Assembly: GCA_950295325.1 (NCBI GenBank)
Contig: OX485809.1
Span: 8,058,001-8,122,000, forward strand
Source of the DNA: Polytrichum commune
Lineage: Eukaryota; Streptophyta; Polytrichopsida; Polytrichales; Polytrichaceae
Direction of reading: 5' to 3'
DNA length: 64,000 bases
Part shown: in pieces, positions 1 to 64,000 of the stretch
How positions within the stretch are numbered: position 1 is the stretch's first letter
Layout: each line of letters begins with the position of its first letter
Notes under the pieces: model-generated
Told to the model about the DNA's origin: nothing
The model's input: only the letters and a program-made list of their open reading frames with translations
The model's database searches: none
Position numbers and translations under genes: made by a program

Positions 1-54
1 ATTATCTTCTGGAGATTGGTCCTGGCTATTAATAGCAGGGATGTTTCACTACAG

Positions 55-3000
55 GACCCTGCCTTCAAGTGCTTCTAGTGATGGGTCAGGCTATGGATAC
101 TCTGACAAGGTGAATGCTCTTGTTTTTTCATTATAAAGCTCATGTCCCCAAGATTATGTCAACTGGTCCGAAATCCAGGATGCTGATTGGCAAATCTCAT
201 GTACTTATACTATGCCCACATAGGCAACAATACATTATGTATTTCTTTGACTATGCATTTCAATTTAAATCCACACCTTAAAGAAGATATATAAAGTTAT
301 AGGGTTATTATTAGTTCAAGTGGTCCTTCCTATCTTTGACTTGTCTTTGGGACCCAATTGAAGGAATTATTTCTCTTCAGCTTGCAGATGGAATGACAGT
401 GAGGGTGGGAAGAGTCCATGTGATACTAGAAACCAAGGGTGGAACCAGCAGTCAAGGAAGAGCTACCCGGTAGGTGCTGTGTTTCTTTTATTAGATTTTG
501 TACATATTCTGGTTTCAATTAAAGTCTACTGAAAATATCCGATTTGGGTTACCTTAGCAAGTTGTGAAGCCCTGAGTGGATGTTATTCAAGAGATCTTTG
601 AGGTTCATGTACATGCATCTGGTTTAGACCTTCAATCTTGAGATAAAGGTTGTGCATAATTTTGTGCTTGGAAGCCATGGATCCTTACTATTGGCAACTA
701 TAAGTGTGTTGGCTTAAAGGATTTTGTGGAAGCTGAAATTTATTGTGTGGTAAGTGTAGGACCCCTGAAGTGGCCTCCATTACTATGAGAAATTTGGAGC
801 TCTACACTACCAATGACAGATGGGAGGTAAGATATATAGGTCAATCCTCTATATAGCCTTCGGTTTTACTTGTAACAGTATGTAGAAGACTGAACAAATT
901 AGTTTTCATTGCACAAAAGGTGGACTTGCAGGTTCTCGTTACAATGTGCTTTGTCAGTGAGTATAATATTCGTCAAACTTTTCAATTAATACACAAAGAT
1001 GCACAACCTACAGGATTTGTTTCTAACCTGTACTGGGTCTACATGGTTGGATAGATTGAACCACTCAACCAAGCAAGAGAGTTTTCAACAAATAGGGGAG
1101 CCATCTATGTTTTTAAGGTGAGTTGATTCACTGGAGTATTTGACCTTTGTCGTCCTGTTTTCTCAAATATTATATGAGCAGTAGGTTAGGGCCACTTTGC
1201 TCCAGATCGTGAGGATCAAAAATGAAAAAATGGATAAAAAATCACAGATGGAGCTGTCTTTTTTATTCACTGAAAGATTACAAATGTGCTTTATAGTCGT
1301 GTGCAATGGTATGCAACGGAATTACTGAAACCTTGAGAGAAAGAACTTTAAATTGATGTTAACAAGTCCTTCACAAAGTTCTTACTTGCGAGCCTTGCAA
1401 CCTCCTTTTGTATAGCAAATGAACAATGCATGTTTCTATGTGAGAAAGGCTTGGGGAAGAGTCAAAGAGGAAGATTGAAGCTAGCAAAGAATTACATATA
1501 TGAAAAGCCCTAGATTATGAGTAAACTGTAAGAAGTTGCATGCATATAGGGACTACCATTATGGCGTGTTCATCAAATATCTCGCAGTCCGTCAACATGG
1601 TCCATTTTCACTTTACACTGAGCTTGAGGGCCATCAATTACAAAATTGGATTACTATATCCTACGGTACTGCCTTCGGATGAATTTCAAGGGCTCTTAGA
1701 ACTTCATGGTCACGGCTCTTGGTCCGTGTGTAAATTGGCACTTAGTACGAAGGTGCAAAGTGGTTCCTACCAAATATATACTGGTTACAATTCAGAATCA
1801 TAATTTCCATTGTACATTGCTTATAAGGGCCGTCTATTCATTTCAGATGTTCATTTATTTTCTCCTAAATGCAGAAACTAGAATGGGAATCACTTACTGT
1901 TGACCTTCTTCCACCTAAAGACGTGTACACAAGAAGCCAAGAGAGGGAAGACCCAAATTGGGATGCCCATGAAGAAAGGACCTGGAGAGGAGAGCGGCTA
2001 TTTGACAAAGTGTCTGGATCTGCCTATGTAAGTACCAGTGGTAGACTAGTATCACCTGATTTTGATACCACTTGGGTATATTGAATGAGGATTTTTTTTA
2101 ATTTTTAATTTTAAAAAATTAAATTTATGACCAGTAGGGTAATGGTATTTGAGGATGTTTTTGTTTCTGATACCATTCGGGAACCTTCATACCTAGGTAA
2201 TCTAGTATGAATATGGTATTAGGATGGTATCAACCCAAATAATGACTTGGTTATACAAAGATTCTTTCATCTTGTGATATCCACCAAGTACCAATAGTTG
2301 ACTGGTTTGTTATGTTACTAGCTGGGTAGGTCCTTTCATGTCATTCTTGATATTGGATATTGATACCATGCATTCACCTATATACTGGTCCAACATTTGG
2401 CAGTACTCTTAATTCTCGTTAGAAATTGTTTTTGATCATCAAGAAATTGCAAATACTTTGCATGAATATATTTCGCTGCAAATAACCTGTGTTTATGGTT
2501 TTGATAATGTGTGGTCAAGTGCCTGAAATGGCTTTGAATTTCTGATGGACTCATATTGGTGTGCTTGCAGATTACAATACATAGGACAGTGTTGAATAAA
2601 CCTTATGGACTCGAGGTGCAGATACATATACCACAAATTTCATGCCCAAGATTGAGTGAGCCAGGTAAGATAAGGCCCCATTTACAGTAAAAAGGTTTAG
2701 AGCTTGAAGAAAAGAGCCTCCTCATTCGCAGAATGGAGCCTCTTAGGCATGCTTGTTCAATCAAATCTATTTGACAAGCTCAGTCAAACTCTAGGCCTCC
2801 TCCAAGAGGTAGCTTAGGAATGACAAGGGTTCAAGCTCTCATTTTGTGAGCCCCAAGCATTTCAAGCATTTCTTCAGCTTGTCATGCATGCTTCTTTGTT
2901 TAGTCTCACCCCCCCCCCCCCCCCCCCCCTTCATATCTCACTTGCACGGTCACTCAAAATATTCAGGGCTTGAAGATTGGTTGACTTCTCAATTATTTGA

Positions 3001-6000
3001 GCTTTGGATGAAAGCTTGCCAACTCCAAGTATAAAACTCTTGAAAATTGCAAGTTTGAGGTCTCAACTCGAGCTCTAGTGTAAAGGGAGTCTAACGCTTT
3101 GTTCCTTTAGTCATATTGAGTCGACCTTGTGGAGCGCCACTAATTATTGTTAATATTCTTCATTTATTGACCAACAAATGGGCATAGGGACACATGCCCA
3201 GGCAAAGTGAAGTAAGAAGCAGTTAACTCTCAGGTCTTAAATGGGGACTTGTTGTGTAGGCTTACATGCATTACTGAGATTTATGACTGGAGTCACCATC
3301 GCCATGAACAGGGAAGATGCAAACGTTAGAAGTATTCAGGTGCAGACTCTCACTTTGCTACCTTCACCTAGTTTGTCAATCTAGTGGTAGAGAATAGTTC
3401 CAACTAAAACTCCATTGAACTAGGTTAAGTGAAATCAATTAGGGCTTCAACTTTCCTAAGTGAGCCTTTATTATTGCTTCACTTAAGTTGTCTAGTTTGC
3501 TTTTACGTAAGCTGATGTTGCAATGCCCTAATCTAGCCATCACATTGTCATGTACAGGCTTTAAATGAGGCAGGGCGGAAAGTTATTGGCTTAAAAATTG
3601 ATGACATCTTCTTGGGTGTCAAGGACTCAGGTAAGTGACCTTGGCCTGGAAAAAGTCGTGAGTACTACTGAAAATTTGGTCTTAAATTGGTCTTCAAGAG
3701 GAAGTTAGGTAGTGAGATTGATGAAAAATTTAGGCTCCAATAAATTTAGGAAATTGTTTTAGGGAGAAAAAATAAAATATACCAGTGAGCTAATCCAGCT
3801 CACCTGTGGCATTTGATCTTCTGTGATGGCAATAGTACTTTACACATATGTGGGCAAGAGTCTTAATTGGAATATAGTATGTCGTTGACTGCCTTGAAGG
3901 TGAGATCTGCTGTTCAAATAAATGAGGCTTTGTTCTGAATCAGGATGCATATTGGTTGAGAATTAACTGAAGCATGAGACTTGTGAGCTGATTCATAGAT
4001 TGTATCATACATGTGCAGGTCTACAGCTAGAAGTTGTCCTGAAACTCCTTCACTATGTTCAAGTAAGTCATGTGCTCTAAAAATGATCCATTTTAAGAGT
4101 GATTGGAAGAAAGAATATAGAACCCTCAAAGCTGATATCTTGAAGGCCCTGTGTGATAAGTCATCAATGAGCAGCTGTGCCTATTATTTTTACTGATATT
4201 TTACGAAATGGTGGAAAATTTTAGATAGTGTCAGCAAAGAAAATTGATGAGCGCTCCTGACTTACATGCTTTGACATTGCAGGCAAGTATAGTTGAGGAC
4301 AATTGCATAAGGACCATGGCCCAGTGCGTTATAGGATCCTTTGCCGTTAGGTAATTTATTTCTTGACGCTCTTTGAAATCCCATTGAATTCTACAGATTG
4401 GTGCAATTTGGCTATTGAGAATACACTGTTGCCTGAGCACGCAAGGTAGTTTGTTTGTCCTCCATTTCAAACTACTTGCTAATCCTTGTTAGTAAGGAGT
4501 TTGTGAGAACCTTGGATGTGTTATCTGCATTTATGTACTTATTTATAATCAAGTTACCAAGTTGCAAACAACAGTTTTTGACCTTAAGAGATTTAGGGTT
4601 CGTATCCATTAATTTTATCTGATTTTGCAGGGATATGTCAACACAAGCATCATGTACACTGATACAACCAAGCATGAGAAATCCTGATGCAAACACTAAA
4701 CCACCTGTACCTGCATTTGGTAAGTTTGCTTCCCTTACGACCAATAGAGATTCCTAAATCTGAGCTCTTCTTTATGTCACATATTCATAGCTGAGTTCAG
4801 TTCTTTTTTCCAGCCAATGAGAAGCTATGGCCAAGAGTTCATCCATATGAGAGCTGGATGGTGTCTAAAACTGCAACAACGCCTATGTTAAGTATGTACA
4901 CATCTCAAATAACACCATCACCTGCATCACCGACTCTGACCTCACAGATGGTTTTACAGTGCAATCCTTTGAAGGTATTATAACTTCTGGTTTTCATTCC
5001 CTTCAATTTGCTATCGTCTCGCTTGGACATGAAGTCCAAAGATTTTGTGTTGATCGGATGTAAGAGGTTAAAGAAGTTTAAATATGAAAGAGATAATATT
5101 TCTGATGGTTCTACATGCTCTATATCATATACTTCCAGGAGCAGCTTGCCATTTGGCCCAAGGCGTCAACACCTATATACTAAGTAAGGGTCATTAGCAA
5201 AATATAGGCTCTGACAAATTATGATAAGTTCATCAAGTATGAAAGTATAAAGTGTTATAATATGAGTATTAGATGTAAAAATGAGGTATCATAAGGTATA
5301 AAAGGAATAATGTCATATAATGATGTTTTTGAAAAGTCTTATTATATCTTAGACCCATGCACAATGAATCTCTATGAATCTTCTCTTTTTATCCATTGCT
5401 TGCAGAAAGTATGGAGGTGAACTATGCCAAATAAAATACGATTGGAGTTAGCTTCTGGAGTCCTTTGCAACAAAACCAAATCCATTGAGAGAATAAGTTT
5501 TGTGCAATAAAAATATGCATTTCTTAATGAGAATAAAGCATTTATAATAAACGCATGTTGCCACCCCAGGCCATCTGGTTGAAAATTATGTGTGATAAGA
5601 GAATTATAACGTTGGTGTTGCCACTTATTGTATTCTTCATCATTTGTCGGCAGCAGAAATAAGACTAAAATATGTGCCCTTGTCACTTGCAGATCATCTT
5701 CAAGGAGAAGACACTCTTTCAAATTGTATCTCTCATAGCAGAGTGTGTAGTTCTTGAATCTGCAGTGGTATTACCAGACAAATCACTGCATGCTGCATAC
5801 ATTACCCTTAAGGAGCTCGAACTTTCCATTCCTATCAATGGAGGCCTTATTGATGCGTCTGATAGAGATGGACCCTTCGCTGGAGTGAGACTCCGTATTG
5901 CTGGGTTCATGATGGCAAAAAGTCCATTTCTGAACTTCCGAACATTGGAGCTCGAGAAGGATCCCGGATGCAATAGGATATGGAAGGGAAATCCTGTGGA

Positions 6001-9000
6001 TTCAAGCCACCAAAGGTAGAGAATCTGGTGTCTTTGTATTGAAATAAGAGTTTGTTGTGGTGATGGAAATTGTTGTAGTGTACTCAGGTCCAACATCAGG
6101 CCAATTGCTGGAGTGATAATTGGGACTCATCTCCACCTTGCAAGTGATGTGGGGTTCTATTCTCCACTGACCTATGCTAGTGTTTCTTGCGATGGGTCTA
6201 CCCAATCCTTGTAGGGGTCACTGGGTCAACCAATAATCTTTAAAGTTATTCATACTGAGGGGCTTGGTGTTCCTGTTAGAGGGGAGGAACAACAGGTGAT
6301 TAACTGGTGATCCTGGTAGAGGGGAGGAACAATTGGTGATTAATCAGCGACCCTGGTTGCGTTGGTAGAAAAAGTACATCTCTTAATTGAGGCAGTAAAA
6401 TGTGGGCGAAGAGACTCTATAGTTCATGCTAGTGTTTCCCAGTATGGTCCACCCAATTGTTGTGGTGGTCACTAGGTCAACCGATCATCGTCAAAGTTGT
6501 GGGTGCCAAGGGGTTTAATGAGCTGAGTATGGTAGGAACAATGGGCGATTGAGTGACCCTGGTTACGGTTGCTAGAATGAGTCCACCTTTTAATGAGGTA
6601 GTAGCAGCCTGCATCCAAGGAGACTCTATAGCTCATGCTAGTGTTACCTTCTATGGACCATCTATTCATTGTGGGGGTCATCGGGTCAATCAGTCATCTT
6701 AAAAGTTGTGGGTACCAAGGGTCTTGACAAACGTGATAGGGGGGAGAAACAATTGGTGATCAAGTTGCCCTGGTTACAGTTGCTAAAATAAGTACACCTC
6801 TTAGTTGACACAGTAGCCTGCGGGCAAAGAGACTTCATACTTCATGCTAGTGTTTCTAGGTATGGTCCACCCAATCCTTGTGGGGTCACTGGATCAACTG
6901 GTCATCTTAACATTTTTGTGTACCAAGTGGCTTGGCGAACCTTTTAACGGAGGAATAACAGGTGATCAGGTTGCTTGGAGACAACTGTTCGAAAGAAGTC
7001 CACCTCTTGATTGAGCAGTAGCTTGTGGGCGAAAAAAGTATAATTAATGCTCGTGTTGGCAAACATAGGTGTTCTCATTTTTATTTTTATTTTTTTCAAT
7101 TTACTCAGGTCCATTTGTGGTGTGGTTGTGAAGGTGGGTAGTGCGAGCAGCTCACGCAACAATTGCTCTGGAAATTGGAACAAGTTGTGAGGATTCAGTG
7201 CCTGGAAGGAACTGGGATGCGGGTCTATGGCACTGTGTTGAGATGAGTGATCTGGGCGTGGAAGCAGCAATGCTCTCAGCTGATGGAAAGCCTTTAATGA
7301 CCTTTTTGCCTGCAGGCGGGATTGTTCGGATTGGTATTTCTTGCAAATTCTGCAAAGCACACGTGTCGAAGGAACAATATAATTTCTTAGTGACAACCTA
7401 CAGATTTGCAGTAAAAGTTGCTGATGCTTTCTGGCAGCTGGGCAAGTCAGTGACACGCACGGAGATACAAATGAACATGCCTACTACAACTGTGCTGACA
7501 GAAAATGGTCCAAGAGGGTTGCTAGATATGGCTCCTACTGACACCTCAGTGATCATAAATATGAGTGCTCTCGAGCTCACATTACTGACATATATCCCTG
7601 GTCAAAAAATCAAGGACAGTTCTCCGGTGGCAAAGCTTTTGAGTTGGGAGGTTTTCTTAAGTGTGAACCATAAAAGCCTGGGTGGGGCAGCCATTGTCAC
7701 CTCCAAGCTCCATTGGCAAGATTTTCAAGTGGAGTGCAAACAACCTGCAGAGGTTGTAACTTCAACTTCAACTTCGCTTCATGGCACTCCAACACCAACA
7801 CACATGATGCCGTTCATGAAAAATCATGTTTCATCCAATATTTCTCTTTCAAGGAGCTCTGAAGAGAGCTCATTGACTGAATCAAGTGTTAATTCCAGCA
7901 GATCAGCCAGCATGGAAAGAATTGATCCCCAGGTGGGTGAAATTAGGGAACCACCTCAGAAAGTAGAATCTGAGGAAGAAGAAGAGCTATCCATTCATAC
8001 TCCTACACAGGAGAAATTAAGCACTATTGTTTGGATTGGAAAAGACAGAAGCAGCATGTCACCAGTTCAAAGAGAGGGGATGTCAGATGATTCAGGTGAA
8101 TCTCCACAAACTCCATTTCTCGATATAAATATAGAGACCGTGTTTCCATCTTACAAGGGAAATTTGGGCAGTGATCATGGTGGTCACAAGCTGCAAGTGG
8201 TTGCCAAAGTGGGCGGTATAAGGTCGGGAGGAAGCATGTGTCATTTCGAATCCCTGTTGCACAGGTATGGAGTGCTTGGTCCTGGTGGAGTTCCAGGAGA
8301 CAAAGTCAAGAAATTGTTGAAGAATTTCTCTGATGGACCTCTGGGAAAGTTATGGTCATCTCCAAGCACGGTGGCAGGTACTACTTATGATGATGTGTCA
8401 TTTTTTGTATGCTCTGTATAAATGTTTTTTTGGAGATATCTCTTTTGAACGACCTCTGAGACTATCCCTCTATAGGCTTTAGAGTTTGTCAATCACATGG
8501 CAATTATATGTTGATTAAATGTCAATATTATGTTGCTTATATGTCAATTATATGGCAAGTTCCGAGTTTGACAAGTATTAGCTTCTATGGGGCATGTGAA
8601 ATTACTTCAGTGACAAAAGAAGATGAAATTAGGATTATTTTCATGCAATAAGGTAGACGGGTGTTATTCCAACATAGCAATAATTTTAGACACCTGTATT
8701 TAAGTTATTCATGGGCAAGTATGGATCTAAGAGCGGACACCAAACAAACATGTGTTTTGAAAGAGATTGGACTACGTGCTCATAATATGTAACCACTCTA
8801 GGCTCAATAGTAAACATAATTGGGGGGACTTATACGATCATTTAATAGCTATGAGAATCTTCACTTTCACAATTAATCGGATAATTATAGATTATTTTCA
8901 GGCAATAATTTTGTGTGGAGCATGTGCAATGTACATTTTTGACAAAAAAAGATGACATTAGGATCACTTTTATGCAAGTAAATTTCTAATATCATCATTG

Positions 9001-11480
9001 GTGCAGGTGATACAGGGATCCATCTAAATGACAAGAATCCATGGGATGTAAGCTTATTTGAATTTGTGGACCTAGACATTCAGCTTCTGGATTGGCTATA
9101 TGCGTTGGAGGGGATTGAAATTGGAAGTGAGCCCATTTTGTCAAAGACAGAATGCATTGATAATACTGTGAAGCAAGATGGCTGGTACACCACATTTCGG
9201 TGCCTGCAGTTTGTAGGTCGGGGGAACAAGCTTTTGAGCAAGGCAGCCACAAGTGAAGAAGTCAAGTCACCCAATCCTGTACAGAACCTAATTGTGAGTA
9301 TTTTTATTGCCTTGAGTCATCATACCCTGTGTGTGTGATAATTTAGCTGGCCACAATACAAAGCTATGTTGGGGACTAATGAAAGAGTTCGTTTTAAGTT
9401 CTTTGATTTGAAGCTAATTCTATGCTGCTAGCTTGTTTTGACAAGGCTGATGCTTCACTATCCATTGCTTGCATTGATGTTTCTCCTAGTCATACTAAGC
9501 CATTTCTCATGAGCTAATTGATGATGTTGCTAGTGAATATTTATGTGATGATGTGGACTTTCGGCAGATGAGAATAGAAGGAATTCAAGCTGTGAAGCAT
9601 GACTTGCAATCACGATGCCAAACAGATATTGGAGATGAACCACTGAAAAAGATCAGAAAACTGGACAGTCTTCCTAATGTTACCACCACAAGCGGGTTGA
9701 ATTTGGAAGTTGCATTGGTGGAACGAGGTGACGAAGTGGGCACCAAATTTGGTATGGGTGACTGGATTGTGGAGAGCTTCCAGGCTGGTGTACAGGAACC
9801 GGTAAGTTGAAGGATCTTCTGTGTATTTGAGAAATGTAAAGAACTGGATGTCCATTTAGCATCACCAGCCTAATAGTGCCACTTACCCCATAATGAAGGC
9901 TATGCCTGGGTTACACTTTAGCGTTTATGCTATTTAGTGTCACTTGCTATTTGAAATTATGCAATGCTATAAATTCTTGCCAGAGATTCCAGTTTCTACC
10001 AAGAAAGGTCATGTAGGGTTTTCGGAACATTAGAGTTAAGCTATCCTTCGATTCGACCGGATTCTGAGTTGGGATTTGGCTGTTTTGCATAGAAGACTTT
10101 CCATGTTTGGTAAGTTTTTAGTGCATGCTTGGAGTTGGTGCGGAGGCATGAATCAGGAATTTTTTATATCTCTTCATTGAGGGCCAAACTCATTTTAGCA
10201 CTTCTTGGCAACCGACTCCTGAACACAACTCCGGTTGAATTAAAGAATAACTCTATTATAGAACATATACAACTTGGTAAAAACTTACATTCTAGATAAA
10301 AATTTATAGCATGGCATAAGTCCGAATAGTTATTGACACTAAGTACCATAAGCAGGGTTGTGGTCAACAAGTCTTGATGATTAGTGTAACCCTATGACAC
10401 TTGGTAATAGTATTCTCAAAAATTCTCTTGGCATGAGAATGCTCACACGCCCGCTCAGGGGGTGCGGGTGGGGGGTGTCTCTGACTTTTAATAAACAGTT
10501 GAACTAGTATTCCGGTTGACTAATCAAGTTGACCGTGGAAAAATCCACCTGACTGCTAAGATGCAGCGGTCGAGCAGTTTTACATACATTAATTTTCTTT
10601 CTGTCATATGAGACAACCCTGAGGTGTAGAAGTTGTTGTGCCAAGAATTGTGCCATTTGATATAATCTTTCTTTTTTGAAACTAACAATCCAGTTACAGG
10701 TTTGGGACTTATCTTTCTACTATTGCCTGTTTAGGTCAAGATTGGTGGAACGAGACAAGAGTTGGAGGCCTTTGTTGAACTCTGCAAAGCTGAAATCAAG
10801 GCAGCCAGCCGAGTGGCCACTGGTTTAATGAAGTTGTTCAAAGCTGAGCCCATTATCCCCCCATCTGCAATTGAGCATCTCAGCAATCTTGGTAAGGAAG
10901 TGACTTCTACTCAACAAGTATGATACTAAAAAATTATAACAATTAATATTTTCTGTACCCTATCCACTGTTGCAGATTACTAAGGTGAGAAACGCCACAT
11001 TATCCTGTAATACTACACATATTCCCAGGTGTAATTGCACATTTATAATTGTGTATCTCATATCAACATCATCATCCTTCCAAGATTTTATTTTTGGTTT
11101 TTATTTTGTTTTTATTTTGTTTTTATTTTAACATAAGAAAGAGTTTCCTTCTGTTCTGGACAGGTAGTAGCAGATTAGAAAGTGCCCTCACTCCAGAGAA
11201 CAAGGGATTGTCTGGAGAGCTTGCCCCTTCCAATTTACCAATGTCAAGTAAGCAGGAGAAAGACTTGGCTGAATTGGAGCATGCCATCCTTACATCTCAA
11301 TCTCTATGTACGAAGATCAGTAACCCAGAAAGATGGGTTAAGGAAGAGAAGTCGTTCTTCTGCTGTAAACCCAATGTTCGAGATACGACTCCTGTTGCTG
11401 AGCTGAGAGGACTTCAAAACCAAATAAATATCATGAAGGCTTTGCTGGCCAGTTTAAAGAATGACAGTGCTTCAAGATGA
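55..11480 (+). CDS. Chorein-family / UHRF1BP1-like (BLTP3-type) bridge lipid-transfer protein, 3' 18 exons
   Basis: Eighteen exons join in one frame: 55-109, 381-469, 760-826, 1055-1117, 1875-2027, 2571-2664, 3260-3339, 3558-3630, 4019-4062, 4283-4350, 4631-4719, 4814-4974, 5693-6015, 7134-8377, 9007-9293, 9568-9801, 10735-10891, 11164-11480 (TGA). They give about 1198 residues; the start codon and chorein N-terminal lie before the window. Nearly all introns are GT..AG with consensus sites; the acceptor at 7132-7133 (AAG) is unusual but keeps frame. Diagnostic stretches, matched from memory to plant members of this family, are ADGMTVRVGRVHVILETKGG, ITMRNLELYTTNDRW, AREFSTNRGAIYVFKKLEWE and DLLPPKDVY. 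The 1244-bp exon ends in an acidic Ser-rich linker; the last exon is Gln/Leu-rich, perhaps coiled coil. Family members are elongated beta-groove proteins that move phospholipids at endosomal contact sites. The role in this plant is inferred. Confidence 0.72.
1590..1750. mobile_element. Relict family-B MITE (GGGCCACT type) in an intron
   Basis: This stretch of the intron 1118-1874 contains a CACTTTACACT-like left end and, inverted, CATGGTCACGGCTCTTGG followed by CCGTGTGTAAATTGGC. These match the ends of the well-preserved copy at 60662-60849. The copy is degenerate and its edges are approximate. Confidence 0.4.
2035..2265 (+). repeat. Dispersed repeat family D, copy in intron 2028-2570
   Basis: A roughly 230-bp segment with GATACCA/TGGTAT motifs: GGTAATGGTATTTGAGGATG, then GATACCATTCGGGAACCTTC, then ATGGTATCAACCCAAATAAT. 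The same words occur in reverse complement at 53390-53640 and in part at 51740-51870, both inside introns of the hydrolase gene. No coding potential is seen. It is probably a MITE, but the ends were not resolved. Confidence 0.45.
2909..2929 (+). repeat. Poly(C) tract of 21
   Basis: An uninterrupted run of 21 C in the intron 2665-3259. Runs of this length are prone to length error in sequencing as well as to real polymorphism. Confidence 0.95.
6173..7060 (+). repeat. Four-copy tandem repeat (~205-250 bp unit) inside an intron
   Basis: The phrase TATGCTAGTGTTTC or TCATGCTAGTGTT recurs at about 6173, 6423, 6633 and 6843, with a decayed start of a fifth copy near 7046. Each unit then carries GGTCCACCCAATC, a GGGGGTCACTGGGTCAAC block, a GAGGGGAGGAACAA block, a TGACCCTGGTTACG block and a GGCAAAGAGACTC block. 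The first unit is longer because a short GAGGGGAGGAACAA piece is itself duplicated. The array fills most of the intron 6016-7133 and encodes nothing recognisable. Confidence 0.85.
8649..8900 (+). mobile_element. MITE family A, copy 1 (intron 8378-9006)
   Basis: It begins TAAGGTAGAC like the other copies and contains the family words GGATCTAAGAGCGGACACC, AAAGAGATTGGACTAC and CTCAATAGTAAACATAATTG. Similar ~60-bp sequences ending in ATTAGGAT..TTT..ATGCAA lie on both sides (8588-8648 and about 8918-8979), so the element sits between two halves of an older duplication. The right end is unclear. Confidence 0.55.
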
Positions 11481-11880
11481 CCATCTTTGTGTGCAGTTTC
11501 TGACAGAACTTGATGCACGTTAGGTTGTATAATATGCATTCTTGTATGGACACTTTTTTGTATATAGATATAATGATGCAAACAAATTATGACCTGTCAA
11601 GATTCTTATCTTGAAATTCTTTGGAACATTATTATCAACAAGTTTTTAAATGGCATGGAGAATCAATACATACAATGCTGGAATTTACTCTGGAATCTGG
11701 ATTGTACAAAGTGGATACATTGTTTGCAAAGATGTTCTTCAATTGTTATATTTCTGACTCAATTGTCAGCATCACACCAAACATGTGTGCTCATCCCTGC
11801 TTACTGCCAATTGTGAACTCAGTTTCTCATCTGGACTTTGCTTCCACATTCTGAGTTTTCTTCTGCCATGGCTTCTAAGG

Positions 11881-12195
11881 TAAGCAGGCCTTAAATGGAT
11901 GCGTATGCCTCTGAACCCCTTCTCAATAAGTGCAAGATGATAGCCAATCCCAAATCGAGGCCGTAGCCATACTCGTAATTTTTGGAGCTCAAATGAATAT
12001 CTTATTCATTGTCTAAGTGAAAATTCTTGTAGACATTAAATGATCATATATGTCCCCTCATTATGTGACTATTGAGCTTAGAACGTTTAACATATTTTGG
12101 GCATGTTGTTCAATCTAATATTTTAAATACATGTCTATGTGGTGTCCATTCTTACATCCATACCTTTCACATATAGTTGTCCAATAAGATAAAAT
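11881..12195 (-). mobile_element. MITE family A, copy 2 (reverse)
   Basis: Reverse-orientation copy with AGCCAATCCCAAATCGAGGC, AATATCTTATTCATTGTC and TGACTATTGAGCTTAGAACG. These are the same ordered blocks as the full-length copy at 49341-49701. The ends are worn and the outer coordinates approximate. Confidence 0.55.
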
Positions 12196-12599
12196 GACCA
12201 TGAAGGGCCGCCTACTTTAGATTATGATGGGCACTCTAATTAATACAATACACTTGTTTTAATATACCCTTATTTAAATGTTGAGTGTAATATATACAAA
12301 CTATAATGATGTGTGCAATTAGGTTGCCTTTGCAAATAGGTTGCCTCTTTACCTGTGCAAATTACCTTGAGTCAAAACTAGAATATATTATTATTCATTT
12401 GTAGAACAACCATAATTTAAAAATAAGTATTGTATTTTATTACTATCGTAATATATATTCAAAATAGTGTGTAATGTCCATAAATTAGCGTGAGGCGCAT
12501 ATCAATGTAGATTGTTGATATTGATCAAGTTGGCTTCCAACCCAAATATATCAAGATTCCCTTGGTGCCATGACCAAAGTTGTGTTGTAACTATCATGC

Positions 12600-12860
12600 T
12601 TAGGTTAATTATACCTAGCAGATTGTGCATATCATCATCATACCACTACCATAGTTTAATGTAAGATATGTGGGTCTTATATGATAAGACGATGTGCCCT
12701 ATATTTGAGATTATGTGTTATGATGTCTGAAAAGATAATTGTTACGATGAGATTGGACTATCTACTCAAATTTGTCAACCATTTTAGGTTCAATAGTCGT
12801 AATTGGGAGCATTTATGTGATTACTTGCAAAAAAAAAACTGAAAATCCTCACTCAAGTTT
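12600..12860 (+). mobile_element. MITE family A, copy 3 (partial)
   Basis: Contains GAGATTGGACTATCTACTCA, TTGTCAACCATTTTAGGTTC and AATAGTCGTAATTGGGAGC, matching the middle of family A. No intact terminal repeat was found. Confidence 0.45.
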
Positions 12861-13703
12861 ATCTCCTACAACATTTGTATCTCAAACTCTGATAGTGACA
12901 AGTTTGAGATGACAATATTGATGATCCCCTAGTGCTAATTGGATGAGACAAAATCCAACCCAATCTCACCACCATAAATATATGTGGAATGGGATTGGAA
13001 TTGGATTCCAAGTCAAGAAAGAAAGAAATGAGACTCTAGAGCACCAAGTTAATCTAGTAAGTTGTGTGGCCCTCTTGTAAGATAATTCACTTCATCTCTA
13101 GCCGTTGGGAATCTTCTCGTCAATTAATTGTTGAAAATCGTGAAGATAGACAGTTCAAATTTCAAAAATATTAAAATATAGGTGCAAAAGTTAGAAGAGT
13201 CCAACTTTCGACACGAAATTCCAAACTTCATATCAAACCAAGTGATTTTGGCATAAAAGACAAGCAACCACATAAGATACACGTTCCTTATTTGAGCTAC
13301 GATGGTGGATAAGTTAGGACACAGCCAACAGTCTGTAGAAGTGTCTGGCTGCTCTCCAAGATTATGATCAAAGAGCCTGTGTGATGGTCACTGGCTTTGT
13401 TTGTATCGAGTCTGGCAGCAATCAAGACCATGATATTCTTCTGGCATTCCTCACATGTCTCTCCTCAGTGACATGCATAACACATGTAAAGAATATGTCC
13501 AGAAATCTGGATAATTTTGGAGATTTGATGATATAAAAATGCATAGATGGAGAACCTGTCAAAAACCTGCTGTACAGATCAGATGTATGATACAATGTTA
13601 ACTACTCTAATCCACCAATAATCTACTTTCTGACCTTCAAGCCTACACCAATAATACACCACGGCAAATTTGGAGTTGCAAGTGATCTCCAGTACCTATA
13701 ACT

Positions 13704-16700
13704 CTACCGCCTAAAAAGCCCAGAGCCCTGTAGCATTTTGTAATAATCAGCAAGGACAGGCGATTTCTTCACTAAATCCCAAATACGAGGAGTAGTCTTA
13801 AGCCAATCTCGTTCTGACATGGGTTTCCCAAAAGATCTGCGCTGCAGAGACAGCATCTGCAAGACAAAACAACAAATATCACCCTTCAAGTTGAAATTGA
13901 AAAGTTGGGAGAATAAAGTAAACTGTTCAGCCCATCCAGCCTCTACTGAATCCTATGATATTCATCTGCAATATGCCCCACCAATATTCCATGTAATTAT
14001 TTAACCTTTCTAATTATTTAACCTTCACAGTTCCAAATAGAAGGCAGGCATGTGACAATTAGATACTCAAGGAAGGATGCTCCCAGACATTGAGAGACAT
14101 CCTAATTTGCATACATTCAGTTCTGCCTTCGCCTTTTACTAAGTAAATTTCCAGATCATAGTCGCATCCAACATTTGAGCCCTGCCTATGTCCAGGTAAG
14201 ACCAATTTGTCAGTGTGACACAAAATTAGGTATAGTTTCAGCAACCTGTCAGGTTACAGTATCACAGGTCCTTGGTCTCTATTAAAGAGATGTGTTCAAA
14301 CAGGAGAAGGACAAAGTATATCAATTGAAGCAGTGGACCTGATTGCGAAGTTGCTGCAGCATCAAGTGGTAGCTCTCATATGTATTTTGAGCAACATCGT
14401 CTGCAACTTTGAGTGGAAGCACAAAGAAATTGACGCCAGTATCTGGCTTATGTGCTTTTCTGAATGAATCTAGTTCACCATTAGTCTCCCCTTTGCCACC
14501 AGGAACTGATATTGGCACCTGTGGGATGCCTTTTAAATGGCAACCCATCTTATGCCATTCACTAGGAGGTGGGAACTGTGGAACAGTATAGCTTATCACT
14601 GAGTTCCTGTTGAATGCAGGATTTGGAAAATACAGGGAGAGGGCCCTTTCCAGGTGCTTAATTTCAATGTAGCTGAGATCCTGTAGCCTGAAGCACCAAA
14701 ACCACAAAGTTTAGTAGATTATAGCACATGCACAGATTCTTTTCAATGCACACCCAATAAAAGTTATGACAAATTACTGTTCTGTAAAGCCTTATAGCAT
14801 CAACATTGCTCAGAACATTAGAGACAGAGAGAGGACGCTGACATGAATGAGGGACGCTTCACCTTGATCACAGCCGCAAACTCATGAACAAGAAAACTAA
14901 AACCTTGAAGACCTTGAATATTCTGTTTGTATCTACTTCATCGCGAACTAGAGGGGAGGAACAAACTTGGTGTGAACAAAAACTGCATCTGCAAAGTGCT
15001 CAAGCTGCTCATCCAGTGCACTGTCATTATTCTCTTTGTCTCCACTGCTGTCAGCAAGTGTCCGCTGGATTAGACTTGCTGGATCTGGAATCCCTTGCTT
15101 CAGCATTTCAATCTGCCAAAAGAATTTGGATTAGCCCCCAATATGAATCTGCAATAAGAAGATGGTGCACAGGCATGTCACAAAAAGCTGTAGTTGTTCA
15201 GCTGACAGGATTGACTACAGACCCTTTGTATCCATCCAGACTAGGTGACCCTGTTTTAAAGACACACCCATCATGGTACACGGGGTTTTCTACTATCATC
15301 ATAAAGCAAGAGAAAAACATCCAGAAGGGAGACACATCAACCAATTTTCCCTCTTTTATGAACACTGAATGATGATGCGACTATCAAAAGACATAGTACT
15401 TACAGTTCTCATGTAACGCCACATGCTGATGTCATCGATTCCTTCAGTAACCAGGAGAACAACATGGCACACTGAAAACAAAAACATGCCAAGCTAATGG
15501 TGCCCCTTGCAAAAACCCAAAAACCGACAGTAAGATTAGTCCACTCTTCTCCAAGACAGGAATACACCCATGTATATAACTTAGACAGCCTCTTCATCAC
15601 TACCTAGCAAATGTAGGAAAGTGCTTGATTCAAGTAGACACCAGTTAATAGAATGATAAGTATACCTGTAACCCCATAATTTCATGGGCCAGTTCTGCAG
15701 TCATTGTCTCACCTCCCATGACTGAAATAGCTGATCCATCAGGGCGCATAAGATCAACAAGAACTGAAGAACTAAAAAGTGGCTGCACAAGCCCAGAAAG
15801 TAATAAAGCACAGGAATCAAACATCCTTCTTAACAGAAACCACTTTTCAATTCAGTATTGTGGAATGTCACTGCAACCTCAGGTGCACCACTGCGTGCTA
15901 TAATTTGTTTACATAACAGGGCAGCTGTTACTGATAAGAGAAGCTGATGCCATCACAGAACTACCTTAATGTGATGAAAAAGGGTTTTACAGGCTGAAAG
16001 AGACCCACATTTATTGCTACACGATTCCATCCCATAAAACAGTGAATCTAAGCATAAGTTACGCATGAGCAATTACCACACCCCTGGCTAAGCATACAAC
16101 AATTCTAAATTCCCACAAAATCGGTAGAGGTCAAGATTATTAATACACACCTGTGTGTCAACCAATATGATGCGCTCCGCACACATTCGAAGCTCAATGC
16201 CTACAGAGCAGTGTTTTGCCAAAGCCCGTATTTCCTCAGTTTGAGTGCCGAAAGGTGGCAGTACACCTTCAATTCAATCACATTGACAAGCATTGTTTAG
16301 TTACACATACAAAAAGAATGCAATACAGCATCTTCCGTATGTCTCCCCGACTGTGCAGGTCACAAGTTTAATTTCTGATAAGTGACATCCCGTAAAGAAG
16401 AAGCCAATCACACTACTAACCTTGAGTGCCTGGCTCAAAGCCATAAATCTCATTTAAAATCGTGGACTTCCCTGAACCCGAAGGTCCAAGAACGCCAACC
16501 ACCATAAACTCCTGATTGTCTGCAGACATAAGCTGCAACTCAAAATAAGAGATACGGGTGACCAAGTAAGAAAATGGAGACAGTGAGGATAAAAGAAAAT
16601 GATTTGCAAAGATAAACTTGTCCTCATGTAAATTTTTGCAGGAGAACAAAACATTTAGAAGAGGAGAAACCTCATGGCTACCAGAAAAAGTGAATACATA

Positions 16701-17867
16701 TATCCACCGATGCCCGTGCAGCTCAAAGGATAATGTAATCAAGAATGGAGAAAATACATACTCTACTTATATTCCTCCTCAACCTGAGAACTGATAAAAC
16801 AGATTCTTCTTCCCTATCCTCAAAATTTTTACCCCTCCTAATGCCAGAATAGTGTTCGGATGGGTGGCCTTCCTGAGACTTTGATTTCTGGTGCACCCTC
16901 CAACCTATGGTCCACCAAATCATATTGGGGGTATCCAAGTGAACCATATATTTTCAAATAGATTAAAGGTGCATACCAACTCATCCACGCCTTAAACAAA
17001 GTGCTTACCTTCCAAGGAGGTCTATTTCGGGATTACATATAGTCTTGGACCAACTCAATCAAAGATGAAGCGACACCATAATTCACGCCAGTGGCAAAAT
17101 CTGGGTCATTACCTTCTCTTATGATTATGTGACCATAAATTCAAATTACAAAAAACTCTTCCAGGAAATTACGGTTCTTACCACTTATGTCACCTTCCTA
17201 ACACTTAATTTCCGGTGCCCGTACCACCTATGGTCCACCCATTCATGGTGGGGGTATCCGGTGATCCCCGTTATATTCCACTAACCATGTGGAAAACCTA
17301 AGCCCTTGGGAGAGTTAGCTGCAGGCCAGCTTGTCTGCGCTTGCCTGCATGTTCAAGGTGTTCACTTTTGAAAGGAGGCACTAGTCTTCCAGGACCCTCT
17401 AATTCTCATGATGCCGAAACAGGTTGTTTCGCGATTACATATAGGTTTAGACCGACTAAGTCTCCCAGGGCCCTGCAATTCTCTTGATGATCGTTTCGAG
17501 ATTTCAGGATTACATATAGGTTTAGATCGACTCGAAGATGAAGTTACACCATAAATCACGACGGTGCCAACATTGGAATAATCGCTTATTCTTCTTCTTC
17601 TTCTGATTATGTGACAAGAAATTCAAACGAAATAGACAAGCTTACAGGAAGATAGCGGTCTGGATTCAATTCCCAGTGCTCGGACAGCATGTTCAGAGAT
17701 CCTTGAGGCATCCGCGACCTCGAAAAATTATCATCATCACGATCTCGCATCAGCTTTATGCCTGTCTGCGCCGTGCCCCCTGATGTCGGTCCCTCAGTTC
17801 GAGCCATCGCAGGCTTGGCAAGCAGAATCTTAGGGCTTGGCCCCGCACTTCCCGACGAGGTCGCCAT
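13704..17867 (-). CDS. SMG9: SMG9-like nonsense-mediated mRNA decay factor, complete
   Basis: Eight exons, read leftward, close in phase: 17867-17646, 16532-16421, 16266-16151, 15782-15666, 15493-15404, 15112-14967, 14687-14339 and 13856-13704 (1305 bp, 434 aa). The chosen ATG opens a Pro/Ser-rich disordered tail (PSPKILLAKPAM), usual for plant SMG9. A P-loop follows, GPSGSGKST at residues 90-98, with ILVDTQ ending at residue 150 as the Walker-B-like strand. Later family stretches are LMRPDGS, AELAHEIM, HVVLLVTEGIDDISMWRYMR and the C-terminal MSERDWL..WDLVKKSPVL. SMG9 pairs with SMG8 and controls the SMG1 kinase that phosphorylates UPF1 (family knowledge). Exon 6 uses an unusual GTTTGT donor, and exon 3 follows an AAG acceptor; the joined reading is otherwise unbroken. 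Confidence 0.9.
16780..17600. repeat. Dispersed repeat blocks in SMG9 intron 1
   Basis: Two related segments sit in this intron. Each contains CCTATGGTCCACC and GGGGGTATCC, and a block with GATTACATATAG..TTAGACCGACT and GATGAAG..ACACCATAA. The block with GATTACATATAG occurs three times. Related words (ATTACATATAGATTAG, GAAGCAACACCATAATTCAC) recur in intron 2 of the hydrolase gene near 49745 and 50160. Confidence 0.5.
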
Positions 17868-17962
17868 CGCCTCAAAACCTCACACCAAACCTCTGAAATT
17901 CCAACTATCTTAAACTTAAAGCTCAAACGCAGATTGCGAAACTCGCACACACAATCATCGCA

Positions 17963-18196
17963 TTAGGGTTTCAAAGCTCGCTCGACCATCTTCTGTGTGC
18001 TTCCGCACGTCACCCTCCTCCACTTGAAGCTTCATAATTGATGATCGAGGGCATTATTCACAGTCGACCATGCCATCTAAGAAATGCAACGCTTAAAATT
18101 GTCGATGTAAAATGCTGGCGATGGCCGCGTAGAGTTTGTCTGTCTGTGAATTGATTCTTCGATGGAATTCGGTAAAATCGGGTTTTGCTAGGGTTT
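17963..18196 (-). promoter_or_regulatory. Two telo-box motifs upstream of SMG9
   Basis: Read on the gene's strand, AAACCCTAA lies at 17971-17963 and AAACCCTA at 18196-18189, about 100 and 320 bp before the ATG at 17867. Telo-boxes are common near the starts of plant housekeeping and translation-related genes. No TATA box was clear, so function is inferred from motif and position only. Confidence 0.45.
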
Positions 18197-18280
18197 TACT
18201 ATGTGCTCGCAAACCTTTATTAGGTATGTCCTTAGTTAGTTTGAACCTACATTCCTAGATATTGGATAATTTTTTAATAA

Positions 18281-18640
18281 TGTAGATGTGCCTAATTCGG
18301 ATTGTGATCCTAAACGGACACCCTACTGCGTGTATATTTGGTGGGGATCTAAGAACGGACACCAACCATGCATGTGTTGAAAAGAGATTGGACTACATGC
18401 TCAAAATTTGTTAACCGTTCTAGACGCAATAGTCAACATAATCAGGGTGATCTATATGATCATTCAATAATCTTCGCTCTAACAATGAAGAAGATATGTA
18501 TACAACCTCCAGAAATTATGAGGAAATTGGCTACAAACACGATATGGATTTGCTAATCGTCTTACATTAATTGCGTGTTACGTATCTTGCCAGAAGTGGG
18601 TGCAAAGAGAATGGTGTCCATTTAAGACCCACTTATCTTT
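18281..18640 (+). mobile_element. MITE family A, copy 4 (near full length)
   Basis: Runs from ATGTAGATGTGCCTAATTCG to CATTTAAGACCCACTTATC. In order it carries GGATCTAAGAACGGACACC, AAGAGATTGGACTACATGC, AGTCAACATAATCAGGGTG, GGATTTGCTAATCGTC and AGAAGTGGGTGCAAAGAGA. Its ~360-bp length agrees with copies at 49341 and 54081. Confidence 0.65.
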
Positions 18641-19017
18641 TAGTGTTTCTTTGCATGTGAAGCAAACAACTTTGGCATTAACTATAACTATTTTGTTGTT
18701 TCAACAAATCTAAGGGTGGGTTTAGGTAACACTTGAAGGGTCCAAGACCAAGGAGGCTATGGCATCCATCGTTGCAACTCCCATTGCCGAAACTCTCCTC
18801 GAAAACTTCGTCGAGGAGGAGGCTAACCCTAACCCTAACCCTCTGGGGCGACGTGGCCGCCTCAGAGGGTGGTATTTCGGGAAAGGCCTATAGGCCTTCC
18901 TCCTCGAAGAAACCCGAGGAGTTTAGGTGCACCATGGTATGAATCCAAGGCATGAAAAAAAAGTGAATTGGTGCTAATGTTAGTATCATAAGAGTTATCC
19001 ATTAACTCAACCGGAGT

Positions 19018-19142
19018 TTTAGGACCACTTCACACACGAGCCAAGGGCCATGACCATGGAATGGTGAGGGCCTTTGACTATCATCCAAAGGCCGTACCAT
19101 GGGTGTTGGGCTACCCATTGTGTGTGAGGACGGGTCCTAAAA
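19018..19142. mobile_element. Family-B MITE (GGACCACTTCACACAC ends)
   Basis: Inverted ends TTTTAGGACC and GGTCCTAAAA bracket CACTTCACACACGAGCC on the left and TGTGTGTGAGGACG on the right, with AGGGCCATGACCATGG inside. It is related to the copy at 60662-60849 and encodes nothing. Confidence 0.55.
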
Positions 19143-19466
19143 CATAGTGTGAAGTGAGAATGGACCATGTTGAGGGACCGTTGCATATTTTATTAGTGGA
19201 AAAAGAGGGGCAGCCCTACTACACTAGCTACATATCCTCATTCTTCTTTTTTTCACTTTCTTTTTGAGTTTTACATCGGTGAGGAAAGAAAAGAAAGCAT
19301 GGTGGATCATATTGAGAGAAGAGGGAGGATTTTCTTCTTTTTTTGAGACAGAAGGCCGACAGGCCAACGCCAAAGCACAGGAGGCAGTTGACCACTTGGC
19401 AAGTTTTCCGTCAAGTAGAGAGGAGATTTCACAGTCGGGATTCGAAGAGGGAGGATTCTTGTTGCA

Positions 19467-20644
19467 TTGGCGTTATATTGGTGTTTGCACATGATTGTGC
19501 AACATGTGTTTGATATGCAAGCATTGGCACTAAATGGAGAATGGGAAAATGCCATGATTTTGAACATTTGCTTTGAGGGTATGAAGATGAGCGATCGTAG
19601 TGTGTGGGCTTTTGAAATAAATGTAGGGTTCACCAATAGGCTATTATTAGAATATTTCACGGAAAAAATGTTCAAACAAAGAACTCGTGTATGTCACAAC
19701 ACATTCAAGTTTCTTTGTGAGAGATTAGATCCGTATTTGCAGAGAAAGAATACATGTATGAGAGAGACAATTTCAGTTGAGAGTAGAATTGCAATGTCAT
19801 TACAAAGGCTTGGGACTAGAAATACTTTGTCTATTGTAGGAGAGGTATATGGGGTGGCTGAAAGTACAATTTCAGAGATAGTTAGGAATTTTTGTAGATC
19901 GGTAAGAATGCATTTGTAAGGGACTTTTATACAATTTTCAAATCCAGCTCGGTTTAGGGTTTTAGCTCAAGAATTTGAGGCCCTTCATGGAATTCCTCAC
20001 ATTATAAGAGCAATCGATGGATCTCACATTCCGATCCTTGCACCTGTAGTTGAAGGAGAGGATTATTATTGTAGAAAATCATTTCATTCGGCTTTATTAC
20101 AAGGTATAGTAGATACAAAATGTATTTTTTGGGATTACAAATTCGGATGGGCAGGAAGTATGTACGATTGGACATTGTTTCAATTGACAAAAGTTGGAAG
20201 AGATTGCATCAAAGGCAAATTCTTACCTTATAAGTTGGTTGGAGATTGCGCATATCAAGTGCGGCCATGGATTTACAACCCATTCAAAGGGTGTGCAAAA
20301 TGTTTAGAAGGTTACAAAACAAATTAAAATTTCATTCAAAGTTCTACCCGTATGTGTGTCGACTTGCTTTCGGAATTTTGAAAGGCAGATGATGCATTAT
20401 TATGAGAAGAGCAAACATACCATTACGGCATGTGGCTGATTTAGTTGCTACATGTATTGTACTACATAATATGTGTACAATCGGAAAGGACAAATTTAAT
20501 ATAAAATGGATAGAAGAAGCAGAAATAGATCTGAATAGACGTATAGATAGTAGATTATTAAAAAAAAGACAAGAAATAAGGGTTGAATTAGCAGCAATAG
20601 GTGAGATCAGAAATATTAGTATTACAAAAATAATACAGGAATAA
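19467..20644 (+). pseudogene. PIF/Harbinger (HARBI1-like) transposase, dead
   Basis: The reading from about 19580 gives the HARBI1 pattern: FLCERLDPYLQRKNT, SVESRIAMSLQRL, VYGVAESTISEIV, then AIDGSHIPI (first catalytic Asp) and LVGDCAYQ (second Asp). The C-terminus is GILKGR followed by RRANIPLRHVADLVATCIVL and HNMC. Breaks are an in-frame TAA at 19917-19919, a frame change near 20290 that hides the catalytic Glu region, and a TGA after GILKGR where the family has Trp. The N-terminal DNA-binding part and the element ends were not identified. The protein would cut and paste its own element; it cannot be made from this copy. Confidence 0.8.
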
Positions 20645-20695
20645 TAAAAGAAGTTAACAAAGACACTAAAAATTTCTTGATAAAAGAAAATGAAA

Positions 20696-20945
20696 GGAGA
20701 ATTAACATATACAAGCGTACATTAAAACTTATTCATCCAACATTAAAACTTGGCCCCTAAAAGTTTGTTACTTTCATCTCAAGTGTTTTTTTAGTAGATG
20801 AAATGATGGTTTTGAAAGGTGGTTCCAGTGTCAAATGCACTACGATAAACTGCAGGCTACATATTATATCAGGGCTGCTAGTTGGATGAATGAGGGGCAC
20901 CCTGCCAAAAACATAATTCCCTTTCTTTAGGTGTGAGGAGGCACT
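20696..20945. mobile_element. MITE family C, copy 1
   Basis: Starts GGAGAATTAACATATACAAG with ATTCATCCAACATTAAAACT and ends with TTGGATGAATGAGGGGCACC. The inverted ATCCAAC/GGATGAATGAG words and the CATATACAAGCG word link it to 23020, 56075, 60140 and 60349. Ends are approximate. Confidence 0.45.
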
Positions 20946-23900
20946 CAATGAACCCCTAAATGTTATGCCAAAGGGAATGTGGTACTCTTGCAAGATCTAG
21001 TATTACCATGTTGTAAAGCATCTTATATTTTCTACAAAGTTGGTGAAAGATGTTTACTAGTCTTTGTGAAAATGGTTCCAATATGAACATGAAACCATGA
21101 ACTCCGTCATTTCATAAATAAGGTATATTCAACTCCCATATACATATGAAAAATCACATTTTAACCCCATGGAAAAAAATTGTCGGATTCTATCCAAGTC
21201 ATTTGCAAACCTATGTAATTGTCATTCCATGAATATCTTCAAAGCAAGTGTCATGTGCATGTTGGAGACATGAGAAAAATCTTTTTTTAATGTACAATAA
21301 GATGTCCAACGACGATCAAAATATATAAAGTTTGAAGATTTTATTTTCTTGTTATCACATACTTCATTACATTTCTCAATTCCTTGGCTGCGTTCTGTGG
21401 GACTAGGTATCGGGCAAGCATAATTTTCTTTAATTTCAGGATTCTCTATTTATGGATGGTTTTTGACAAGAAGCTATAATGTGTTAAAACTTTTTGCTTG
21501 TAACCTCTTTCTTTGAAAAGAGAACATCATCTAATTCCTTAATAATGTTATGTTCATGATATCACCATGGGACCACTTCCGTGTCCAAGACAACATCGTT
21601 TAGAACCCAACAAACATGGTAGCAACCTTCTTGCAAGTTTCCTTTATGATGTATAGTGGTGCATTTAATCATCTATCAACCACTTATGGGCCTCTAATCA
21701 CACATTAAGCATCTTGTAATTCAAGAACCACACTAAATATGATATTTAGTGTTTGATTATATTTAGTGTTGTTACCACCCTATCCTACTCATCATTGATT
21801 TCCAATTCTTTAATAATTATTGTTAGACATAAATGCGCCGCCACCTTCCCTAATACCACCTCCTTTCTCCTTTTATCATTGTTAATTTTTTCTCATATCC
21901 TTACCAACACTAAATTCGTGCATGTAACTTCCACAAATTGCCACAGTTGATTTTTAGTGTTTGAGTTTACATTTAGTGCTACTTACTTTCATAGGGTTAG
22001 TGATATTTAGTATATGCGTTCATATTTAGAATATCAAACACTAAATATCATATTTAGTGCACTGATTTGGGTGGTAAATTTCATGTAACCACGCACTACA
22101 AGGAGGTAGGGGTACTTTGACATGGGCCCCATGACAATACAAAAAATTGTGTCAAAGCTAACATGGATGAATAGTGTGTAGTGATTTTTCTTCCCTATAT
22201 GGCAATTGTGTCACTTCTCTGGATTCTATCCAAGGTTTGTGTGGAATTTCTTATATTTTTGGTTACTCGATAGATCTAGATATTATGTATACCCATTAGG
22301 TATAGAATACACCCAAGTTTAGTCTTCAAATATAGATTCCATGTATATTATTGAATGCACATAGAGGAGTATTCTCTCTTAGATTAGTTCATATATCTTT
22401 TGGCAATGATTATGATGAGTTTGAGAGCTTATGCATGAAGTCGCCCAGTTTTTTCCATGCTTACACTATCATACTCAAAGAGTGGTGTCATGCTATCAAA
22501 ATCCAAGTAGTCCTATTAAGATGGGTAAGAAATTGGCTTACCAAGTTTGCCTAATCTCGAATGTGTTTTATAATTCACTAGATTTTTCAGCGTGGGCAAG
22601 CTAGTTTTGCATACGCCAATCCGGGCTCAGGATTGTAAGTTCATACGTCATTGTAGATCTTAGAGTAAACCAGAAGGTTTTGGAGATGAAAATAAAAGGT
22701 CTGAAAAATTCCACCCAACTTTGAAAATAGGCTTCAACACATGGCGAGCTAACGAGCTCCCAACAGAAAGTTTTCTCAAAGAAGGATCAAACCCATAGTA
22801 ACGTCCCTCTTTGAGGGACTTTACAGATACCTCTAATGCCCCCGATATGTGAAGGCCCCTTTAACTCTCTACAATATGGGCTTGATAATGTTATGGTTTT
22901 TAGACTAGCTTCATGAATAACATATTCAAAATAAAGGGCACACATTTTTGTGCATAGTCAAGTGACAAACTCTTGTTAGTCAGACACTTCATTTTTGTCT
23001 ATCTTCATACATGAAGCCTTTAGGAGAGAGGGGATTATTGTATACGAGCGTACATCTCAACCATCCATCACAAAAACTTGGACCCCTAGATATGTGTTGC
23101 CAATTCATATCACATGACTTCGAATGGACTAATTCAAGATCTCAAAGCTAGTCCCGGTGTCAAACCAACCAAAAAAAAAAGAGTCTCAAATACATAATAT
23201 TTCAAGAATTTTGTATTCAAATGGTACCGCCTTGAAGATGACAACTTCTTGTAACAATACATAGGAAACAAAGTGCTTTAATGTAGCCATAGGGAGCACC
23301 ACATCATCTGTTTGGACACTACAAAAATTACACGAGGATTGGCCCTCTCATATACCTAATCTAGAGCACGGACCAACCACTAACCCCTAAAGGACCGGGG
23401 GTGTTTTAGCTTAGGTCATGTTTTCTTGATTAGCTCTTGTAGCAAGCTCAATTTCTTATTAGTGTGGGGTAATTTTCACGATCGGCACCGTTGAAACTAA
23501 AGAAGACTTACATAGCTTGTTTATGAAAAAAAGATCAACAAGATCGCACAATTTGTAAGAAATTGCCACCGTTGAGAAGATTGATGGAAATTGTTCGGGC
23601 AGGGGGTACTTCATACTTATGCTGGAATCGGATTGCTTAGAAGTGCTCCAAAACATCTGAAATTTTTACCACATGTAAAGAACATTATGACCCTCATGTG
23701 GCATTTTTTTTGGTCAAATTTTGAGGTGTGGAAAAAAAGATATGGGACTCTGAAGTCTCCAAGCAATGAGATTGGGCCCAAAAATTGAAAACTCAAAGAA
23801 TTCGCCAAAAATCCAATCCTTCACCATTTTCTGATCGGAAAAGACCATTGGATCCATCTTGCAAAAATAGCCAAGGTCCTCTGCCCGCAAATTTGGGCTT

Positions 23901-23990
23901 TTTTGGAACAATCTCATCCAATTTGCATTTTTCTACAATCAAAAGCTCCTTGGGGGCCTTACGGTCCTTTAGGGGCTAAGCATGACCGCC
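20946..23990. other. Gene-free stretch
   Basis: No gene was recognised. It contains a family-C fragment near 23020-23200, a cluster of TATTTAGTG words at 21735-22070, and an inverted pair TAGCCCCTAAAGGACC (complement near 23970; partner near 23375) that may be the ends of a further 600-bp element. Short open frames here match nothing I know. Confidence 0.5.
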
Positions 23991-24062
23991 CCATTTTTTT
24001 GTGGTTGTTGCACCATGTGGTGGATGTGGGAGTAAAACTCACAGAGCCCTAGATAGGCTAAA

Positions 24063-25269
24063 GCCCCCTCCCCACCTGGCTTTAGCTAAGAGTGGGTTTT
24101 AGCGCTAAAACCCACCTAAATATCCGGTGCTAGGGTCTAAACTGGGGTTTGGCAACGTTTAGAGGTTGGGGCCTAATACCCGGGGTCCTTTTGTTAGCAA
24201 CCTTCTTGACTCTGTTGCTAAATCTAAGGGGAGGGTCCCTGCGATTGGGTTGTCCAAGCAACCTTCTTAACTGTGCATGCGACCTGAAGGGAGTCGTGGG
24301 TTCCTGCACTGTCGAAGGTTTGTAACGGCTCAAAAAACTGCCATTCAAGGACAAATGGAATTCAAGGGCCAACGGATCTCCGAACCCGGTGTGCAAGAAA
24401 TCGAGAGGCCAACGGAACTGTGAACCCAAATCACCGAAAACAAAGGCACTCCTAATCGTTCTTCAGGGAATTTTGAGTATAAATCACCGAAACCCAGAGC
24501 GGCGACCATCCTTCTGTAGGGATTTCGGGTTCGCAATTCACAGAATTCTTGAGGATTAATCAGAAAGGAAGTTTTAGGGCGTGCAAATTGCTCACAGAGA
24601 GAGGTAAAACCAGGCTGCATCTCCAAAATACTCTGAGAAGTGTAAGAACTACATAATTCCTTAGCACAAAAAAAAGTAACATGAATCAACTCCATATTTG
24701 CACAAACCAAGAAGAAGCTCACTACAAGGCGTGGTTGTTGGTAGATGTTCAGTTTACGAGTCTATCGAGGAAGTGTGTTGGGAGGTGTGAGTTAATTGCC
24801 CATTGGACCAACAGGAGTGGACTTCGAAATGTGCAAGTCTGAGAAACCCATAACTCAAATACTCAACAATTCTCTGATCCGTGTTGCAGAGACTGCCGGC
24901 GCTTTTGGTGATACACTGAGAAATCCGTTGCAGAGACAGTTGGTCGCCTTCGCCATGTTCGGGGAGTGGAACCCTCCCATCTTTATCAACATTACCGGTA
25001 AAGTCCCGATTTGAGGCTCAATAACTAAAACCACACGGTGGCCAATCGGGTGTCGTAGTCTGTGGGCGACTGATGCTATAATGCCTCCACAGTGTTAGCG
25101 GAGGCAGCAAGCTCCGGTATTGAAACTGCAGGCTCGGCAATATTATCCGGTTTTAACGAGCTTGCCAACTCAGCTCGGGCCCTAATACCGGCTCAGGTGG
25201 GGAAGGTCGGTATTAGGGACGAAGTCTTAGCCTAAAACTGCCCTCCCTAAAGTCAAGTGGGGAGGGGGC
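24063..25269. mobile_element. 1.2-kb element with GC-rich terminal inverted repeats
   Basis: The left end GCCCCCTCCCCACCTGGCTT is matched inverted by AAAGTCAAGTGGGGAGGGGG at the right end, about 22 of 26 positions through CTTTAG. The interior is more GC-rich than its surroundings, holds unrecognised open frames on both strands (24130-24722 minus, 24796-25014 plus) and has no transposase. No clear target duplication was found, so superfamily is open. It may carry captured host sequence. Confidence 0.45.
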
Positions 25270-25369
25270 ATAAGTGGAACTAGTGAGAGGTGTAAGTTGT
25301 AGTGAGGACATGGTTTAGCAGGTGGTAGCGGTGCAAGGAAATTTCACCCCCCTAGAAATTTTCCGATTA

Positions 25370-26535
25370 CACTACTAGGAAAGGGGGTCCATTTGCACAC
25401 CACAAGGACAGTAAAATCAACATTTTTTTGCAACCAAGACACATGTCATGAAGGTTGCAGCCACTGTGGACACCGTGTCATCCTGGAACAATCCTATTAT
25501 CTAACACAGACGGGATGTCAGAACCATGTGGTGATTTTAGCAAGTAATTTTTACCGTGGCGGTAAATTATGATTATGGGTAAAGTTAAGATATAATCTAA
25601 TTTAATCATATATATATATATATATAATTAAAAATCATATATGGATGGTTGGTAGGTCCGCACCTTCTAACCCCTCCCAAGTAGGTATAACCTATAACTC
25701 ACCTACAAGAATAGGCTACCTACCACTCACCTAGGTGGCAAGGCCAAGGGTGGCGGCCAAGGGGTTCGCGAACCTTGCACCTTGTGACACTCACACATGT
25801 GCCTTAGCCACTAAGTCATCACATTACACATGATATATATGGAGTGCTTCAAACCTTTCTAGACTAAGGCCACTATTTTCTCTCTACTACCTACTATTTA
25901 TTGTATACAATTTACTGCCTTCCTTTGACTATTTACTGTCTAATATTTTCTATATAATATTAATTTTTAATTTTTAATATTTAATGTTTATAGCCCACTA
26001 TTTGTTGTTTTCTGCCCATTATTTACTATTTACTATCTATTATTATTTACTTTTATAGTATATCATTTACTATTTATTATATATTATAATTATATATTTA
26101 TAAATAATACAGTTAAATTATATTATTTACTATTTATGATATATTGTTATTAATTTAATGTTTATAATATATTATTTACTATTTATTATGAAATATATAG
26201 AGTTTATTATTTACGATCTATTATTACAATGCTTTAATATTGGATGAATGAAAGATACACTTGTATGCGGTAATTACCTCTCTCCTACCTTAATAATTAA
26301 TGACGAAGGTGACTCACATCTAGGTCTAGATCTACCTAGAAGATCTATAAAACTAAATAAAGATAGAACATTCCTTCACGAACCTTTTGCATGACATGAA
26401 AGTGACATAACTCCCACACGTGCAAGAAATATGTCACGGAACTCAAAACTCAAGCGCGGAGCTCAAAACTCCAACATGAAAGTTTTTCATGGGCTCATGG
26501 GCCACATGTCAAAGTAGACCATTTTCCTTGTAGTG
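25370..26535. mobile_element. Non-autonomous CACTA element
   Basis: Begins CACTACTAGGAAAG and ends CTTTTC-like inverted as CATTTTCCTTGTAGTG, the CACTA..TAGTG signature. The 3-bp duplication TTA flanks it at 25367-25369 and 26536-26538, as expected for the superfamily. The inside is very AT-rich (repeated TATTATTTACTATTTAT words at 25870-26240, (AT)n at 25607-25626) and has no transposase. Outside, a ~65-bp unit beginning GGTGCAAGGAAATTTCAC is present in tandem, and the element interrupts its first copy. Confidence 0.75.
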
Positions 26536-26538
26536 TTA

Positions 26539-27104
26539 GTTGCACATGCACCGGCTGAGGTGCAAGGAAATTTCACTCCCCTAGAAATTTTCCGATTAGT
26601 TGCACATGCACCGGTTGAAGTTCAAGACTTAAGGTAATTTACCGATCATTTTAGAGGATTCCATGGAATATATCTCATATGGATGTGGTAGAACCTGACG
26701 ATGTCAACATTTAACCGGTTGGATTTAGAATCATTAGGATCTTTGACCGACCCTGCCCAAAAACTTCCCAGGCACTGGCCCAGAGCCTTTCCCCTCCTCC
26801 ATGGACCCGAGCCGTGCCCTGCCCGCAGCTAAACTTTTGAGAAATTTATGAGTTAGATTGCCGAGACATTGTTTGAGACATTGTTTGAGACATTAAGTTT
26901 TGAACATTCTAGTAGTGTTGGTCTCCACAGATTGTTGTGTGTTGATAGGAATCGATATTCCTTGTAGAAACTAGTAGTGTATTCTACTAGACTTGTGTGA
27001 TGTTTGATGCGCATGGTTGTTGCATGTGATGTTTCTCTAGTGATTGCTAGACCCTCCTATACCATTTTCCCCAACCCCTCACAACCTACTGCCTAAACCC
27101 TTGG
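26539..27104. other. No gene seen
   Basis: Holds the second copy of the ~65-bp unit interrupted by the CACTA element (to about 26620) and a short tandem of GAGACATTGTTTGAGACATT near 26865-26900. Nothing else was recognised. Confidence 0.5.
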
Positions 27105-27870
27105 ATTGCTCATAATCTGATGCATAAACCCTCTCAAAATTTGTTGCATAAACACTCTCATAATCTAATGCATAAACCCTCTCATAATCTGATGCATAAA
27201 CACTCTCAAAATCCGATGCATAAACCCTCTCATAATCTGATGCATAAAAACTCTCATAGTTTGCTCATAAACCCTCTCAAACCCTGTTGCATAAACACTC
27301 TCAAAATCTGATGCGTAAACCCTCTCAAACCCTGTTGCATAAACACTCTCAAAATCTGATGCATAAACCCTCTCAAAATCTGTTGCATAGACACTCTCAA
27401 AATCTGATGCACAAACCCTCTCATAATTTGATGCATAAACACTCTCAAAATCTGCTCTTAAACCATGAGGACAACCCTAAAAATTGGACTCTGATGTGCA
27501 GTTTGTAGTTTGATGTGTAGGTTGTAGTCTGAAGTGACATATTTGTTGGTTGCAGTCTGCTCAACGATGGTTGCCATCAGATTTGATCATACATACACAA
27601 TCATATGCAATTTGATTGCACACCCCAAACAATCTGATCCCTAAAATAGCACACAATGTGCACCCTAAACCATAGCAACCTCATTGCTAAACACTAGCAA
27701 AAATTGTTGCCTAAACATTCATTAAATCTTATGCCTAAACATTCTCAAAATTTGCTGCCTAAACATACCCTAAATATGTTGCATAAACACTAGCAAAAAC
27801 TGTTGCCTAAACATTCACAAAATCTTATGCATAATCATTCACAAAATTTGTTGCATAAACACTCACATAA
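27105..27870 (+). repeat. 24-bp minisatellite and decayed tail
   Basis: About 15 copies of a 24-bp unit (core CATAAACACTCTCAAAATCT plus GATG) run from 27105 to about 27468. After a ~200-bp gap, similar but diverged CCTAAACATTC..AAAATTTG units continue to about 27870. The multiple-of-three period makes long open frames on both strands, but these simply read the repeat. Confidence 0.85.
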
Positions 27871-28161
27871 TTAGACTGCACACCCCCAATTTGCAAATAG
27901 AATCAGAAAACAAATAAAACTTGCAATCCAATTCACAGTACATGTATTGAATAAACCTATAGTGTGCAATAAGATGTCCAAAATGTCAAACATTGTACAT
28001 ATAGAATTTATAATAAGATGATCTCAAAAATACAAGAAGTGCCCCAAAAACACTATAGAACAATAATAATTCAAACAATAATTCCGGAGAATCTATTGAT
28101 AATTAGAACCTTTGTCATTCCACAAATGTTGAACCAAATCATCACGCAAAGAGTAATAAGT

Positions 28162-29345
28162 TTATGAGTCTTGCAGGTTGGACGTGCCGACTTGCAAGTC
28201 ATTGAAAGTGAAGCCCCTCCTCAATGTAGTGTGTGATGACCTTGGAGCATGAAGGACAAAGAGATTTGCATCAACCTCATCCTCAATGATTATATTATGC
28301 ATAATGATACATGCGTACATGACATTAGCCATATCGGATGTGCTCCACAATTTGCAATGATGTGCAATCATGGACCATCTTGATTGCAAGACACCAAAAC
28401 ATCTCTCAACATCTTTCCGCGCGGATTCTTGACATGCAGAGAAATTGCTTTCTTTTTGGTCTTCTCGATCTTGTAGACTTTGCATGAAACAACTCCATTT
28501 AGGATAAATTCCATCAGCAAGTAGGTAGTATTTATCATACCAGTTTCTGTTAACCCAAAATCCCACTCCATTTGCATGACCAGTAAGTAGATTTCACACC
28601 AGAGGGCTCCTATCTAGCACATTCAGGTGATTGTTCCCCCCAGGAATGCCAAAGAATGCATTCCATATCCACAGCCTATAATCACAAACAACCTCCAAGA
28701 TGATGGACCTATTATTGTTTTTGTCTTGACATGACCATTGCAAAGCAACAGGACATAGTTTTCATTTCCAGTGCATGCAATCTATGCTACCAAACATGTC
28801 AGGCCAACCCCTATCTTGGTTCACAGTCATTTGTGTCACAATGTCCTCACAAGTGGGTTGACGCAAGTATTGATGTTCAAAACATCTACGAACCCCCTAC
28901 ACCAATGCAACATGGACTCTTGAGTAGTGTTAGGTGCCATCCTACAATATTTTTCGTACGCCTTTGCTGGTGTACCAAGCGATAGCATGAGCATGGCAAC
29001 TGTTGTTTTTTGCAAGGAAGACAAACCAATGGCACCTGCGCAATTTGTGCTCTGCTCAAAGTAATCATCACTCTCACAAACAGAGTTGTGCAATCTAAAA
29101 AAAAAGACACTTACGCATCCTATAAACCTCGCGAAAGAGGCAGCATAAAAAATGGGTGTCTCGGAGAAATAATCATTGTAAAGCAATTATGCGTGAAACA
29201 ACGCGTGCCTATCTTTGTTTAGTTTTCTACCTGGTCGGCTACCACCCCTCTGAACATGTTCATCATCTGAGGAATCTATATGGTTCATGTAGACTAATTG
29301 GTTCATCATGTATTCTTTTTCATCATCATCTTGGAGATTGTCCCT
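28162..29345 (-). pseudogene. PIF/Harbinger transposase of the Plant_tran type, dead
   Basis: Read leftward from about 29345: an acidic N-terminus (SSDDEHVQRGG), LFREVYRMRK, GLSSLQKTTVAMLMLSLGTP, then HQYLRQPTCEDI, the first Asp in MFGSIDCMHW, WIWNAFFGIPGGNNHLNVLD, the second Asp in YYLLADGIYPKW, and the Glu in ARKDVERCFGVLQSRW, ending ACIIMHNIIIEDE. These are ordered hallmarks of the plant Harbinger DDE family (Pfam Plant_tran, from memory). Breaks: a TAA near 29205, frame changes near 29130 and 28880, a TGA just after MHWK where Trp is expected, and a TGA near 28590. It is a different lineage from the copy at 19467. Confidence 0.85.
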
Positions 29346-29681
29346 AATACTCTGGTTGTAAGCCCTTCATTGTTTAGACATGATAATAACTCACACAAAT
29401 ATCCTATCAACAAAGTTCGACCATAAGAAAAAAAAAGCTCTAAAAGATCAAAAACATTTGAGAATGGAAATAGAAATCAATGACAGACAATGGAAATGTG
29501 TAATGCAAGCTTAAGCACTAAACCTCAAACCCCAAACAATAATTGAGAAACAATGATGCGTCCATAGTAGAGCTTTGATACCATCTAATTATTCAAATGA
29601 TACGTGGTTGTGCCATTCATGCTCATGGTTTGCTAGAAATAATTACACTAAACCCAATGGTATCCATTGACCAATTGTGTG
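29346..29681. other. Short spacer before the MULE
   Basis: AT-rich sequence between the Harbinger pseudogene and the left boundary of the Mutator-like element. No gene or repeat was recognised. Confidence 0.4.
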
Positions 29682-30014
29682 CCCTTGACAATAGGGAAGC
29701 TATCTTATGAGTGATGAGCAGTGAGCGGTGAGCAATAACACATGAGCAATGAGCATTAACATATGAGCAATGAATCCAAATTTAGTAAAGATACATGGGT
29801 TTAGGGTACATAACCAAAATTTTGATAAATTAATTGCATATTTTCAATTGTAAATTGCCATTATTTTAAATGAAGCACAAGTGAAAGGGCCCTATTGCCA
29901 TGGATCATTTAAAATACTTTCAATCCATTGTTGACTTTTATTATAATAATCCAAACCAATACATGTCATTTATTGACATCCTTATACATGTAGTTACAAC
30001 CAACACTTGCACAA

Positions 30015-33000
30015 CTATTCACATTCTACAATACCAACAAGTTCAAGTAGGTGCATAACCTCATTGTACGTATATGTAGGTGCATGAATGAACTTATCAC
30101 TCTCATAATCCACCTTACACAAAAATCTAAAGACATAATAAAGATGTTTGTAATACACCCATTTTGTCGCAACCCTTGCTAGCCCCCTTAGCAATCTTGC
30201 CAATTTTCCTTTCTAGCATAGGTTACGAGCGCTAACCCTTCGCATTCCGCCATGCTAATGGTTAGCTCCTCTTACCCCGGACCATATAGTTCATATGAGG
30301 GGAACCAACCCTCCTACTTTGCTTTCGGGACTCACCCCTTAATCGGTAACCCATTTCTTCGATGTGGACTTCCATCCATGGAAGTCTAATCCTACGTTGA
30401 TCATCGCGTTGCCGGAGCAACACTACAACAACCCGAACCATACTAGGCAACTATGGCCTCACAATGGGCCAAAGCCCATGGAGGCCGTGCCGTTCGGCCT
30501 CGGGTGGGTGAGGCCACACCACCTCACCCATATAAGCCTCTAGGACTTTACGCGGGGCCCCTACCCCACCGTCAACCAACCTCTTGTCTCTCTACCAAGA
30601 GTTGGGGCCAAGTGGACATTTTCCTTTAGCTACTGGGCCTAGAACCCCCCCAGCAGCTTCAGACCATCATAACTTCCTTGTATGATGTCTGATCAGAACA
30701 ACCAACCACTTCATCTTCATCTACGCTTCACGTAGATGCCGATGGACTCCTCACTTGCCCCATTCGAGCAAGTCTTGAGGAAGTTATGCCTGTTTGAACC
30801 TTGGCAGTCCCGGGAATCATTCCCAGGCACTGCTGTACCAGGGCGCTGTCCCGGGACAGCGCCCCACTCAAATGGCCATAACTCCTAGCTCACACCTAGC
30901 TTGAGGTGATCTTGAGCATTTTAGAATAACCACGCCATGAGCTACGCATAGCTCATGGCCTTACCCTCATGCCTCCTAGTCTCCGTGGGTGGGAGGCGTT
31001 CCCAACGCCCGGGACCCTCACCCACACTAGGATCACTTGGGGCCTCTCACCAACGGCGCCACAAGTCCCGGGTGTCACTCCGGGGCCCCCCTTGTGCCCA
31101 TGGTGTTCCGGGCACTCCTCATGGAGAGGTGCGCGACACATTTCCCTTTATTTCCCAATGCTTGAGAGGACATTTTCATAAAGTTTGGACATGTGCAATG
31201 CGGGATATCGCCAATTGTGATGCAATATGTGATATCCTCTTTGGAGATAATGTTGATTATCACTCCATAGCTAGGATATGGAATGGCAATGACACCAACC
31301 ACATAGTAACCGTCCATGAGTCCAACGCTCTCCCATTTGTTTTTGTGATCTGTCATCGGTGTTGTTGGATTACGACGTACTGACTTTCCAAACCTGAATA
31401 TAGGGTGAGCATCGGGATTCAGTGGCATACAAAAATGCAAACGAGGGATAGGAAGGGTTGGTGTTGTTGAAAGCCTATGACGAGGGGACAATGCCTCCCA
31501 CTGTTGTAGTTGAAATCCGGCGTCCTCCAGTGCCAACACCTCCTCTCTTGATAGATTGGTACCCATCTTCACTGGCCAAATGTTGGGCATTGTAGGCCAA
31601 TCCAATACATATTTTTTCTTAGTGTCACTTACACAACACTTGATGTCATCATGTCAAAACCAAAATTCATACTCCACATTGTTGGTAGAACGAAATTCCT
31701 TTTTGAGCCCTCTGTATGTTGGTGTAGGTGTGCCATGATTGTTGCTCCCGACTTTGGCATTGCACATAGTCCATGTAATGGCTTGCAATGCCCAACATTG
31801 TTAAGTTGAGTTGGGTGGTAATCTTGCAATGTGCCAATTGGAAACGAGACATTCACTCTCTAACACAAATGTAGTATGAACTACAACATGCTCTATAAAA
31901 ATCAACGATTCCTCTATGCGTTGGCGAGTTGCCCGGGTGTTAGGATGAGGAATGGAATAATTCACTTTGTCGGGTCGATGAAAGTCGCAATCGGCACCGG
32001 GTGGAAGGTTGAGTTTTCGTTTGGTGGATCCAAATAACTCGGACCCTTCCAATGCACAATCTTTGGTGTTGGTACCTTCTGCCCCTGGGTAAGACTTCAT
32101 AGCATCAACCAATATTTTTGGATTCCCACACCTAGCAACTGCTTTGTATTTCAAAGACGCATAATCCGGGCCTTTACCATCTAATCCCCTTTTCAACCAT
32201 GTCCGATAATTTGCAATTTGCATGAAGGCACGAATCATGTCATCCTTAGTTGTTTCATATAAACAAGTCATCTTGTTGCCGGATTGTTGGAGCCATTTGT
32301 TGTGTACAGTTTCTGCAAGGTTGCATATTGGCATTTCTACACGTTCTCTGATTGTCATATCTTATGAAGCACACACAAATATAGGGTTAGAAAAATGAGT
32401 TATAGATATGTTAGAATTAAAATGAATCAACAAAAACTCAATGACATTGAATAATGTAAATTACTATGCATTTACAAGTAACATGTGACCACCCCATTGT
32501 CTGTAACGGAAATGCCAAAATCCCAACCACTCTGAAAGGCCGAAGATACCTTCCTCTGTGATAGCTCCGGATGACAACCACCAAGAACAAATGACATAGT
32601 ACTTAGTCTCGGCGTCGTCCATTATTTTCGCATCTTTATAATCCTTACATATTTGCTTGTGTTGAAATTGCAATGATGGTTTGATATACCTCTGTGTCAC
32701 CTTATTCAAACTTGCAGACCAATGAAAAAGACATATACGTTTACGTGCGACCATATGCAAAGTTGGATTACCATCATCGTAAATCATCCTCACCGCATTC
32801 CGATTAGCTTGAGCACTGTCTGCCATGAACCCTTTGAAGTTTACCTTTGAAACACCATTCTCTACCATTACAACATTCAAATTTTTCTAAAAGAGAGTTT
32901 GTACTGTACCATCATCAGATTGCATGTTACAACATGCAATGATCAACACTTTATAATATCGACTATCGTACACATGACAAGCCATTGTTGTCAAATCTTT

Positions 33001-34602
33001 CACACGTTTAACATGGTCAAACATAATCCAAGAGTTCTTCATGTCCCTTCCTGACTTGCATATTTTTTACAAGCTCCACACCATTGCCTGGAAGATCTAC
33101 GGACATCTTAAAAACAAACACTTTGTTTTTTTATTGCATTGGGAACCGACTGTCATAAACAAACTTAAAAGTAGAATGGTCTTTAAGTGCCATAATATTA
33201 TCCATAGTTCCCATTCCATTACACACAAAGCATTTCGATCTAAATACAAAATTATGACAATTTGAAGATGCAAGAGTATTGAATTTGTCCATGACCACCT
33301 CTAATGATGAACCAACTAGGTGATGGCCTTCATCAATAGTGGGAGATTTGATAAGATAATCGCCAATAATTGCTTGCTTGCATCCAAAACTATAGCTGAA
33401 TTTGTTGCGGTGCGTGTTTTCAACACTTCATTTGCAACGCACTGGTATGTAATGTCTAATGATTCACGACATATACCATTGGATACAGGGTAATCATGCA
33501 TACCAAGATGAATGCAAGCCCTTGACATCTCAATAGATGTGGAGTAGACATAAAATATGCGAGCATAATACAAAGCAATGCACATAGGTGGTGTTCGGCA
33601 TACCTTACACTCAAAAGTGGATCTAGCAGGGGCAATGTCACCAACAACAAATGGGAGATGAATTGAACTTGCCCACTCGGTGTTATTGCGCATACCTCCA
33701 TTGCGATGCATGTAATCGCAGTGATCATTTTGACATTGGAGATGACATGCACAAGTAGATCGTCGAAAGGACAATCCAAAGTCGTTTTGGATATTCGTGG
33801 TTTTCGTGGTACACCAAGGGTGACTATCGCACATCTTGTCCATGCCATCCATTGAACGACCATATGCACTTGGAACTCCAAGTGACACAAGGGATAAGAT
33901 ATACAAAATATCACCATCGAAAGAAGATGGTAAGTACTTGACATCGCGAACCATTATATTCTCAAAATCAATTGTGGTAAGATCCGACTTTGACATTTTC
34001 CTACACTTTGTGAATTTCAAGGCATCAATGATAGTCAACCTTATAGATGAAAGCGAAGGGTGTAATGAAGGACGTTGAGAAGGTGTGTCGTGACAAATAA
34101 ACTTCTTGTACAAAGAACTACATAAGGATTTGGATACATGCAAAGGAACTTAACAATGAGTATTTTTAAAAGAAAATGACGATGTGTCCGACATATCAAC
34201 GGTTGCACAAATATTATCATCAGAATCTGATAATATACACACAGTATTATCATCAAGCTCCAATTTAACATTTGCAACATTTGGCATTTGAATTGTGGAC
34301 GCGCTAGATTGGTTTGTCAATATAACAGTTGAAGCTTACATTTGGGACTCATAAAGACCTATCATTCTGAACAAACCAGGCCTTAAAATCCACATTGAAT
34401 TATGGTCAATTCTATTATTTTGGATCGGGATTGTTTCACAGACTTGTCCATCCGTAGAAAACATCTTCTGCTCTAAATACATGGATCCCGTCTAGAGATT
34501 GAACCTCAAACTGAGAAGATCCTCTAAGTCACATATGTGACCATCATCTTGAAGTGGCAACGTGAATGGAACAAATGATCCATGACCTCTAATGGTGGCC
34601 AT
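30015..34602 (-). pseudogene. MULE-type transposase with C-terminal SWIM finger, dead and split
   Basis: Read leftward from the ATG at 34602. The N-terminus is acidic (ILSDSDDN). A Cys/His block follows (CACHLQCQNDHCDYMH). The core has HVYDSRYYKVLIIACCNMQS, FKGFMADSAQANRNAVRMI, CLFHWSASLN and WWLSSGA..GLSEWLGFWHFRYR, taken as the D, D, C/H and E regions of a Mutator fold. The C-terminus is a SWIM finger, PHCTCPNFMKMSS..VYYKHLYYVF, then FIHAPTYTYNEVM. The usual Cys of VYCKH is Tyr here. Breaks: stops near 34495, 34325 and 34155, further stops and a frame change at 33310-32880, and the solo LTR at 30165-31138 inside the SWIM finger. Removing that insert with one target copy restores the frame exactly. 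Confidence 0.75.
30165..31138. mobile_element. Solo LTR, 974 bp, inside the transposase
   Basis: Starts TGTCGCAACCC and ends GGTGCGCGACA, giving a perfect 6-bp inverted terminus TGTCGC/GCGACA with the TG..CA ends of long terminal repeats. The 5-bp duplication CATTT flanks it at 30160-30164 and 31139-31143. It is far more GC-rich than the surroundings. There is no gag, pol or second LTR, so it is best read as the product of recombination between the two LTRs of a retrotransposon. Gypsy or Copia origin cannot be told, nor can orientation. Confidence 0.85.
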
Positions 34603-36103
34603 AGAGATGGAATGCAATAGATGCACTATACAATATTATTGAACGTAATGGGCTCCTTATGTTGAATGTTGTATAATATAATATTGCATGAAATTGAAAT
34701 GCATGACATCATAATACTAAATAATACAGAAATAGACATCATATAATAATAGCCGAAAATTATTTGTAGACGAAACATACAACCCTAAAGCAAACCCTAA
34801 AAAATATCTCATTTGGAAATCTAATCATACACAACCCAAGACTAAAAAATGTCTTATTTGAAAACCTAATCATACGAAACCCAATCCACTAGTGGAATGT
34901 AGATTATAATTTCATCATAACATTATTTGTAAACAAGACCTAGTGTGCACAAAAGAAGACTTAGAAATGCAAGAAGAAGGGTGCACAACTTTGACAAAGA
35001 GGAGAAGAAGGAAGAAGGGTTTGAAATTTTCAAGCACGAAGTAATTATAGAGGGCCAAAATGGAACGACAAATGGATAGGGTCACTTTCTGTGACATCGA
35101 AGACATTGCACACGTACTAGAATTTCCTGCAATAGAAGAAAATGAGAATGTTGAAATCGAGACGCAAAATAGCAAACAATCCCTCATTTTTGGAAATGAT
35201 GATGATAAATGAATGAGCAACACTGCCAACAATATGTATGACACAGAACAAGAAGGAGAATGTACTTTCATTTACAATGCACCGGTAAGTATTTCATGGT
35301 TTTTATATATAGACGAGGCAATTTTCCAATGAATATCATCGGGGGGAGGGGGGGGGCAGTGTGTTAAAAAGTTAAGGATATAGGTGCGAACAACCACTAT
35401 TTTATAGGGGGGTATTACTTTCAATTTTTTTTCCACATGCTATTATTATGTAAAATTATTCTTTCGGTTGATAAAAAAATGGCTTGCATTACTTATAATT
35501 CCAAATTACCTATTATTCCATACCCTATAGTATTTTAAAGATGTCCAGTGTCATTTTTGATACCCTATATTATTCTTAAGTCCATTTATAATTTTTTGCT
35601 TCTATGTTTTTAAAATACCCTATCATTTGTTCGCACGTATATTGCTACTCCAACCAATGACTACCTCCCATGAGTGAATATCACCTCTTGAACTTCTAAA
35701 ATACCAAGCATATAAATTGTGTTTCTTACGCAAAATTTGATTGTAAGTGACTTGAAAACATAAAACCACATAAAAAAATGAGAATGTTCTCAATCAAAAG
35801 CATTGTATGCAGATTAGTGGCTACTACATCCAGAGCAATGTGAGAAGGCAACATGAAAACCTTAACCCTGGAAATCAGAAGGGATTTTTTCTCCATTTTG
35901 AAACAACTCTTTACGGGGAGTTTTTTCCGTTCTAATTCACTCGTGTCAGAGATTTTTTTTCCGATTCGAATTATGTTCCCAGGGGTTATGAGGGGCGAAG
36001 AAATAATTCTAGAAATAGACATTGTTTTGGCCAGAACCTTTAGGGAAATTGAACGTTTTGGAATGGCCAGGGAAAAAAATTACCATTTCGCGAGGGTTGT
36101 GCG
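34603..36103 (+). other. Divergent centre of the MULE, with a possible 5' exon of the plus-strand gene
   Basis: Both element genes read outward from here, so promoters are expected. From about 34930 to 35284 the plus strand looks coding after one frame change. There is a basic stretch (HKRRLRNARRR), then an acidic stretch (DRVTFCDIEDIAHVLEFPAI), a stop near 35212, and a consensus donor GTAAGT at 35285. It may be the first exon of the 36104-43798 gene. A G-rich run (35340-35357) and AT-rich sequence follow. No TATA box could be singled out. Confidence 0.4.
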
Positions 36104-36488
36104 CAGAAGGCACACGGTGTACAGAGGAAGGCGAACACACAAAGTGGAGTGCCAATGAAGAAACCAAGTGGAAGAACAATGGCCAACGCGTTTGCTCCGA
36201 CAAACTCGCTCCTTCATCAAGCGGCGAACAACCCACCCACATCCGCCAATGTGTACATAACATCTGATAGCAATGATGAAGCGACAGTTGGCATAAATGT
36301 CGAGTTGGCAACGCCATCATCAGACCCTTCTCCAAAACAATATGTAAGTCTTTTTTTCATTATATCTATAAGTTTTTTTCAAATATCAATGGTCATAATC
36401 ATTTTTGTAAATGCTTTGAAAGAGAAGTTTGTACCAAAATCCTTATTACAAACTTTTCTTTCAAAATAACACTTATCATTCACCCATT

Positions 36489-36840
36489 TTATTTTCATAC
36501 CATAGCCGCTGTGCTCATTTTTTTCTATGTTTGTTTCTTCAAAGAAAATTCTGGAATAGGGGTTTCGGTACCAAAATCCCTATTTTGTTACTTTCTTTAA
36601 TAACAAAATACTTTTCATTCAAAATTTTATATCGATGTCATAGCCGCTTTCCTGATTTTCTTGTAATAATGTTTTTTGAAAGAAAGTTGTGGAATAGGGG
36701 TTTTGGTACTACTTTTTTTCAAAAAAAAATTATTCTTCATCATTTTCATGTTCATGCCAAAGCGGTTGCCCTCCTTATTTTTCATGCTTATTTCTTCAAA
36801 AGAAGTCCTAGAATAGGGGTTTCGGTACCGAAACCCCTAT
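36489..36840 (+). repeat. Palindrome array, left part (intron of the methyltransferase gene)
   Basis: Units of ~125-135 bp each carry a 34-bp near-perfect palindrome centred on GGTACC (half GGAATAGGGGTTTCGGT), with ATACCATAGCCG and TTTCTTCAAAG words between. Palindromes lie at 36553-36586, 36691 onward (decayed) and 36811-36840 (exact). The array stops at 36840 and resumes near 39820. Confidence 0.8.
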
Positions 36841-39800
36841 GTAGTTCGTTTTTTCATCCAGGGTTCCAGCTCGAAAAACACCCAGGGAAGACTAAATGAG
36901 TGTCAGATGTATCTTTAGTTTGTCACGATAAGGTCGATTGATAGTTCAAAGGGGTTGTCGTGTAAACTAAGATCGTTAAACACAACAGATCGAGTGTCGT
37001 CGTCAACATCAATTAACAAAATAAAATAGCAAACTAAAATGCTAAACAACCACCTCTTCAAGATGAGGGTTTCTCTCTCCAAGCTTAAGAAACTAAAATG
37101 TCTCCTTACAAAGCTTAAGAAACTCTAAAATTCACACACAAGAGTCAAGCTATCTCTCACTCCACGAAGGGAGAATCCAAGAGTGCAAGTGGTGGAAAAA
37201 GAATGCAAAGGCTTTACTCATAATCTATTACACCATAGCCATGAGAAAGCAACAACAAGCTCTCTCTCTCTCAAAACACACTCACAAGACTTGACTTGAC
37301 AACAATGGCAAGTCAAGAGGCCTTCCTCTCCATACAACCCCAATCCTATGTGGAGTTCATCCATGGAGTGGATGAACAACTAACTAGGACTCCCAATGGA
37401 GTCCGTTACTCATCCCAACACACATGGACTCCTAGTGGAGTCCATTTACTCCTAAATTGACGTGACTTAGCCCCCGATGTCACCTCACGTGACAGGGTGA
37501 TGGAATGGGTTTAACACTGAATTATTATAATAATTCTATTTTCATATGAATTGACTTGTCACACACTCATCATAAATAGATTTATTCATTACACAAATGA
37601 TGATACTATTTAAAACATTTCCATACTTGTAAAAATTAGGACTTAGGGAATTTTTATAAAAGTCTAGTTACAAGTGACAGAGCCACGAACCAGGAACGAA
37701 GCGAGAAGCGTCCTAAGCAAACCGGGTCAGAACATTAACAATCTAGTCCCAAGTCACAAGTAAACGTCTAGTTCCAAGTTCCAAGTAAGCGTCTAGTCAC
37801 AAGTATCCAGAGAAACGTCTAGTAACCAGTTCCAAGTAACTAGTAACCAGTGTCCAGTAATCGTCTTAGAGTATCAGAGAAGCGTCTAGTCACATTAGCC
37901 ACACTGGAGGGATAGGTTTTATACTTACCTTTGTTGGCTATCCCAATCGATATGGGATAACTGGGACCTTCTTCCTCCTCTCTCCACAGCGTCTCCTTCT
38001 CTCGTCAACGTAAATCCAATCTTCTCAACTTGCTCGACCAGCTTCGCAACTCCTTCCTTTCCCGGTGACACAAATCTGGATTCTCCTCTTTTCTTAACTC
38101 CAAGATTGCATTTCAACATCCGGTGTTGCTTCCCATTTGCTTTTCACAACAGGATCCTCCTACATCGTGAAACTTTTGCAACCCCAACTCTATCAGTGTA
38201 GAGAATTTATTTTGGAGATTCACTCATTCCCCCAATTGGAAATTCTCGACCAAGATGCAAATCACATTCTTAATGGCATGAGAAAACCAATTGGTCCCCC
38301 CATACTTGCTCTTCTTGAGAATCAAGGAAACAATTCACAATGATTTCTCGACAACTCACTTCAATTAATTCTTATTCTGTCTCACAAAAGGATATGTGGT
38401 CCATTCCTTGGGGATTTCAGAGACGAAAAATTCATATCTCCGAGACTTGTACTCTTCACTTCCAAATAACGAGAGACGGACACTCGATCTTCGAGTTAAA
38501 CTTGACTTGACAAATTTGTTATGACCAATGTTCTTGGTTAACCAGTGAAATGAGTCTCGATAATCACTTAAACCAATCTTCGGCTCTTAACGAATTCTAT
38601 CAAGATTCCTAATTTGATTTAGGCTCTTCCTTGTCGAGCTTGAGGTGATTTAAACCATCAACCTCTCTTATGTAATCATAACTTCACCCGTCCACAGGTG
38701 ATTCATGATAAAATCAAACTTCCACTCTCTGCACACGTTTCAAGTGCACGCCTCACTTATTAATGCGAGAAGCTACGTAGAAAGTGGAGAGGAGTGCATT
38801 TCAGTAGATGGAACACTGGATTGGAATTAATCTCTTTCCAAGAGTGAACAGAGAGGATCATGAGCTTCACACCCATATAGTGGAACTCTTCACAAACCCA
38901 CTTCGCACACTCTTCTCACCAGTCAGTCATCTTATGACTCTTTATCTATTTGAAGGTATTTGACTCAGTGTGGGTGAATCACGCACTTCCCTTGCACAAG
39001 AGTTTCACACTCAAGGAAAAGGGTTAATGGGAAACCATTTTACTCTTTCTTATCCAAAAGGTAATGCACCACACACATTTCAGGTATGCAATATTCTCAG
39101 ACAAGGGAGTTGAAGTGTGTGAGGAATAAAAGGATCTAGGTTTTAATCAGATGTGTATCACAATGAAATTCTCGGGCTTCACACCCGGACACTTATAATC
39201 ACCGAGGAATTACTCCTCTGTAGTTAAAACATTAAGATACTGTCCAATAAATTCTTACTGAATCTGTCTTCAATACAAATAAACTTCCCGCATGTTTTTA
39301 CTCAAGATAGTCACACTTTTAAGACACATTCAAATCAAACGACAGTGTTCTCAATTTCACATTCAAGGCTCACTGAGAAATGATTGATAATTGCGATACG
39401 TATTGATATATTCCAAAATATGATTTACAAGGACATTAAGGGTTTCACACCCAGTAATCGGGAGAGACAAAAAACATTCACTCTCTTCACGAGAGGAAGT
39501 TCAAAAATTAAAAATTGCTCTCCCTTCTGCGCTCTTCCTCCCCTTCTTATCTTCATGTTCCCAAAGGTGGTGACTGTCCCTAGTTAGGATACCAAGTGCT
39601 TCTTCTAATTGTCACATGTGAATTCCATGACTCCTGATATCTTCTAGACTATGGGCAGCAAGGGAATTTCTATCTTACTTGCATGTTTCCGCTTCTAAGT
39701 AACTAATTGCCTAGTTCTTCATTATTTTAACAGTCTTGAGTGAAATTGGTCATTTATCTACCCTTCAAGACTAAAAATTACACATCATGTCCAAAAAATG
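36841..39800. mobile_element. ~3-kb insertion of unknown type splitting the palindrome array
   Basis: The array breaks after AAACCCCTAT at 36840 and resumes with TTTCACAACTTTC near 39815. The interior has no recognised protein domain. It holds a run of GTCTAGT and CAAGT/CCAGT words at 37740-37900, pyrimidine-rich stretches and the recurrent phrase TTCACACCC. Ends and target duplication were not found. A degenerate non-coding retroelement is possible but unproven. Confidence 0.45.
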
Positions 39801-39829
39801 GTATCACACCATATTTCACAACTTTCTTT

Positions 39830-40330
39830 CAATAACTTACCTCTTCTTTGCTTCTTTCGTGTCGATGTCATAGCCGTTGTCACGATTTCCTTGTATGGAT
39901 GTTTTTTTAAAGGAAGCTGTGGAATAGGGGATTCGGTACCAAAACCCCTATTCCACTACTTTCTTTCAAAAAAACTTTCTTCTTCATCAATTTCATGTTC
40001 ATACCATAGGGGTTGCCTTCATCATCTTTCATGTTTGTTTCTTCAAATTAAGTCTTGGAATAGGAGTTTCAGTACCGAAACCCCTATTCCATAACTTTCC
40101 TTCAAACAATACATTTTTCCTTCAATAATTTCATGTTGATGCCATATCCAATGTCCTCATTTTTCTTATGTTTATTCTTAAAAAAAAGTTTTGGAATAGG
40201 AGTTTCGGTACTGAAACCCCTATTTCACAATTTTCTTTCAAATATTAGAATTTATTCTTTACTAATTTCATGTGTATGTCACAACTGTGACTTTTATTTT
40301 TTGTATGGCTATTTCTTGAAAGCAGAGTGG
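39830..40330 (+). repeat. Palindrome array, right part
   Basis: Continuation of the array, with palindromes at 39921-39954, 40057-40090 and 40193-40226 and a last half-unit before the splice acceptor at 40379. Each can fold as a 16-17 bp stem in RNA or DNA. Confidence 0.8.
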
Positions 40331-43300
40331 ATGATTTTTTTCGCTTATTATAAGCTTTGATTTGGTTGTTCATATGTAGGATAACATTTTGGCGGACACC
40401 GACATTGAAGAAACATCAAAAAAAAAATTGGACAAAAAAAATTTCAACTCTATCATCAATGGCTTGTGAATTCGACCTCTTTCTAAATCTCGTTTATCCA
40501 TTTCTACATGTCGCTTGGAGCCATTGCCTTTGGTCATGCCAATTCTAGAAATTAATGTTCAGTTGTTGGAGAATGAATTTCTCAATGGATATAGAGAAGG
40601 TGATCGTGTGTTGTATGTTTCTATCGTCAACGATTGTGGGGAGAGTTTATGTGTGACAGAGCATAAGTTGAATTCTTGGGATCCAATATGGAAACAAGTG
40701 AACGATTTTTTTAGGCAGTCACTTTGTCGTGATGAAGATTTGAAGGTTTTTCAAGGTAAAATGTTTTGGGTATGAGAGCGTAACCACCGAGTTACAACAT
40801 GGAGACGACAGGTAGATAGAGTTCATGCGGATGAGGATGAATGACATTATAGTGAGGATTGTATATGTCTTAATTCGATGGATGTCATTGGCGTTCTCTT
40901 AGATTCCATAAATGACGTCAATAGGTAAGGCCTAAAGCCTATTAATTAAATTTTTTGTCAATTGCAATTTTATTTGGTCAAATTGAATCTTATATTTAGA
41001 AATTTATTTTGTTGAATAGCGGATCTACGGAGAATGATCACGTGAAGACCAATTTGGTCCATAAAACCCATTGCATTCGGAGCTTTGGGTCTTTGAAGCT
41101 ATAAAAATTCAAATTTTTTTTGTCCCCTGAGGATTGTACTAAGTGCAAGAAGAAATGTCTATTGACTACATGGTATCCTCTTACTGCAATCATTTTTGAA
41201 GCTTTCATCTACAAGGTGAGTCTTTAACATCTTAATGTCTACATCAATTTCATATTCTTACATTAAGTTGTATTATTATTTTAAAATGATTTTTTTCAAT
41301 GTTGTTTTCAACGTTATGTTGTTGCAGTATCATAAGATGCATGTCGTGAATACAAGGATAACAGTCCAATGGTCCAAAATCCTCTTATGCTTGAATTGCA
41401 TGCTATAGCAAATGTGCTGAAGAAAACACTGAGGGCATATAGGTCAAAGGAGTTTGATAGACTCCTTGCACTTGCGGATCACAAATGACGTTGATTTTGT
41501 AAAATAGGTAAGTCTTTACATTATTCGTTTAATTTTTGTAATATGTTTTGTTATATTATGTACTTTATATTCAACATTATTTTCATTGTTTACAGATATA
41601 TGGGCATTGGAGTTCTAATCCTAAACCAGAAATGACCTTGGAGAAATTGCAAAAAATTGCAACAACTCCAGTGGATGGTAAGTATAAAATGAAATGATAA
41701 AATGAAAATAATAATTTTTTGAGAGCGTTTATATTTCTTTAGATAATTATTTGACATAACGCTTTATGTGTGATTTCTAATTTTTAGTTAAATGAGGGTG
41801 TCATCAATGAGTTTCATGACATTCTACCACAATTGAGTGATGTGGTTTTGGACAACGTCCTCGAAATTAGAAATTATATAGAGAAATGGTGTTGTCTTCT
41901 CTGGAACAAAGCGTATACATCCAATTTTACGCGGTTCAACACCATTTGCAAAATTCACAATATTAATGAAGAATCATGAAAGTGAATTGGCAGTGAAACG
42001 TGTCATATATAAGTATTTTGTTACACTTCACTATTTTGAAATAATAAAATTTATCTTCATTGGTAATATCGAACTAAATTTGTTTATTGAATTTGTGTAA
42101 ATACCTAACAAGAGAGTTTTAATTCCGGAAAACAATTTCATTGCAAACATTGTCTTCATTCTTGAACTCATGGGCTGACAAGTCAATTCACCAATGCATA
42201 TTTTCAGCCTTACAATTGATATTATGGACTCATGATTTATTGGTTCATTGTCCATGGTTTATTGAATGTCCAACAAATTTTTATCCCGCCGAAGAATAAA
42301 GTCTTAGGTTGTCAATGAAGCCATCACAACCAATGAAAAAAAACCTCATGAAGAACAACAATATTTTGGGAGAGGAGGTAAACATGAACAGAAAGCGCAT
42401 ACTACACCAAACCCTTCTGTACCAGCGAAAGTGGTTGTACCATCGCCGCTACTGCCGCCATCTGCACCAATGCCACAAAATAATAAACGCAATGTTGATT
42501 TGCACATTGATGATATAATTGTATTAATTTTTAGTCCACCCCAAGTTGTTATTGCTTTAACACCTTGAAATTATGTTTTTCAATCTCAACATGTGGTTGT
42601 TGAAGCTTCTGATGGATCCAATATACACAAGGTTTCTATATTTGTAAAGAACGAGTACATCTCCAATATGCTAGAAAATGGTGCAATCGACAAGCCAATG
42701 TTGATAATCGCGTTTGAATTTGTGAAAAATGTTAGTAAATTTGAATAACATTATTTAATTTCTTATGTTTTTACAAATTTTTGTGCTTGAAAATAATTAT
42801 TTCTTATTTATGAAATTCTAATGTATTTTATTTTGATTTATAGGTTGGCCATATTCGCAACACTCGTGTTTCGTCCGAAATTTGTAAATTTGGTGGATTT
42901 GATCTTATCATTGCGGATTTGCGAGAAGGTCAACCTATTCTGAATGAATCTTCTCCTCTAGATTTAATTGTATCTTGGAATGCACACAACTCAAAGGACA
43001 TAGAAACTTTGTTAGAATTTTCAGATGGTTTTCTCACAGATAATGCTCCATTGCTATTATTTCTTCTAGAGTTCAAAATTATTAGGGATGATGTTATGGC
43101 ATATGCTGCTTCATATGAATTTGTATTGACAAAGGATTGGTGGGCAATAAATGAATTGTCATTGTGTCTACCAACATATACAAAACTTACGATACACTCC
43201 TATCTTAAATCTTCAAGTATTTTTTTTGATTATGTGTGGATTTTATTTGTTGTTTGATATCATGATAAATAACTATTTTCTAATAACGAGGATACAATAT

Positions 43301-44602
43301 TGTATATGGACTCAACGGTTTCGGCTCATGATGTTCTTTTGATTGGAGCCCCGTCCACAATTTATTTTCAACAAAGTGGGTGGTCTATTTCAATGGAAGT
43401 GGGGGCTTTAGATATCTTCTTCAATCGTACTACGTCTAAGACTCAATTCATGCACGAAAATATCCCATTGAGAGGAGCACGTGAAAAAGACCCTAAGTCT
43501 TTACAGTTTCTTATTGAAGCATTGACTAAACCAGGAAGTGTTGTTCTTGATGCTTATGCATCTACATGTTAGAAACAAATTTTTTTTGTTTTTTTTGTAA
43601 GTTTTAGAATTTAAGTATTTTGTACATGACAAATATGTTATGATATGCACGATTGTATTTATTGCAGGTGCATCTATTCATATTTGTTGTCGTGGTGGCC
43701 GACATCTTGTTGCATTCGAAAAAAACTCAGCAATTTTCGACGCGATATTAGTCCCTTTGTGTGATTCATTGTCACCTCCTATTGTCCATGGCTTATAATC
43801 AATTAACATGGCATGCGAAGATGATGACGAGCCTATTCGGAAAGTTCCAAGGAAATCTCGCTTAAGTATGCAAGTTTGTTGGTTTGAATGATTTTAAAAA
43901 TTTGGTTTTTCTTGTGGACTACTTAGTCTTCCACCAATTTTTTCTAACATTTTAAGATATTGTGTGTAGAAAAATGAAGGAAGCGATGTCCCCCCCCCCC
44001 TTCATCAATTGATTCTCCCTGTGTATGCCGAGTCTGAGGCGATACGGTTAGCAACTGCCATTACATCTCCAAAGCGAAGTACATCTAAACATTATGATTT
44101 TCGTATCTTGACATTCATGGATATAAAGGTAGAGGAATGTAATGTTCGTATTTGTAATAATAAGGAGAATAATAAATAATAGAATAGAATAGAATATAGG
44201 TGTTTGAAGAGGTCTTGCACATGACTTGGTATATATGTGTACATGTTTTTTTTTTGGTGGCAATTATCTAGTTTTTATAAAATAACCACTAAGAGTGGAC
44301 ATTGATTTGTGTGACCATTGTCTAAAATCCCTAAACCCTAATGATTTCCACAACATCATTGTTTTATAGCTTCTATCATTATTTCAAATGTTCATATGAA
44401 TTGGAGTAATCAATTGGCAAGTTAGTTTTCGGCATGTAGCATGTGTTAATGTTTGAGCTACAAGTATGTGGTAATAGGATACTAAACCCATGGTGATGGG
44501 TATGTTTCTTGAATTTTTCTCACCCTAATCCGCTAAAAAATGACTACTCACTGCTCATCGCTCACTGCTCACCGCTCATATGATAGCCCTCCCCCTTGAC
44601 AA

Positions 44603-45400
44603 CATATGTAAGAATTTTTGGATTTTGTGAGATCTTCTTAATTTATTATTCAAAGAAGCCAATAATTCCAACATAGGTATACATTCATGCAATGACGATT
44701 GAGTGGTATGTGGATATGTATAAAAATAAGAATGATATAAGACATGTGAATAACATACAAACTCCGAAAATGATATGGAAGGTGGCTATGACCTTGATTT
44801 GGATTTGCTAACCATCTCGTCCTAAGCTTACTCACATGTTATATCATAGGAGAAGTGGGTTAGTCAGAAAAAAATAACCATTTTAAGACCCATCTTGTAC
44901 TAAGCCGTGGTACTAAGCTTCCTCACATGTTATATATGTCCTAGGAGAAGTGGTTTAGTTGGCAAAAATAACCATTTTAAGACCCATCTACCTTAGGGGT
45001 GAAGTGACCCCAACTTGTATGGAATCCGGGCAGGGTTCCGCATAACTTGCAAAACAGGCGGGGGTCGGCCTCAGGCTGGGTCCGCCAACCATATGGTGCC
45101 TTTGGCGATGCCCGGGCTAGTGGGCAGTGTATATGTTTGACAAAGTTTTTGCAAGTTTTTCTCTTTTGACACGCAAAAATTTGCACAACACAAAAATGCA
45201 CGTCAATTGACACTCACAATCTAGAAATTGACACGTACTGTGACTTGTGAAGAAAAAAACCACACGTCAATTGACACACTAGAAATTGAAATGACACGTA
45301 TTACTTGAGTACTATAAAGTGCAGCTCAAGTATCCGGAAAACATAACCCAAATCACAAATACCGAATTATGGCTCGAAAGGATATTGTTGAAGTTTCAAT
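44603..45400. other. Flank between the MULE and the hAT remnant
   Basis: Contains MITE family-A copy 5 and a short GC-rich piece (44995-45120). Repeats of the word GTCAATTGACAC lie at 45200-45275. No gene seen. Confidence 0.5.
44650..44995 (+). mobile_element. MITE family A, copy 5, with internal duplication
   Basis: Carries TTGATTTGGATTTGCTAACC and ends ACCCATCTACCTTA, the inverted partner of the TAAGGTAGATG start. A segment with ACATGTTATAT, TAGGAGAAGTGG and ACCATTTTAAGACCCATCT occurs twice (about 44821-44897 and 44909-44986). Confidence 0.6.
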
Positions 45401-45403
45401 ACA

Positions 45404-45759
45404 TTGAAGAAGAGAGTGATATGTGTAAGGGAGAACTCTTGGAATTTACGGAAACACTTTGACATGAGTGTGAGAACAAAACGATATTTGAGGCTTGGTG
45501 CATATGTGGTAGCAATTTGGAATGGCACACAAATTGGCCTAAACTTATGCAACTTTGGCAAAAAATTATACTCATTCCATCAAGTATAGCTATTTGTGAG
45601 AGAGGATTTTCCGAACAAAATGCAATCAAAAGCCACTTGCGCAATAGGTTGAACTTGAAGACCCTCGATGCTCTTATGCGGGTTTCTCTTTGTGGGCTTG
45701 AAGTGGATGCAATGGATTGGGCTACCATCTTCAACATTTGGAGAAACATGCGAGACTGA
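45404..45759 (+). pseudogene. hAT transposase C-terminal dimerisation domain, remnant
   Basis: The frame over 45500-45759 reads WPKLMQLWQKIILIPSS then AICERGFSEQNAIKSHLRNR, LNLKTLDALMRVSLCGLE and MDWATIFNIWRNMRD-stop. This is the hAT dimerisation domain, where the family has an S-x-x-x-E-R-x-F-S motif and a closing W. The upstream part (45404-45500) is out of frame, and the BED finger and DDE core are absent, so only the tail of a hAT element remains. Confidence 0.75.
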
Positions 45760-46063
45760 AGGATACTTACGCTCGATTGATAGTTTCTTTTTTGCTACAA
45801 ATCAAGTTTGTTTTTTATTATTCAAAAAATTAGTTTTCTAAAATATTGTGTAAGCCAAAAATTGAGGTGACATTTTGGAATAAAATGTAGATGTCAATTG
45901 ACTTTCATTTTTGTTTTTGAAAACGTCACGTGACACTTTAGGTTTGAGGTTGAACGTCACATGAAATTTGTCAAACATACACACTAGTAGTGGGGATGCT
46001 CTTACAACCACAACCACAAAGATTTACACAAAACAAAAATGTGAATTTTAAGAACCTCGGGGA
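45760..46063. other. No gene seen
   Basis: AT-rich sequence between the hAT tail and the foldback element. It contains another GTCAATTGAC word near 45893. Nothing else was recognised. Confidence 0.4.
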
Positions 46064-46070
46064 TCTCAAA

Positions 46071-47353
46071 GGGAGGATGCTAAATACCCCCCCACGAACT
46101 AATAGGGATTCCATATTCGGGCGGGGGCAGCCCTCCCACGAAATTTCTGCCCCCGCCCGGATTTTTTCCAAACCCGCCCGAAAATAGCTGCCCGCCCCGC
46201 CCGAAAACGAAAAAAACATTGCTCTTCCATTCTTGAAGGCCGCTTGACTACAAATCCCATATTGAGTGCACTTCACCTTCAAGGTCTCAAATCCAATATA
46301 TATGTGCACTTCCCCCTAGTAAATAAGGCATTAAATGGGATTTCATTCCGGAAGTGAAACCATAAACCAAGAATGTAATTAACTTGGAAGTCAAAAAATT
46401 AGAAAATCCTCATCAACATTGAGGTTATAATTTTTATGACTTACCATTTGAAATTGTCTTCGTCATTCTAAAATGACACTTAAATTTAGTGTGCTGATGT
46501 GGTATGTATATTTTATAATATTTTAGATAATTCTGGATACTTTCAAGAATATTCATACGCACTTATTCTAATTAAGTGTGATTTAACGTAATTATGTCTA
46601 ATTAATTCTGATTAATCCTAATTAATCCCAAATAAATCAGAAAGTATTCTTTCCAAATTAAGTAAGACTAATTAATCCCAAAATTTAATTACTGGAATTA
46701 ACTCCAATTAAGTCCAATCAATTTCAGTAATTACAATACTCAATTTTTATATCCAGTAAGCCTAAGTAACCCTAAAATTTAATTAATGGAATTAACTCCA
46801 ATTAAATCCAGTAATTAAAATAATTGATTAATTAGTTCCATTAAGTATATTTTATAAATAAGTGCGTATGAATATTCTTGAAAGTATCCAGAATTATCTA
46901 AAATATTATAAAATATACATACCACATCAGCACACTAAATTTAAGTGTCATTTTAGAATGACGAAGACAATTTCAAATGGTAAGTCATAAAAATTATAAC
47001 CTCAATGTTGATGAGGATTTTCTAATTTTTTGACTTCCAAGTTAATTACATTCTTGGTTTATGGTTTCACTTCCGGAATGAAATCCCATTTAATGCCTTA
47101 TTTACTAGGGGGAAGTGCACATATATATTGGATTTGAGACCTTGAAGGTGAAGTGCACTCAATATGGGATTTGTAGTCAAGCGGCCTTCAAGAATGGAAG
47201 AGCAATGTTTTTTTCGTTTTCGGGCGGGGCGGGCAGCTATTTTCGGGCGGGTTTGGAAAAAATCCGGGCGGGGGCAGAAATTTCGTGGGAGGGCTGCCCC
47301 CGCCCGAATATGGAATCCCTATTAGTTCGTGGGGGGGTATTTAGCGTCCTCCC
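46071..47353. mobile_element. Foldback element, 1283 bp, ~497-bp arms
   Basis: The left arm 46071-46567 and right arm 46857-47353 are near-identical inverted copies (first difference seen: GATGC versus GACGC near the outer ends). The outer ends read GGGAGGATGC..GCGTCCTCCC, flanked by the 7-bp direct repeat TCTCAAA at 46064-46070 and 47354-47360. The arms share a GC-rich CGGGCGGGG-type block next to AT-rich sequence, and the 289-bp loop is full of TTAATTCC and AATTAAC words. It has no coding capacity beyond mirrored open frames. Confidence 0.9.
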
Positions 47354-47690
47354 TCTCAAACAAACACTTTTCTCTCTGCACCCACTTTTCATAGGACATG
47401 AAAGATGGAATAGTGCCTAAATAGTGCGAGATAAAATTCCAAATTTGGCATTTTCCTTTAAGGAAAGTAAGCCACCAGCTTCCTTCAATCTGACCGACCT
47501 CCCCTTCAACTTATCTGCGGAGAACCGCACACGCGGACACATAAAGACAGACGGACCCACAGACATTGCTATTACACAATTGGAAGTAAGTGCTGTTCCG
47601 TTCAGGCAAGCGGTTGTGATTACGGAAGTTGTTATATTAACTTCGCTTACGAAGTAGATTGTTTTTTTGGTTGTGTGGCAGAGATTCAAC

Positions 47691-50600
47691 ATGTCTCGTT
47701 TCGCTGTGCTCGTGGTGGCGCTCCTCGTCTGCGCTCTAGCTGAGACAGGTGAGTAATGCCTTTCTTGACTTCTGCATTGTAGTTGTGAAGATGAATCAAA
47801 ATTTGTGAAAACTGCTGCAGGCAGGCTTGAATTAGTGCTCACAATGCAGTTGTAATGCTCAAAAGAATCTACATTCTCGACTGCACTATTTGCACTTCAT
47901 CCTGCGAGTCTTAGAAGTGAATTGTCTGCAATCTTTTGGTAAGGGGGGGGAGCAGATTGTAAGAAGTGGGCACATAACAGGAAATTTTCACAAAGTATTT
48001 CGACGAATGGTCTGTGAAGAGGTTTGAGGAGCTTGCGTCTGTTGTTTCTGCTACCAGCGTTGAATCTGCACTGAAACTTTTTCAATGCCCCCATCTTGTG
48101 TGCTAGGAAAATAGTCTCATTTTTCGAAAACCCAGAACCCGTCCCTTCTAACCAACTCAATTCTTGAAGCTGCAACTGTCGCGATAGGAAATGCGATTAA
48201 CTTTTTGCGGGCTATAAGTTTAACCTTTTCATCAAGGGCTTTAAGTCTCAGTCGCCGTTCTTGTACAAGTGATGTAACTTGGAACATTATGATGTAATCG
48301 TGAATTGCCATTCGGAATGTTGGATACTTTAGCAACAGTAAGATTTGCCAGAACTTGTGTGCAATCAACTCTTGCGGTAAAAAACTTCATGAGTCTGCAA
48401 CCTGCTTTGTCTCGATGCTTATGTGACAAAATGTTGTGATAGGCCTTTTCCGTAGTCCAAATGTAACGGGCTGTAGTTCTCAGTCAATGTTGTAGTTCAC
48501 TTAAGGAACTTGGAAACGCATGATGGGCTGTTGTTGAATTGCCTTTCGAATGCTTCCGCAAGGAAATACTTGAAACCTGTTTGCAATTCACCTCTGTATG
48601 CCTTAAGTACTCCATGAACCCGGAATCTGCTTTGTCTCCATGCTTATGTGACAAATTGCTGTGAATGGCGTTTCCCAGAGTCCAAATGTGACTTTTTCAA
48701 TCATGGGTTGCAATTCTCAGTCACTGGTGTTGTTCACTGATGAATTGTTGGTTGTATTGCCATCCCGGTTACTTGAGCAAACTTGGAAAGACTTGATACC
48801 TGTTTGCAATTCAACTACTGACGTCGCGAATCTGCTTGAATTTGCAGGGACAGGCCAAGGTCTTGATGCTTTAACCCATGTTGGCGCACCGCCAGGGCCA
48901 GCCAACTGGCATCAGCATGGCAAGGACTCCTCCATCGCTGGTCTCAAAGCCTACATTGTTGGCTCACCCTCCGCCAAGAAAGCCGTGGTTATGATCAGTG
49001 ATATATTCGGTAACGTTCTTCACACTCGTGAATTTTTAATTTTCTTGCACTTCCATTGACATTAATCCTCGAGAAGTAACCGCCAGGAGAGAGTTCGCCC
49101 TTTCTGATGCCAAAGAGAACATTCAACAATTAGGTGAAGGGTTCTTCAATAGGGGAGTCAGTGGATTAATATTCTTTCAAACCATTCCACATCCTACATC
49201 GGCTTCCTCTAGAGGTTAGGGATGATTTAGGAAATTGATGCAGGTGGTTATGATCAATAATGTATTCCGTAACGTTCTTCACACTATTGAATGTTTTTAA
49301 CCAACCATCTGGGGACCAAGGGCTTGCCCTTTGCAGGAGATTAAGGTAGATGTGTGTTATTCGGATACTTTTCTCTCTGCACCCACTTCTTCGAGCAAGC
49401 AAAACATGCAGTTAGTGACATGATTAGCAAATCCACAGCAAATCCAAACCATGCGCGTAGCGATTTGCTAATTAATTTCGGAGCTCATATGAATATCTTA
49501 TTCGTTATCAAAGTGTGGATCCTCGTGCTCGTTAAGTGGTTGTATAGTCCCCCAATCATGTTGACTATTGAGCCTAGAATGGTTAGCATATTTTGAACAC
49601 CTAGCCCAATCTCTTTTTGGTATTTAGTTCCACACCTAACCACATACCACTCATTAGGTGTCCAGATTACTCCTATGTTGGATCTAGGCATGTCTACCTT
49701 AGATGCCAAGGTCCCTCGAATTCTTGTGATGTCGATATTGGAATTACATATAGATTAGCACCAGTTCACATGGGGATCAAGTCCCAAGTCCCATTCATGT
49801 TAGCTAGTCTCAATATGGAGGCAAAGTCCCAACTTTTGAGCCTGAAGAAACCATTAAAGTATTGTGAATTCTCATGGAAGTCAGATCTTGATTATTTTAT
49901 GCAAAAATATTTACGGGATTGGTGTTGAGAGTTGGGTCTATCTTTTTGCTCGACTCGAGTGACTCGACTCAACTCTCGACACAAGTGTTGCCATGTAGGC
50001 ATCCATGTCATACTTGAGACTTAGGACTTGGGACTCCATGTGAAGTGGAAAGTCGCAACTTCCATGCTCTTGACTGCTAAGATTGCATGGATTGACCTCA
50101 GTGACTTGGGACTTGGGACCCGTGTGAACCGGAACCGGCCACTCAGGCTAACTTGAATATGAAGCAACACCATAATTCACACTGGTGGCAACATCGGAGT
50201 GATCTCTCTCGCGCTTCCATTCACTAAGACTTCAGTGCTCTTGTTGTGTGTTGCAGGTTACAAGACTCCTCTTTTCAGGTATGTCAGCAGAGTTTTAAAA
50301 GCTATGTCCAGAGTTTCCAAAATCTTTGGCACGGGCCACGTTAAGATGAACACCATGTATGAGGAGTTTTCCAATGTAGAAATTGTCACTCTGTAAATTT
50401 TCCCTTGAGGCTGGAAATAGTAACTCTGTGGGAAGTGGGTCAAGGTGTGTGGCGCTATTGTGGGCACTTGCCACTCCACATACAATTTTGGCCAATGGCT
50501 GGATCAGGAATTGTCTTGTTCCAGATAGGAATCGTGAATCACGAATAATGCTTTTGTGAGTTTTGGAATTGGAGTTTAACTTATGTCCAAAGTTTATTAG

Positions 50601-53600
50601 AGGTCAGAGTGAATATGTATATATATATATATATATATATATTCCCTTTCTCTATAAGTGATCAGATAGGTCTATTGAACCTAGCGTGGTGTCTATATTT
50701 TGTGCACATAGACCAATCTCATTGTACCACATGTCTTTTTGTGTGAGTTCTTAGTTACAAGCCTTACTATACACCACTCCTATATAGGTTTTCAATCAAG
50801 AAGAGTGTCAATATAAGGCCCACATACCTTTCATCCACCTTAGCCTAGTGTGGTCATGTTTCATATGTAGTAAAAAGTATTGTGTTCAAGGTTTTTTCAC
50901 AAAATGTTTCCAAAGAGCAACATTTGGTGGATCAGTTTTACATGGGTCATAAACAGGAACATCAAAAGGGATCAGAAAGACTCGAAGACTTCAGGTTTGA
51001 TCATGCTCATTATATATTGGGCATCATGTGAAGTTTAACGCGATTGACCTAACCATCAGTTCTTATATGTTTGTGGCAGGGCACTTGCGGACAAAGTGGC
51101 AGCTCATGGCTACTATGTGGTGGCCCCTGACTACTTCATGGGCGATCCTTTCGTCACCACAAATGCTTCAGATCCTCTTCAGGGTTTGACAACTTGGCTT
51201 GTCAAGCATCCTCCGGTAAGGCTTTTCTTCCATTCTTACATACTTAAAAAAATGAAATACTCACTACACTATATGTTGTATTTAGTGTCACCAATTCTAT
51301 TTTGTCTTAATTGTAAACCGTCCGTGTCGTGTCACCAACATCAAATGTAAATGTAACATTATTTGTCATTCCCTGTAAAAATTTTGGCATTATTGATGTA
51401 CAATGTTGCAATCACTGCTACTTACTAAGTGATTTTTCTTCCTAATTTCTATCGTCCATTACAATATTCTCATACAGAAATGTTAGGATGCAGAATATAC
51501 GAAACTAAATGTTGGGTGAACTGACAGTAAGTTGGGATGACAGTACTTGTGAACACTTTTCATAAGTAGTGTCATCAGAGAAGTTATCACAGTGACATAA
51601 AATGGCATATGTCACTAACTACAATCTGAAGTTCAGCAGCAACCTCAAACACATCTTTCTTCTCTTACAAAACTGGTCATGTGGACGAAGTTGCTACCAA
51701 TATGCACAATACCAATGATAGTGTCAAAGAACCTATCCGACTCTCTATCAATTTGTAGTGCCAGTCCAGTATTGATTCCATATGCTACTTGGGTAATTTT
51801 ATTGGGATGAATTTTCTTGCATGACATGTAGACCTGAATGGTATCAAAGACACAAATATCCTCAAATGCCCGTGGACCAATTATATTTGGGATTACATTT
51901 TGGGTCTGCAGCTTTGCAATCACTCGGACTCGCAGCTTTACAAGCACTTGTTGTAATAATGTAGTAAATTACTCAAGACAGATATCAGAAAACTAATGTT
52001 AGTAGATCATCTAATTTTGTTTCAACATTGAGTAGAGCTTCTAATTTTGTTTTGATGCCTGAATTCAGGCTGGAGGGGTGAATGCAACCCACAAAGTAGT
52101 CGCAAAACTCAAGTCGAAACGCATCCATTCCATCGGCATTGCCTCCTTCTGTTGGGGAGGTAATTCGATCCAACTCTCAAATGTTTTTGCAAAATTGTTT
52201 CACTACGAATGTGATTTTATCGCCAATTTCCTGAAGGTGGTGCTTGAAGTACTATTTCTGTTAAATTCACACCTAGTGGTGTACAGAGTAACTATCTTTT
52301 AATATACTGTATTAACCTTCTGTAATCCTTTGCCTTGTAGGAGTGCAAATGGGATACTTAATAGAAGAAGAAAAGAAAATCATGCAATTGTCATGGCATT
52401 GATTGCAAATTTATGATGTTATCTCCATGTGATTTTTTTTTCTAAATACGTATGATCTTGACTGCGGAAGTTTGTGAAGTTTCAAACAAAAACATGTTAT
52501 CTTGGTAATTGGCTATGGGGATTGTGGAGGAACTGTTCAAAATGCACGATTCTTAGTTCTGAAGCCCATCTGACGTTTTTGCAGGGAAAGTAGCAGCCCT
52601 CGTGGGGAAGAAAAAAATTGTTACAACGATTGTTCAGCTCCACCCTTCTTTTGCTCAAGCTTCAGACTATCAAGGTAAAATATGTGGGTGCTGTTAGGTT
52701 CGTTTTTCATGTTCCCCAACTTCTACCAATTAGATTTACACAATAATACTTATGTTGCATTAGCAAATCTTCAATGATACATCTGCAAAAATTGGATCAA
52801 AAATCAGACCTCCTCTGATTTAGTAATGGTTATTGGAAGTGCATGTTGGCTGATTTCTTAACTGGATACATAGGTCCTCCCAAATTTGTTCACTATTGAG
52901 TGTAGAGTAGTTATCAATATTTGAAGATGTAGTCCAGTCTCTTTGAAACATGTGTCGTTATGATGTTGCTCTTTGATCCTCACCAAACCACATAACAATC
53001 AAATCCAGGGTCCGATAAAGAAAACAAGCAACTTAAGATGAGGTCTCTGAGATTAATTTAGGATGAATTAATCTCATTTAGGTGATAATTTGGCTACAAA
53101 TAGTGAAGCCCCAGGCTCTACATAGGAATTGCCCCCTTTTCACCCTTCCCTTGGGAGGTGTTGTGAACGTTTACCCCAAATATTAGGTCTCTTTTCTTCA
53201 CTGGATGTATGGTAAACTTCTCGTTTTCTGCAATGGTTGCAGAGATGACGGTTCCCATTGAAGTGTTAGCATCACCTACAGATGGTATCGCAAGCTTCAA
53301 GGCAATATTCCATGCACGGAGGAAAGTGGTGCGTGATATTTCAACCCACATTTTTTATATTTCCATCACTGACATTGTACTACCAGTCAAATACTGATAC
53401 CTGGTGATAGAATTTTATGTATATCCGAGTTATTATTTGGGTCAATACCATTCTAAATTGTATTGATATGAGGACAATTTTTACCTTGGTATGAAGGTTC
53501 TTGCATGACCTATACACACCTGAACTGTATCGAAACCATAAATACCATCAAATAGCCATATCCTACTGGTATCAAAAGCTTTGATATTCTCATTCTAGAT

Positions 53601-53853
53601 ACTCGAATGGTATCTAAAAATGACCATACCAGACCAACACTGGTCACATGAAGCATATTTAAATGAAAATATCCTAACTGTGTTTGTGGTGATGCGGTTG
53701 ACTGTTTGGTGGCAGTTGAAAAGCTATGTGAGAATTTTCAAGGGTGTGATGCACGGGTGGACAATCCGATACAATGTGAATGATCCTAAAGAAGTGAGGA
53801 AGGCATACCAGGCCCACAGACTTATGTTGCAGTGGTTTGCAAAGTATCTGTGA
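47691..53853 (+). CDS. Secreted dienelactone-hydrolase family protein (endo-1,3;1,4-beta-glucanase-like)
   Basis: Eight exons close in phase: 47691-47748, 48848-49009, 50257-50278, 51080-51215, 52069-52159, 52585-52674, 53243-53325, 53716-53853 (780 bp, 259 aa). Residues 1-18 are a hydrophobic signal peptide (MSRFAVLVVALLVCALAE). The alpha/beta-hydrolase fold shows AYIVG, AVVMISDIFG, LADKVAAHGYYVVAPDYFMG, nucleophile Cys154 in SFCWGG, Asp200 in SPTDG and His227 in GVMHGW. Plant relatives are annotated as endo-1,3;1,4-beta-D-glucanases of the cell wall, but the fold is that of dienelactone hydrolases, so substrate is uncertain. Exon 3 is a 22-bp micro-exon. The exon 7 donor (AAA|GTGGTG) is weak and rests on frame closure. 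Introns 2, 3 and 6 hold MITE copies. Confidence 0.88.
49341..49701 (-). mobile_element. MITE family A, copy 6 (full length, reverse)
   Basis: Runs from TTAAGGTAGATGTG to CATGTCTACCTTAG, so terminal inverted repeats are visible. Inside, reversed, are CTCTGCACCCACTTCTTCG, GCAAATCCAAACC, AATATCTTATTCGTTATC, TAGTCCCCCAATCATGTTG and CACCTAGCCCAATCTC. It lies in intron 2 of the hydrolase gene and is a good reference copy at 361 bp. Confidence 0.75.
50616..50642 (+). repeat. (AT)n microsatellite
   Basis: Alternating TA run of about 26 bases in intron 3 of the hydrolase gene. Confidence 0.9.
50655..50830 (-). mobile_element. MITE family A, copy 7 (partial, reverse)
   Basis: CTATTGAACCTAGCGTGGTG and GACCAATCTCATTGTACCAC correspond to the TTGAGCCTAGAATGG and AGCCCAATCTC blocks of the full copy. 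One end only is present, in intron 3 of the hydrolase gene. Confidence 0.45.
52845..53060 (-). mobile_element. MITE family A, copy 8 (partial, reverse)
   Basis: CACTATTGAGTGTAGAGTAG and TAGTCCAGTCTCTTTGAAAC match the same inner blocks. It lies in intron 6 of the hydrolase gene, with ends lost. Confidence 0.45.
53390..53640 (-). repeat. Dispersed repeat family D, reverse copy in intron 7
   Basis: Holds GTTATTATTTGGGTCAATAC, ACCTTGGTATGAAGGTTC and CATCAAATAGCCATATCC, the reverse complement of the 2035-2265 blocks. A third partial copy (ACCTGAATGGTATCAAAGAC) is at 51740-51870 in intron 4. Confidence 0.5.
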
Positions 53854-54080
53854 TCTGAGAACCTGTTTCACCATGCTTAAATGTCTTACTTGTGCAAGGT
53901 AATAAGTTCAAACTTGTGTAGGTTCTGCACTAACGTGCTTAGAGGATTTCAGCCACATTGTTTATTGCACTTCATGTTAAGCAAATAAAGGATTCGCTCG
54001 TTCCTGGTGCACTGCAACTAATTGGTAGGGTATTTCAATTATTTCCACCCAACTGCAAGATTTCAGCATAAAGTGTATAT

Positions 54081-54447
54081 TAAGGTAGATGTGCCTAAAT
54101 CAAACATACCAATAATCTGGACACCTAGACTTGAGTGGTATGTTGTTAGATGCGGATCTAAGAACTGGCACCAAAAAGATAAGTTCTCAGAAGATAGTGG
54201 TCTGCATGCTCAAAATATGTTAACCAGTATAGGCTTGATAAGTCAACATGATTTGGGGGGGGAACCTATCTGACCACTTGATGAGCATGAAGTTCTTCAT
54301 TTTGACAACGAATGAGATAATAATTTGAGCTCCGAAAATTATGAGGAATTTGGGTATTGACAAAATTTGCTTATCATCTCACGCTAATTGCATGTTTCAT
54401 AATGGTCCCCAGAGAAAGAAAAAAGTATCCAAGGCACGTGTACCTTG
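54081..54447 (+). mobile_element. MITE family A, copy 9 (full length)
   Basis: Starts TTAAGGTAGATGTGCC and ends AAAGTATCCAAGGCACGTG then TACCTTG, the inverted form of the start. It carries GTGGTATGTTGTTAGATG, GCGGATCTAAGAACTGGCACC, GCATGCTCAAAATATGTTAA and GCTTATCATCTCACGC. It lies just downstream of the hydrolase gene, opposite in orientation to the copy in its intron 2. Confidence 0.7.
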
Positions 54448-56074
54448 TGCAATGACCAGGGAGTATTGGTTCTGGTTGCAAGCGAATAAATTATCTTTGA
54501 TACAATTCCCTCATGAAACAAGTATACATGATATCCATGTCACGAAAATTTCACCCAGTTATAAATTTCGAAACTATTTCATCACAGGTCGTTCACAACA
54601 GCTCTGAACGCTTGGAGAATTTTGTGATAAACATCACCAAGATTGAAGAAAAAACTTGTCTTGCATAGTCAACAAGCTTGTTCATTTCTAGCATTAAAAA
54701 TTTCCCAGATAACAGGGGAAGTCAGTGTACTATGCATGGTTCATTAGATTTTACATGAGACTTTTGTGATAGTTTGCTCGAGTCACATAAGAGCATTGTA
54801 ACACTGATAGTTGAGACTGACTCGATTGAAAAGTAAAGGTATGAAAGAAAATTTGTCTTTAAAATCAAGCTGAGTGTACTCTTGGATGATGGAAGATAGA
54901 TTGCTGCATTTTCTGTTCTAAATATATCTGTTTACATGATTGACCCATAGAAGCATTGTTACATTACAATCCTCTAGGAAGGACAAACACCCTCTACATG
55001 TTGGGATGAGCAACAATTAATCTACTTTTAGGTGATGCATGAACACTTCATAGTTGCATGGACAGCTTAATGTTACATGTTGCCTACCGCTTGCTATGAA
55101 CAAAAAATCTGAAGGGACTAATGGTGGACTTCCAAATGCCGACCATTCCGCAAAGAAAAAGTATGGCAAAGCTTTTACACTATTTCTAAGCATGGTTTGG
55201 CCAGGCATGTGGAGTAGGGGGGAACACATGAGACTTTAAATATCTCTTGTTGTCACACATGCAAGTTGGAATATAGATATCACCAAATCAATCCATATTT
55301 CATGTCAAAACGAACAATGAGAACCGGCTGCTAGTTAGATATGAATGAGTTGAGCTTAACAAATAACTGGTTGAAAATCAAAATTTCAAGAACATTACTA
55401 ATAATTTAGAGGAACATAAAAAGTATGCCTCAAATTAGTAAAGAAAAATCCTGAAAGATGTCAACATGTAATCAATTGGACTTGGAAACACCAGGATGCC
55501 AACCGATTATGCGCCACTATTGCCCAAACAATTCTTCAAAACATTGTACGTGTTGTATGATTGGATTGACGAAGTTTTATGTCTAGAGATTCTAAATTTT
55601 GAATGAAACTAAAACACATGGAAACTTGGGACAAGGTTTGGGATAATAGGAATACACCACCCATGGAAGACAATTGGTGTGAAATACTTCAATTACAGGT
55701 GCACAGCCGTGAGCTTGTGCAAAAACAATTCTCGCTCAATTGAAAGCCACTTTTTGGTTTCGGTGTAGAGAGGTTATCAAATCCCCCATGATCGGTATCA
55801 GGCTAACGGGCTCGCATTCATGCCAATACATAGTACGGGCGTTATTTTTTCTTTTCTTTTCTTTCTTTTCTTATCAAATCCCCCTCCTCAAACTTTTCCT
55901 TCCCCCTACAATCATGCTAGCCGTCGACTCTAATTTTTTAGGTAAAATCACTGCACGTGGAAGGGGGTCCAAATTTTGATCATGCACATTAGCAATTTCA
56001 TCATCTTCTCTTAGACATGGAGGTGTGTCCAAAATGCATGCATTCCATTGGAGAGCGCTAATAATCACCTTCAT

Positions 56075-56300
56075 GCGTACCTCTCATTCATCCAACATAC
56101 AACATTGACCTCCCTTATAAATACATGATCCATTCATCTCAAAATGAAGTGATCTCCAAACTAATTCAAGGTTTTTGAAACCAACTTTGATGTCAAATCA
56201 ACTAAAAGGAGGAACCTCCAAACTTCAAACTACTTCAGGGTTTTATGTTGGATGAATGAGAAGCACATATGCATGAGATCCCTCTCCCTCTCCGTCATAC
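56075..56300. mobile_element. MITE family C, copy
   Basis: Inverted ends ACCTCTCATTCATCCAACAT on the left and ATGTTGGATGAATGAGAAGC on the right, with TTTGATGTCAAATCAACTAA inside. Matching words occur at 60140-60350 and 60349-60600. Confidence 0.6.
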
Positions 56301-56354
56301 CAAAGCATGACATTGATTGCTAATATCTACATGATATATTGACTACTACTTAGG

Positions 56355-56480
56355 GCCACTCCACACACACGAGATTGAGAGCCCGTGACCATTACACTTC
56401 AAGCACTCTCATTGGTGGAAAAGGCGGAGCCGGTCCAAGTTCATTTTACACTACGCTTGAGGGACCAATGGAGTATGTGA
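56355..56480. mobile_element. Family-B MITE, partial copy
   Basis: TTAGGGCCACTCCACACACA, GAGAGCCCGTGACCATT, CACTCTCATTGGTGGAAAAG and the inner TGAGGGACCAATGGAGTATG match the copy at 60662-60849, partly inverted. The right terminus is missing. Confidence 0.5.
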
Positions 56481-56820
56481 ATGCAAGATGGATGTAAAGT
56501 CTACATGGATTCCTACATGGCATCAAATGGATCATGTTTCATGGTCACTTGGACAACTTTCAAAAACCACCTCTTGGAGGTAGGCCTAACACAAAACGGG
56601 GAGACCGTGGCACTCGGAACACTCACAACCGTTGATTCATTTTGTTCTATCATGTGTGAGGACCCACATGGATAGAAATTCATTGAAATAGCATTTGGTT
56701 GAGGGCCCAGTCACATTCAACTTTACACTACACTCGAGGGTCTGTGACCACACTACATGATTTCAGACTGCTAAGGTTTATGAGTTACGGAGAGATTCGC
56801 TCCAAAAAATTAGGGTGACC

Positions 56821-57212
56821 ATAATGCACCCCACTCCACAAACCGTAACTTAGCCTATATCTTCTTGAAATGTTTCTCTTCGTGAAGTTCTCATATGCTC
56901 TCATGTTAATGTTGTTATCAAAAGACGATTATGGGCAAGCTAGACAAATAGTAGGCTTAGTGTCACTGGCAGCTCATGTTTGGGAAAGCATGATTGAAAT
57001 ATGCGCATTCCATAATGCACGCCACTCCACTAACCACAACTTAGCCTATATCTTCTTGAAATGTTTCTCTTCGTGAAGTTCTCATATGCTCTCATGTTAA
57101 TGTTGTTGTCAAAAGACATGGATGGGTGAGCTACACAAATAGTGGGCGTAGTGTCACCGGCGGCGGTGGCTCGTGTTTGGGAAAGCATGATTGAAGTATG
57201 GGCATTCAGTTT
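56821..57212 (+). repeat. 191-bp tandem duplication
   Basis: Two copies, 56821-57011 and 57012-57212. Both start ATAATGCAC and include CTTAGCCTATATCTTCTTGA, TCTCATATGCTCTCATGTTA and GTTTGGGAAAGCATGATTGA. The second copy has a few substitutions and a small GGC insertion. No function seen. Confidence 0.85.
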
Positions 57213-60139
57213 AATGTTATTGATTACCATCACATCATGTGCACGTGCATTCAGTGTGATTGGGAAGAGTGACCTAGTGAAGTGTGACAAATTGTATCAA
57301 TCTCAAGACCCAAGCACTATGAAATGCAGCAACAAAATCATCACCGTTCTTACCATCACCGACAACCAAAAGGCAACATTTCTTCTACAACAATCGAGTT
57401 TGCTCCCTTGAAATGATGTTGATTGATTTTTTGATAATGACTTTCTCATGTAGGTGTAGAGCACAAAAACAAATTAACCTTGTCTGTGGTAAACTACACC
57501 TAAATGTGATCCTTATCCAAAAGCAACCTCGGTAAAGTATTGTCCAAACATGGTTTGAACAAGAAACCCTAGGGTTCATTTTTGGACGTATGATCAACAC
57601 ATTGATGATTCGTACCTCATTTAAACGTTATTCATAAACCGTACATTAAGATGGGTTGAGATCCTCTTTCAATTGTCCACAAGAACGAATCTACAAAGAT
57701 TGTCATAAATTCATGATAATAAGTATGCTCCGATATATATATTTAAGATTGGTCATTTGTTTTGAAGCCACAAATCCCTACTTTGTATTTCAATATTAAT
57801 CTAGGGCAATCGATGAGGAAAAGGCGATATTTGAATTAGTTATTGAGCATCACCGTCCAACTCCATGTCATCGAGGGGAATGGTCAAAGAAGGTTTAAGA
57901 TTATCTTGAGCATGTCTTGTGGCCATCCATTTCTTAGCAATAGGACAATAAGATCGTTAGAGATTCACAACTGCTAAGAGTAAAGTCACTTGAGATAGTT
58001 CACCAATCTCATGGAGGGGATGTGTTTTGTTGTGCACAAAATTGGCTATGGAAAATAGGATACGTCAAGAATCCACTCACCCAAACTAAGGATTTGTTAG
58101 CCTCAAGTTTGTTGTGGACTCGCACCCTCAAAAATTATTTGGCAACAACAACCTATACAACCCACTCTTATACATGTTCCATGCACAAATTTGTACACAA
58201 AGCTCGCTTGAATAAGATGCGCCTAATTCAATGAGTGAAACAAGAAACATTGCACTTTGAATCTTTAGCAATAAAAGGCTCCCAAACTAGGTGCCACCAA
58301 TCTACAATGTTATTGATTGTCAATTTCACTTTTGCACACAAATCTTTAGCACACAATGAAGAATTGGGGTAGATTGAGCTTGTGTGAAAACATGTGCCCG
58401 ATGGATGAGCTTAACCCCTAAGGCATTTGGACCTCTTCATAACACCAAAAATGTTTATTTAGAACTATTTTCAACAAAATCATGTCAAAACTAACCCTAT
58501 ATAAAAACCCACTTCTTTTGTCAAATACGCATGTTTCAAATGGATTTTATATCATGATGTCGTTGAAGAGTTGGGTTCAAATATACAATTTGGGTGTCCA
58601 TGAATGCAAACACATATTTCATAATTTTGATCATCAATATCACATATGAGTATGTTTCATTTTTTCCTTGGACACACAACGATGTTCCAAATAAAAGTTC
58701 AAACCTTTAAACATGACATACGTGATTTATAGATTGCGTGAGGGCTCCTGAAGATTGTGTTATACCGCCCTACATGGACAGTTTTGAATCAAAGGATCAA
58801 ACACTTGATTTATTTCTATAATTAGAATTCAATAAACTTCAAATCCGCCAATTTTCTAGAATCAACCTTGTCAATATTGCATCTTCAAAAAAATGATAGA
58901 AGATCCATAAATTTGGACATTTTATACAAGAACTAATTTCCATCGAAGCCGTTGAGGTAGGACAAAATATTTTGTTCATTGAGGCCTTATCCTTTGAGAG
59001 CCAAAGAACCATGATGTCGGAGGTTTAAAACATGATGATCTTTTGGTGTTTCTATACCAATTTTTGAGGTATATTCCATAGATTCCTCTAAAATGATGGT
59101 TGGGTGTGGACAGGAAAGCACAGGATCCTTAAATTTCTATCAATGGACCGCAAAAGCGGCAAACAACAACTCCGAAGTGGAGTTCAAATACGGATACAAA
59201 ATTACGATCACGAAGTCGGAGTATTGGATGACCTATCCCATAATTTACGTTCAGGTACGGTGGCATTTCTTTTTTATCAACCATGAACTCTAGATTTGGG
59301 TCACCTATTGCATTTCTCGTACCAACCTTCAACGGTTCTCACAAATTGGGAGTTTCAAGTGCCTCTACGGTGACATGAAATGAAGGCATAAACGCGTTGT
59401 AGGAGTTTTGAAGTTCAAATCTCATTTTGGTCATACCACATTCATTAATACACCTTCGTGTTGGATTTGAGAATCACTAAATCTCAGTTCCTTTATAACC
59501 ATAAAGATCTGCAATCATATGACCAACTATCATTACAAAGATCACAAGTCGTTGCCACTAGTTCTCTGCCATCACGACATAGATCTATACAAATACATCT
59601 ACGATTGTATCTAATGTGGACATTGAGAATCTACCTCCTAGTGACAAAGAACCAATGGCAACAACCCCATGATCCCCTGGTGATCTTGGTAGTGTATGAC
59701 CTTTTACTTGATATTGTCACATTGTTAACTTTGTGAGTTTTTTTTCTTCCTTGGGATCGTTATTTTCTTTTAGTACTTAAAAAAAAGGGGTACAACCAAA
59801 CAAGGCAAAACATCTATACACTAGGATTCTCGAAGGCAAAAGACACTATGTGGTCATCCTCGCCAAAAAAATTATACTAATTAACTTCACATAATTGTGA
59901 TCATAAACCAAAAGCGGCCTCGATGGATTCATGCTCATTATGAATATGGTTCAAACATGAGAAGCTAGGATAGATTTTGGACACACCTATAATGAACACT
60001 TACAAAATTTACTATACATTTAACACACTTTCACAACATTGTATGCTAAAGATGTGTTCATATGCTCTTTCAAGTACCAACACGGCCTAAAAAACCAATG
60101 CAATTAACTGCACTTTGTAGGACATAATTTTTTTTTGCA

Positions 60140-60350
60140 TGTGTAATCTACCTCTCTTTCATCCAGCACAAAAGCTTTTTAATAATATGTCATGGAGATG
60201 TTACTATTCTTATTCAATTTGACACTGAAATAACCTTAAATCAACCAAAAGTAGTCTAGTCCAAGTCATTTGAGGTGATTTGGCCACAAGCGTATAGAGG
60301 TCAAATTGTTATGTCAAATGGATGAGAGGCATGTTTGTTCTCTCTCTCTC
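60140..60350. mobile_element. MITE family C, copy next to a second one
   Basis: CTCTCTTTCATCCAGCAC at the left and AAATGGATGAGAGGCATG at the right are inverted partners, with AATAACCTTAAATCAACC inside. It abuts the copy that starts at 60349 through a CT/GA run. Confidence 0.5.
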
Positions 60351-60600
60351 TGGGAGAGAGAGGATTATCATATACAAGCGTAGCTCTTGTCCATCCAACA
60401 TAAAAACTTGACCCCCTAATAATTATTTGATGATGCATCTTAAATGGCCTCGAGTACACTAATGTGGAGTTTTTAAAGCTAATTCCAATGTCAAATCAAC
60501 CAAAATAGTAACCTTTGGGTTGCATGCTATTTTAGGGTTTGTAATATGGATGGATGAGAAGTATGCTCATATATGATAATTCACTCTCCCTCCTCCCCAT
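60349..60600. mobile_element. MITE family C, best copy (TIR about 45 bp)
   Basis: GAGAGAGGATTATCATATAC at the left pairs with ATATGATAATTCACTCTCCC at the right, followed inward by GTCCATCCAACAT and TATGGATGGATGAG. The inner part has TAATTCCAATGTCAAATCAA. The target duplication is masked by the flanking CT run. Confidence 0.65.
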
Positions 60601-60661
60601 GTTTCTATACTCAAATGCTTACAAAAAAAAACGGTAGTAGGGGTAAGTTTACCATGTCTTA

Positions 60662-60849
60662 GGGCCACTCCACACACGAGCCAAGAGCCGTGACCATGAA
60701 ATTGTGATACATCCATCTTGCATTCACATACTCCGTTGGTCCCTCAAGTGTAGTGTGAAGTGAACTTGGACCGGCTCTGCCTTTTCCACCAATGAGAGTG
60801 CTTGAAGGGCAATGGTCACGGGCTCTCAGTCTCGTGTGGGAAGTGGCCC
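60662..60849. mobile_element. Tourist-like MITE (family B), complete, 188 bp
   Basis: Terminal inverted repeat GGGCCACTCCACACACGAG on the left, and CTCGTGTGGGAAGTGGCCC on the right; the inversion continues through GAGCCGTGACCAT. The 3-bp TTA duplication at 60659-60661 and 60850-60852 is that of PIF/Harbinger-mobilised Tourist elements. Two Harbinger transposase pseudogenes in this window are possible relatives of its mobiliser, though no shared ends were shown. Confidence 0.85.
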
Positions 60850-61152
60850 TTAGAGACTTTGGAAAACAACTTGTGGTTTTTCATGGCATTGTTAAATGAT
60901 TAATATTATATTACTATTGTTGCAGACTTTTTGTGGTGAGCCCCATGAAGATTTGGTATACACGGCTCAAAACTCTTGCTATGATGACCTCCAACAAAAA
61001 AATGTTGCATGTGGTTGGTGTGTTCCATGTCCACAATGAAACCCTATTTGTTGCAAATATTTTGGAAATGAAGTATCTACATACTTCAAAAAAAAATTGA
61101 AGTCTTCTTTACTTTCTTTTTCATTTTTTATTTTTTTTCCCCGTGTTTTTGC

Positions 61153-61520
61153 AATAAGGCAAATGGGTCTTAAATGGTTACTTTTGCCTACCACCCCACT
61201 TCTCCTAGGTTATGAAGCATGTTGTAAGTGCATGGTGGTTTAGCAAATCTAAATCAAGGCCGTAGTCATTGTCCTCATTAGTTTTGCAACACACATGAAT
61301 ATCTTGCTCATTGCTAGAGTGAAGATTCTCGTTCTTGTTAAATGGTCATATAGTCCCCCATTCCAATTACGTTGATTGTTGAGCGTAGAATGGTTGTTGT
61401 ACTTTTAAGCATGTAGTTCAATCTCTTATAAACACGCGTCTTTTGGATATATGTTTCTTGGAGCCACACCAAATCGCATGTCACTCAAATAATGGTGTCC
61501 AGTTAAGAGATGTTCAAGAT
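61153..61520 (-). mobile_element. MITE family A, copy 10 (reverse)
   Basis: AATAAGGCAAATGGGTCTTA starts it, then CCCACTTCTCCTAGG, AGCAAATCTAAATCAAGGCC, GAATATCTTGCTCATTGC, CATATAGTCCCCCATTCC and TTGAGCGTAGAATGGTTG. Length and block order fit a full copy with worn ends. Confidence 0.65.
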
Positions 61521-62298
61521 CATTAGTGTAATGTTGATTTAAGATAAATAATTTGGTTACGTTTGCCATTTCGAGAAAATTGTGAATGTGTTACGTTAAT
61601 TGATGTTAATGTTTCCAAATAGTGGACATAACCTAGTTTGAAGTAATGGATCGTTAATTCAACCACATAGTTTGTTAAAAACGACCACAGAGACACATTG
61701 TATTGTCACGTGACCTATCCAAATTTGATCGATTCTAATTGTAAGTTGTAGTGTAAAGAAACATGAAGCATACTCAATACCTCGCTCCTCTTCATGCGTG
61801 CGATGAAAACACAAATATTGTCATGTCACGTGATCGTGCAACGCGTCTACGTAGTCGTTTTAACAAGCAATGTGGTCGATTTAACAATCCCTTAAAATAA
61901 AGCAAACCCAAAATTAATTTAAGAGATCGTACTGGGCTTGTTTATATCAGCACTAAAAAAATGGATTTTGAACCATATTACAAACAATAGTTGTAGTCAG
62001 AAGTTTCTTGAGTATATATATATATATGCAATGTTTCAAATCACTCGAAATGTGATGAATAGATTTAGGTTATGAAATAGAGAGGCCTCCCACATAACTT
62101 GGATCAACCTCAAGTTGCACCTTGCTCATTGCTTGTCTCCTTAATGTTTCACTCTTTACACCAAAATCATAATTTTAAGGATTATTAATTCCAAGAAATT
62201 TTCTATGTGGACAATTAGTAAACATTTTTTCTACAATTTTGGACATCTCAATGTGACCCTCATAATCTTCATGTTCTTTGGAATGTTATATTGCATGA

Positions 62299-62299
62299 T

Positions 62300-62327
<28 letters not shown>
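62299..62327 (+). repeat. (AGT)n microsatellite
   Basis: About nine AGT units in AT-rich sequence without genes. Confidence 0.9.
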
Positions 62328-62330
<3 letters not shown>

Positions 62331-64000
62331 TATTTTTATTTTTAAAAATAATGATTATATGAAACGTGTAGGGTGACCCGTGCAACTGGAGAGAAGATAC
62401 CCGATAGTCAGGTAAAGAACTATTACTTATATATGTTTACATTTTTGTTAAGCCAATTTTTTGTACCTAGATCTATATGGTTTCAAGATTACAAGTTCTT
62501 TCCATCCTTCATGTTTGTTAGGTTGCCTTAGGCATGCCCAACACTTTTACCGTTGAGCTTGGCTTATTGAGACATCCATGGATGTAATATTGTGATGAGG
62601 ATTGTTGAGTGCTTTCAATGAGCAATCTCAATCCCTCTAAGTTGTTTTTTTGGGCACTTTGAAAAGAACCAAAAAATAAAATAAAAAATAAAAAATCAAC
62701 TCCATTTCCCATACACAACGATTTCCACAAAGATTTTTGTATTTAAAACCTTTGCATGATGATCCAATGTGTATTGACGGGCCCCACACAAACACACGCA
62801 TGCTATACCATGGCCATAGCTAAATCTTGACCAATGTGGATATGACATGTGACAAAATTCTTTGAAAAAATTAAGAATTGTGTGTTGAACCAAAGAACAC
62901 CTTGTGATATTTGGGAAACGTGTTAGGAACACTAGTTGGCCCATGAGTTGAAGAATGACTTCAAACCTAGTACATATATCTATCTACAATCCTTTTATTC
63001 ACCGTATCGTCTCTCATAGTTATTGTTGTTATTGAGAATGGATTTGTAAAAGATTACTAGGGCTACATTTGTCTCCCTTGAATACATATTAGCATGAGGT
63101 GCTTCTTGGCTCCTTATGTCAAAAGTCATATTCAATTTAGACTTTGCATGTATACTATCAACCGGTGAGATGGAAAACACGGCAATTTTTGAAATAAAGG
63201 ATTAGTATCTTTAAAACCACAGCAGTTGAAAGCACCCAACTCTATTGTAAATTTCATTGAACCATAGGGCCACTTTACACTAGGGCTTGAGGGCACATTG
63301 ACCCATAATATACAAATTATGTGATTGGTCGAGAAGCCAAAGAGTGTCCAAGTTAAAATTTGACTAGACCTAGAGGGCCAGAGGGACCAAAGAAAGTTGA
63401 CCAATGAAAAATGTTCATTGCATTTTACATGGCACCAAAAGGATCATGTTGTCATTATGTATTGGATATTGCGTCATAGCCATCAATAAAAAGGTGACCT
63501 AACACAAAACTAGGGGCCATATCAAGCAATGAAATTGTCATTGGCCCTTAGATATGTTATATTGTCATGGTGGGATCCCGGACTGCCTACAATCCACCCA
63601 CAATATTTGTTAACACTTTGGAGCAAGGAAACATGTAACAGTCATGTGGTATTAACACTCTAACACTTATTTGGGATAGCTTAGACAATTTGTAACACTT
63701 ACATGAATAACACTCATGTGAGTTTGGAATTGAAATTGAGAACACTTATATATAAAAGGGATGAATGTACATACAATATGTCAAATGTCAATATACATCC
63801 AACCATGATGGAAAAACAAATCTATAGTAGTTTGATGAGTTTGTGAAGGCCAAGAGCATGTGTTCCTTTTGAAGTGTTCAAATGCTCTGAGTGAGAGGTG
63901 TAACATCAATAGATCTTGTTCGATTCTTTTTGGTTTGAAAGTCACTAATATACTTTCACCATCCTTGTATCCTACTCCATCGACCACCGCATCAACAATT

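Follow-up and report, generated by a model that had tools for sequence, protein, structure and literature searches.

The 64,000-nt stretch of the Polytrichum commune genome analysed here (the window) raises the question of what a transposon might do with a second gene, divergent from its transposase and predicted to encode a DNA methylase domain, and whether such a gene belongs to the element at all. A preliminary description of the locus had proposed a giant Mutator-like element (MULE) with a 10-bp target-site duplication and related inverted ends. Between these ends it placed a minus-strand transposase with a SWIM finger and, on the plus strand, a ParB-like amino-methyltransferase that might mark the element's own DNA.

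Boundaries and structure of the element

The direct repeat CCCTTGACAA flanks the proposed element (Table 1) and occurs nowhere else in the window. Taken by itself it is weak evidence, since two or more occurrences are reached in 1 of 100 shuffles. The TGAGCAGTGAGC-type motifs, allowing at most one mismatch, number six in the window, all of them at the two ends, and six were reached in none of 100 shuffles. The terminal inverted repeats are also related between the window element and other copies, and exact target duplications were found in five of the six elements having both ends in hand. When the window flanks were joined with a single copy of the duplication and used as a query for empty sites, 16 of the 21 matches listed crossed the junction, the best of them at 89% over 350 bases. 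Three such matches, aligned base by base, run through the junction free of gaps, and the limits of the element (29692..44592) are therefore exact to the base. The direct repeat and its inverted ends have thus held up, with boundaries where they were first placed.

The "giant" size of the element is owed in part to two secondary insertions: where both ends are in hand, other copies measure 11,428 to 15,225 bases, and the longest of these itself holds an insertion of about 2.3 kb. The window copy is dead, with three in-frame TGA codons in the ParB-like exon and an insertion in the transposase.

Table 1. Features of the element and its flanks (positions within the window)
Feature	Position	Strand	Evidence
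Left target-site duplication CCCTTGACAA	29682..29691	+	Repeat count, empty sites
Left terminal inverted repeat, TGAGCRG heptamers	29692..29771	+	Motif counts, related ends
Transposase gene, MULE-like, SWIM-like CxC...CxH near C-terminus; broken	30024..34602	-	Relatives elsewhere in genome
Secondary insertion, transposase C-terminus	~30165..31136	.	Absent from compared copies; dispersed repeat; frame seen again by eye
Likely N-terminal exon of second gene (basic stretch), with stops	35000..35289	+	Similar open stretch in copy C4a; exon assignment inferred
Likely second exon of second gene	36119..36345	+	Inference
Lineage-A palindrome array, including one exact GGTTTCGGTACCGAAACC (36818-36835)	36400..36840	+	Palindrome search, array comparison
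Secondary insertion within palindrome array	~36841..39808	.	Absent from compared copies
Remainder of lineage-A palindrome array, degenerate units	39809..40260	+	Array comparison
ParB-like exon of second gene; three in-frame TGA	40407..40925	+	Reading of the exon
Methylase exon with motif IV region	42844..43194	+	ADLREG in window; ADLPEG in copies C3a, C4a and C2a
Methylase exon, first half of SAM-binding motif I	43399..43566	+	Comparison with copies
Methylase exon, second half of motif I and acidic motif	43667..43777	+	Comparison with copies
Right terminal inverted repeat, TGAGCRG heptamers	44520..44592	-	Motif counts, related ends
Right target-site duplication CCCTTGACAA	44593..44602	+	Repeat count, empty sites

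Co-occurrence of the two genes

Relatives of the element fall into lineages that we label A, A', B to H and T; C, F, G, H, T and A' are represented by one copy each, and G is known from its ParB-like exon alone. Chance pairing of two neighbouring genes is rejected by how regularly the transposase and the second gene occur together. The transposase and the ParB-like exon lie divergent at 13 loci, and 12 of the 97 transposase places listed (the best 97 of 2366) have a divergent ParB-like match within 15 kb, where random placement predicts 0.27. That count used 149 of the 150 ParB-like matches (150 scored among 1192 candidates), omitting one on contig C53; the left-end and second-gene DNA searches covered the best 40 of 455 and the best 40 of 166 matches, respectively. 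Four elements were chosen by their transposase or left end only, and every one has the ParB-like exon; the three read far enough also have the methylase exons, and three of the four are members of one young family. The lineage-A copies C3a, C4a, C2a and C2b were drawn from match lists in which the two genes of each already appeared and thus provide no test of co-occurrence. Among 11 loci fetched by a ParB-like match alone, eight showed no transposase in the 4.6–6.0 kb read upstream.

A transposase-only family was also considered as the source of the ends. The family with a 742-aa frame was expected to lack the second gene, yet all three copies fetched have the ParB-like exon. The proposal that a divergent second gene accompanies the transposase is borne out, and element ends consistently lacking the methyltransferase, which would have spoken against it, did not turn up among the four elements picked by transposase or left end. 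Wherever both genes were read, the second gene is divergent from the transposase and its exons follow one constant order; its ParB-like exon shows mostly 40–66% protein identity between lineages.

The MULE label itself proved weaker than first stated. MULEs generate target-site duplications of 8–11 bp, and the assignment draws on the duplication length, the ends and a SWIM-like motif that falls below the Pfam cut-off. The window transposase comprises four minus-strand segments (34602-34288, 34038-32479, 32361-31135 and 30164-30024). Pfam transposase models failed to match the lineage T or B proteins even at E values as high as 10, and comparison with PDB sequences gave no match either. The SWIM model PF04434 scored 14.9 bits on the lineage T transposase, below its cut-off of 19.6, and did not match that of lineage B, where the CxC...CxH residues are present by eye. 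A D...CxxH arrangement, likewise seen only by eye, is presumably that of the MULE/DDE domain.

Probable exchange of halves, and selection

A test for matching trees of the two genes had been suggested; it came out negative, the transposase and the second gene having different histories. Between lineages T and D, transposase dS is 0.13–0.18, whereas the ParB-like and middle exons have a pS of 0.77–0.78 (saturated) and the methylase exons a dS of 1.6–1.7. Transposase halves that are almost identical, and so of recent common origin, are thus coupled to second-gene halves whose separate origins are ancient, which indicates that halves have been exchanged. The divergence of the second gene is not explained by its evolving fast, an idea rejected because saturation, or near-saturation, affects synonymous sites in this gene and not in the transposase.

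Gene conversion of the transposase half, in place of whole-half exchange, is a possible if doubtful explanation for transposase similarity across different second genes. Low transposase dS beside very high second-gene dS would be expected under conversion and exchange alike. Between elements with differing second genes, however, DNA similarity takes in the left end completely and breaks off close to where the transposase begins, the pattern expected of a single exchange, although one long conversion tract would also fit that extent.

The second gene shows the signature of purifying selection in several comparisons. In lineage E, dN/dS is 0.13–0.35 between copies C5L19 and C7L20 and 0.14–0.36 between C5L19 and C4L24; some close comparisons give values of at least 0.5.

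Lineage-specific palindrome arrays

In lineages A, T, D and H, long palindromes are arrayed in tandem in the non-coding DNA that separates the start of the transposase from the ParB-like exon; each lineage has arrays of its own, and the sequence of this motif differs among the four. The palindrome scores of the ten A, T and D arrays tested were reached by none of 100 shuffles each, and that of the lineage H array by none of 200. Scans of A', C, E and F gave no significant array, B gave a weak one, and in copy C2b of lineage A perfect palindromes of at least 14 bp are absent.

Across the genome, the A palindrome has 41 sites, all listed, of which 37 have a lineage-A second-gene match no more than 8 kb away and none lies near ParB-like matches of the T or B kind. 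The T palindrome behaves similarly: 43 of the 50 sites listed (143 in all) are within 5 kb of a ParB-like match at least 65% identical to T, and none of those 50 is near lineage A. These A and T comparisons used all 82 rows listed in the second-gene DNA search and all 150 ParB-like matches. For the D palindrome, 44 of the 50 sites listed (215 in all) lie within 13 kb of a transposase or left-end match, the comparison covering C1 matches of these two kinds; none of the 50 is near lineage-A matches or those of the ParB-like search. As a control, the A, T and D patterns read backwards found no sites.

Palindrome arrays in several branches of the family suggest a system by which elements could recognise their own DNA. 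Array and second gene occupy the same half of the element, so that linkage by itself would make them travel together. It is rather unlikely, but conceivable, that the arrays are by-products, hairpin-prone repeats that expand, have their arms symmetrised by template switching and track the second gene by adjacency alone. The lack of a significant array in A', C, E and F would fit such an origin, as would the modest arm covariation (paired arm changes exceed shuffles modestly in A, with no clear excess in T or D). Against it stand long palindromes of different sequence in four lineages, listed A, T and D sites none of which is near the second gene of another lineage tested, and the precedent of VANC target motifs, which likewise occur within tandem repeats of introns and upstream regions (PMC5735166).

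The ParB-like and methylase parts of the second gene

In the second gene, a ParB-like exon and a middle region precede a C-terminal N6/N4 DNA-methylase domain. In a search at E up to 10, PF01555 matched all five proteins translated from joined exons, with 35.2 bits for the first (cut-off 26.7), and an unspliced 577-aa frame matched model positions 1-216 of 221 at 32.4 bits. PHROG DNA methyltransferases were matched as well, down to 1.2e-12. The methylase half of the ParB-like amino-methyltransferase first proposed is thus supported as a domain, but the ParB assignment is weak. Two of eight members gave PHROG ParB-like matches (best E 0.051, short of significance), and a Pfam search of the exon found no ParB match. 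Profile alignment with hhalign set GNHR on GERR, in register but not significantly, and scored below a control comparison with a methylase profile; a single-sequence AlphaFold2 model of this part (pLDDT 29) was unusable for fold assignment.

Transfer from sequenced viruses or bacteria was considered and rejected, as no relative appeared in viral contigs scanned with the ParB-like and methylase profiles, nor in bacterial and archaeal contigs scanned with the ParB-like profile, in scans that rely on short conserved words and would let distant relatives escape.

The canonical catalytic motif IV of N6/N4 methylases is [DNS]PP[YFW]. In eight of the nine lineages seen here it is non-canonical, of the form D/E/Q-x-P-E/D (e.g., DLPEG, DYPDG, QFPDG), with E or D in place of the aromatic residue. 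Given this alteration, methylation of the element's own DNA cannot be assumed. It is unlikely that the second gene encodes a working N6-adenine or N4-cytosine methyltransferase that, with ParB-like targeting, marks its own DNA, steers the transposase or blocks host cytosine methylation. Such an enzyme would agree with the PF01555 domain, with motif I positions invariant in five proteins from four lineages and with the D-I-P-Y of the one lineage H copy read, and self-binding and self-modification have also been suggested for algal transposons (PMC12477816). It is countered by the loss of the aromatic residue just described and by lineage D, in which even the first acidic residue is Q. Passive capture without a role in the element, in the style of Pack-MULEs, is very improbable: MULEs do capture genes and the window copy is broken, but the gene recurs in lineages this divergent with constant exon order and orientation, and with dN/dS well under 1 in several comparisons.

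A proposed role in self-recognition

We give about an even chance to a reading that casts the second protein as a factor for self-recognition, one that binds the palindromes of its own lineage and counters silencing, with an altered methylase in most lineages. The protein would bind these palindromes, as a dimer, and load onto element copies of its own kind. There it may sustain the element's expression or mobility in the face of host silencing, by analogy with VANC on VANDAL elements. Where a lineage has D-x-P-[ED] in place of DPPY, its methylase domain would more probably be SAM-binding, DNA-holding or otherwise altered than an ordinary amino-methylase, while in the DIPY lineage (H) methylation of element DNA could occur.

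More tentatively, and with the odds somewhat against it, plant transposons may here have evolved self-recognition a second time and independently. A ParB-like/methylase-like protein would read lineage-specific palindromic iterons, protein and iterons together forming an exchangeable specificity cassette, and the transposase would be a shared cassette with which it is paired. The methylase, once an enzyme, would in most lineages have become a non-canonical SAM-binding module for recognition or anti-silencing.

Relation to known systems and significance

MuDR, with mudrB, also has two genes per element and a duplication of about 9–10 bp; to our knowledge, mudrB has no methylase or ParB domain. 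A likeness is also found in Sola1-1_Ec32 of Ectocarpus and comparable proteins from green and red algal transposons, described as having an accessory gene predicted to encode ParB-like and N4C/N6A methyltransferase domains and lying, as here, on the strand opposite the transposase (PMC12477816). The divergent accessory gene within the moss element, with its methylase and (weakly) ParB-like domains, matches that arrangement. Sola1-1_Ec32 is, however, a Sola1 element of a brown alga (PMC12477816), whereas the present element is MULE-like, has a 10-bp duplication and resides in a land-plant genome. That genome gave 28 NAC-domain exon matches, read as about 14 genes, and has seven large contigs, which would suit a NAC-poor land plant such as a moss. 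Beside what is described for Sola1-1_Ec32, the land-plant family has many lineages, exchanged halves and lineage-specific palindrome arrays. Most of these lineages also show an altered motif IV, a comparison made within the land-plant family. ParB-methyltransferase genes are thus already in print for algal transposons, and none was found reported for MULEs or land plants. In bacteria, Bce_0392 of Bacillus cereus has a like domain pair, a ParB domain, reported to nick DNA, fused to an adenine methylase (PMC5512222).

The VANDAL elements of Arabidopsis offer the functional parallel. VANC21 and VANC6 target family-specific motifs that have accumulated as tandem repeats within introns and upstream of genes, and the targets differ between families (PMC5735166). 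Both systems appear to combine a MULE, a second protein and family-specific motif arrays, but the parts of that report considered here mention no methylase domain for VANC, and its motif is short and directional where the moss palindromes are long (PMC5735166). The VANC motifs are described as targets, whereas those of the moss are candidate targets. The lineage-specific arrays thus resemble VANC/VANDAL self-recognition, apparently with a different protein.

Worked examples of how a transposon escapes host silencing without general derepression are few and the question is unsettled; the main plant example known to us is VANC. Because one genome holds several lineages of protein and candidate target, natural combinations of them and near-identical transposases, the question of specificity becomes directly testable. 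If the proposed reading is true, a prokaryote-type methylase fold would have become a lasting part of land-plant transposons, mostly without its usual catalytic motif.

Boundaries and Decay of the Window Element

A giant Mutator-like transposon with a 10-bp duplication, related ends and a divergent ParB-methyltransferase cargo gene had been claimed in the preliminary description, and the two ends, the duplication and the divergent genes are indeed all present in the window. When both flanks joined by one duplication copy were searched against the genome, they matched other places continuously: 16 of the 21 listed rows spanned the junction, and the three empty-site matches aligned base by base had no gap there. 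Hence, 29692 and 44592 are the exact limits of the window element, which inserted into one copy of a dispersed repeat.

The copy in the window is old and no longer intact. It carries two extra pieces relative to the element copies C3a, C4a, C2a and C2b, its ParB-like exon contains three in-frame TGA codons, and its second-gene exons differ from those of C2a at dS 0.21–0.28. Exact target duplications occur in five of the six elements having both ends in hand (in two of the five, 12 or 13 bases are common to both sides, and some of these may belong to the end of the element), while none was found for the sixth, C2a.

Coordinates of features in the window and at other loci
Feature	Location	Observation
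Window element	29692–44592	
Extra piece in transposase	~30165–31136	Dispersed repeat; reading frame seen again by eye in L021 and L032
Extra piece, repeat array	~36841–39808	
Remnant just left of element	28162–28593	Matches PF04827 Plant_tran (7.4e-37)
Open stretches	19419–20327	Resemble, by eye, the PF04827 remnant
C6t right end, within L030	C6:11823000–11826999	Expansion of the right terminal repeat; TGAGCGGTGAGC matched 15 times, 14-bp spacing
Plus-strand open frames upstream of ParB-like exon, lineage-H element	L033 4345–5261 (C1:9653500–9663499)	Kinase-like motifs by eye (HCDLSFTNI ... IGDWGSA); no match in Pfam search
Lineage-E copy	L019 (C5:18218700–18228699)	Single 54-bp perfect palindrome upstream of ParB-like exon

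Co-occurrence of the Two Genes

The searched genome comprises 407.8 Mb in 64 contigs. A second-gene DNA query gave 82 matching pieces from the best 40 of 166 candidates, and in many of the copies listed the right end directly follows the second gene. For the ParB-like exon protein, the best 150 of 1192 candidate places were scored, many without internal stops, and for the transposase the best 97 of 2366. A divergent ParB-like row lies within 15 kb of at least 12 of these 97 transposase places, against 0.27 expected under random placing; this is a lower bound, counted with 149 of the 150 listed ParB-like rows, a list that favours two lineages.

The two genes are divergent at 13 loci: the window, C3a, C4a, C2a, C2b, C1L15, C6t, C2n25, C1n26, C3n27, C3L11 with L031, C2L22 (transposase N-terminus only) and L033. 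The sample includes four lineage-A copies selected because the lists already contained both of their genes. All four elements chosen solely through a transposase or left-end match, namely C6t and three members of a single young family, D, carry the ParB-like exon; methylase exons are present in three of the four, all three that were read far enough. Eleven loci were fetched solely through a ParB-like hit; three show the transposase, and at the other eight none was detected in the 4.6–6.0 kb read upstream. A 179-bp left-end query found 455 candidate places, and among the best 40 scored many scores were identical, which suggests that related or shortened copies spread in a recent burst.

The Second Gene

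The ParB-like exon is well conserved, with 38 invariant columns across eight sequences. However, the link to ParB itself comes from a sub-significant PHROG match and a GNHR/GERR register, the latter taken from a non-significant profile comparison that was outscored by a control run against the methylase profile. Two pairs of lineage-E copies have dN/dS values of 0.13–0.35 (C5L19 vs C7L20) and 0.14–0.36 (C5L19 vs C4L24); the ratio is 0.25–0.84 for C5L19 vs C2L22 and, in those A vs A' comparisons with a finite dS, 0.05–0.22. It rises when the copies compared are degraded or very similar, reaching 1.87 in one exon pair with dS 0.012. We read this pattern as that of a gene that has probably been long maintained.

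PF01555 is matched (E up to 10) by five joined-exon proteins from lineages A, B, C and, twice, E, the first scoring 35.2 bits where the cut-off is 26.7, and the unspliced 577-aa frame of lineage H covers positions 1–216 of 221 at 32.4 bits. The methylase profile also matches DpnA in PDB (E 0.00029). In a further piece with a very low score (−3.3 bits), the profile stretch vdlliadlPeglpv aligns with DpnA's VDAIITDPPYNISV, which places motif IV ahead of motif I, an order common to DpnA and the moss gene. Motif I residues D153, A156, G159 and A160, together with a later acidic residue, are invariant in a five-row methylase alignment; lineage H has V at the A156 position. An ordinary amino-methylase requires an aromatic residue in motif IV, so from the motifs tabulated below such activity of the second protein is doubtful, except perhaps in H. 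Nearly full-length PF01555 matches also occur on the small contigs C10 and C12 (E 9.6e-26 and 2.2e-16), which are perhaps bacterial contamination.

Motif IV and array palindromes by second-gene lineage
Lineage	Motif IV	Array unit (bp)	Palindrome
A	DLPEG; DFPEG in C2b, DLREG in window	136	TGGAATAGGGGTTTCGGTACCGAAACCCCTATTCCA
A'	DLPEG (one copy)		
B	EYPDG		
C	DIPEN (one copy)		
D	QFPDG (one copy)	64	AAACCCTGTGCGTTAACGCACAGGGTTT
D		32	ACAGTTTGGGTCGGCCGACCCAAACTGT
E	DLPEG; DLPED in one copy		
F	DIPEG (one copy)		
G			CTCTCGGCTCCGAGAG
H	DIPYG (one copy)	104	TGTTTGTGCGCTGGCGCACAAACA
T	DYPDG (one copy)	105	AATAAGGGTGGCCGTTAACGGCCACCCTTATT

Exchange of Element Halves

The test for matching transposase and second-gene trees suggested in the preliminary description gives a negative answer. 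The T and D transposases are 93–98% identical (dS 0.13–0.18), whereas their second genes are 27–48% identical, with dS of 1.6–1.7 in the methylase exons and saturation in the ParB-like and middle exons (pS 0.77–0.78). Compared as DNA, T and D are 88–95% similar throughout the left end and the transposase; the similarity weakens close to where the transposase starts and is regained only over the final 200–360 bases. Hence, the two halves differ in their histories. A vs T and A vs D show a like pattern, with transposase dS of 0.21–0.69.

Lineage-Specific Palindrome Arrays

In lineages A, T, D and H, the interval separating the start of the transposase from the ParB-like exon holds tandem arrays with long palindromes in their units. 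The observed palindrome score was reached by 0 of 100 dinucleotide shuffles of the consensus in each of the 10 A, T and D arrays passing the filter, and by 0 of 200 for H. No perfect palindrome reaching 14 bp is present in the lineage-A copy C2b, and the window keeps one exact lineage-A core. The lineage-G score was reached by 0 to 5 of 100 shuffles, depending on the array. The signal in lineage B is weak: in one copy, 3 of 100 shuffles reached the score for two arrays and none did for two others, and the second copy has no qualifying array. Scores were not significant for A' (9/100), C (16/100) and one E copy (24/100). No array qualified in F or in the three remaining E copies.

In lineage H the arms vary in step (GTTTG/CAAAC, GCTTG/CAAGC, GGTTG/CAACC). 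Paired changes are also seen in A and D. Measured against shuffled arms, A shows only a modest effect, with 56 one-sided changes (shuffle minimum 60), 290 complementary cells (maximum 291) and six double changes (mean 3.2, maximum 9); for T and D the comparison decides neither way.

Exact whole-genome matches number 41 sites for A, 143 for T and 215 for D; each pattern read backwards gave none. All A sites were covered, and 37 of the 41 have a lineage-A second-gene row no more than 8 kb away (38 once selected listed right-end rows are added), the rest having no such row nearby among the DNA matches listed. Only two ParB-like rows among the best 150 of 1192 lie near A sites, both themselves lineage A. 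For T, 43 of the 50 sites listed have, no farther than 5 kb away, a ParB-like row at least 65% identical to T, seven are near no such row and none is near lineage A. For D, 44 of the 50 listed, all on C1, are within 13 kb of a selected transposase or left-end row, the measure used here in place of lineage-D second genes; none is near lineage A or any ParB-like row among the best 150 of 1192.

Relation to Known Systems

Accessory genes of the ParB-like/methyltransferase kind are already known from algal transposons. One is described in Sola1-1_Ec32 of Ectocarpus in a passage of PMC12477816 that also mentions green and red algal transposons and cites Iyer 2011 and Petroll. A full-text literature search, mostly without subscription journals and preprints, found no such gene reported in a MULE or land plant. 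The main text of a MULE family survey (PMC6446971) lacks the word "methyltransferase"; for some families, its table gives second ORFs of unknown kind and a SET domain. What is new is the exchange of halves and the lineage-specific palindrome arrays.

By analogy, the closest worked case is VANC, portrayed in part of PMC5735166 as a second MULE protein that binds motifs specific to its family, which have built up in introns and upstream regions in the form of tandem repeats. As far as that account goes, the moss elements match its logic of anatomy with another protein and palindromic candidate sites. We take the moss second protein to be a candidate self-recognition, anti-silencing or expression factor.
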